DNA of 36,153 nucleotides. Source: Rhodospirillaceae bacterium (GTDB lineage: Bacteria; Pseudomonadota; Alphaproteobacteria; Rhodospirillales; Rhodospirillaceae). The translations under genes were made by a program, and so were the position numbers. Below are positions 1-36,153 of this stretch, piece after piece. Each line of letters opens with the position of its first letter. Position 1 is the first letter of the stretch. Location of the stretch: positions 1 through 36,153 of the forward strand of contig SHVO01000013.1 of NCBI GenBank assembly GCA_009694245.1, written 5' to 3'. Below the pieces are notes generated by a model. That model was not told the DNA's origin. It worked only from the letters and a program-made list of their open reading frames with translations, and made no database searches.

Positions 1-379
1 ACCGATTGTGTGTGATGAACCTTAGCCTATCTAGGGGTTGAAGCCTGACGCGAGGGATCATGATCCATTAGACGAGAAATACGCAATAATGGATCAAAAT
101 TCCCCCGTACTCGCACAATTTTATTTTTGTTGCCACCCAGGCGCCTCCTTGCCCAATAATCCGCGCGCCATAAGGGCCGTTTGCGGAGACGGCGGTCCAC
201 CCCAGGGCGAAGGATATCGCCCATGCGATCGGGAGCAGCTTTCCCGGCCGTACATAAACCGGACAAGAACGGCAGGCATCCGGGCATCGAGCACAGGGAA
301 CACCCTTCTGAAACCAGGATTTGAGATCCTGGCGAGTGGTTGCGTGCCTGATGTCGGTTATGGCCAAGGAAACGAAAAA
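1..379. other. Upstream region without a recognised gene
   Basis: No recognisable gene lies here. The frame of the downstream hydrolase stays open back to an ATG at 38, but the extra 114 residues have no signal peptide or family resemblance and would bury the real secretion signal, so I treat the extension as non-coding. The stretch around 60-140 is more AT-rich than its surroundings. Visible structures are a 12-bp palindrome GGATCATGATCC (55-66) and a short hairpin (314-320 pairing with 326-332, loop TTGAG). No convincing promoter was found. Confidence 0.4.
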
Positions 380-1147
380 ATGAACTTTCTCGATTCGTCG
401 ATCCTGCACGCGATCTTAACGGCGCTGCGCGCCCGCCCGATCATTAGACGCCTGACGCCCCTGGCTGTGGCCGCCGTCCTCGTCATGACCCAAGCCTTTC
501 CCGTCCGCGCCGTAGATATCCCGTCCGATTTCCTGATCGATTTTTCCAGCATCGCGGTCCCCAAGGACGAACTCGTCTGCCTCGCGCTCAACGATTATTG
601 GGAAGCGCGTAGCGAGACCCTGGCGGGGCGCATCGCTGTCGCCCGGGTCGTGCTCAACCGCGCCATGGACCCGCGCTTTCCGTCCAACCTTTGCGATGTG
701 GTCAAACAGAACAAGACCCAGGGTCTGCCGCACCGCTGCCAGTTCTCGTGGTATTGCGATGCCCGGGCCGATGTACCCTACGAGGCTGATCAATGGCGCA
801 CATCGCTCAAGATCGCGACGGCGGTGCTGCAGGTGGATTCCTCGATCCCAGATCCCACCGGCGGAGCGCTCTGGTATCACGCCGACTTCACGCGCCCATC
901 CTGGGCCGCTGAATACGAAACCACCACCATCATCGGTTCACACGTCTTCTACCGCGAGCCCGATAACCAGCGGGGGAAGGCGCCAGTAGAACGCAAGCCG
1001 TTTATCTATCGCATGAATGCGTTTGCCGAGCACGTGGCCCAGCAAAATGCCCGTAACAAGGCCCGAAGCTATGCGGCCGCTGACGGCCCGTCGTCACCCG
1101 TAGCGGTGCAACGCGGCCCCGCTCCGACGCAGCCATTCTCGCGCTGA
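380..1147 (+). CDS. Secreted SleB-type cell wall hydrolase
   Basis: This encodes a 255-residue protein of the SleB/Hydrolase_2 family (PF07486), which cleaves peptidoglycan during cell-wall turnover or spore-cortex lysis in other bacteria. The start at 380 is chosen because AAGGA sits 9 nt upstream and the first 45 residues form a long signal peptide or membrane anchor ending near FPVRA. The catalytic-type domain covers about residues 60-195. It shows the family pattern of CLALNDYWEAR, an RIAVARVVLNR helix, a CQFSW motif and the GALWYHAD motif followed by a W-containing strand and HVFY. The C-terminal 60 residues are basic and low in complexity. The product should act in the periplasm. The last 54 bp overlap the convergent peptidase gene. 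The exact bond cleaved cannot be told from the sequence. Confidence 0.82.
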   Translation: MNFLDSSILHAILTALRARPIIRRLTPLAVAAVLVMTQAFPVRAVDIPSDFLIDFSSIAVPKDELVCLALNDYWEARSETLAGRIAVARVVLNRAMDPRFPSNLCDVVKQNKTQGLPHRCQFSWYCDARADVPYEADQWRTSLKIATAVLQVDSSIPDPTGGALWYHADFTRPSWAAEYETTTIIGSHVFYREPDNQRGKAPVERKPFIYRMNAFAEHVAQQNARNKARSYAAADGPSSPVAVQRGPAPTQPFSR

Positions 1148-1879
1148 AACCCAGTCCAGGTTCGCTCCGCTAATATCCGCTGGGCAATCGTCGAGCAGGC
1201 GCGCGACCGTACGCCAGAATCCCGGACCGTGGTTCATATGCTTGAGGTGAGCGACTTCGTGGGCGGCGACATAAGTCAGCACCGAAGCCGGCGCCAGTAT
1301 CAGCCGCCAGGAAAACGAAAGCTTGCCGTCGCGGCTGCAACTTCCCCACCGCGAGCGGGTATCGCGCACCGACACGCGCGAAATCTTCACGTCGAGTGCC
1401 TTAGCCATGGCGTAAACCGGCGGCGTTAAAGCGCTGCGGGCCTCGGCCTTCAGCCAGTCGCGCAAACGCCGCGCTAAGTGCTCGGGGCGGCCGGCGACGA
1501 CAATCGCCGGCTCGCCTGCGCCATCTTCGCGCCAGACACTGCCGCGAGCTTCCGCCCGGAAGCAAAGAACGTGCTCCTGTCCGCGAAAGGGAATGATCGC
1601 GCCATCGGCGAATGCGATGCGGGCCGGTAGCGCCGCGATGTGCTTAGCAATCCACCCCTGCCGGCTTTTGACAAAGGTCGCCACGGCCTTGTCGCTGACG
1701 CGCGGCGGGCGCACCAGGACGACGCATCCGTTGAAGGGATCAACACGCAGGCTGACACGGCGGGCGCGCGGATTGCTCTGAACCGTAACTCGTGCCGCCA
1801 GCGCGGGATCATCCAAGGCGCCGGCTAGGCTGGTCTCGGTCAGAAGCAAAGCCGCCGGTGCCTTCTCGGTGGCCGGCAT
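1094..1879 (-). CDS. YgjP-type M48-like zinc metallopeptidase (DUF45)
   Basis: This 261-residue protein matches the YgjP/SprT-like DUF45 family (PF01863). The key evidence is HEVAHLKHMNHGPGFW near the C-terminus, with an HExxH zinc motif and a downstream His, preceded by the family hallmark RWGSCSRDGKLSFSWRLIL. No signal peptide is visible, so it is probably cytoplasmic; its substrate is unknown. The ATG at 1879 overlaps the stop of the YcgN-like gene (TGATG), so translation is probably coupled. A longer in-frame start at 1939 would lie inside the upstream gene and adds non-conserved residues. It is the last gene of the ccm-led block. Its 3' end overlaps the convergent cell-wall hydrolase by 54 bp. 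Confidence 0.8.
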   Translation of the reverse strand: MPATEKAPAALLLTETSLAGALDDPALAARVTVQSNPRARRVSLRVDPFNGCVVLVRPPRVSDKAVATFVKSRQGWIAKHIAALPARIAFADGAIIPFRGQEHVLCFRAEARGSVWREDGAGEPAIVVAGRPEHLARRLRDWLKAEARSALTPPVYAMAKALDVKISRVSVRDTRSRWGSCSRDGKLSFSWRLILAPASVLTYVAAHEVAHLKHMNHGPGFWRTVARLLDDCPADISGANLDWVSAREWLRRSGAALHRYG

Positions 1880-2349
1880 CACGGCTTCGACGGCAGGACA
1901 TGCTCTTGCAAGGGGCCGGCGTCGCGTTCCGAGATGCAACGGCGCTGTGCCGATACGCCCGACTCATGGACGCCGTTTGGACCGCCACCGCGCAAGTGAT
2001 GCCACAGTGGAAGGTCCTTGCTCTCCTTCACCAAACGGTAGGCGCAAGTATCCGGTAGCCAGTCGATCTCAGCCAGTGAGTCAGGAGTAAGCACCACACA
2101 ATCGGACACCAGCGCCTTGCGTCGGGGATAGTTGGTGCATCGGCAGCTCTCGGTGTCGAGCAGCCTACAAGCCACATTCGTTTGACGCAGGAGTCCGGAC
2201 GCTTCACGAATCTTATGGAGGCAGCATTTCCCGCAACCGTCACACAGACTTTCCCACTCCTCGGGGCTCATCTCCGCTAGGGCTTTGCTGCGCCAGAAAT
2301 CCGCGGGCGGTGACATCGCCGGCTGTGACATCGCCGGCTGTGACATCAT
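1879..2349 (-). CDS. YcgN-like cysteine-cluster protein (UPF0260)
   Basis: This 156-residue protein belongs to the YcgN/YkgJ-like CxxCxxCC family (PF03692, UPF0260), thought to bind zinc or an iron-sulfur centre; its function is not established. The sequence shows MSPEEWESLCDGCGKCC, then further cysteines in ACRLLDTESCRC, DCV and CAYR, and the family-typical WHHL...GVHESGVS segment near the C-terminus. The first 15 residues are a threefold MSxPA repeat made by a 15-bp DNA repeat, which offers several possible ATG starts (2349, 2346, 2331, 2316). The 2349 start overlaps the SCO stop (ATGA). Its place between a copper chaperone and a peptidase in the ccm block suggests a link to metalloprotein maturation, which is inference only. 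Confidence 0.82.
   Translation of the reverse strand: MMSQPAMSQPAMSPPADFWRSKALAEMSPEEWESLCDGCGKCCLHKIREASGLLRQTNVACRLLDTESCRCTNYPRRKALVSDCVVLTPDSLAEIDWLPDTCAYRLVKESKDLPLWHHLRGGGPNGVHESGVSAQRRCISERDAGPLQEHVLPSKP
2311..2347. repeat. 15-bp tandem repeat at the start of the YcgN-like gene
   Basis: The unit TGACATCGCCGGCTG (plus strand) occurs at 2311-2325 and 2326-2340, followed by a partial unit TGACATC at 2341-2347. Each unit contains an in-frame ATG for the minus-strand gene, so copy-number slippage would add or remove five residues and one start codon without breaking the frame. Confidence 0.85.
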
Positions 2350-2957
2350 GGGGCCAGTTGCCCGAGGCGGCGGGCAATTTCTTCGGCCGTGGCTTCCTTT
2401 TGGAAATGCGCGAGATAGCCGCCGTCGCGGTCCATGAGATAGACGTAGCCGGTGTGGCTTACGGTATAATCACCGGTGTCCTTGCCCTCGCTGTCCTTGA
2501 GGGGTGCTTTGGCCGCGTAAACGCGGTAGCTCTGCGTTGCGACGCGCACTTGATCCACGGTTCCGGTCAGGGCCACAAAGCGCGGATGAAAGTTGGCGAT
2601 GTACGCGCCCAGTACCTCAGGCGAGTCGCGCTCGGGATCGACGGATATGAAAACCGGTTGAACCTTGTCCGCCGCCGGTCCCGCCAGCTCAAGGGCCTGG
2701 GTGACAACCTGCAACACCAGCGGACAAATGTCCGGGCAGCGCGTGAAGCCGAAGAACACCAGGCTGTAGCGGCCCTTGAGATCGGCGTCGGTAACCGTAA
2801 CGCCCTTGCTGTCGACCAGCGTGAACGGGCCGCCGATCGCAACCGTGCCCGTGGCTCCGGTCGTCGACTGCTGTCGGGGCGAGCCCGGTAAATACAGGGC
2901 AAGCACCAGCAACATCGAGGAAAGAATTATGAACGCAACGGCGATGCGTTTGGGCAT
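2346..2957 (-). CDS. SCO1/SenC family copper chaperone
   Basis: This 203-residue, membrane-anchored thioredoxin-fold protein resembles SCO1/SenC/PrrC (PF02630), which delivers copper to the CuA site of cytochrome c oxidase or acts as a thiol reductant. An N-terminal hydrophobic segment (about residues 5-23) would anchor it with the domain in the periplasm. The copper site is visible: RCPDICP (CxxxC) following YSLVFFGFT, and the distal His in VSHTGYVYLMD. The segment FISVDPERDSPE is also family-typical. It lies 44 nt downstream of ccmI and overlaps the YcgN-like gene by 4 nt. This context ties copper loading of a terminal oxidase to cytochrome c assembly. Confidence 0.88.
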   Translation of the reverse strand: MPKRIAVAFIILSSMLLVLALYLPGSPRQQSTTGATGTVAIGGPFTLVDSKGVTVTDADLKGRYSLVFFGFTRCPDICPLVLQVVTQALELAGPAADKVQPVFISVDPERDSPEVLGAYIANFHPRFVALTGTVDQVRVATQSYRVYAAKAPLKDSEGKDTGDYTVSHTGYVYLMDRDGGYLAHFQKEATAEEIARRLGQLAP

Positions 2958-3001
2958 GGGCTGACCCTACACCGCCGCGAAATTCATGCGGGTCCACACC
3001 A

Positions 3002-4399
3002 CTACTTGAGGGCCTCGAGCCGGCGGTCGATATCGGCCTTGAGCGGCGAATCAGCGGGCATTGCCTCTTTCGCCTGGATCAAAAGGGTGCGCGCACCGGT
3101 CTTGTCTCCGACCTTGGCGCGCCCGAGACCCGAGACGTAAAGCGCTTCGGGTTGTTTCGGATTGATTTTCAGAATGGCGATCGCCGCCTCGGTCACGCTA
3201 AGCGGCAGCGCGGCCATGGACTCTGGGTCAACCGTGGTCATCAGCGAGGCCATGTACTGCAATTTTGGCTCGACGTCGCCGGGTTTCAGGTCGCTGGCCT
3301 TGTCATAGGCTTTCTTCGCACCGTCGTAGTTCTTCAAGACGGTGTACGAGCGTCCCAGCATCAGCCAGCCGTTATAGTCATCGGGGCTTTTCTCAAGACG
3401 CGTGGCCAAGCCTGCGACCATCTCCTCAACCTTCTTCGCCGCTTCCGGCGACATCTGGCCGGGGGCGCTGGGCGCGTTGGGACGAATTGCCACGGCCATT
3501 GGCGGAGCCGAGGCTTGCACGCGCGCCAAGGCCAGTTCCTCAGGGGCGACAAAGTCAATCGCGTGTTTCGGAAGAATTGTCGATGTCTCGACCTTGGCCT
3601 CTTTCGCGACCCCGGCCATCTGCTCATTCACCATTTCGCGCCACGGCGCATCGGCCGGAGCGGTCGCCGTCAATTCCTTCCAAACCGCGATGGCATCCTT
3701 AGGCTGTTGTTTGTCGACATGTTCCAGGCCCAAATAGAAGCGTGATCGGAACTCGCTCCGGTCGAGACTTAAGGCCTTGACGAAGGCATCGTGGGCCTCT
3801 TTGTTCACGCGGCCGTCCGCACCGAAAACGATGGCCTCGCCGTAGCTTGAGAAGTTGAAGGCATCGGGTTCAAGGGCCAGAACCTGTTTATAGGTGGTCA
3901 CGGCATCGGCAAAACGCCCTAGCCGGGTATAGGTGCGGGCCAGCAGGGCAACGGCCTCGATGTCGTTGGGTGTCTTTGCGACCTTCGCGGCCAATTGCGC
4001 GACCATTTTTTCGATTTCCGCGGCGCCGCCATTGGCTTCGGCGGCGGCCAGGTCGGGCGTGCCGACTTGTAAGTAAATTCCGCCGGCCAGCAGCGGCACG
4101 GCCAGGGCGACGGCAATCGCAGCGAGCGCGCGACGGGGCGGCGGAGAAGCCGGTGCCGGCTCGAACGGGGTCCTGCTCGCGGCCAGGATACGCCGCTGGA
4201 TCTCAAGCCGGGCGGCGGCGGCTTCGGCGTCGTTCAGAACGCCCCGGGCCACCTCGCGATCCACCTCCTTCAGCTGGTCCTGGAAAACCGTCAAGTCATA
4301 GGCGGCACGGTCGTAGGCCGCAGCGGGCTTCTTCAACAGGGGCCACAGTAGGGCGGCGGTGGCGGCCAGTGCGATCAGCGCGAACATCAACCAGATCAT
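3002..4399 (-). CDS. ccmI: Cytochrome c biogenesis protein CcmI (TPR)
   Basis: This 465-residue protein fits CcmI (CycH), the apocytochrome c chaperone of system I, which presents the CxxCH segment to CcmFH. There is an N-terminal membrane segment (about residues 2-20) and then the CcmI-typical YDLTVFQDQLKEVDREVARG coiled region. A second membrane helix lies near residues 88-110, followed by TPR repeats including AVALLARTYTRLGRFADAVT and WLMLGRSYTVLKNYDGAKKA. The C-terminal domain probably binds apocytochrome in the periplasm. Its ATG overlaps the ccmH stop (ATGA). The length is within the range of alphaproteobacterial CcmI. Confidence rests on architecture and context more than on residues unique to CcmI. 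Confidence 0.9.
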   Translation of the reverse strand: MIWLMFALIALAATAALLWPLLKKPAAAYDRAAYDLTVFQDQLKEVDREVARGVLNDAEAAAARLEIQRRILAASRTPFEPAPASPPPRRALAAIAVALAVPLLAGGIYLQVGTPDLAAAEANGGAAEIEKMVAQLAAKVAKTPNDIEAVALLARTYTRLGRFADAVTTYKQVLALEPDAFNFSSYGEAIVFGADGRVNKEAHDAFVKALSLDRSEFRSRFYLGLEHVDKQQPKDAIAVWKELTATAPADAPWREMVNEQMAGVAKEAKVETSTILPKHAIDFVAPEELALARVQASAPPMAVAIRPNAPSAPGQMSPEAAKKVEEMVAGLATRLEKSPDDYNGWLMLGRSYTVLKNYDGAKKAYDKASDLKPGDVEPKLQYMASLMTTVDPESMAALPLSVTEAAIAILKINPKQPEALYVSGLGRAKVGDKTGARTLLIQAKEAMPADSPLKADIDRRLEALK

Positions 4400-4857
4400 G
4401 GCGTCTTTTCTCCGTGCTCAGTGAGGGATGCGACGATCGCTCGTTCTTCGGGTGTCAACGGGTCTGGAACGTCGTCGCCCTTGCGAAGGCGCCTGGCAAC
4501 GACCAAGCCGCCGAGCAGCAGGATCACAAAGGGCCCGATCCACAAAGCCAGCGTGCTGTTCATGAATCGGGGCCTGAGGCGCACATAATCGCCGTAACGG
4601 CTGACCATATACGCGAAGATCTGATCGTTGCTGTCGCCGACTTGCAGGCGTTCGCGTACCAGCACGCGCATGTCGCGCGCGATCCCGGCACCGGACTCGT
4701 CGATGGTTTCGTTTTGGCATTGCACACAGCGCAGCTCCTTGCTGATCGCGCGCGCACGCGCTTCCAGCGCCGGATCCTTGAGCATTTCCCGTGGTTCGAC
4801 GGCGACCGCCAGGCCCGATACGAAAAGTGCCGCGAGGAGGAGGGAAAGTGGTTTCAT
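4396..4857 (-). CDS. ccmH: Cytochrome c maturation protein CcmH
   Basis: CcmH is a periplasmic, membrane-anchored thiol oxidoreductase that reduces the apocytochrome c haem-binding cysteines. This 153-residue protein has a signal peptide (residues 1-20), then the diagnostic ELRCVQCQNETIDES motif with the redox LRCxxCQ pair. A C-terminal membrane helix WIGPFVILLLGG and a basic cytoplasmic tail follow. The segment IFAYMVSRYGDYVRLRP is also strongly conserved in CcmH/CycL. This is the short CcmH, without fused TPRs, because ccmI is separate. It overlaps both ccmG (stop TGA at 4856-4854) and ccmI by 4 nt. Confidence 0.95.
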   Translation of the reverse strand: MKPLSLLLAALFVSGLAVAVEPREMLKDPALEARARAISKELRCVQCQNETIDESGAGIARDMRVLVRERLQVGDSNDQIFAYMVSRYGDYVRLRPRFMNSTLALWIGPFVILLLGGLVVARRLRKGDDVPDPLTPEERAIVASLTEHGEKTP

Positions 4858-5435
4858 TTTTTGAGCTGTTCAATCAGTGGCTTGATCTTGGTGCGCCAGT
4901 CTTCCTGGGTGATAGGACCGGTTTGCTTGTAGCGAATGATCCCTTGCTTATCGATGAGAAAGGTCTCCGGCGCTAACACAACACCAAACGCAATTGCGGC
5001 TTTGCTGCGCGGGTCCTGGCCGATCTTGGCATAGGGATCGCCGCGCTCGGCCAGCCACGCCAGGCTGCGATCGGGATCGTCGCGCCAGGCGATGCCGTGG
5101 ATCGGCACATCGCCGCTCTTGGCTATCTCCAATAGCACCGGATGCTCGACGAGACAGGCGATGCACCACGAGCCCCAGACATTGATCAAGCTGACTTCGC
5201 CCTTCAGCTCGTCGCTGTTCATGGCCTGACCGCGTCCCGGCAAGGGCGGCAGGTCGAAGGCCGGCAGCGGCGTATTCAAAAGCACGGTCGGGATCAGGCT
5301 CGGGTCGAGGCCCCGTTCGACGTCGACGAGGCGCTTTGTGAAGACGCCGCCCAGAGCCAGAATCAATACTAGCGGCAGCAGGTAGGGCCAGCGCCGGACG
5401 AACGGAACGGCTTGCGATGTGCCTGGACCGGGCAT
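4854..5435 (-). CDS. ccmG: Thiol:disulfide oxidoreductase CcmG/DsbE
   Basis: CcmG keeps the apocytochrome thiols reduced before haem ligation. The 193-residue reading starts at the ATG at 5435, two bases after the ccmF stop; a longer open frame upstream runs antiparallel through ccmF in the wrong frame and is spurious. An N-terminal membrane helix (about residues 16-33) precedes a thioredoxin fold. The active site WGSWCIACLVEHP carries the CxxC pair (Cys-Ile-Ala-Cys), an unusual dipeptide for CcmG. The cis-Pro region reads GVVLAPETFLID, where most CcmG proteins have GVxGxPET. The C-terminus overlaps ccmH by 4 nt. Confidence 0.92.
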   Translation of the reverse strand: MPGPGTSQAVPFVRRWPYLLPLVLILALGGVFTKRLVDVERGLDPSLIPTVLLNTPLPAFDLPPLPGRGQAMNSDELKGEVSLINVWGSWCIACLVEHPVLLEIAKSGDVPIHGIAWRDDPDRSLAWLAERGDPYAKIGQDPRSKAAIAFGVVLAPETFLIDKQGIIRYKQTGPITQEDWRTKIKPLIEQLKK

Positions 5436-5437
5436 AG

Positions 5438-7432
5438 TCACTCCGCCGCGGCTGCTTGAGGAACCGCCATTGCCGCCGGCGTGGCGCGCTTCGGGGCGCC
5501 GACGCGGTGTTTGCGGTCGGTCAGTGACACCAAGCCGCCAAAGGCCATGAGCAGCACGCCGTACCACAGGAACGGTACCAGCGGCTGATAGTAGTAACGC
5601 GTGACAAACGCCCCTTCGGCCCCTTGTGCCTCGCCGAGTGCCACGTAAAGATCGGCGAAGAAGGTCGTGTGGATCGAAGTAAAAGTGGTTTGCTGGGGCG
5701 GCTGGAGATAGGAGCGCAGCTCGGGGTGCATGGTCGCAATCTCGCGCCCATTTCTCGAGACCACGATGGTCGCCTGTCCGGCATCGTAGTTCGGGCCCTT
5801 GACCATGTTCACGCCCGAGAATGTCATTGTGTAGCCGGCGATCTCGACGGTTTGGCCCGGTGACTGGGTCTGGATGCGCTCTTGTTTCCAGGCGGCCGCG
5901 CCGCTGACACCGGCGATCAGTACGGCCATGCCGATGTGGGCCATAGTCATGCCATGGGCCGCGCGCGGCAGATTGCTGATGCGTTGCCAGGTTCCGGCAC
6001 GTGTGGCTTTCACGCGGTCGAGCCATTCGCTCAAGCTTGCGACCGCGAGCCAGGCCGCCATGGCCAGCCCGCCCGCGCCGGCGATGTCCACAACGCGCAC
6101 ACCGTTGATGAGCAGGGACAAGGCGCCCATGGCTACGGCGGCAGCCGCCGCGATTTTCAAGCGCGACAGCGCACCGGCAAGATCGCCGCGCTTCCAGGCC
6201 AGCCGCGGTCCAATGGCCATGGCGATGATCAAGGGAATCATCAAGGGCACGAATACGCCATTAAAGTAGGGTGGTCCCACCGAGATTTTGTTCTCGCTGA
6301 GGACCTCGGTGAAGAGCGGATACAGCGTGCCCAGGAGAACCGTCGCGGCGGCGGTGCTGAGCAGGAGGTTGTTGATGACCAATCCGCCTTCGCGCGAAAT
6401 CGGTGCGAACAGTCCGCCGCCTTCAAGATGTGGCGCACGCACCGCGTAGAGGATGAACGATCCCCCGATGGCCACGGTCAGCAACACCAGGATGAAGATG
6501 CCGCGCGCGGGGTCGCTGGCAAAAGTGTGCACCGAAGTCAGAGCGCCCGAGCGCACGATGAAGGTGCCGAGCAGCGCCAGCGAAAACGTGATGATGGCAA
6601 GCAAGATTGTCCAGCTCTTGAGGGCCTCGCGCTTCTCCACAACAATCGCCGAATGCAAGAGCGCCGTGCCCGTAAGCCAGGGAATGAACGAAGCATTTTC
6701 AACCGGATCCCAATACCACCAACCGCCCCAGCCCAAGGTGTAATAGGCCCACCAGCTGCCCAGGCCGATGCCGGTGGTCAGAAACATCCAAGCCGCGAGG
6801 GTCCAGGGCCGCACCCAGCGCGCCCAGGCGGCATCGACACGGCCTTCGATCAGCGCGGCCACGGCAAAGGAAAATGCCATCGAGAAGCCGACGTAGCCCA
6901 TGTAAAGAATCGGCGGATGCATGGCGAGCCCCGGGTCCTGCAGCGCGGGGTTGAGGCCCATGCCCTCTTCCGGTGTCGGCAGTATGCGCAGGAAAGGGTT
7001 GGACGTGAACAATAGGAAGGCGAGGAATCCCACGCCGATCATGCCCTGCACGGCCAAAGCACGGGCCTTCAAGGCCGGCGGCAGACTACCGCCGAAGACG
7101 GCAACGCTAGCGCCGAAAACCGCAAGGATGCTGACCCACAGCACCAGCGAGCCCTCGTGATTTCCCCAGACACCGCTGATTTTGTAAAGCAGCGGTTTGG
7201 CGGTGTGCGAATGCTGGTAGGCCAGGGTCACCGAAAAATCCGACACCACGAAGGCGTGGATCAGGGTCGCGAAGGCCGTCAAAATGAGCGCCAATTGAAC
7301 CAGCGCCGCCGGGCTTGCCACGGCCATCCAGGCGGCATTGCCGCGCGCGGCACCCACCAGCGGAACGATCGATTGAATCAGCGCCACCACCAGAGCGAGG
7401 GCGAGGGCGAAATGGCCAATTTCTATGATCAT
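5438..7432 (-). CDS. ccmF: Haem lyase subunit CcmF
   Basis: CcmF is the large polytopic subunit of the cytochrome c synthetase that attaches haem to apocytochrome. The 664-residue length is normal for the family. The tryptophan-rich WWD motif is clear (WGGWWYWDPVENASF, about residue 230), as is the early GVWGNHEGSLVLWV segment. Many hydrophobic helices run through the protein (about 14-15 by eye), and a large periplasmic loop precedes the last helix. It begins 8 nt downstream of ccmE and ends 2 nt before ccmG, so it is an internal gene of the same transcript. Confidence 0.96.
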   Translation of the reverse strand: MIIEIGHFALALALVVALIQSIVPLVGAARGNAAWMAVASPAALVQLALILTAFATLIHAFVVSDFSVTLAYQHSHTAKPLLYKISGVWGNHEGSLVLWVSILAVFGASVAVFGGSLPPALKARALAVQGMIGVGFLAFLLFTSNPFLRILPTPEEGMGLNPALQDPGLAMHPPILYMGYVGFSMAFSFAVAALIEGRVDAAWARWVRPWTLAAWMFLTTGIGLGSWWAYYTLGWGGWWYWDPVENASFIPWLTGTALLHSAIVVEKREALKSWTILLAIITFSLALLGTFIVRSGALTSVHTFASDPARGIFILVLLTVAIGGSFILYAVRAPHLEGGGLFAPISREGGLVINNLLLSTAAATVLLGTLYPLFTEVLSENKISVGPPYFNGVFVPLMIPLIIAMAIGPRLAWKRGDLAGALSRLKIAAAAAVAMGALSLLINGVRVVDIAGAGGLAMAAWLAVASLSEWLDRVKATRAGTWQRISNLPRAAHGMTMAHIGMAVLIAGVSGAAAWKQERIQTQSPGQTVEIAGYTMTFSGVNMVKGPNYDAGQATIVVSRNGREIATMHPELRSYLQPPQQTTFTSIHTTFFADLYVALGEAQGAEGAFVTRYYYQPLVPFLWYGVLLMAFGGLVSLTDRKHRVGAPKRATPAAMAVPQAAAAE

Positions 7433-7440
7433 CCGAGGAC

Positions 7441-7953
7441 CTAAGGGTTGGTTGTGTTTGGGCTGGCCGGCGTCGTCGATGTCGGCTTCAAGTTGTTGGC
7501 CGGCATCCCGCTTTGGGTTGCCCCGCCTTCGTTCCAGCGCCCGCTCTTCTTGAGGGCGTCGGCGACTTCACGCGGCATGTAATTCTCGTCGTGTTTGGCC
7601 AGCACTTCGCTGGCGATGAAGACGCCGCCCGGTTCCATTCTGCCTTCGGCAATGACGCCCTGGCCCTCGCGGAACAAATCCGGCAGCAGGCCGCGATATT
7701 GCACTTTCAGCGTCGATGACAGATCGGTCACGGAAAAGCTGATGTCCTCGCCGTTCTTGACCAGGCTCCCGGCTTCAACCAGTCCGCCGACACGAAAGCG
7801 TTGTTCAGGAGCCAGGTGGCGTGTGGTCACTTCGCTGGGGCTGAAGAAAAACACGATGTTGTCTTGAAAGGCCGTCAGCACCAACGCTGCGCCCACTCCG
7901 AAGCCCAAGAGGCCGAGTACGACGAAATACAGGCGCTGGCGCTTACGGGTCAT
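7441..7953 (-). CDS. ccmE: Haem chaperone CcmE
   Basis: CcmE receives haem from CcmABCD in the periplasm, binds it covalently and passes it to CcmF. The 170-residue protein starts with MTRKRQRLYF at 7953, a basic stretch before a single membrane anchor. The longer open frame lacks conservation and overlaps ccmD. The OB-fold domain includes FRVGGLVEAGSLVK, FSVTD and the haem-binding site AKHDENYMP (HxxxY type, His ligating haem). The C-terminus is a low-complexity Thr/Pro/Asn tail. Its ATG overlaps the ccmD stop as ATGA. Confidence 0.96.
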   Translation of the reverse strand: MTRKRQRLYFVVLGLLGFGVGAALVLTAFQDNIVFFFSPSEVTTRHLAPEQRFRVGGLVEAGSLVKNGEDISFSVTDLSSTLKVQYRGLLPDLFREGQGVIAEGRMEPGGVFIASEVLAKHDENYMPREVADALKKSGRWNEGGATQSGMPANNLKPTSTTPASPNTTNP

Positions 7954-8138
7954 GACGAGCTTCCCTCCCCGCGTCGCGCATCGCGCAGGGTCTCGAATTC
8001 GTGTCGGCGGGTCTTCAAATCGCGCAGCGTAAAGAACAAGATCCCGCTCAAAGCGGCCGTAGCAAGTCCATAGGCCGGCCATACCCAGGCCGCGTAGCCG
8101 CCCATGTCGAGAAATTTCAGGATTGATTCCACGGTCAT
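7950..8138 (-). CDS. ccmD: Haem exporter accessory protein CcmD
   Basis: CcmD is a very small single-span membrane protein that stabilises CcmC-CcmE and is needed to release holo-CcmE from CcmABC. This 62-residue ORF has one hydrophobic helix (about residues 15-38) that starts with the family-typical MGGYAAWVWPAYG. A charged cytoplasmic tail RDLKTRRHEFETLR follows. It is fitted exactly between ccmC and ccmE, with TAATG and ATGA overlaps at its two ends. Size, motif and position make the call secure despite the short length. Confidence 0.93.
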   Translation of the reverse strand: MTVESILKFLDMGGYAAWVWPAYGLATAALSGILFFTLRDLKTRRHEFETLRDARRGEGSSS

Positions 8139-8878
8139 TACTCCGCCGGCTGCGCGGCTTGATTCACGGCCACCTGGCTCATGCGCGCGTTCCGGATTTT
8201 TGCCGCCAGAAGCTCGCTGCGCAGCCGCAATACCAGGACCGCCACGTAGTAACTCGTGAACGCACCCATCATCAGGAACAGCGGCAGAAGAAGTGATTTA
8301 TCGACCGTCATCCCATCCATTTTGATAATCGAAGGCTGGTGCAGCGTATTCCACCACTCGACCGAGAAATGAATGATCGGCAGGTTCACCGATCCCACCA
8401 GCGCCAAAATGGCGGCGGCTTTGTCGCCGCGCTCGGAATCCTCAAAGGCATCGCCCAGCGCCAAGTAGCCGAGATAGAGAAAAAACAGAATCAATGTCGA
8501 TGTCAGGCGCCCGTCCCAGACCCAAAAGGTGCCCCACATCGGTTGGCCCCAGAGCATACCGGTAATCAACGCCAGCGCGGTAAAGACCGCGCCCATGGGG
8601 GCGGAGGCCTTCGCAACCAGATTAGCCATGGGATGGCGCCAAACCAGGAAGGCGGCGCTGTTGGCGGCAACGATGCCGTAGACCATCATCATCAGCCAGG
8701 CCGACGAGACGTGGACGTACATGATCCGCACCGTCTCGCCCTGCTGGTAGTCGGGCGGCGAGGTGACCAGGGCGATCGGGAGGCCGGCGAGAAACAGAAT
8801 TAAGCTTAGGCCCGCCGCCCAGGGATAGACGGCGTCGGCAATGCGCATGAACTGGGTTGGATTCGCGAACCGATGCAT
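8138..8878 (-). CDS. ccmC: Haem handling protein CcmC
   Basis: CcmC is an integral membrane protein that transfers haem to CcmE. The 246-residue reading begins at the ATG at 8878, which has AAGGAA 8 nt upstream; an in-frame start at 8947 lacks such a site. Six hydrophobic helices are visible. The WWD-type motif is WGTFWVWDGRLTS, and the two haem-ligand histidines are in MYVHVSSAW and HFSVEWWNTLHQP. It overlaps ccmD by one base. Because it follows a 211-bp gap after ccmB and has its own ribosome site, it could also be expressed from an internal promoter. Confidence 0.96.
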   Translation of the reverse strand: MHRFANPTQFMRIADAVYPWAAGLSLILFLAGLPIALVTSPPDYQQGETVRIMYVHVSSAWLMMMVYGIVAANSAAFLVWRHPMANLVAKASAPMGAVFTALALITGMLWGQPMWGTFWVWDGRLTSTLILFFLYLGYLALGDAFEDSERGDKAAAILALVGSVNLPIIHFSVEWWNTLHQPSIIKMDGMTVDKSLLLPLFLMMGAFTSYYVAVLVLRLRSELLAAKIRNARMSQVAVNQAAQPAE

Positions 8879-9089
8879 GGGGTTTCCTTGATTAGACCGA
8901 TGGTTTATCGCGGGCGCTCCAAACCTTCCACAGGAAATAGCCGCCACACCAAGTATCGGTTTTAATATAGGCCGGGCAGGGGCGATTCCGAGCCCATCTG
9001 CGGTCTCGATCGCGGGGCTTTTTGTAACAGGCCACGCTACCTAGAAGGGTATGATTACGAAATTTCCCGCTTAGTTCCGGGCGTTCAGA
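8879..9089. other. ccmB-ccmC gap with a plus-oriented terminator-like hairpin
   Basis: This is the only large gap inside the ccm block. On the plus strand, against the direction of the genes, AGCCC (8991-8995) can pair with GGGCT (9015-9019) with an inner GCG/CGC pairing, followed by TTTTT (9019-9023). On the minus strand a -10-like TATATT lies in the AT-rich patch near 8966-8975, but I found no good -35. The gap may therefore hold an internal ccmC promoter and the 3' end of an antisense transcript; neither is shown. Confidence 0.3.
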
Positions 9090-9755
9090 TTATTCCACCG
9101 CCTGCCTCAGGGCGGCGGCCGTGGCCCAAGGGCTAAAGGTGAGGGCGAGCACCATGAATCCGGCCAAGACCGAGAGCATCGGCGTGCTCGGAAGTCCGGT
9201 GAGGGCGGCTTCCACGGCGGCAGTGCCGAAGATCAGGATCGGAATGTAGAGCGGCAGCACGAGCAATGACAGCAGCACGCCGCCACGGCGTGTGCCAAGC
9301 ACCAAGGCCGCGCCGACCGCGCCCACCAGACTCACTGTCGGTGTGCCGAGGAGAAGTGCGAGCACAAGTGGACCATAGCCGGCCGCCGGCAAATGCAATG
9401 TTACGGCGAGAAGCGGCGAGACCAGGATCAAAGGCACGCCCGTCGTCAGCCAGTGGGCGCAGACTTTGGCCACCACCACCACCGGCAATGGTGCGCCCGC
9501 AAGGACCAGCTGATCCAGGGTGCCGTCTTCAAAATCCACTGCGAAAATGCGGTCGAGCGACAGAAGCGCTGCGAGCAGCGCGGTCACCCACAACACACCT
9601 CCGGCGATCCGCGCGAGAACATTGGTCTCCGGGCCGACTCCAAAAGGAAATAAGACAGTGGCAATGGCAAAGAACGCGACAACCGTCAGGCTGTCGGCGC
9701 TTTGGCGCAAAGCCAGACGCAAGTCACGCGCAAGGACCGTTGAGAACGCGCTCAT
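9090..9755 (-). CDS. ccmB: Haem exporter permease CcmB
   Basis: CcmB is the membrane subunit of the CcmAB ABC module, whose ATP hydrolysis drives release of haem-loaded CcmE. The 221-residue protein begins MSAFSTVLARDLRLALRQ at 9755. The longer open frame upstream is an out-of-frame extension across ccmA. The family-typical FAVDFEDGTLDQLVL segment follows the second helix, and about six hydrophobic helices are seen. Its ATG overlaps the ccmA stop by 4 nt. It is followed by the 211-bp gap before ccmC. Confidence 0.93.
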   Translation of the reverse strand: MSAFSTVLARDLRLALRQSADSLTVVAFFAIATVLFPFGVGPETNVLARIAGGVLWVTALLAALLSLDRIFAVDFEDGTLDQLVLAGAPLPVVVVAKVCAHWLTTGVPLILVSPLLAVTLHLPAAGYGPLVLALLLGTPTVSLVGAVGAALVLGTRRGGVLLSLLVLPLYIPILIFGTAAVEAALTGLPSTPMLSVLAGFMVLALTFSPWATAAALRQAVE

Positions 9756-10441
9756 TCCTCGCTCCAGTGTGAAGCGTCGGTCGGCGTGAAGGCGCCGAGA
9801 TTCAGTGTGGCGCCGTCTTCGACAAAAGCGGCGCCATGACTGGCCACGACCACTGCGCCGCCGCTGGCGCGGTGCGCGGCGATGGTGCGCGCGAGTGCCG
9901 CCAGCGAGCTTTCGTCCAGTGCGTTTCCCGGTTCGTCCAAGAGCCACAACGGCGCCGGCGCGACCATCAGCCGGGCCAAAGCCAGCCGGTGGCGTTGGCC
10001 CGCCGATAACAGCCGCGCCGGAAAGCCCGCCAAAGGCCGCATATCGAAGGCGTCCAAAGCCTGGGAGATGCCGGCATTGAGCCCGGCCCCGCGCCAAAGT
10101 GACATCCAGAACTCGAGGTTTTCAGCGACCGTCAGGGCGGGCTTGACCGCATCGAGGTGGCCGATGAAACGCAGGCGGGCGGCGTGGGCGTCGGGATCGT
10201 CGATCGGAATCTTGTCCCAGGCGAGTTGTCCGGCCGCCGCGCCGCTCAGCCCCGCCATCAACCGCAATAAAGTAGTTTTGCCGCTGCCGTTGGCGCCGCG
10301 CAAAACCAAGGCGCCGCCCGGCGGAAGGTTGAAGGCGAGACCGGTAAATACCAGGCGCCCGCCCCGACGGCAGGCCAATCCCGTGCCGGAAAAGCCGCCG
10401 ATCTGAAAACTATCGCCATTCCCACCCATGGGCCGGACCAT
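9752..10441 (-). CDS. ccmA: Haem exporter ATP-binding protein CcmA
   Basis: CcmA is the ATPase of the CcmABCD haem-handling complex, at the cytoplasmic face of the membrane. Visible motifs are Walker A GANGSGKTT, the ABC signature LLSAGQRHRLALARL, Walker B PLWLLDEP and the switch His in VVVASHG. The start is uncertain: ATGs at 10441 and 10429 both fit, neither with a strong ribosome site, while the frame stays open to 10561 without conserved sequence. I use 10441, giving 229 residues, close to the family norm. It is the first gene of the block and is divergent from acnA, so its promoter should lie in 10442-10793. Confidence 0.92.
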   Translation of the reverse strand: MVRPMGGNGDSFQIGGFSGTGLACRRGGRLVFTGLAFNLPPGGALVLRGANGSGKTTLLRLMAGLSGAAAGQLAWDKIPIDDPDAHAARLRFIGHLDAVKPALTVAENLEFWMSLWRGAGLNAGISQALDAFDMRPLAGFPARLLSAGQRHRLALARLMVAPAPLWLLDEPGNALDESSLAALARTIAAHRASGGAVVVASHGAAFVEDGATLNLGAFTPTDASHWSEE

Positions 10442-10793
10442 AGCAGAGCAAAGGCACTCCACTAGGGGCGCGCGATTGATTTTGCTAGGGTATTCGCCCG
10501 GTCGCGGCAGGGCCTCGCGGGAATGCCCCCCGCGCGCCCTTGTGCTTCGCACAAGGCTCAAATATTTAATTTAGACAAGGGGTTGGGGCCCGGGGCCGCA
10601 AGGGGACCCCTGGACTTTGCCCGGCGGATAGGGCTGATTCAGCCGCGAAGCCGGAACATAGCCGGTCGCGGCTGGGGACGGATCGCGTTCAGCTCCAGGG
10701 CCACAGCTTTGGTTCGGCCCGTTTCTGGCGCCACACGTCCCCGTCCTCGTCCGGGCCCAACCGTTTTAACGCTCAGCTGGTGAAGGAGCCTCC
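10442..10793. promoter_or_regulatory. Divergent ccmA / acnA control region
   Basis: This 352-bp region must carry the start signals for both ccmA and acnA. It contains a perfect hairpin, CCTTGTGC (10538-10545) pairing with GCACAAGG (10549-10556) around TTC, directly followed by an AT-rich patch (10558-10573) that stands out in GC-rich DNA. A weak plus-strand promoter candidate is TTGTGC (10540) with 17 bp to TATTTA (10563). The -35 element would then sit inside the hairpin. acnA itself has a good AAGGAG ribosome site just before 10794. No FNR or Fur box was recognised. Confidence 0.45.
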
Positions 10794-13484
10794 ATGCCGC
10801 TCAGTGGTCACGACACGCTGAAGACCCGCCGCACGCTCGCCGTCGGTTCGAAAAGTTATGACTATTTCAGCTTACCGGCGGCGGCCGAAAAAATCGGCGA
10901 CATCTCGCGCTTGCCGTTTTCGATGAAGGTGCTGCTCGAAAACCTCTTGCGTTACGAGGATGGGCGTACGGTCACCGTCGATCACGTCAAATCACTGGCG
11001 GCCTGGCTCAAGACCAAAAAGTCGGACGACGAAATCGCTTATCGCCCGGCCCGAGTGTTGATGCAGGATTTCACCGGTGTCCCCGCCGTCGTCGATCTCG
11101 CCGCCATGCGCGAGGCGATCAAGGCGCTTGGAGGTGACCCGCAGAAGATCAATCCGCTGTCGCCCGTCGACCTAGTCATCGATCACTCGGTGATGGTGGA
11201 TGCCTACGCCAACGCAACTTCGCTGCAGCAGAACATCGATCTGGAATTCGAACGCAACGGCGAGCGCTATAAGTTCCTGCGCTGGGGCCAGATGGGTTTC
11301 GCCAACTTCCGCGTCGTGCCGCCAGGCACCGGCATTTGCCATCAGGTGAACGTCGAGTATCTCGCGCAGGTGGTCTGGACCGGCGAGGAAAATGGAAAAA
11401 CGCTCGCCTATCCCGACACCCTCGTTGGCACCGACAGTCATACTACAATGGTCAACGGCCTCGCCGTGTTGGGCTGGGGCGTTGGCGGCATCGAAGCCGA
11501 AGCCGCCATGCTCGGCCAGCCGACGCCGATGCTGATTCCCGAAGTTGTCGGCTTCAAGCTCACCGGCAAGCTGAAGGAGGGCATGACGGCCACCGACCTC
11601 GTTTTGACCGTCACGCAAATGCTGCGCAAGAAGGGTGTCGTCAATAAGTTCGTCGAATTCTTCGGGCCCGGCCTCAGCGACCTGTCGCTGACGGACCGCG
11701 CGACCATCGCCAACATGGCGCCGGAATACGGCGCCACCTGCGGCTTCTTCCCGATCGACAAAGAAGTCATCCGCTATCTCAGCTTTACCGGTCGTGATCC
11801 CCAGCGCGTGGCGCTGGTCGAGGCCTATGCCAAGGCGCAAGGCCTGTGGCGCGACGAAAAGACCGCCGATCCGGTTTTTACCGACACCTTGGAACTCGAT
11901 CTCGCCGCCGTCGAGCCGTCGCTGGCTGGACCAAAGCGGCCGCAAGACCGCGTCTCGCTGTCCGCCGCAAGTAAGGAATTCGATAAGGCGCTTAAAGAAA
12001 CTTTCAGCCACGCCGCTCCCGTTTCTTCGCCGGTCGCAGGCCTCAGCGGTGTGGGCGCCAAAGACAAATTGCAAGATGGCGACGTCGCCATCGCCGCTAT
12101 CACGTCCTGCACCAATACCTCCAATCCGTCGGTGTTATTCGCCGCCGGCCTGCTCGCACGCAAGGCCCGCGAAAAAGGCCTGACCCGCAAACCCTGGGTA
12201 AAGACCTCGCTTGCGCCCGGATCACAGGTCGTCACCGACTATCTCGATAAGGCGGGGCTCACGGCCGATCTCAATGCGCTCGGCTTCAACACCGTCGGTT
12301 ACGGCTGCACGACCTGCATCGGCAACTCCGGCCCGCTCGACGACAATATCGCCAAGTCGATCGAAACCGGCGATTTGGTTGTCACGGCAGTGCTATCGGG
12401 CAATCGCAACTTTGAAGGCCGTATCAGCCCGCATATCAAGGCCAACTATCTGGCCTCGCCGCCTTTGGTGGTCGCCTACGCGCTGCTTGGCACCATGAGC
12501 AAAGACATCACGACCGAACCGCTGGGCAACGGCAAGGACGGCAAGCCGGTTTACCTGAAGGACATCTGGCCGACCGCTAAGGAAGTCGCCGAGTTCATCG
12601 AGAAATTCCTGACGCGCGAGATGTTCAGTTCAAGGTATTCCGACGTGTTCAAAGGACCGGCGCCCTGGCAGGCCGTCAAGGCCACCAAGAGCGAGACCTA
12701 CGCCTGGGACAAGACCTCCACCTATGTCGCCAATCCGCCATATTTCGTGGGCATGACCGCGAAGCCGAAAGCCGTTACCGATATCGTCGGCGCCCGGCCC
12801 ATGGCCATCCTCGGGGATTCGGTAACCACCGATCATATTTCGCCGGCGGGCTCCATCAAGAAGGACAGCCCGGCCGGCAAATACCTGATCGAGCACGGCG
12901 TCTTGCAGAAGGACTTCAATTCCTACGGCGCGCGCCGCGGCCACCATGAAGTCATGATGCGCGGCACCTTTGCCAATATCCGCATCAAGAACGAAATGGT
13001 TCCGGGCGTGGAAGGCGGGGTCACCAAGCATCATCCTTCGGGCGCGGTTATGCCGATTTATGACGCGGCGATGAAATATCAGAAAGAGGGAACACCCCTG
13101 GTCGTGGTCGCCGGCAAGGAATACGGCACCGGCTCATCGCGCGATTGGGCGGCCAAGGGCACCAATCTCTTGGGCGTCAAAGCCGTGATCGTCGAAAGCT
13201 TCGAACGCATTCACCGCTCCAACTTGGTCGGCATGGGCGTGTTGCCCTTGCAGTTCAAGGGCGATGCAACGCGGAAGACATTGAAACTCGACGGCACCGA
13301 GACCTTCGACATCAAAAATCTTCTGAACCTTAAGCCGCTCGGCGACGTCGACGTGACCATCCACCGCGTAGGCGGCAAGTCAGAGACCATCACCGTGCTC
13401 TGCCGCATCGATAACTCAGGCGAGCTCGACTATTACAAGAACGGCGGCGTGCTGCATTACGTGCTGCGCAGTTTGGTCGCCTGA
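10794..13484 (+). CDS. acnA: Aconitate hydratase A
   Basis: This enzyme interconverts citrate and isocitrate in the TCA cycle using a [4Fe-4S] cluster. The 896-residue length and monofunctional AcnA/IRP1 layout are typical. The three cluster cysteines are visible at about residues 439 ([13 protein letters not shown]), 505 and 508 ([12 protein letters not shown]). Other landmarks are [46 protein letters not shown] with the swivel domain, and [20 protein letters not shown] stands 5 nt before the ATG. It is divergent from ccmA, an arrangement I associate with alphaproteobacteria. A stable hairpin follows the stop. Confidence 0.97.
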
Positions 13485-13523
13485 CGCGCGGGCCTGGCAG
13501 GCAACGGCACGCCAGGCCGCGTC
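13483..13523 (+). terminator. Hairpin directly after acnA
   Basis: GGCCTGGC (13491-13498) pairs perfectly with GCCAGGCC (13511-13518), and GACGC/GCGTC (13483-13487 and 13519-13523) can extend the stem across a 3-nt bulge. It begins in the acnA stop codon. No T run follows, so it may be a 3'-end stabiliser or a Rho-assisted site rather than a classical terminator. Confidence 0.5.
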
Positions 13524-13585
13524 ACGTCGCTTTCGATGCCCTCGGGTACGGCCCCGCGCTGGAAGAGTGAGGGAGGAGTGCGGCT

Positions 13586-14446
13586 ATGCCTCTAGGACCG
13601 CTCTTTGCGATCCTGGCTGCGGCGTTAATGGCTCAGGCCGCCGCTGCTGCGGACGGCTCTTTCCTGGACATCCCAGGCGGCCGCATCGCCTATGAAAGCG
13701 GCAAACCAACGGCGGCGAGTGAGACGGTCATACTGATCGACGACGGCACGCTCGATTCGGCTGTCTGGAATGGCGTCTTTCCCATTCTCTGCGAAAAATT
13801 CCATACCGTTCGCTTCGATCTGCGCGGCTATGGCAACTCGCCGCAGCCGACGGAACGCTATTCTCCGGTGGATGACATTAGGCATGTGATGTCCGGCCTC
13901 AGGATCAAACGCGCGGCCCTTGTTGGCGCATCGGCCAACGGTGGACGCGCGCTGGCTTTCACGCTTGCGCATCCCGAAGCGGTGGACGCCCTGGTGCTGA
14001 TTGGCCCGTCCATTTCCGGTGTTCCGTCTTCGGAAAGTTTCATAAAAGAAGTAATGCCGTTCGTCGAACGGCTGGCTAAGAACGATAGACCCGGCGCGAT
14101 CGAGGTCGCGGAAAAGTGGCGGCATTTGGTTGCACCGGCAAACGCCGCCGCGATGCAGGAGCTTCGAGCGCTCCTTAAGAAGCGCGCTCAGACCATTCAG
14201 CTGGATACGCTAGCGGCGCCCGGCGAGTCCATCGTGGAGAGACTAGGGGAGATAAAGGCGCGCATCCTGGTGATCGCCGGAGAGTTCGACCATCCCAACA
14301 ACTTGAACCATTCGAAGGTTGCACACGAAAAAATCCCGGGCTCCTCCTTCATCATGATGAAGGACTCCGCGCACTTACCGTTTCTGGAACATCCAGCGGA
14401 GTTTGCGGATGTCGTGGTCAAATTCCTGCAGGCAAAGCGACGGTAG
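13586..14446 (+). CDS. Secreted alpha/beta hydrolase
   Basis: This is a 286-residue alpha/beta-hydrolase-fold protein with an N-terminal signal peptide (about residues 1-22, ending AQAAAAADG), so it is likely periplasmic. The substrate is unknown. GGGAGGAG precedes the start. Fold landmarks are HTVRFDLRGYGNSPQP, the nucleophile elbow LVGASANGGRAL (Ser116), a probable acid in AGEFDHPNN (Asp235) and the catalytic His in DSAHLPFLEHP (His263). The elbow reads GASAN then GG rather than the usual GxSxG, so the residue two after Ser is Asn. It stands alone between acnA and the toxin-antitoxin pair; coordinated expression with acnA is unlikely given the hairpin between them. Confidence 0.78.
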   Translation: MPLGPLFAILAAALMAQAAAAADGSFLDIPGGRIAYESGKPTAASETVILIDDGTLDSAVWNGVFPILCEKFHTVRFDLRGYGNSPQPTERYSPVDDIRHVMSGLRIKRAALVGASANGGRALAFTLAHPEAVDALVLIGPSISGVPSSESFIKEVMPFVERLAKNDRPGAIEVAEKWRHLVAPANAAAMQELRALLKKRAQTIQLDTLAAPGESIVERLGEIKARILVIAGEFDHPNNLNHSKVAHEKIPGSSFIMMKDSAHLPFLEHPAEFADVVVKFLQAKRR

Positions 14447-14619
14447 CCTATCGCCCGCTTCGCTGTCTGCCTGCGTCCGAAATTGCGTCGATCCGAGCCG
14501 CACCCGGGCGATGATCCCCGTCGCTGCGGATCGGGCTAAAATCCACCTTCAACCACTCGGCATTGAGCCACCGTAACTCCCGAAGTCCCCCCGATTCCGG
14601 CGCGAGCAAGCAAGTGACC

Positions 14620-14648
14620 TTGCCGAGTACCCAATTATTGGGTATAGT
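14620..14648 (+). promoter_or_regulatory. Toxin-antitoxin promoter with operator in the spacer
   Basis: TTGCCG (14620-14625), a 17-bp spacer and TATAGT (14643-14648) form the best sigma-70-type promoter in the window. A perfect inverted repeat, TACCCAAT-T-ATTGGGTA (14628-14644), fills the spacer and runs into the -10 box. That is where the XRE antitoxin would be expected to repress its own operon. Transcription should start near 14655, the toxin ATG. Confidence 0.75.
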
Positions 14649-14654
14649 GCCATC

Positions 14655-14963
14655 ATGATCAAGACGGTCTGCGAAACCAGGCGCGCGCTTAAGAGCCTGG
14701 CGCAGGCTCCTGAATTCGTTCGGATCAACTATCTCATGTGGCGAGGTCAGATTGAGGAAAGCGGCCTCGATGAGGTTCGCAAGGTGCCCGGCTACCACGA
14801 TGAACCGTTGCAAGGCAAACTGAAGCATTTCCGTTCCGTCCGTTTGGGCCGCGCATACCGCATATTTTATCGGATCGCCGCGATCGACCAAATCGAAGCG
14901 GTCCTAGTGGAAGAGGTGAAACGCCATGACTACAAGAAAATCGAAAGGCTCCTCGACCGCTGA
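14655..14963 (+). CDS. RelE/HigB-type toxin
   Basis: This 102-residue protein matches the RelE/HigB type II toxin fold, which usually cleaves mRNA in the ribosome. Typical features are an N-terminal basic helix region, PLQGKLKHFRSVRLGRAYRIFYRI and a C-terminal EAVLVEEVKRHDYKKIERL. It precedes and overlaps its putative antitoxin by 38 nt, the toxin-first order seen in higBA. There is no Shine-Dalgarno sequence before the ATG, and the predicted transcription start coincides with the ATG, so the toxin may be translated from a leaderless mRNA. Family assignment is by pattern; activity as an RNase is inferred from the family. Confidence 0.8.
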   Translation: MIKTVCETRRALKSLAQAPEFVRINYLMWRGQIEESGLDEVRKVPGYHDEPLQGKLKHFRSVRLGRAYRIFYRIAAIDQIEAVLVEEVKRHDYKKIERLLDR

Positions 14964-15246
14964 GTTAGAAAAGGCTCTGCTGGGCGACGCTATGACCTTC
15001 GGTAAGGCTCTGATGGGCCTGCGGGAACTCTATGCCCTGTCGCAGGGCGAGATGGGCAAACGAGTCGGCCTTTCTAAGCAGCATGTATGCGATATCGAGA
15101 AGGAACGAAGGTCCGTCAGCCCGGCAAAGGCGGCGACCATTGCGCGCAAACTCGGGCACCCCGAAGCCTATTTCGTGCGTCTCGCGCTTCAGGGTCGGAT
15201 CAATCACGACGGCCTGAAATTCAAGGTCAGTTTGGAGGCTGCTTAG
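14926..15246 (+). CDS. XRE-family antitoxin / repressor
   Basis: This 106-residue protein has a helix-turn-helix of the XRE/Cro type (about residues 28-82): LMGLRELYALSQGEMGKRVG followed by LSKQHVCDIEKERRSVSP. It is expected to neutralise the upstream toxin and to repress the operon through the inverted repeat at 14628-14644. GAAGAGG lies upstream of the ATG, inside the toxin gene, so the antitoxin, unlike the toxin, has a plausible ribosome site. It ends with a short polar tail. It could in principle be a plain transcriptional regulator, but the toxin-first overlap favours the antitoxin role. Confidence 0.8.
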   Translation: MTTRKSKGSSTAELEKALLGDAMTFGKALMGLRELYALSQGEMGKRVGLSKQHVCDIEKERRSVSPAKAATIARKLGHPEAYFVRLALQGRINHDGLKFKVSLEAA

Positions 15247-15319
15247 ATAGCGTTCGGAACAACGATGCTGCCAGATTTGAGTCGGAGTGGGCCGCGGGCT
15301 TGGGGTCCCGGGCCTGAAC

Positions 15320-16060
15320 CTACCGTACCGCCGCGAGAAACCGCTCCTGGCGAAAGCTGCCCAGCAGTTCCGTCAAATCCCAGGCCGATACCGAAGGATC
15401 GCGCGAATACATGATGCGGTCCACGCGTCCCACCAAATTCTCGGACGGCACGAAGCCGACGCCGCCAGACGCCGCCGCTACGCGGCTGTCGAGCGAATTG
15501 TCGCGGTTGTCGCCCATCATGAAATAGTGGCTTTGGGGCACGACGTATTCCGCCGTGTCGTCATGAAGTGCGCGGTCAGAACTCTCATTGATCTCGTGCG
15601 TGCGGCCGCCCGGCAGGGTTTCGATATATCGGTGCGACCCGCCGCCGGCGTTGGTCTCACGACGCGGCACTTGCGTGCCGTTGATATAAAGCCGGCCGCC
15701 CTGAACCTGAACGCGGTCGCCGGGAAGCCCGATCAGGCGTTTGACGTAGTTCTCCGATGGATCGCGCGGCAGCTTGAACACAATCACGTCGCCGCGCTCG
15801 GGCGGGCTCTCCAGCAGACGGCCCTTGGACGCGGGCAACAGAAAATCGGGCACCGATCCGATCGGCGCGGAGTACTTGCTGAAGCCGTAGGCGTACTTGC
15901 CGGCAATCAGGGTGTCGCCGATCAGCAAAGTAGGGATCATCGAGCCGCTGGGAACGTTAAACGGCTCTGCCGCAACTGTCCGGACGATGAGCGCAAAACC
16001 AAGCGCAATGAATACCGAACCGGCATCACGCCATAAGTTTGTTGCCTGGAACTTCGCCAT
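15320..16060 (-). CDS. lepB: Signal peptidase I
   Basis: Signal peptidase I removes signal peptides from exported proteins at the outer face of the inner membrane. The 246-residue reading starts at the ATG at 16060; in-frame GTG (16066) and TTG (16090) starts are possible. One membrane helix (about residues 13-31) precedes the catalytic region. The nucleophile Ser40 is in NVPSGSMIPTL and the general base Lys107 in YVKRLIGLPGDRV. The late conserved box YFMMGDNRDNSLDSR is present. The gene stands apart from the usual acpS/rnc/era neighbours. A TATACT -10-like box lies at 16104-16099 on the minus strand without a clear -35, which would give a leader of about 30 nt. Confidence 0.94.
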   Translation of the reverse strand: MAKFQATNLWRDAGSVFIALGFALIVRTVAAEPFNVPSGSMIPTLLIGDTLIAGKYAYGFSKYSAPIGSVPDFLLPASKGRLLESPPERGDVIVFKLPRDPSENYVKRLIGLPGDRVQVQGGRLYINGTQVPRRETNAGGGSHRYIETLPGGRTHEINESSDRALHDDTAEYVVPQSHYFMMGDNRDNSLDSRVAAASGGVGFVPSENLVGRVDRIMYSRDPSVSAWDLTELLGSFRQERFLAAVR

Positions 16061-16186
16061 TCTCACCAACCATGCCGTACAAGGGGTCAACGTTGGCCAG
16101 TATATGGTCCCCGACTAGCTCCGTGCGTGCGGTTTGAATGCCGATGACGTTTTTGTAATCACCGCAGGTTCGCCAAGCGTCGCTTT

Positions 16187-18130
16187 CTACGAGGTAAGGC
16201 CCTTCTCAAGAAAGGCCGAGAGCCGTTTGGCAAAGGCCGCGGGGTCGGGCACGGCTTCGCCCTCGACGATACGGGCCTGATCGAGCAAAAGATGAGCGGC
16301 ATCGTTGAGCGCGTCACCGCCCACACTCCCTAAGCGCTTAATCAACGGGTGCTTAGGATTGATCTCCAGCACCTTTCGAATCGCCGGGCCGGCGTTCTCG
16401 CCATGCTGCTTCAGCATCCGCGCGAGGTGCAGACTCATGCCGCCGGTGTCAGCCACCAAGCAGACCGGACTGCCGGTCAGGCGGCTCGACACGCGCACAT
16501 CGGCGACGGCCTCGCCTAGGCTGGCCTTCAGTTTCTCGACCACCGCCGCGATCTCCCCTGCCTGCGGCTCGTCTTTAGCCTCACCCTTCTCTTCCTCGGC
16601 GGCCTTGATCGCCGAAAGGTCGGTGCCGGCCTCGGCAACCGACTTGAAGGGCCTCTTGTCGTATGTGGCGACGGTCGGCACCCAGAATTCATCGATCGGG
16701 TCGGCGAGCAGCAACACCTCGATGCCCTTGGCGAGGAAGCCCTCCGCCTGTGGGCTCGCCTTCAAGGCTAACGTGCTCTCGCCGGTGATATAGTAGATCG
16801 CTTCCTGACCTTCCTTCATCCGGGCCGTGTAATCTTTCAAGCTGACCAGTCCATCGGCTCCGCTGGATTTGAATCGCGCGAGGTCCAGGAGTTCCTCGCG
16901 GCGCTCGAAATCCTCGTAGAGACCTTCCTTGAACACGGCGCCGAAGGCCTCCCAGAACGCGGCGTAGTCTTCGGGCTTCTCGGCCCGGTCTTTCAAATCC
17001 TTGAGCAGGCGCTTGGAAATGCCGGCCTGAATCTTGCGCAAGATCGGATTATTCTGCAGCATCTCGCGGCTGATGTTCAAGGGCAGGTCCGATGAATCCA
17101 CCACCCCGCGCACAAATCGCAGATAACGCGGCATCAGTCCTTCCAACTGATCGGAGATGAACACCCGGTTGACATAGAGTTTGACGTGACCCTTGCGTTC
17201 CGGATGGAATAGGTCAAAGGGCTTTTGGGTCGGAATGAACAACAGCGCCGTGTACTCGATGGCGCCTTCGGCGTGATAGTGAAGCGTATGCCACGGATCG
17301 TCGAAGGCATGGCCGACGTGATGGTAAAACTCCTTGTACTGATCCGCCGTCACCTCGTTCTTGGTCCGCATCCACAGGGCCGAAGCGCTATTGAGCGTCT
17401 CGGGCTCTGCGTCGCGCTCATTCTTATCGGACTCATCCTTGATCGGATCGAGAATCACCGGCAGCGCGATATGATCCGAGTAGGTCTTGACGATTTGACG
17501 CAGGCGGGGGGTCCCTAGGAACTCCTCGGCGTCCTTTTTCAGATGCAGCGTAATCCGGGTTCCACGTGGCGCGGCGCCGGCGGCCGCTACCGTGAACGCG
17601 CCCTGGCCGTTGCTGCTCCAGGTCCAGCCTTCGGCGTCGCCGGCCTTGCGCGAGACCACCTCGACTTGATCCGCGACCATGAACGCCGAATAGAAGCCGA
17701 CGCCGAACTGGCCGATGAGATTGACGTCCTTCGCCTTACCGCCGTCGGACTTGGCTTCGCCGAGCGATTTGAGGAACTCCGCCGTCCCGGATTTGGCGAT
17801 GGTCCCGAGGTTGGCGATCAGCTCGTCATGGTTCATACCGATGCCGTTGTCGGCGATGGTCAGAGTCTTCGAAGGTTTGTCGATGCCGATATGGATGGCA
17901 AAGTCACCGCTGGTGTCCTCCAGCAGCTTGGGGTCGGTGAGTGCGGCGTAGCGCAACCTGTCGCATGCGTCGGAGGCATTGGAAATCAATTCGCGAAGGA
18001 AAATTTCGCGATTCGAATAGAGCGAGTGCACGACCAAGTCTAGGAGCTTGGCAACCTCGGCCTGGAATTCGCGTGTCTCGCTTTTCGGAGTCTCGCTTTT
18101 CTGCGACTCGGCTGATTTCGTCTTCGTCAT
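16187..18130 (-). CDS. htpG: Hsp90 chaperone HtpG
   Basis: HtpG is the bacterial Hsp90, an ATP-dependent cytoplasmic chaperone. The 647-residue reading starts at the ATG at 18130; a GTG at 18178 could add 16 residues. After a Lys/Ser/Glu-rich lead of about 20 residues, the Bergerat ATPase domain shows LRELISNASDACDRLRY, IADNGIGM and GQFGVGFYSAFMVAD. The middle domain has VKLYVNRVFI and RGVVDSSDLPLNISREMLQ, and the C-terminal dimerisation domain follows. An acidic insertion with Ser/Lys/Glu is seen around residues 235-245, as is common in HtpG. No CIRCE element and no convincing sigma-32 promoter were found upstream. Confidence 0.97.
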   Translation of the reverse strand: MTKTKSAESQKSETPKSETREFQAEVAKLLDLVVHSLYSNREIFLRELISNASDACDRLRYAALTDPKLLEDTSGDFAIHIGIDKPSKTLTIADNGIGMNHDELIANLGTIAKSGTAEFLKSLGEAKSDGGKAKDVNLIGQFGVGFYSAFMVADQVEVVSRKAGDAEGWTWSSNGQGAFTVAAAGAAPRGTRITLHLKKDAEEFLGTPRLRQIVKTYSDHIALPVILDPIKDESDKNERDAEPETLNSASALWMRTKNEVTADQYKEFYHHVGHAFDDPWHTLHYHAEGAIEYTALLFIPTQKPFDLFHPERKGHVKLYVNRVFISDQLEGLMPRYLRFVRGVVDSSDLPLNISREMLQNNPILRKIQAGISKRLLKDLKDRAEKPEDYAAFWEAFGAVFKEGLYEDFERREELLDLARFKSSGADGLVSLKDYTARMKEGQEAIYYITGESTLALKASPQAEGFLAKGIEVLLLADPIDEFWVPTVATYDKRPFKSVAEAGTDLSAIKAAEEEKGEAKDEPQAGEIAAVVEKLKASLGEAVADVRVSSRLTGSPVCLVADTGGMSLHLARMLKQHGENAGPAIRKVLEINPKHPLIKRLGSVGGDALNDAAHLLLDQARIVEGEAVPDPAAFAKRLSAFLEKGLTS

Positions 18131-18454
18131 AGTGTCCGACCCAATTTTCCGTTGATTCGCGACTTTATCTTCCGGCACCCCCCTTGCGCAGGGGGCCGTG
18201 GGCTGCAGATATGAGATGGAGGGCGGCTCTTGGCAAGGGGCATCCGTTCGCCGCGCGGGTGAAATCTTCGGCGAACATGACGCGAGTCAATTTTATTCAA
18301 AAATTTCCCCGGCGGGAATCGTCGCCGGCGTCGCAACTGGTGTTGCCTTAGGCCCTCCAATGGGCCCATGATTATCTTCCGACGGTGAGGTTCTTCGCTC
18401 TCAAGATCGCCGTTATGCCTCACCGGGCGCCCGTTCAAACCAGCCGAGCCATAA
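18131..18454. promoter_or_regulatory. Divergent htpG / hpf intergenic region
   Basis: This 324-bp stretch must contain both gene starts but no coding sequence that I recognise. An AT-rich patch lies at 18294-18310. Short hairpins include CGGCG/CGCCG around 18310-18330 and GGCCC/GGGCC around 18353-18367. A minus-strand TTGACT within the AT-rich patch has only a poor -10 (AGATTT) 17 bp on. A CTTGAG on the minus strand near 18400 could be half of a sigma-32 site without a clear CCCAT partner. I make no firm promoter call. Confidence 0.3.
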
Positions 18455-18835
18455 ATGCAAATCCCCGTTCAAATCAGCTTTCACGGCGTCGACAAGTCTG
18501 ACGCGGTCCAAACCCACATCCGTGAGAAAGTCTCCAAGCTTGAACGTTATTTCGACCGAATCACCGGTTGTCGCGTCGTCGTGGGCAGGCATCACCACAG
18601 CCGCTCAAACCTCTTGACCAAGGACCAGCCGTTCCACGTTTCGGTCGTTGTCGATGTTCCGGGTGAGGAATTGGTGGTCAAGCGCGACCCGAAAGACCCG
18701 GTGGCGCTGAAAGATCACCGCGACGTCAAAATCGCCGTGCGCGATGCTTTCGCGACCATGCAGCGGCGGCTGAAGGAATATGTCGATAAGCGCTGGCACG
18801 ATGGTCGGCAAGCGCCCCAGCCCGACTTGATGTAA
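18455..18835 (+). CDS. hpf: Short ribosome hibernation promoting factor
   Basis: This 126-residue protein has the HPF/RaiA (YhbH/YfiA) domain (PF02482), which binds the 30S decoding region in non-growing cells. It begins MQIPVQISFHGVDKSDAVQTH, with the typical IREKVSKLERYFDRI helix and the DVKIAVRDAFATMQRRLKEY helix near the C-terminus. It lacks the second domain that gives long HPF its 100S-dimerising tail; many alphaproteobacteria carry the long form, so this may be a short-type factor or one of two paralogues. The usual rpoN/ptsN neighbours are absent. The ribosome site before the ATG is weak. The gene symbol follows family usage. Confidence 0.85.
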   Translation: MQIPVQISFHGVDKSDAVQTHIREKVSKLERYFDRITGCRVVVGRHHHSRSNLLTKDQPFHVSVVVDVPGEELVVKRDPKDPVALKDHRDVKIAVRDAFATMQRRLKEYVDKRWHDGRQAPQPDLM

Positions 18836-18870
18836 TATGTAGCCGCCACCACTGTAACGAGGCAGCGGCC

Positions 18871-18894
18871 ATGCCGCTGATCCCCGGTTTATGA
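18871..18894 (+). CDS. Seven-codon leader ORF before the helicase gene
   Basis: The ORF encodes MPLIPGL and its TGA overlaps the helicase ATG as ATGA (18891-18894). A GAGG Shine-Dalgarno sequence (18859-18862) is placed 8 nt before this ATG, while the helicase ATG itself has no ribosome site. Translation of the helicase may therefore depend on termination and re-initiation. The peptide is too short for any family match, so this is a structural prediction. Confidence 0.45.
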   Translation: MPLIPGL

Positions 18895-21425
18895 CTAACT
18901 TTCTCGCATTCGGCGGCGGTAGCGGACCAGCCGTCACCGCCGTGCTTGGGCCCACCAATACCGGCAAGACCTATCTCGCCATGGACCGGATGCTGGGCCA
19001 CGCCTCGGGCATGATCGGCTTTCCTTTGCGCCTGCTTGCGCGCGAGAATTACGACCGTGTCGTCAAGATCCGCGGCGTCGGCGCCGTGGCGCTGATTACC
19101 GGCGAAGAAAAAATCGTTCCGGCCAATCCGCGTTACTACATCTGCACGGTTGAGAGCATGCCGCTTGATCGGCGCGTGGCGTTTCTCGCCGTCGACGAGA
19201 TCCAGTTGGCCGCCGACGTCGACCGCGGCCATGTCTTCACCGACCGGCTCCTCCATGCGCGCGGCGACGTGGAAACCATGTTCCTCGGCGCCGAGACCAT
19301 TAAACCCTTGATTCGCCGGCTCGTGCCCGGCGTGCATTTCGTCGGCCGGCCACGGTTCTCAAAGTTACTCTACAGTGGCTCGAAGAAACTGACGCGGCTT
19401 CCGCGTCGGTCGGCGGTGGTAGCCTTTTCGGCGTCGGAGGTTTACGGCATCGCCGAGCTGATCCGGCGTCACCGCGGCGGCGCGGCGGTTGTTATGGGCG
19501 CGCTCAGTCCGCGCACACGCAATGCCCAGGTGGCGCTCTATCAGAACGGCGACGTCGATTACATTGTGGCCACCGACGCCATCGGCATGGGGCTCAACAT
19601 GGATGTCGACCATGTCGCCTTCGCGTCGCTCGGCAAGTTCGACGGTCGCAGCCCCCGCGCGCTGGTCGCCTCGGAAGTCGCGCAGATCGCCGGCCGTGCC
19701 GGGCGCCACATGAACGAAGGCACATTCGGGGTCACGGCCGATACCGCCAATATCGATCCCGACATCGTTAGCCGCGTCGAGTCCCATGAGTTTCCGCCGC
19801 TCAAGACCTTGTTTTGGCGCAATACCGAGCTCCGGTTTACCTCTCTCGAGGCTCTTCTTGCTTCGCTTAAATATGCGCCGCCGGCCCCGCAGCTGATCCG
19901 CCCGCCGCCGGCTGAGGATCAACTCGTGCTTGAGGCCATGACCAATGATGCCGACGTGCGGTCACGCGCTGCCGCCAGCACGGACCGGCTGAGATTGTTG
20001 TGGGACGTGGCGCAAGTTCCCGACTTCCGCAAAGTCAAACCCGAGATGCATGCCCGCTTCATAACCCAGGTTTTCCATTACCTGACGGAGGGCGCGGGCG
20101 TGCTGCCCGAGGACTGGGTCGCCGGCCAGGTGGCGCGCATCGACCGGACCGACGGCGACATGCATGTGATCATGGACCGGATCGCCGCTATCCGCACGTG
20201 GACCTATCTCGCCCACCGCGGCCATTGGATGCTGGACGGATTGGCATGGCAGGAGCGCACGCGCGAGGTCGAAGACCGGTTGTCCGATGCTCTGCACGCC
20301 AAGCTGACCAGCCAATTCGTCGATAGCCGCACGGCGCACTTGGTCAAACGCTTGCGCGGCGACGACATCATGGCCGCTGACTTGGCGAAGGACGGCGCGG
20401 TCGAGGTCGATGGTCACCGCCTCGGCCACCTCAAGGGTCTGCGTTTCCGCGCCGAGCGCACGGGCTTGCGCGCGGCTGACCGCGCCGTTCTCAATGCCGC
20501 CAACGCCGCCTTGCGACCGGTCATTGCGGCGCGGGTAGATGCGATCACCGCCGAGACCGACGCCGCATTCACTCTCGACGATACGGCGCGCATCGTCTGG
20601 CGCGATGAACCCATAGCTTCGCTGATTGCCGGCCTAGAGCGCATGCGCCCGCGCATCTTCTTGCCCGAGGATGAACGTCTCGAAGCGGCCGCGCGGTCGC
20701 GGGTCGAGGCCCGGTTGCGGGCGTGGCTCGACGCCCACACGGCGGCGGTGCTTGCACCGATGGTCAAGGCGCGCGCGGCGGCAGTCAGCGCTCCGGTTCG
20801 CGGGATCGTTTTCCAGCTGGCTGAAAATCTCGGCGCCATCCGGCGCGGCGAGGTCGAAACGCAGCTTACCTTGTTGAAGGACGAGGAGCGCAAAGCGCTT
20901 GCGCGGCTCGGCATTCGCTTCGGTTTGGATCACGTGTTTTTTCCGGCCCTGCTCAAGGCCGCGCCGATGCGCCTGCGCGGGCTGTTGTGGATCGCGGCCC
21001 AGCGCGGTGCCTCGACACCCGGCCCGGTGCCGGCCTTGCCGTCTTCCGGGCGGGTATCGGTGCCGCTCGTAGCCGATATTCCGGAAACCTTCTACGTCGC
21101 TTGCGGATTTCGACCCATCGGTTCCACAGCGTACCGCATCGACATGCTTGAGCGGTTCGCGGCAGACGCGAGGCGCATGACTCGCGAGAAGGTGGTGGTA
21201 TTTCCGCCGGCGGCGCTGTCGCTGCTCGGAATCAATCTTGAGACTGCCGCCGTCGTGCTGAAGATGCTGGGGTTCAAGGCCAAGATTGAGGCTGTCGGCC
21301 TCACGTTCGCGCTGCGCCGGCGAACCTCGCCCAAGGTCAAGGCGCCGCGCCTCGCGGGCCACGGCCAGGCACCGGTGTCGCCGGATTCGCCCTTCGCCAA
21401 ACTCAAGGAGTTGATATCGTCGTGA
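18891..21425 (+). CDS. SUV3-like ATP-dependent RNA helicase
   Basis: This 844-residue protein resembles the SUV3/SUPV3L1 superfamily 2 helicases that work with nucleases in mitochondrial RNA decay; alphaproteobacterial homologues are known. Walker A is GPTNTGKTY (about residues 20-28) and the Walker B box is DEIQ (102-105), the SUV3 variant of DExH. Helicase motifs continue with IVATDAIGMGLNMDVDHVAF and QIAGRAGRHMNEG. The C-terminal half (about 330-840) is helical, with long Arg/Ala-rich stretches and no domain I can name. Its stop overlaps the GTG of the S4 gene (GTGA), so the two form an operon. RNA remodelling or decay is the likely role, but the nuclease partner is not in the window. Confidence 0.85.
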   Translation: MTNFLAFGGGSGPAVTAVLGPTNTGKTYLAMDRMLGHASGMIGFPLRLLARENYDRVVKIRGVGAVALITGEEKIVPANPRYYICTVESMPLDRRVAFLAVDEIQLAADVDRGHVFTDRLLHARGDVETMFLGAETIKPLIRRLVPGVHFVGRPRFSKLLYSGSKKLTRLPRRSAVVAFSASEVYGIAELIRRHRGGAAVVMGALSPRTRNAQVALYQNGDVDYIVATDAIGMGLNMDVDHVAFASLGKFDGRSPRALVASEVAQIAGRAGRHMNEGTFGVTADTANIDPDIVSRVESHEFPPLKTLFWRNTELRFTSLEALLASLKYAPPAPQLIRPPPAEDQLVLEAMTNDADVRSRAAASTDRLRLLWDVAQVPDFRKVKPEMHARFITQVFHYLTEGAGVLPEDWVAGQVARIDRTDGDMHVIMDRIAAIRTWTYLAHRGHWMLDGLAWQERTREVEDRLSDALHAKLTSQFVDSRTAHLVKRLRGDDIMAADLAKDGAVEVDGHRLGHLKGLRFRAERTGLRAADRAVLNAANAALRPVIAARVDAITAETDAAFTLDDTARIVWRDEPIASLIAGLERMRPRIFLPEDERLEAAARSRVEARLRAWLDAHTAAVLAPMVKARAAAVSAPVRGIVFQLAENLGAIRRGEVETQLTLLKDEERKALARLGIRFGLDHVFFPALLKAAPMRLRGLLWIAAQRGASTPGPVPALPSSGRVSVPLVADIPETFYVACGFRPIGSTAYRIDMLERFAADARRMTREKVVVFPPAALSLLGINLETAAVVLKMLGFKAKIEAVGLTFALRRRTSPKVKAPRLAGHGQAPVSPDSPFAKLKELISS

Positions 21426-21874
21426 GCGCCGGGGCCTTTACGCCGCCGGCCGAAAAAGCCGCCGCCCTCAAACCAGCAGTCGTGCACATCGACAAGTGGC
21501 TATGGTTCGCCCGCTTCGGGAAAACCCGCTCGGTCGCGCAAAAGCTTATCGAGCGGGGCCAGGTTACGATCAACGGGGCAAAGGTGCGTAAAACCGGCGC
21601 GCCCGTGCGCATTGGCGATCTGATCGCGGTTGTGCTGGGAAGGGTCAAACGCGTCATGACCGTGCGCGGGCTTGGCGAACGCCGAGGCTCGGCTGAAGTA
21701 GCGCGGCTGCTCTACGGCGAAGCGGCGCCCGTGGAGAAACTGACGTCGGAAAACGCTGCCTTGCCGCTCTACAAACCGCTGCTCGTCCGGGCCAGGGGTG
21801 CCGGTCGGCCCACCAAGAAGGACCAGCGCGTTATTGCCAAGGAATTCGGTGACCGCTGGGGCGACGAAAGCTAA
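21422..21874 (+). CDS. S4-domain RNA-binding protein (HslR-like)
   Basis: This 150-residue basic protein has an S4 RNA-binding domain (about residues 21-75): HIDKWLWFARFGKTRSVAQ, LIERGQVTINGAKVRKTG and RIGDLIAV. The layout is that of HslR/Hsp15, which in E. coli recognises free 50S subunits carrying stalled nascent chains. A Lys/Arg-rich tail follows (GRPTKKDQRVIAKEFGDRW). The start is GTG, overlapping the helicase stop by 4 nt, so it is translated with the helicase. The pairing suggests the S4 protein guides or assists the helicase on structured RNA, which is inference. Its end is one base from the convergent DUF938 gene. Confidence 0.85.
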   Translation: MSAGAFTPPAEKAAALKPAVVHIDKWLWFARFGKTRSVAQKLIERGQVTINGAKVRKTGAPVRIGDLIAVVLGRVKRVMTVRGLGERRGSAEVARLLYGEAAPVEKLTSENAALPLYKPLLVRARGAGRPTKKDQRVIAKEFGDRWGDES

Positions 21875-21875
21875 A

Positions 21876-22496
21876 TCACCGCCGCTTGAATGTGAGCGTG
21901 AGATTGTTGGCGGGCATGCGCAGGGTTTCATCAAGTTCGAACCCTTGTTCAGCGGCGGCGCTGGCCACCTCGGTGAGGTCGCGAATACCCCAAGACGAAT
22001 TCCGCGCACGCAACGACTGATCGAAAGCGATATTGCTCTCGGCCAGGTAATCGCCGCCGATCGCATAGGGCCCATAGGTAACGACGATGCCGGCGTCTGG
22101 CATCAGCCGAGCGGCGCCCGCGAACAGCGCCAAGGTCGCCGCCCATGGCGAAATGTGAATCATATTGATGCAAACCACGGCGTCCGCCTTCACGACCGGC
22201 CATATCGAGTCGCGGACATCGAGGGCGAGAGGTGGGGGCAGGTTGGGCAATGCCGCCCCCGCCACGACCGCGGCAATCGAGGCCCTGGCCTCGGCATCCG
22301 GATCGCTCGCCTGCCAGGTGAGATGCGGCAAGGCGCGCGCGAACGTTGTGGCGTGGTAGCCCGATCCGGCGGCGATCTCGAGAACCTGGCGGCCCCCGAA
22401 GGCGGGCGGGGACAAAATACGCTGCAGGATCTCAAGGATGGGGGCGGCATTGCGCGCCGCGGCAGCCGGCGCCCGCGGCCCGCCGTCAACGGTCAT
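21876..22496 (-). CDS. DUF938 SAM-dependent methyltransferase-like protein
   Basis: This 206-residue protein fits DUF938 (PF06080), a class I methyltransferase fold with unknown substrate. Motif I is visible as VLEIAAGSGYHA, followed by the acidic loop WQASDPDAEA. Further landmarks are ALDVRDSIWPV, CINMIHISPWAA, the family-typical YGPYAIGGDYLAESN, and the C-terminal MPANNLTLTFKRR. No signal peptide is seen, so it should be cytoplasmic. It converges on the S4 gene with a single base between the stops and no room for separate terminators. Its 5' end faces a repeat element (22525-22574). Confidence 0.83.
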   Translation of the reverse strand: MTVDGGPRAPAAAARNAAPILEILQRILSPPAFGGRQVLEIAAGSGYHATTFARALPHLTWQASDPDAEARASIAAVVAGAALPNLPPPLALDVRDSIWPVVKADAVVCINMIHISPWAATLALFAGAARLMPDAGIVVTYGPYAIGGDYLAESNIAFDQSLRARNSSWGIRDLTEVASAAAEQGFELDETLRMPANNLTLTFKRR

Positions 22497-22524
22497 GACC
22501 GGCTTTCGGCGATCTGGAGACCGC

Positions 22525-22574
22525 TAGAGCATTGCGCCGAAAAATGGGAACCGGTTTTCGGCAAAAGCGATGCG
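22525..22574 (+). repeat. Dispersed TAGAGCAT...GGGAACCGGTT repeat, copy A
   Basis: The sequence begins TAGAGCATT, continues with GCCGAA and TGGGAACCGGTT, and ends with an inverted TTCGGC plus a second AGCGATGC arm, so it can fold back on itself. The same order of blocks occurs at 27165-27131 on the other strand. Similar intergenic elements are widespread in alphaproteobacteria; I place it in that group from memory of the motif. Confidence 0.65.
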
Positions 22575-22606
22575 ACCACAAATAGATATATCCACCACCA
22601 TGACTC

Positions 22607-22665
22607 CGATTTAGCACTGTTCGCTCCAGCTGCGCCTTGACGTAATGCAGCTAAATCGAATACCC
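22607..22665 (+). promoter_or_regulatory. Candidate fdxA promoter with flanking inverted repeat
   Basis: TTGACG (22637-22642) lies 18 bp before TACCCA (22661-22666), a promoter with a good -35 and a poor -10. A perfect 9-bp inverted repeat, CGATTTAGC (22607-22615) and GCTAAATCG (22650-22658), brackets the -35 element. This could be an operator or a stem in a longer transcript. It is about 65-120 bp upstream of fdxA. Confidence 0.35.
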
Positions 22666-22729
22666 AGAGAGCCTTCATGTTGCTGCCCCCAAAATCTGTG
22701 GGCGGGTGAGTGAGTGGGAGTTTTGAGGC

Positions 22730-23065
22730 ATGACTTACGTCGTCACCGAAAACTGCATCAAGTGCAAGTATATGGACTGCGTCGAAGTCTGTCCGGTGGA
22801 CTGCTTCTATGAAGGCGAGAACATGCTGGTCATTCATCCTGACGAATGCATCGATTGCGGCGTCTGCGAGCCCGAGTGCCCCGCCGAGGCCATCGTTCCC
22901 GACTCGGACGAAACCGCCGCGGCTTGGCAAGATATCAACAAGGACTACGCCGATAAGTGGCCGAATATTACGACCAAGGGCGAAAGCCCGGCGGACGCCG
23001 ACGAGTGGAAAGATAAACCAGATAAAAAACAGCTACTTAGCGTCAATCCCGGAAGTAATGCTTAA
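22730..23065 (+). CDS. fdxA: FdxA-type 7Fe ferredoxin
   Basis: This 111-residue protein is a two-cluster ferredoxin of the FdxA family, an electron carrier in the cytoplasm. The first cysteine set is [17 protein letters not shown] and the second [12 protein letters not shown]. The spacing fits one [3Fe-4S] and one [4Fe-4S] cluster, and the start [10 protein letters not shown] is family-typical. The acidic C-terminal extension with [12 protein letters not shown] is also characteristic. GAGG lies close before the ATG. It could supply or accept electrons for the korAB enzyme elsewhere in the window, but that is only suggested by co-occurrence. It is followed by a strong terminator. Confidence 0.94.
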
Positions 23066-23103
23066 GCTCAATCCAAGGCTTTAAGTTCGAACGTTAAGCC
23101 TTT

Positions 23104-23125
23104 ACAGGTCCTTTGACCTGTTTTT
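23104..23125 (+). terminator. Intrinsic terminator of fdxA
   Basis: ACAGGTC (23104-23110) pairs perfectly with GACCTGT (23115-23121) around a CTTT loop and is followed by TTTT. A weaker hairpin (AAGGCTT 23075-23081 with AAGCCTT 23096-23102) stands just before it. The position, 39 bp after the fdxA stop, makes this the fdxA terminator. Confidence 0.85.
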
Positions 23126-23154
23126 CCGACCATTTTTGTGGTAGGGTCTTTCCA

Positions 23155-23198
23155 ATCCGTCGGGGAACCGGCGGATTATTTTTTCTCCGCCGATTTTT
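23155..23198 (+). promoter_or_regulatory. Two overlapping, mutually exclusive terminator hairpins
   Basis: The arm at 23168-23176 can pair upstream or downstream. Upstream, ATCCGTCGG (23155-23163) pairs with CCGGCGGAT (23168-23176; one G-T wobble, GGAA loop), followed by TATTTTTTC. Downstream, CGGCGGA (23169-23175) pairs with TCCGCCG (23186-23192) around TTATTTTTTC, followed by ATTTTTG. Each fold excludes the other and each ends in a T run, the layout of an attenuator switch. What it would sense is not evident. Confidence 0.55.
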
Positions 23199-23207
23199 GC
23201 GAGCCTT

Positions 23208-23240
23208 TGACGGTAAGTCTATGAAATACCGTCATTTTTT
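23208..23240 (+). terminator. Third terminator hairpin before carD
   Basis: TGACGGTA (23208-23215) pairs perfectly with TACCGTCA (23227-23234) around an 11-nt loop, followed directly by TTTTTT (23235-23240). No annotated gene ends between the fdxA terminator and this one, so it must end a small RNA or act on a transcript heading into carD. Confidence 0.75.
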
Positions 23241-23257
23241 CTTGAAGCGGAGGTTAG

Positions 23258-23308
23258 GTGCGTTCGACCCGCATCAGCGAGCGTCATGTTCGCGGGGCGC
23301 GCGGGTAA
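23258..23308 (+). CDS. Possible 16-residue Arg-rich leader peptide before carD
   Basis: A GTG start at 23258 lies 4 nt after GGAGG (23249-23253) and opens a 16-residue reading frame, VRSTRISERHVRGARG, ending at TAA (23306-23308). It contains five arginines. It begins 18 bp after the third terminator and about 110 bp before carD. It is too short to assign, and a chance Shine-Dalgarno sequence is possible. Conservation in related genomes would decide. Confidence 0.3.
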   Translation: MRSTRISERHVRGARG

Positions 23309-23418
23309 GCCGAGATCTTGAAGTGGAAGAGCTGGCCCGTTGGCGCGGGACCGGCCGTTGGGGGATCTAGCTCTACGGACGACTTAAATAACCCAGGGAC
23401 TGGAGTGAGAGACCGAAT

Positions 23419-23946
23419 ATGCCCAAGACAGCAAAAACAGTAAAAGAAATCAAAGCGGCACTCCCGTTTTCAGCGGGCGACTTTGTGGTTTACCCGGCGC
23501 ACGGGGTTGGCAAAGTCACGAGCGTCGAGGCCCAGACCATTGCCGGCCAGAAGGTCGATCTGTTTGTCATCAGCTTTGAGCGTGACCGCATGACCCTGCG
23601 CGTTCCGGTGCGCAAGGTCGAGAACTCGGGTCTGCGCAAGCTCTCCACCCGCAAAGTCATGGAAGCGGCGCTGACAACCTTGAAGGGCCGCGCCCGGGTC
23701 AAGCGCGCCATGTGGAGCCGCCGCGCTCAGGAATACGAAGCCAAGATCAATTCCGGTGATCCGGTGTCGATCGCCGAAGTTGTCCGCGACCTGCACCGCG
23801 GCGCGAGCCAACCGGAGCAGTCCTACAGCGAACGCCAGATTTACGAGCAGGCGCTTGAGCGCCTGGCCCACGAAGTCGCGGCCGTCGAGAAAATCAAACC
23901 CGAAGCCGCCACCGCCAAGTTGGAAAAACTGCTCAACGCCGCCTAA
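23419..23946 (+). CDS. CarD/CdnL family RNA polymerase-binding regulator
   Basis: CarD/CdnL proteins bind the RNA polymerase beta subunit and stabilise open promoter complexes, notably at rRNA promoters. This 175-residue protein has the N-terminal polymerase-interaction domain (about residues 17-75; FSAGDFVVYPAHGVGKV, FVISFERDRMTLRVPV). The helical DNA-binding C-terminal domain includes KRAMWSRRAQEYEAKINSG, the conserved Trp region, and AEVVRDLHRGA. The length is normal for alphaproteobacterial CdnL. It lies downstream of the hairpin-rich 23066-23418 interval, which may control it. A hairpin at 23969 follows the gene. Assignment to the CdnL branch is likely; the symbol is left blank because naming differs between species. 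Confidence 0.93.
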   Translation: MPKTAKTVKEIKAALPFSAGDFVVYPAHGVGKVTSVEAQTIAGQKVDLFVISFERDRMTLRVPVRKVENSGLRKLSTRKVMEAALTTLKGRARVKRAMWSRRAQEYEAKINSGDPVSIAEVVRDLHRGASQPEQSYSERQIYEQALERLAHEVAAVEKIKPEAATAKLEKLLNAA

Positions 23947-23968
23947 TTCTTCGGCGACGCCATGCGGC

Positions 23969-23999
23969 ACGGCCTCGGGTTTCAATCCGGGGCCGTTTG
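23969..23999 (+). terminator. Likely terminator of the carD-family gene
   Basis: ACGGCCTCGG (23969-23978) pairs with CCGGGGCCGT (23987-23996; one wobble) around an 8-nt loop, followed by a weak TTGCTTTG tract. It lies 22 bp after the carD stop and just before the nuclease-like gene. Confidence 0.6.
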
Positions 24000-24017
24000 C
24001 TTTGCTGGAATTGGACA

Positions 24018-24830
24018 ATGCAGCTTGTGAGAATCGCCGCCGGCCTGTTCGCGCCGGCATTTTTGTGGAGCCAGCAAAGCACGCTGGCTGCAGCGCCCGA
24101 TGTCCTCTCCGACGGCGGCGCGGCTAAGGTGGCGAGGGTCATCGACGGCGATACGCTAAGCCTTGTCGGCGGCGCCGCCGACGTCCGCCTAGTTGGCATC
24201 CAGGCGCCAAAACTTCCCCTCGGCCGCGCGGGCTTCAAGCCGTGGCCGCAGGCCGACGCGGCCCGCGCGGCGCTCACCGAGCTGACCAAGGGTCACGCCA
24301 TGAGATTACGTCTTCCGGCCACGTCCAAGGATCGGAACGGCCGCATCCTCGCCCATGTCGTGCGCGACGATGGCTTATGGCTTCAGGAGGAGATGCTGCG
24401 CCGGGGTCTGGCGCGGGTTTACACCTTTCCCGACAACCGCCAGCTTGCGCCCGAGCTCTTTGCAGCCGAACGCGATGCGCGGGCCGCGCGCCGCGGAATC
24501 TGGGCCGAGGCCGCCTATGAGGTGCGGACGCCAGACCCCGCGCGGCTTGCCGGCGATGCCGGTAACTTCCAAATCGTCGAGGGCCTGGCCATGAGCACCG
24601 CTAAGGTCCAAGGGCGCGTCTATCTCAACTTTGGTGACAATTATCGCGCCGACTTTACTGCAACGATTGCGCCCGATGTCATGGCGCTCTTCACCAAGGA
24701 CAAAATTGACCCGTTAGCACTGAAGGGCAAGATTGTGCGGGTGCGTGGTTATCTCCGGAATTACAACGGGCCGGTCATCGACATTACCCACCCCGAGCAA
24801 ATCGAGACCGTGGGCGCCCCCGATCAATAA
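24018..24830 (+). CDS. SNase-fold protein with altered active site
   Basis: This 270-residue protein has a signal peptide (about residues 1-26) and a staphylococcal-nuclease-like domain (about 37-165): VARVIDGDTLSLV, DVRLVGIQAPKLPLGR, KDRNGRILAHV and LQEEMLRRGLARVY. Compared with S. aureus nuclease, the arginines R35 and R87 are kept (R57 and R109 here) and the DGDT acids are present. D40 and E43 are replaced by Gln62 and Lys65, so calcium binding and general-base catalysis should be impaired. A C-terminal domain (about 185-265) starting at VQGRVYLNFGDNYRADF is not part of classical nucleases. The ATG at 24018 is preferred to a TTG at 23997. The product is likely periplasmic. Nuclease activity should not be assumed. 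Confidence 0.8.
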   Translation: MQLVRIAAGLFAPAFLWSQQSTLAAAPDVLSDGGAAKVARVIDGDTLSLVGGAADVRLVGIQAPKLPLGRAGFKPWPQADAARAALTELTKGHAMRLRLPATSKDRNGRILAHVVRDDGLWLQEEMLRRGLARVYTFPDNRQLAPELFAAERDARAARRGIWAEAAYEVRTPDPARLAGDAGNFQIVEGLAMSTAKVQGRVYLNFGDNYRADFTATIAPDVMALFTKDKIDPLALKGKIVRVRGYLRNYNGPVIDITHPEQIETVGAPDQ

Positions 24831-24848
24831 CCGCCGGTGGGGGCGCCC
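24812..24848. terminator. Perfect hairpin spanning the ends of two convergent genes
   Basis: GGGCGCCCCC (24812-24821) and GGGGGCGCCC (24839-24848) are perfect 10-bp complements around a 17-nt loop that contains the SNase-like stop codon. The cyclase stop begins at the next base (24849). It can fold in transcripts from either side. There is no T run, so it is a block or processing point rather than a classical terminator. Confidence 0.6.
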
Positions 24849-26987
24849 TCACTTGGTGTCAAACCGCGTCACGCCGTCCCAGTCTGCCGGCGGCGCGCTT
24901 AAAACCCCCGCAATACGATCACGGAAGTGCGTGGCCACCTTATCATCGGCGTCGGCCGCGGCGAGGGCTTCGACGATGGCATGGGCGCCTTGCCAATCGC
25001 GCGCCTCGTACAATCGGTAGGCCTCGGTCCAGGCGGCGTACCGTCCCGTCACTCCAGCGGACGCGCTGTTCTTCAAACTCAGCAGCTCATAGATGGTGGT
25101 CGGCGTCGCGGTTTCCTTAGCGAGCACGCGGTCGATCGGGCGAAACAAAAAGTGGTCGCCGACCGCTGCCCGAACTGCGTCGCTGACAAGGATCTGTGTT
25201 TTGTAAAACTTATTCAGGCCCTCCAGCCGGGCGCCCATGTTAACGGCGCTGCCGATGGCGGTGTAATCGAGCCGATCGGTTGAGCCGACATTGCCGACCA
25301 CGGCCTCGCCCAAGTGCACGCCGAATCGTGTGTACCACACAGGCCGTCCTTCGCTCCGCAGGCGCGCGTTGAGCGCATTCGACGCATCTCGGCAGGCAAG
25401 CGCGGCCTGCAGGCCAGGACGGCGTGGCCGGTTTGCAGGGTGGGTGCGTTCCAAAACGCGAAAATGGCGTCGCCCACGTATTTGTCGACCGTGCCGCGAT
25501 AGCGAAATGTTTCCCTCACCAGCGCTTCGAAATATTCAGACATCTGTATCAGGAGATCTTCCGCCGGCATCGACTCGGCCATGGGTGTGAAGTCATGCAC
25601 GTCGGTAAACATCAAAGACAGTTCACGGCGCTCGCCGCCCACGGCGATATTTTCCCTGGAACTGACCAGGTCCTGCAGTAGCGCCTTGGGAACAAACTTG
25701 GTGATTTGACCTAAGGCATTTCGCATCTTGCCGATGGAGCGGCCCAGCTGCTCGATCTCGCGGATCATGGTTCGGTCGCCGACCGGCTGGCTCATGTTGA
25801 GGCGTGCGATCGCGTCGGTGACTCGCTCAAGCGCCGTCAGGGGACACGCCAGACGCCGCGCGATCAAGACGATGATCGGCGTGGCGGCCAGCAGAATGAG
25901 CAACAAGACCAGCGCGGTCTCCCGGCTGATCTCGACAAATCGCCCGGTGAATGTGGCGGCCGGCGTGGCAAATGCGAGAAAAGTCTGGGGCCGGCCCTCA
26001 ATTTCTTCGCCAAGGCGGATGACCGATGCCAGGAATTCGGTTCTCCCGGTCTTGACGATCTCCGAGGCGTAACTTCCCGAAGCGTCGAACCGATCGAGCA
26101 TGACCCCGACAATGGGGTGCGGTAAGGCCGTGACGCTTACCTTTTTCATTGCGCCGTCACTCGCCTGTGCTACATCCACGTCGGTCGAGGCGAGCAGCAT
26201 TCGATCCTCGTCGAACAAAAAGATCTGATCCTCGTCGTCGAACTTAAGATTAGATCAGAACTTTGGAAAGTTGCGCGAGCGATATCTCGGCCGCGATAAC
26301 GCCCCGGCTCGGCCCGGTGAAGGAGCGTGCGAAGGACATGCCAATGGCGCGCTGACCCGAAATCACCGAGGCTTTGGTCTGAATGATAGTTCCCGGCGCG
26401 GCGGTCGCGGCAGCGTACCAGGATTCGGCTTGGTGGCCCGGCTCGGGCACCGGCGCCGATCGCGTGCCGATGGCCTTGCGGTCGGCGCCGATATAGCTCC
26501 AGGTCATCATCCAGGCGCCGCCGGCTCCGCACGCAATCCGCCGCGTTGCATAGACCGCCTCGGGCGGGGCGCCGGCGGCAGTCCTCAAGGAACCTTCGCT
26601 GCCGCTGAGCTGGACGACGGCGAAGAATTCGCCGGTGGCATAGCCGACGCGCACTTCGGTAACCTGCGGATTAGCCTCGAGTATGGTGACGAAGGACCCT
26701 TCCAGGTTTTCGGCTTTCCCGGCCCCGAGGGTGGTGTATTCGGCGAGCACGGCGACGGCGAATTCAATCGGATGGACCATTTGCCGCTGTTGAACCGCGA
26801 TATCGGCGCGCAGATTCTCGAACAGGCGTTGGCCCATATCCGTGGCAACGCCGAGGCCGCGTCGGTAATTCTCGCCAATAACGACGCCGGATATAACGGC
26901 GACCAGCGCGCCAACGATCGCCAGAAGCGCGAGCGCCAGAGGGATCGTGCGTCGCCGCGCCTGATCTTCAGTTTCTATTTCGCCCAA
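24849..26987 (-). pseudogene. Membrane sensor class III adenylate/guanylate cyclase, two frameshifts
   Basis: Three consecutive minus-strand segments together make one class III cyclase: an N-terminal membrane helix with a periplasmic sensor region (26987-26250), a second helix, HAMP-like linker and cyclase core (from about 26246), and the C-terminal half of the cyclase domain (to 24849). Metal-binding aspartates are seen in LMFTDVHDFTPM, substrate Lys/Asp in VDKYVGDAIFAFW, and the transition-state Asn/Arg in SAVNMGARLEGLNK. A one-base insertion near 26255 puts a TAA at 26252-26250. A one-base deletion near 25406 returns to the original frame. Without both errors the product would be about 710 residues. 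Either the gene is a recent pseudogene or these are sequencing errors. Residues fit an adenylate more than a guanylate cyclase. Confidence 0.8.
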
Positions 26988-27073
26988 TCAACTGGCAGTG
27001 GCGCAACCCAGAGCATTCCGGGCAGCATTCGCAAACATAGCGATTCGCGTCCGGCAAGGGCAGGGTGGTGGCG

Positions 27074-27133
27074 GCCGGCCTTCGCCGGCGCGTGAAGGCG
27101 CGCATCTGATTAATGCCGGCCTTCGCCGGCGCG
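27074..27133. repeat. Paired 19-bp hairpin repeats
   Basis: GCCGGCCTTCGCCGGCGCG occurs at 27074-27092 and again at 27115-27133. Each copy can form a 6-bp GCCGGC stem with a CTTC loop. The second copy runs directly into dispersed repeat copy B. They lie between the broken cyclase gene and the EpmC-like gene. Confidence 0.8.
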
Positions 27134-27165
27134 AACCGGTTCCCACTTCGGCTAAAATGCTCTAA
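27131..27165 (-). repeat. Dispersed TAGAGCAT...GGGAACCGGTT repeat, copy B
   Basis: Read on the minus strand from 27165, the order is TTAGAGCATT, GCCGAAG, TGGGAACCGGTTCGCG, matching copy A at 22525. Both copies are intergenic. This one lies about 45 bp before the EpmC-like gene. Confidence 0.65.
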
Positions 27166-27195
27166 GACCGCGCCCATGAGACCACAGAGGACGGC

Positions 27196-27213
27196 ATGAC
27201 GCGGCTCCCATGA
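27196..27213 (+). CDS. Five-codon leader ORF before the EpmC-like gene
   Basis: The ORF encodes MTRLP, and its TGA overlaps the next ATG as ATGA (27210-27213). AGAGGA (27186-27191) stands 4 nt before this ATG, while the main gene has no ribosome site of its own. The arrangement repeats that seen before the helicase gene at 18871-18894. It is a re-initiation candidate and not a proven gene. Confidence 0.45.
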   Translation: MTRLP

Positions 27214-27830
27214 TCCTGACACCCATAGAATTAGACCGTCTGCCCCGGATTCTCGACACTTTCGCCTGCGGACTGGCGGAGTATCCCAGCGCGCGGACCG
27301 TGTTTGGGCGGATTGCCGGAACGCAACGGTTTTGCGAGGGACCCGGGGCCAATCCATATGGCGGCCGGGAGAAGGCCGTTCGGCTGGCCGGGCGGCTGGC
27401 TATCCCGACCCGCGACCAGGAACCAAGCGCCGCTTTTTCCTGGGACGGCTATGCGATTCGCGTGCGCTCCGAAACCAGTGTGGTTTTCCATGAAATCGCC
27501 CATTGGCAAATCGCGCCGCCGGCGCGTCGCTTGCGCTACGATTTCGGTCTCGGCGCCGGCCCTGAAACCGGCCGGATTGCCGAAGCCGACGCGGCAATCT
27601 GCGTTGACCGAGCGACCAAGGAGGACGAAGAGAATCTGGCGTCTCTCCTTGGCATTTTGTGGGAAACCGCAAGCGACCAGCCTGCCGTGCTGGCCTTCGC
27701 GGAACAGAATTGGCTGGAGCTTTACGATCGCGGCTATACCCGCCGGCACTTTGCCGATTATCTGGAGAAGCTCTGCCTGCGCGGCCTGATCGATAGCGCC
27801 GGCCGGCCGGTGGCAACGGCGGCCCAGTAA
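27210..27830 (+). CDS. EpmC/YfcM-like protein (EF-P hydroxylase-related)
   Basis: This 206-residue protein resembles EpmC (YfcM), the enzyme that hydroxylates the beta-lysylated lysine of elongation factor P in gammaproteobacteria. The resemblance is centred on VFHEIAHWQIAPPARR (His94, Glu95, His98, Trp99), followed by YDFGLGAGPETGR and the conserved EADAAICVDRA segment. In E. coli the corresponding stretch has HEISHW, ARR and DFG in the same order. No signal peptide is visible. EF-P and the lysylation enzymes are not in the window, so function is inferred from one motif block; a generic HExxH metalloprotein remains possible. Translation may depend on the MTRLP leader. Confidence 0.55.
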   Translation: MILTPIELDRLPRILDTFACGLAEYPSARTVFGRIAGTQRFCEGPGANPYGGREKAVRLAGRLAIPTRDQEPSAAFSWDGYAIRVRSETSVVFHEIAHWQIAPPARRLRYDFGLGAGPETGRIAEADAAICVDRATKEDEENLASLLGILWETASDQPAVLAFAEQNWLELYDRGYTRRHFADYLEKLCLRGLIDSAGRPVATAAQ

Positions 27831-27879
27831 AGCGCGTGTCCCAGCGTCCTAGTTAGACAAGCCGGCGGGGAGCGGGGCC

Positions 27880-27906
27880 GATTCGACTTCATCAAATCAT
27901 GCTTTA
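27880..27906 (-). repeat. Diverged dispersed repeat, copy C
   Basis: Read on the minus strand from 27906 it begins TAAAGCATGATTTGATG and ends GAAGTCGAATC. The TAxAGCAT opening matches copies A and B, while the rest differs. I recall similar AGAGCATGATTTGAT elements as frequent in alphaproteobacterial intergenic DNA; relation to copies A and B is tentative. Confidence 0.4.
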
Positions 27907-27930
27907 GGGCAAAAGCCTCACCCCATCGTC

Positions 27931-27953
27931 ATCCCAAGGCTTGTCCTTGGGAT
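27931..27953. repeat. GTCATCCC-type palindromic repeat
   Basis: ATCCCAAGG (27931-27939) pairs perfectly with CCTTGGGAT (27945-27953) around CTTGT, preceded by CGTC and followed by CCAGGG. This GTCATCCC...GGGATCCA form is a common dispersed palindrome in alphaproteobacteria. Confidence 0.6.
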
Positions 27954-28022
27954 CCAGGGCTGCGGAGGCAAAGCCACACAGAGAAATCAGCGCTTCGCAC
28001 AACGGACCGCGTTTCAATACCC

Positions 28023-28040
28023 CGCGACATATATGTCGCG
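28023..28040. repeat. Perfect 18-bp palindrome
   Basis: CGCGACATATATGTCGCG is its own reverse complement. It lies 41 bp past the 3' end of the GH17-like gene and in the tail of the EpmC-like transcript. It could be a dyad protein-binding site or part of a repeat; no gene start is nearby to suggest an operator. Confidence 0.6.
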
Positions 28041-28081
28041 CCTCGGTACAAGTCCGAAGGCGGGCTTTTCGGCACACAGCT

Positions 28082-28969
28082 CTAAAAATCGAATTTGGCT
28101 TTGCCGCTATTGTCGAGAACTCCCCAGAAGGTGCCGGCCTCCTGCGGAGCCTTCCACGGCTGATCGAAGGCTTCGGCGATGTTGTAGTCATAGCCGCGGT
28201 CGGCTGCTTGACGCATAAACTGCTTCACGAAACTTGCCTGGGCTTCGACCGACGCCGTCGCCGCCTGATGGGGGGCGCCCTTCGAAGGCCAACCGGTCTC
28301 GGCGATCATGATTTTCTTCCCGGGAAGGGCCGTGCGCAGTTCGTCGAAACGGTGCGCGAGATAACTTGCCGCCGCGGCCGCCGGTACGCCGTCCCAAAAT
28401 GGCAAAAGATGTGCGCCGATGAAATCAACCTCCACGGCCAGTTCCGGATGTTTGAGCCAAATATGCCAAGGCTCGGCGGTCGAGATCGGAATGTTTCTCC
28501 CGGCCAACAGTCGCCGCGCCTCCCGCAGATAAATAATGACGTCCCCCGCCGCGAGGTCACCGCGTACGATTGTCTCGTTGCCGACGAACAGCCGGTCGAT
28601 GGTCGCGGGATACCCGGCGACGAGTTGCGCGATCTTGGCCATCTCGGCGCGGTTTTTTGCGCGGTCGCTTCCGAGCCAAATGCCCAGGGATACTTTGAGG
28701 CCTAATTCCCGAGCGAGGGCGGGAACGCGGTCGAGCCCAAACTCCAATGAATAGGTGCGTATGCGCCCGGTATGAGCGGCGAGTCGGCGCAAGTCGGCGC
28801 GCAAATCGGCTTCGGAAAAGCCCTTTTGCATCTGGGCCTCGCTGTCCGTGCCGGACGGATTGTAGGAAAGGCTCATGATGCCGCGCGGGCCGGCATCGGC
28901 GGCCGCAAGCGCTGAAACGGCGGTCGCCGCCACGCAGATTCGGAAAATCAGACGGGCAATGCGGCGCAT
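28082..28969 (-). CDS. Secreted GH17-like beta-1,3-glucanase/transglycosylase
   Basis: This 295-residue protein has a signal peptide (about residues 1-26, ending SALAAADAG) and a TIM-barrel that fits glycoside hydrolase family 17, which acts on beta-1,3-glucans. The acid/base Glu is in LFVGNETIVRGD and the nucleophile Glu in IMIAETGWPSKG. Other family signatures are GIMSLSYNPSG near the N-terminus, RIRTYSLEFGLDRV and EAFDQPWKAPQEAGTFWGV at the end. The start at 28969 is chosen for the signal peptide and an AGGA ribosome site; starts at 29002 and 29014 are possible. It probably acts in the periplasm on glucans, made by enzymes not in this window. It is divergent from metC. Confidence 0.85.
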   Translation of the reverse strand: MRRIARLIFRICVAATAVSALAAADAGPRGIMSLSYNPSGTDSEAQMQKGFSEADLRADLRRLAAHTGRIRTYSLEFGLDRVPALARELGLKVSLGIWLGSDRAKNRAEMAKIAQLVAGYPATIDRLFVGNETIVRGDLAAGDVIIYLREARRLLAGRNIPISTAEPWHIWLKHPELAVEVDFIGAHLLPFWDGVPAAAAASYLAHRFDELRTALPGKKIMIAETGWPSKGAPHQAATASVEAQASFVKQFMRQAADRGYDYNIAEAFDQPWKAPQEAGTFWGVLDNSGKAKFDF

Positions 28970-29046
28970 ATATCCTGGCCTTTCACGCTGATCGCGCGCC
29001 ATATTGTAACGCAATCACCATTCGCTATTTTGCGCTGAAGTTGAAT

Positions 29047-30225
29047 ATGAAGAAAGCCACAAAGATCATCCGCGCCGGGCTCGACAAAAAGCGCAATGCC
29101 GGCGCCGTCAACACGCCAGTGGTGCGGGCGTCGACGGTGGTTTTTGAGAGCGTCGCGGCCATGCGCGATGCCACCGACCGGGCCACCAAGAATCGCGAAA
29201 AAGTACTCTACTACGGCCGCCGCGGCACGCCGACGCACTGGACACTGCAGGAGGCGCTGACGGCGCTGGCCGGCGGCGCCGATACGGTCCTCGCGCCCTC
29301 GGGGCTCGGCGCCTGCACACTCGCGATCCTGGCTTGCGTGAAGGCCGGCGACCACATCCTGGTGACGGACTCGGTTTACGAACCGACGCGCAATTTCTGC
29401 GCCGGTTTTCTCAAACGATTCGGCGTCGAGACCAGCTATTACGATCCCTTGCTCGCCGAAGGAGTCGCGGCGCTCCTGCAATCCAACACGACCCTGGTAT
29501 TTTGCGAATCCCCGGGTTCGCTGACATTCGAGATCCAAGATATTCCGGCGATCGCCGCCGCCGCCCACAGGCACGGCGCCAAAGTGGCGGTCGATAACAC
29601 TTGGGCCAGCCCGCTCTTCTGCAATCCCTTGGCCTTGGGCGCGGACCTCTCGATCGAGGCCGGCACCAAATATATCGTCGGCCACTCCGATGCTGTGATC
29701 GGCGCCGTCACAGGCACGGCCGACGCCATCGAGGGCGTGCACCGGGCCAGCGCGGCACTTGGCATCGCCGTTTCTCCCGACGACGCCTACCTCGCGACCC
29801 GGGGCCTGCGCACCTTGGCCGTGAGATTGGCGCGCCATCAAGACAACGCGCTTCGGATCGCGCTCTGGCTGCAGCAACGCCCGGAAGTCAAACGCGTGCT
29901 CTATCCGGCGCTGCCCAGCGACCCGGGGCATGGAATCTGGAAACGCGATTTCAGCGGCGCCTCGGGACTTTTGGGTGTGGTGTTCAAGCAAACCTCGGCG
30001 GCGGCGGTCGCGGCCCTGATCGACGGCATGGAATTGTTCCCCTTGGGCTACTCCTGGGGCGGGTTTGAAAGCCTGATCGCGCCGCTGGCGCCGGGCGGGG
30101 CGCGGAGTGCCAGGCCCTGGGCCGAGCCCGCGCCCGGGATCCGCCTCCACATCGGCCTGGAGGATACCGAAGACCTCATGGCCGATCTCGACCAGGGCCT
30201 CGCCCGCTTCCGGAAAGCGCTATAA
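29047..30225 (+). CDS. metC: Cystathionine beta-lyase
   Basis: This is a 392-residue PLP enzyme of the Cys/Met metabolism family, converting cystathionine to homocysteine, pyruvate and ammonia in methionine synthesis. Landmarks are TPVVRASTVVF, YYGRRGTPTHWTL (the start of the PLP phosphate region), SGLGACTLAI, VDNTWASPLFCNPL and the PLP lysine in SIEAGTKYIVGHSD. The last domain has YSWGGFESLI and RLHIGLEDTEDLMADL. The YGRRGTPT form fits alphaproteobacterial MetC, although the family includes gamma-lyases and synthases that are hard to separate by eye. The ATG at 29047 is preferred over a TTG at 29041. It is divergent from the GH17-like gene. Confidence 0.88.
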   Translation: MKKATKIIRAGLDKKRNAGAVNTPVVRASTVVFESVAAMRDATDRATKNREKVLYYGRRGTPTHWTLQEALTALAGGADTVLAPSGLGACTLAILACVKAGDHILVTDSVYEPTRNFCAGFLKRFGVETSYYDPLLAEGVAALLQSNTTLVFCESPGSLTFEIQDIPAIAAAAHRHGAKVAVDNTWASPLFCNPLALGADLSIEAGTKYIVGHSDAVIGAVTGTADAIEGVHRASAALGIAVSPDDAYLATRGLRTLAVRLARHQDNALRIALWLQQRPEVKRVLYPALPSDPGHGIWKRDFSGASGLLGVVFKQTSAAAVAALIDGMELFPLGYSWGGFESLIAPLAPGGARSARPWAEPAPGIRLHIGLEDTEDLMADLDQGLARFRKAL

Positions 30226-30246
30226 AAATAGCCGGCTATTGATTTG

Positions 30247-30348
30247 CCGGGACGGGCTCTAAGAATGGATTGTTTAACTCTCGATCCCCGTCCCGGGAGA
30301 ATATGCTTCCAGAGGGCCGCGCCGTCACCCTAGGGAAGCCCCTTTTTT
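30247..30348 (+). promoter_or_regulatory. metC-korA interval with structured leader or terminator
   Basis: The 223-bp gap holds three structures. AATAGCCGGCTATT is a perfect palindrome at 30227-30240. CCGGGACGGG (30247-30256) pairs perfectly with CCCGTCCCGG (30287-30296) across a 30-nt loop. A composite stem, GCTTCC/GGAAGC (30305-30310 and 30334-30339) with inner AGGG/CCCT, is followed by CCC and TTTTTT (30343-30348). The last is a likely intrinsic terminator of metC or, with the others, an attenuating leader about 100 nt before korA. Confidence 0.5.
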
Positions 30349-30448
30349 ATTAAATGCTAGCCCCTTATCGACTAGAGTACGCGCCGGGTGAGAGAGCTTA
30401 GAGCACGGTCCGCGAAACCACGCGGAGCGGACGGGAGAGATTGAACCG

Positions 30449-32335
30449 ATGAATCTACAAGCCGACGTTAGCCCCGGCGGCGCGACCCCGGGAACCGCCG
30501 TATCGAAGGCCGGGCAGGACGCTATTGTTGTGCGCTTTGCAGGAGATTCCGGCGACGGCGTCCAGCTCCTCGGCAACCAGTTTTCCCAGGAAACCGCCCT
30601 GGCCGGAAACTCGCTGGCCACCTTTCCTGATTTTCCCGCCGAGATCCGGGCGCCTACCGGCACCACCTACGGCGTTTCAGCTTTTCAGATCAATTTTGGC
30701 TCGCGCGTCATCAAGACCGCCGGCGATCAACCCGACGTTCTCGTTGCCCTCAATCCGGCCGCGCTGATGGTCAACTACAAGATGCTCAGGAAGGGCGGCC
30801 TTGTGATTCTCGACTCCGGCGCTTTCAAGGACCGCGACATCAAGCGCGCGGGCTTTAACGTCGATCCGCGCACCGACGGCACGCTCAAGGAGTTCCGGGT
30901 TCTCGAAATCGACATCTCGGCGCAGTCCCTGGAAATCGCCAAGCCCTTCGGCGTGTCGCAAAAGGAAGCGCTTCGCACCAAGAATATCTGGACGCTTGGT
31001 CTGGTTTCTTGGATGTACGACCGCGATATGGCTTCAACCATGGAATATATCGCGCGCAAATTCGGCGCCGATGACCCCATCGGCAAGGCCAATCTCGCCG
31101 CGCTGAAAGCCGGCCATGCTTACGGCGAGACCCACGAGCTTTCGGGCGATGTGGCGCCGGTCAGCATGCCGGCGGTCAAGTTCGAGCCCGGCACCTATCG
31201 CCTGGTCTCAGGCGCCGAGGCACTGGCCTGGGGCCTCGCCGCGGGCGCCAATCTCGCCGGCCTGGAGATGGTGCTGTCGTCCTATCCGATCACGCCGTCC
31301 TCGCCGATTCTGCATATCCTCGCCCGGCTGAAGCAATTCGGCATAACCACCTTCCAGGCCGAGGACGAAATCGCCGCTTGCTGCGCCGCCATCGGCGCGT
31401 CCTTCGGCGGCAAGCTCGGCGTCACCGCCTCTTCGGGTCCCGGCATCGCGCTCAAGACCGAAGCGATCGGCCTCGCGATTTCGACCGAGTTGCCATTGGT
31501 CATCGTCAATACCCAGCGCGCCGGTCCGTCGACCGGCCTGCCGACCAAGACCGAACAGTCCGACCTGTTCATCGCCGTCTTCGGGCGCAACGCCGATGCG
31601 CCGATCCCGGTGATCGCGTCGCATTCACCCGGCGATTGTTTCGACGTCGCCATCGAAGCGGTGCGGCTTGCCACCAAATACATGACCCCGGTGATGATCC
31701 TCTCCGACGGCTACATCGCCAACGCCGCCGAACCGTGGCTGATCCCCTCGATGAAAAGCTACGCGCCCTTTAAGGTTCAATTCCGCACCGAAACCGAAGG
31801 CTTCCATCCTTACGTGCGCGACCCTAAAACGCTCGCCCGCGCCTGGGCCGTGCCCGGCACGCCGGGACTCATGCACCGCATCGGCGGTATCGAGAAAGAC
31901 TACAATTCCGGCAATATTTCCTACGAACCGGCCAACCACCAGAAGATGACCGATACGCGCTTCGCCAAAATCAACAACATCGCCGACGACATTCCCGAAC
32001 AGGGCGTTGAAGTCGGCAACACCAAGGGCAAGCTCGCCGTCGTCGGATGGGGCTCGACCTTCGGTCCCATCAGCCGCGCGGTTCACAACATGCGCGATCA
32101 GGGCCTTGATGTTTCGCACATCCACATTCGACACATCTGGCCGCTGCCGCGCAACCTCGGCCAGCTGCTCAAGAGCTTCGACAAGGTGCTGGTCGCGGAA
32201 ATGAACCAGGGGCAGATGCTGACGTTGCTCAAGAGTCAGTACCTCGTCGACGCCAAAGGTTTGCTCAAGGTTTCGGGCCAGCCGCTCAAGATCGAAGAAG
32301 TGACCAACGCCATTCGCGCCCAGCTTGGAAGCTGA
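30449..32335 (+). CDS. korA: 2-oxoacid:ferredoxin oxidoreductase, fused gamma-alpha subunit
   Basis: With KorB this enzyme oxidatively decarboxylates a 2-oxoacid, most likely 2-oxoglutarate, to the acyl-CoA with ferredoxin as acceptor. The 628-residue chain begins with the gamma domain (about residues 25-205: VRFAGDSGDGVQLLGNQFSQ, PDFPAEIRAPTGTTYG). The alpha domain follows from about 245 (VLSSYPITPSSPILH, FQAEDEIAACCAAIGASFGG, TASSGPGIALKTEAIGLAIS) and the C-terminal domain ends the chain. The fused gamma-alpha layout is typical of KorA in aerobic bacteria. GGGAG lies about 10 nt before the ATG. It is 47 bp upstream of korB in one operon. Substrate preference is inferred. Confidence 0.92.
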   Translation: MNLQADVSPGGATPGTAVSKAGQDAIVVRFAGDSGDGVQLLGNQFSQETALAGNSLATFPDFPAEIRAPTGTTYGVSAFQINFGSRVIKTAGDQPDVLVALNPAALMVNYKMLRKGGLVILDSGAFKDRDIKRAGFNVDPRTDGTLKEFRVLEIDISAQSLEIAKPFGVSQKEALRTKNIWTLGLVSWMYDRDMASTMEYIARKFGADDPIGKANLAALKAGHAYGETHELSGDVAPVSMPAVKFEPGTYRLVSGAEALAWGLAAGANLAGLEMVLSSYPITPSSPILHILARLKQFGITTFQAEDEIAACCAAIGASFGGKLGVTASSGPGIALKTEAIGLAISTELPLVIVNTQRAGPSTGLPTKTEQSDLFIAVFGRNADAPIPVIASHSPGDCFDVAIEAVRLATKYMTPVMILSDGYIANAAEPWLIPSMKSYAPFKVQFRTETEGFHPYVRDPKTLARAWAVPGTPGLMHRIGGIEKDYNSGNISYEPANHQKMTDTRFAKINNIADDIPEQGVEVGNTKGKLAVVGWGSTFGPISRAVHNMRDQGLDVSHIHIRHIWPLPRNLGQLLKSFDKVLVAEMNQGQMLTLLKSQYLVDAKGLLKVSGQPLKIEEVTNAIRAQLGS

Positions 32336-32382
32336 CAACCGGATCGCTTCGGGCAACCGCGCGAGATTTGGAGACACCGACA

Positions 32383-33408
32383 ATGAACGTAACTGTGCCG
32401 CCCGACAAACTCACGGCCAAGGACTTTGCCTCGGATCAGGAAGTGCGGTGGTGCCCCGGCTGCGGCGACTACGCAATTCTAAAATCCATGTACAAGTCGC
32501 TCGCCGACATGGGTGCGACGCCCGAGAACACCGTGTTCGTATCGGGCATCGGCTGCTCGTCGCGCTTTCCGTACTACATGGCGACCTACGGCTTTCACAC
32601 CATCCACGGCCGCGCCCCGGCTGTCGCCACCGGCCTGAAGCTCGCCCGCCCCGAGTTGGATGTGTGGGTGGTCACCGGCGACGGCGATGCGCTGTCCATC
32701 GGCGCCAATCACCTGTTTCATGCGCTGCGCCGGAACGTCGATCTCAACATTCTCTTGTTCAACAACGAGGTCTATGGGCTCACCAAAGGCCAGTTTTCGC
32801 CGACCTCGCGGGTTGGCCAGAAGTCACCCTCGACGCCCATGGGCAGCATCGATAGTCCGGCCGATCCCTGCACGTTCGCGCTGGGCTGCAATGCGCGGTT
32901 CATCGCCCGCGGCATCGACATTCAGGCCAAGGAACTGGGCGTGCTGTTTGCGCGCGCGCGCGATCACAAGGGCGCCTCGTTCGTCGAGATCATCCAGAAT
33001 TGCATCGTCTACAACGACGCCGTCTTTGCCGATTTCACGGACAAGGATGTCGCCGCCGAAATGCAGCTGCACGTCAAGCACGGCCAGCCCATGCTTTACG
33101 GCAAGGCTGGGAACAAGGGCCTGCGTCTCAATACCCAGGCCTTGAAGATCGAAACCGTGATCGTCGGCGAAAACGGCGTCACCGAAAAAGGCATCTTGGT
33201 CCACGACGAAAAAAACCGGGTGTTGGCGGGAATGATCGCGGCCTTGCGCCCGCCCAGTTTCCCCGAGATTCTGGGGGTTATTTATTGCGATCCCGCGGCC
33301 ACGTCCTACGAACAGGCGGTCGCGGCCCAGGAGGCCCAGGCCCGGGCCAAGGGCCTCGGCGATCTGGACAAACTGATGCGCGCGGGCAATACCTGGTCGG
33401 TCACGTAA
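32383..33408 (+). CDS. korB: 2-oxoacid:ferredoxin oxidoreductase, beta subunit
   Basis: KorB carries the thiamine diphosphate and a [4Fe-4S] cluster. The 341-residue protein shows the cluster cysteines in RWCPGCGDYAI, SGIGCSSRFPYYM and QNCIVYND, and the TPP motif VVTGDGDALSIGANH through NILLFNNEVYGLTKGQ. The substrate loop with SPTSRVGQKSPSTP is typical of the KorB type that pairs with fused KorA. The ATG at 32383 has GGAG 10 nt upstream; a TTG at 32368 is a less likely start. The small C-terminal domain (about 250-341) is also normal for the family. Confidence 0.94.
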   Translation: MNVTVPPDKLTAKDFASDQEVRWCPGCGDYAILKSMYKSLADMGATPENTVFVSGIGCSSRFPYYMATYGFHTIHGRAPAVATGLKLARPELDVWVVTGDGDALSIGANHLFHALRRNVDLNILLFNNEVYGLTKGQFSPTSRVGQKSPSTPMGSIDSPADPCTFALGCNARFIARGIDIQAKELGVLFARARDHKGASFVEIIQNCIVYNDAVFADFTDKDVAAEMQLHVKHGQPMLYGKAGNKGLRLNTQALKIETVIVGENGVTEKGILVHDEKNRVLAGMIAALRPPSFPEILGVIYCDPAATSYEQAVAAQEAQARAKGLGDLDKLMRAGNTWSVT

Positions 33409-33524
33409 GGCCGCGATCTCCAGGCGCGCGCACGCGCAAGCGAGCGGGCGGGCTACCCAAATCCGCCGGTGTGAAGAAACCGGCCCCCTGAAGTCATCGG
33501 CCCCGCCGAAGACATGGGCGCGCC

Positions 33525-34085
33525 ATGGTTGCCGATAGCGACGAAAAATCCATCGAGGTCCTGAACTTTCCCAAGGGCACGCATCTGTTCAAACAGGGCG
33601 ATGCGGGCAACGCGGATTACGTCGTCAATACCGGCGCCATCGGCCTTTTTCGCGAAGCCCATGGCCGCAAGATTCCCCTCGCCACCGTCCGGCGCGGCGA
33701 GGTCTTCGGCGAGTTATCGGCCATCGACGCCAGCCCGCGCATGGCTACAGCCTTCACCCTGGAAGATGCCAACGTCATGGTGATCCCGGTCGAGATCATG
33801 GCCGACAAGCTACGCAAGGCCGATCCATTGATCGGCACGATCGCCGCCATGATGATGCAAACGCTGCGCGGCGTGCACGAAACCTACCTGCCGAAATCGC
33901 GCAGCCTGGCTGATGCCATCACCCAACTTGGGCGGCAGTCGGAGATTGTCGAGCGGTTTTTGCAGAGTGATCTGCCGGCGGCGTTCCGCAGCGATCTTTC
34001 GGCCAAACTCGAGAAATTGAACAAGGTGATCGGCGAACTGCGGGGCGTTGCCGCCGCCCACCGGGGCGAGGAACGCCGTGCCTGA
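33525..34085 (+). CDS. Stand-alone cyclic-nucleotide-binding protein
   Basis: This 186-residue protein has one cNMP-binding domain (PF00027; about residues 8-115): FPKGTHLFKQGDAGNADYVV and the phosphate cassette VRRGEVFGELSAIDASPRMATA. Its Glu and Arg (Arg72) are in place, so cAMP or cGMP binding is plausible. There is no helix-turn-helix of the CRP type; the remaining 70 residues are helical and end in a basic tail. It follows korB by 116 bp and may be read from the same transcript. Partner and output are unknown. The broken cyclase 7 kb away could once have supplied its ligand, which is speculation. Confidence 0.8.
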   Translation: MVADSDEKSIEVLNFPKGTHLFKQGDAGNADYVVNTGAIGLFREAHGRKIPLATVRRGEVFGELSAIDASPRMATAFTLEDANVMVIPVEIMADKLRKADPLIGTIAAMMMQTLRGVHETYLPKSRSLADAITQLGRQSEIVERFLQSDLPAAFRSDLSAKLEKLNKVIGELRGVAAAHRGEERRA

Positions 34086-34147
34086 CGAGGCCGAGCTGCC
34101 GCAATAGAGCAATTTAGCTGAAGCAGAGCTGCCTGCTTCCGCCAAGC

Positions 34148-34669
34148 TCAGTCGTAGCGCGGAACGTCCGCCCAGCCGTAACCCAGCTCCTTCACCGGCT
34201 TGCCGGCGAAGCTGCGGGTCGCCTCTGAAACCGGCTCGCCGCCCAACCTCGCGTAAAAATCCCGCGACGGATTATCGGCCAGAACCCAGACGAACAGGCC
34301 CTTCAACCCCTTCACGGCGAGGCGGTTCGCCGCCGCCATGAACAGCCGCCGCCCATGGTTCGCGCGCTGAAACCCGCGCGCGACGTAAAGCGAGGAAATC
34401 TCTGCTTGGAACCGAGCGTCCCGGTGCCGCAAGGGTCCAGCGGAGATGAAACCGACAACGCGGCCGTTGTGATCCTCGCTGACCAGGGTGATCAACTCAT
34501 GTCCTTGGCGCTCGAGAAGGCGCACCCATACAAAGGTACGGTTCTGCTCGGTCATGCTGTCGAGGTAGGCCTGCGGGATAATGCCGCCGTAACTCGACCG
34601 CCAGGTATCTACGTGAACCCGGGCAATGGTGGGCGCGTCGTCCAGCTCGGCCGGGCGGATGGTCAGCAT
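34148..34669 (-). CDS. GNAT family N-acetyltransferase
   Basis: This 173-residue protein has the GNAT fold (PF00583), transferring an acetyl group from acetyl-CoA to an unknown amine. It begins MLTIRPAELDDAPTIARVH, typical of the family, with the beta4 strand ISSLYVARGFQRANHGRRLF carrying the acetyl-CoA loop. The usual Q/RxxGxG/A reads QRANHG, so the first glycine is Asn. The late segment VWVLADNPSRDFYARLGG is also characteristic. AGGA lies 7 nt before the ATG. It converges with the cNMP-binding gene and is divergent from the MFS exporter. Confidence 0.85.
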   Translation of the reverse strand: MLTIRPAELDDAPTIARVHVDTWRSSYGGIIPQAYLDSMTEQNRTFVWVRLLERQGHELITLVSEDHNGRVVGFISAGPLRHRDARFQAEISSLYVARGFQRANHGRRLFMAAANRLAVKGLKGLFVWVLADNPSRDFYARLGGEPVSEATRSFAGKPVKELGYGWADVPRYD

Positions 34670-34876
34670 GATTGAGTCCTATCCCGCCCCGATCTTAATC
34701 CTTCGCGGCGGCGTGAGCCACCGGGTTCACACAGTTATTGATTACACCACTGCCTAGCCCTTAATCTGCACGCTAAATCCGGGGGAGGGACGGCAATATG
34801 GCTCCGCGCCACATCACCACGCCGCGCGCTTTTTTCCATTGCCCATGATAATTCCGTCAGCGGTTTTTCCCCAGCC

Positions 34877-36112
34877 ATGACGGCATCCGCAGCACCGCCG
34901 CCGGTCGTTTCCCCCCGCCGCGCCGCGGTGGCGTTTATCCTGTTCACGGTGCTGCTCGACGTTGTCGCCTTGGGAATAATTATCCCGGTGCTTCCGGCGC
35001 TGGTCGTCGAGTTCATGGACGGCGACACGCCGCGCGCCGCCGGAATTTACGGCCTGTTCGGCACCGTCTGGGCGCTAATGCAGTTTCTTTTTTCGCCGGT
35101 GATCGGGGGGTTGTCCGACCGCTTCGGCCGCCGCCCGGTCGTGCTCATCTCCAACTTCGGGCTGGCTCTGGCTTATCTCGTGACGGCCCTTGCGCCCAAT
35201 CTGATCTGGTTCTTCGTCGGCCGCGTGATTTCCGGCGTCACCGCCAGCAGTATCTCGGCCGCCACCGCCTATATCACCGACGTCACGCCGCCCGAAAAAC
35301 GCGCCGGCGCCTTCGGCCTGATCGGCGTCGCCTTCGGGTTTGGTTTTGTCATGGGGCCGGTCGTCGGCGGCCTTCTTGGACACATCGATTTGCGCCTGCC
35401 GTTCTGGGTGGCTGTGGGATTGAGCCTCACCAACGCGCTCTACGGCCTGTTTGTCCTGCCGGAGTCCTTGGCCCCCGAGCGGCGTCAGAAATTTTCCTGG
35501 CGCCGCGCCAACCCGGTAGGCGCGCTGGTCCTCCTGCGCTCGCATCCCGAGCTTGCCGGCCTCTCGCTGGTGCACTTCCTTTACACCCTCGCCCATAACG
35601 TTCTACCCAGCGTCTTCGTGCTCTACGCCAGTTATCGCTACGGCTGGGACCAGCGCACAATCGGTTTGACCATGGGCGCCTCCGGCATCGCCATGATCGT
35701 TGTCCAGGGCGTTCTGGTAAAGCCGGCGGTGGCGCTCTTTGGCGAGCGCGCCGCGCTGATCGGCGGGCTTTGCTGCGCCGTGTTTGGATTTTCCATCTAT
35801 GGTCTCGCGCCCAACGGCACCTGGTTTTGGCTTGGCATTCCGATCCTCGCTCTTTGGGGGCTTTACGGGCCGTCGTCCCAAGGCCTGATGACCAGGCGCG
35901 TGAGCCCTTCCGAGCAAGGCCAGCTTCAAGGCGCGCTCAGCAGCATCATGGGCATTACCGGCATGATCGGGCCCGGACTTTTTACCCTGACCTTCGCCTT
36001 TTTTATCGGGCCCGGCCGGACCATGCCGGTGCCCGGCGCGCCCTTTCTGGTGACGGCGGCGCTGGTGGCGGCGGCCGCGCTTCTTGCCTGGCGAGTGACC
36101 CGCCCGAAATAG
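34877..36112 (+). CDS. TetA-like MFS efflux transporter
   Basis: This 411-residue, 12-helix major facilitator resembles the TetA/TCR drug:proton antiporter branch. Family motifs are LLDVVALGIIIPVLP in helix 1, the motif A loop GGLSDRFGRRPVVLIS between helices 2 and 3, and FGFGFVMGPVVGGLLG in helix 5 (motif C of antiporters). The substrate is not certain; tetracycline resistance cannot be claimed from homology alone. No Shine-Dalgarno sequence precedes the ATG. A GATAAT -10-like box lies at 34847-34852 without a matching -35. A clear terminator follows. Confidence 0.87.
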   Translation: MTASAAPPPVVSPRRAAVAFILFTVLLDVVALGIIIPVLPALVVEFMDGDTPRAAGIYGLFGTVWALMQFLFSPVIGGLSDRFGRRPVVLISNFGLALAYLVTALAPNLIWFFVGRVISGVTASSISAATAYITDVTPPEKRAGAFGLIGVAFGFGFVMGPVVGGLLGHIDLRLPFWVAVGLSLTNALYGLFVLPESLAPERRQKFSWRRANPVGALVLLRSHPELAGLSLVHFLYTLAHNVLPSVFVLYASYRYGWDQRTIGLTMGASGIAMIVVQGVLVKPAVALFGERAALIGGLCCAVFGFSIYGLAPNGTWFWLGIPILALWGLYGPSSQGLMTRRVSPSEQGQLQGALSSIMGITGMIGPGLFTLTFAFFIGPGRTMPVPGAPFLVTAALVAAAALLAWRVTRPK

Positions 36113-36130
36113 CCCCTTCCGGGGCTTTTT
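36111..36130 (+). terminator. Intrinsic terminator of the MFS gene
   Basis: AGCCCC (36111-36116) pairs with GGGGCT (36121-36126) around TTCC and is followed by TTTT. The stem starts inside the TAG stop codon of the transporter gene. Confidence 0.85.
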
Positions 36131-36153
36131 GGGGTCTTGAAATCCTCACGTCG

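Follow-up and report, generated by a model that had tools for sequence, protein, structure and literature searches.

A terminator-like hairpin on the predicted transcription start of carD in a Rhodospirillaceae bacterium and its relatives

Transcription of carD in a Rhodospirillaceae bacterium is predicted to begin on the first base of a terminator-like hairpin, P1. This arrangement is probably best explained as an attenuator of carD that is embedded in the start site, similar to greA/GraL of Escherichia coli. Sequence comparison of related loci supports a conserved promoter block, P1 and its T run located a fixed distance from that block, two further leader stems (P2 and P2a), a single place at carD, and the recurrence of terminator-like hairpins near the start in other lineages. 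From these features, we infer actual termination at P1 and regulation of that termination.

The window, i.e., the whole stretch of 36,153 nucleotides that was analyzed, belongs to an assembly that is 76% complete (1.64 Mb in 63 contigs). Among named contigs, the closest CarD sequences come from metagenome-assembled Rhodospirillaceae. Positions 23066 to 23257 comprise the fdxA 3' end, the predicted carD promoter, and the first part of a conserved carD leader. This 192-nt stretch has a folding z score of -4.45, and none of 200 shuffles was equally stable. The features are listed below, where d is the d'Aubenton-Carafa terminator score.

22730..23065, + strand: fdxA, 4Fe-4S ferredoxin of 111 aa, the gene upstream of carD (Pfam Fer4 and DUF3470)
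23075..23102, + strand: weak hairpin in the fdxA 3' untranslated region (14-nt arms, 86% complementary, without a T run, d = -71)
23104..23125, + strand: modest fdxA terminator (hairpin 23105-23120 followed by T5, d = -5)
23118..23123, + strand: -35-like element CTGTTT of the predicted carD promoter, 18 nt 5' of the -10 hexamer, within the conserved block CTGTnTTT
23139..23147, + strand: extended -10 element TGGTAGGGT of the predicted carD promoter, with T at -7 (promoter matrix)
23154, + strand: predicted transcription start (+1), the first base of P1, placed by the gap between -7 and P1
23154..23184, + strand: P1, a terminator-like hairpin at 23154-23177 with a downstream A and T6 (23179-23184)
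23185..23190, + strand: 5' arm of the P2 outer stem, overlapping the 3' arm of the shared-arm stem
23208..23234, + strand: P2a hairpin with a loop around AAGTCTATGA, then T6
23247..23252, + strand: 3' arm of the P2 outer stem, GCGGAG
23258..23398, + strand: leader, 3' part: GC-rich hairpins that extend as far as the ribosome-binding site, with a sequence conserved in the genus
23402..23405, + strand: likely Shine-Dalgarno sequence GGAG, in a conserved TGGAG block
23419..23946, + strand: carD/cdnL, 175 aa (Pfam CarD_TRCF_RID and CarD_C)

A total of 158 loci were collected through CarD similarity, and fdxA lies upstream of carD in 138 of them (duplicates and second carD copies included). After removal of seven duplicates, 132 unique loci with fdxA upstream remained, 117 of which passed a promoter cut set by one shuffle per locus. 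Most comparisons below concern 28 core loci, namely, the window and 27 relatives. Since the loci are mutually related, it should be noted that the shuffle and swap tests ignore this kinship.

carD is predicted to have its own extended -10 promoter directly 3' of fdxA. The first-pass annotation of this DNA did not mention this promoter, which lies between the fdxA terminator and P1. The aligned fdxA-carD gaps of relatives share the block CTGTnTTT, about 18 nt, and TGnTAnnnT (24 loci in the conserved-block alignment; the pattern missed L014, L015, L017, and L019 of the 28 core loci). The pattern occurs once in the window (23118-23143) and in 0/100 shuffles, which describes the loci rather than tests them, as the pattern was derived from these same sequences. 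The iterated promoter matrix, with which 117/132 loci pass the cut, was likewise trained on loci that it also scored, so a held-out test was run, the seed positions of which still come from that matrix. In this test, a matrix built from 34 P1-bearing loci beat 95% of the shuffles in 52/98 held-out loci, with a median score of -0.3 in contrast to -11.5 for the shuffles. Against the attenuator reading, the same matrix did not exceed this level in 46/98 held-out loci, and 15/132 loci failed the promoter cut, including all six Azospirillum loci.

The predicted start was placed using the usual spacing between -10 and +1. In the window, A23154 is the first base of P1 and lies six nt 3' of the -10 element. 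The gap between the -10 element and P1 measures 5 to 7 nt in 28/28 core loci, and the transcript is therefore predicted to begin on P1, to within one base. The carD +1 would thus coincide with the first base of the hairpin. Two observations concern the promoter elements themselves. The fdxA terminator shares sequence with the carD promoter, as its 3' arm and T run (23117-23125) also serve as the -35 region. The -7 base of the 117 predicted carD promoters is T in 46, A in 43, G in 21, and C in 7; this base is said to matter for the CarD requirement of promoters in Rhodobacter sphaeroides (PMC8407463).

P1 folds with -16.2 kcal/mol in the window and reaches d = 22.5 at best. Its score exceeds 0 in 26/28 core loci (median, 21), the exceptions being L005 (d = -3) and L114, which failed the tail rule. 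The P1 sequence is better conserved than its flanks, and the T run is nearly invariant across the P1 group, while further loci have other stem sequences and retain the T run. In alignment A1 (20 of the 28 core loci; 21 were prepared, and L115 was omitted), P1 pairs are kept in 97.5% of cells. When 5' and 3' arms were exchanged among the 28 loci, 3/5000 swaps were as low in energy. The hairpin's own covariation is thin because P1 is nearly invariant: one of its 10 pairs changed on both sides in A1. L117 shows matching changes in both arms. A GC-rich hairpin with an immediate T run between promoter and gene, as expected of an attenuator based on an intrinsic terminator, is thus present at this position, and we regard P1 as a terminator-like hairpin and putative intrinsic terminator at the start of carD.

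The swap tests cover 28 of 36 listed P1-bearing loci. Eight g2/g5 loci (L023, L024, L033, L034, L119, L121, L122, and L141) were left out because P2 is unrecognizable there by eye. The tests likewise exclude two additional P1-bearing places, namely, L163 (G001) and the second one in G066.

Downstream of P1, the predicted carD leader of approximately 265 nt continues with P2, P2a, and a GC-rich 3' part. In P2, 23185-23190 pairs with 23247-23252, about 60 nt downstream, thereby enclosing P2a (23208-23234). Because a 37-nt region is searched in the P2 swap test, a fair duplex is found in all 28 loci, and only the excess over swaps counts. None of 5000 swaps was as low for P2 (mean energy, -13.8 within loci versus -10.9 between loci) or for P2a (-7.3 versus -3.8). 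On the 20 sequences of A1, five of nine P2 pairs and six of eight P2a pairs changed on both sides, and 74% and 81% of cells, respectively, were kept paired. The 3' ends of L002, L011, L017, and L019 look shifted in this alignment, which lowers the P2 count. Together, P1, P2, and P2a have 12 double-changed pairs compared to 7.9 in shuffles and a covariation score of 0.224 compared to 0.140, although related sequences may exceed shuffles without any structure; slid versions of the structure score at most 0.144. The slid controls and the matched changes speak for P2 and P2a as real stems.

The P2a loop (23215-23224; AAGTCnTTGA-like) is conserved in core loci L002 to L159 and, judged by eye, is kept even in L021 and L115 to L117 despite a poor P2a stem. 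As an element with copies elsewhere, the loop found no support: the pattern GTAAGTNNTTGA, which does not cover the window's own loop, was no more common than its reversed control in 19 genomes (60 versus 85 matches). The 3' part of the leader (23258-23398; GCC..GATCTT ... GGGGGATCAGGC) is conserved in the genus, with similar folds by eye in 11 members.

The element appears to be confined to carD. A search of 73 family genomes with covariance model R1 (E <= 0.001, stricter filters) gave 38 places in 33 genomes. Thirty-two of these score above 37 bits, in 31 genomes (two in G066), and all 32 lie before carD: 31 share a contig with a carD match, and the remaining one, in G001, follows fdxA where the contig ends. 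Twenty belong to the model's own set, with which the other 12 agree. Among the six lower-scoring places, three were read, of which the one in G096 lies before carD and L164 and L165 are unrelated GC-rich hairpins. Several genus genomes and G089 carry a second, diverged CarD gene (59 to 75% identical) without fdxA found upstream. No R1 match was found on the contigs of diverged second copies (L031 and L142 to L150); the second, partial carD of G066 does have one. Class-wide, 3/289 genomes matched, namely, the window's genome and two weak cases (30 to 33 bits). The window's own, incomplete genome contains one match. Rfam gave no match at curated score in the window and, for 23000-23430, two snoRNA hits that fall well short of their gathering scores (E values of 2.8 and 3.4), and the exact P1 29-mer had no match in viral contigs. 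The first-pass annotation had offered a family of small RNAs as an alternative. This idea was dropped, since the family and class-wide searches yielded no convincing copy besides those at carD.

To what extent does the arrangement recur in loci with other hairpin sequences? A hairpin was counted as terminator-like and start-proximal when it lay in the first 80 nt 3' of the predicted -10 element with d above -20. Such a hairpin is found in 56/117 loci compared to 4.4 expected from shuffles: in 33/34 P1 loci and in 23/83 others, where 2.7 are expected and where 14/83 have d > 0. The recurring hairpins differ in sequence from P1. Control windows rarely qualify (6/253 for other 80-nt leader windows; 3/328 for windows before fdxA, the start of which is approximate). 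When CarD sequences are clustered at 88% identity, 17/53 clusters without P1 carry a start-proximal terminator-like hairpin in at least half of their members. When no T run is required, hairpins at +1 exceed chance only slightly outside the P1 group (44/83 versus 33.4 expected) and were discarded as the feature in question; the excess lies in the terminator-like form. This pattern points to termination rather than mere protection of the 5' end. Against the attenuator reading, 60/83 non-P1 loci are without a start-proximal terminator-like hairpin, including Thalassospira L042, L043, L045, and L047 and Magnetospirillum L037 and L038, and some of the 23 hairpins begin as late as +11 to +31.

Several other explanations were weighed against a start-site attenuator. 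The first-pass annotation had described a cascade of terminators with an attenuation switch in its middle. All of its hairpins are present by fold, complementarity, and d score. As a set of terminators, they hold up poorly: P1 apart, d exceeds 0 in 5/28 core loci for the best hairpin in the fdxA-terminator region and in 1/28 for the last hairpin. That last hairpin, which was thought to end some other RNA, is P2a with its T6. It reaches d = 6.1 in the window, the only locus above 0, and d > -20 in 3/28, and was rejected as a conserved terminator. It need not end another RNA, because its terminator quality is peculiar to the window's genome. Regarding attenuation, a carD leader with a terminator-like hairpin is retained from the earlier proposal; the shared-arm switch, in which the 3' arm of P1 would alternate with 23186-23195 to give two mutually exclusive terminators, was rejected and seems very improbable. 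Its stem joins the P1 3' arm to the P2 5' arm (23166-23175/23186-23195, 90% complementary; -14.5 kcal/mol in the window), with d = -2.4 when one unpaired base per end is allowed and -31.7 when both ends must pair. Complementarity is strong (-11 kcal/mol or lower) in 8/28 loci, window included, and 77% of A1 cells are paired, no fewer than for P2. However, a version slid by three columns does equally well (78%) because the P1 3' arm hardly varies, 501/5000 swaps were as low across the 28 loci, and the proposed covariance check on the alternative stems, run on A1, found no shared-arm pair changed on both sides, in contrast to 12 such pairs in P1, P2, and P2a together. Loss of pairing in relatives that keep carD, which the annotation had itself named as evidence against the switch, is what several of the loci display: the duplex is weaker than -9 kcal/mol in 16/28 and is -5.5 kcal/mol or weaker in 6/28, with carD retained. 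Moreover, the 3' partner would be made only past the P1 termination point and is used by P2, and an exclusive choice is unnecessary because P1 and P2 can coexist. The conserved excluding pairing that marks an antiterminator/terminator switch was thus not found for the shared-arm stem, the sole alternative tested.

The remaining alternatives accept P1 and differ in what it does. It may shield carD mRNA from 5'-dependent decay as a 5'-end stabilizer, the T run being incidental. This would fit a hairpin that begins at the predicted +1 and the +1 hairpins without a T run in some loci, such as Magnetospirillum L038 and Paramagnetospirillum L040, yet it leaves the near invariance of the T run in the P1 group unexplained, as well as an excess outside that group that concerns hairpins with a T run far more than +1 hairpins in general. 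We consider this role unlikely. Somewhat less likely still, P1 could serve as a second terminator for fdxA read-through, with mere crowding placing it at the carD +1. The modest fdxA hairpin would leave room for such a shield, which nevertheless needs no position at the carD start, held in all core loci, where carD transcripts would be stopped too; some distant loci, such as L036 from Magnetovibrio blakemorei, have by eye a separate hairpin after fdxA in addition to the start-proximal one. Finally, the RNA of about 30 nt ending at P1 might act in trans as a small RNA, with carD read-through being secondary. P1 is indeed more conserved than its neighbors, and E. coli GraL is described as both cis- and trans-acting (PMC6829880). 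The confinement of the element to carD weighs against this, although a single-copy RNA is still compatible, and we rate it as improbable.

Under the preferred reading of a start-site attenuator, RNA polymerase would start at A23154 and make P1 as its first RNA. The T run would be reached at about +30, where some complexes would stop; because P1 would occupy the very start of the RNA, a substantial share of initiations should yield only about 30 nt. The remaining complexes would read through into the leader and carD, and the fraction passing P1 would set CarD output. The predicted RNA has no sequence 5' of P1, which leaves no place for an upstream antiterminator RNA. Any control would instead have to act via RNA polymerase or its factors, nucleoside triphosphate (NTP) levels, or the choice of start site, as a start a few bases downstream would shorten the P1 5' arm.

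A known system of a similar kind is E. coli greA, where about one-third of transcripts read through an intrinsic terminator located early in the leader and where GreA raises the amount of terminated leader RNA (PMC6829880). Both genes encode RNA-polymerase-binding factors and have an intrinsic terminator, putative in the case of carD, within the first tens of nucleotides (PMC6829880), with the carD start placed from its promoter. In the greA/GraL system, the short RNAs measure 37 to 59 nt and the early leader sequence matters; about 18 to 19 nt precede the hairpin there, in contrast to none in the carD leader (PMC6829880). The carD leader also differs in its continuation, a structured RNA with a length of some 265 nt, and the likeness assumes no homology. 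More generally, terminators in 5' leaders are a common means of control, and the greA and rnk leaders were included in the survey of Naville and Gautheret (2010; PMC2965389). carD is absent from the main text of that survey, whose filter discards terminators that are nearer to the upstream than to the downstream gene (PMC2965389). This filter would remove P1, because it lies 89 nt from fdxA and about 235 nt from carD.

Control of CarD amount is known from other bacteria. In R. sphaeroides, CarD is cited as a negative regulator of its own promoter (Henry et al. 2021, as cited in PMC11034885 and PMC8820732). Negative control by the gene's own product would be the shared element (PMC11034885); it is cited at the promoter level, and the citing passages name no leader or attenuator (PMC11034885, PMC8820732). 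In mycobacteria, CarD amount depends on an antisense RNA and the Clp protease, and in Caulobacter, the protein is lost in starvation (PMC11034885, PMC8820732). The mycobacterial RNA, AscarD, resembles the proposed role of the carD leader in providing RNA-level control of CarD amount by growth state; it differs in being antisense, in acting on translation, and in arising from the opposite strand of carD-ispD (PMC8820732). A literature search at the level of titles and abstracts, in which subscription journals are thinly covered, returned no carD leader or attenuator among the matches listed.

If P1 is indeed a terminator on the start site, it would be a very compact attenuator, which, lacking room for an upstream antiterminator, would need to respond to the state of the polymerase itself. 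The attenuator reading predicts an RNA of about 30 nt, made at one place and tied to one gene, and the carD leader joins the covariation-supported RNAs without an Rfam match. A more speculative extension, which we consider doubtful, is that the embedded terminator acts as a feedback or growth-rate sensor, with read-through at about +30 set by promoter exit (CarD itself, the NTP or ppGpp level, or a start choice that trims P1), that the P2/P2a leader provides a second control step, and that the arrangement has repeatedly evolved or been retained among Rhodospirillales-like lineages. CarD/CdnL is needed, or proposed to be so, at rRNA and many other alphaproteobacterial promoters (PMC8407463). 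Our findings suggest that many carD transcripts end prematurely and that the number getting through determines CarD levels.
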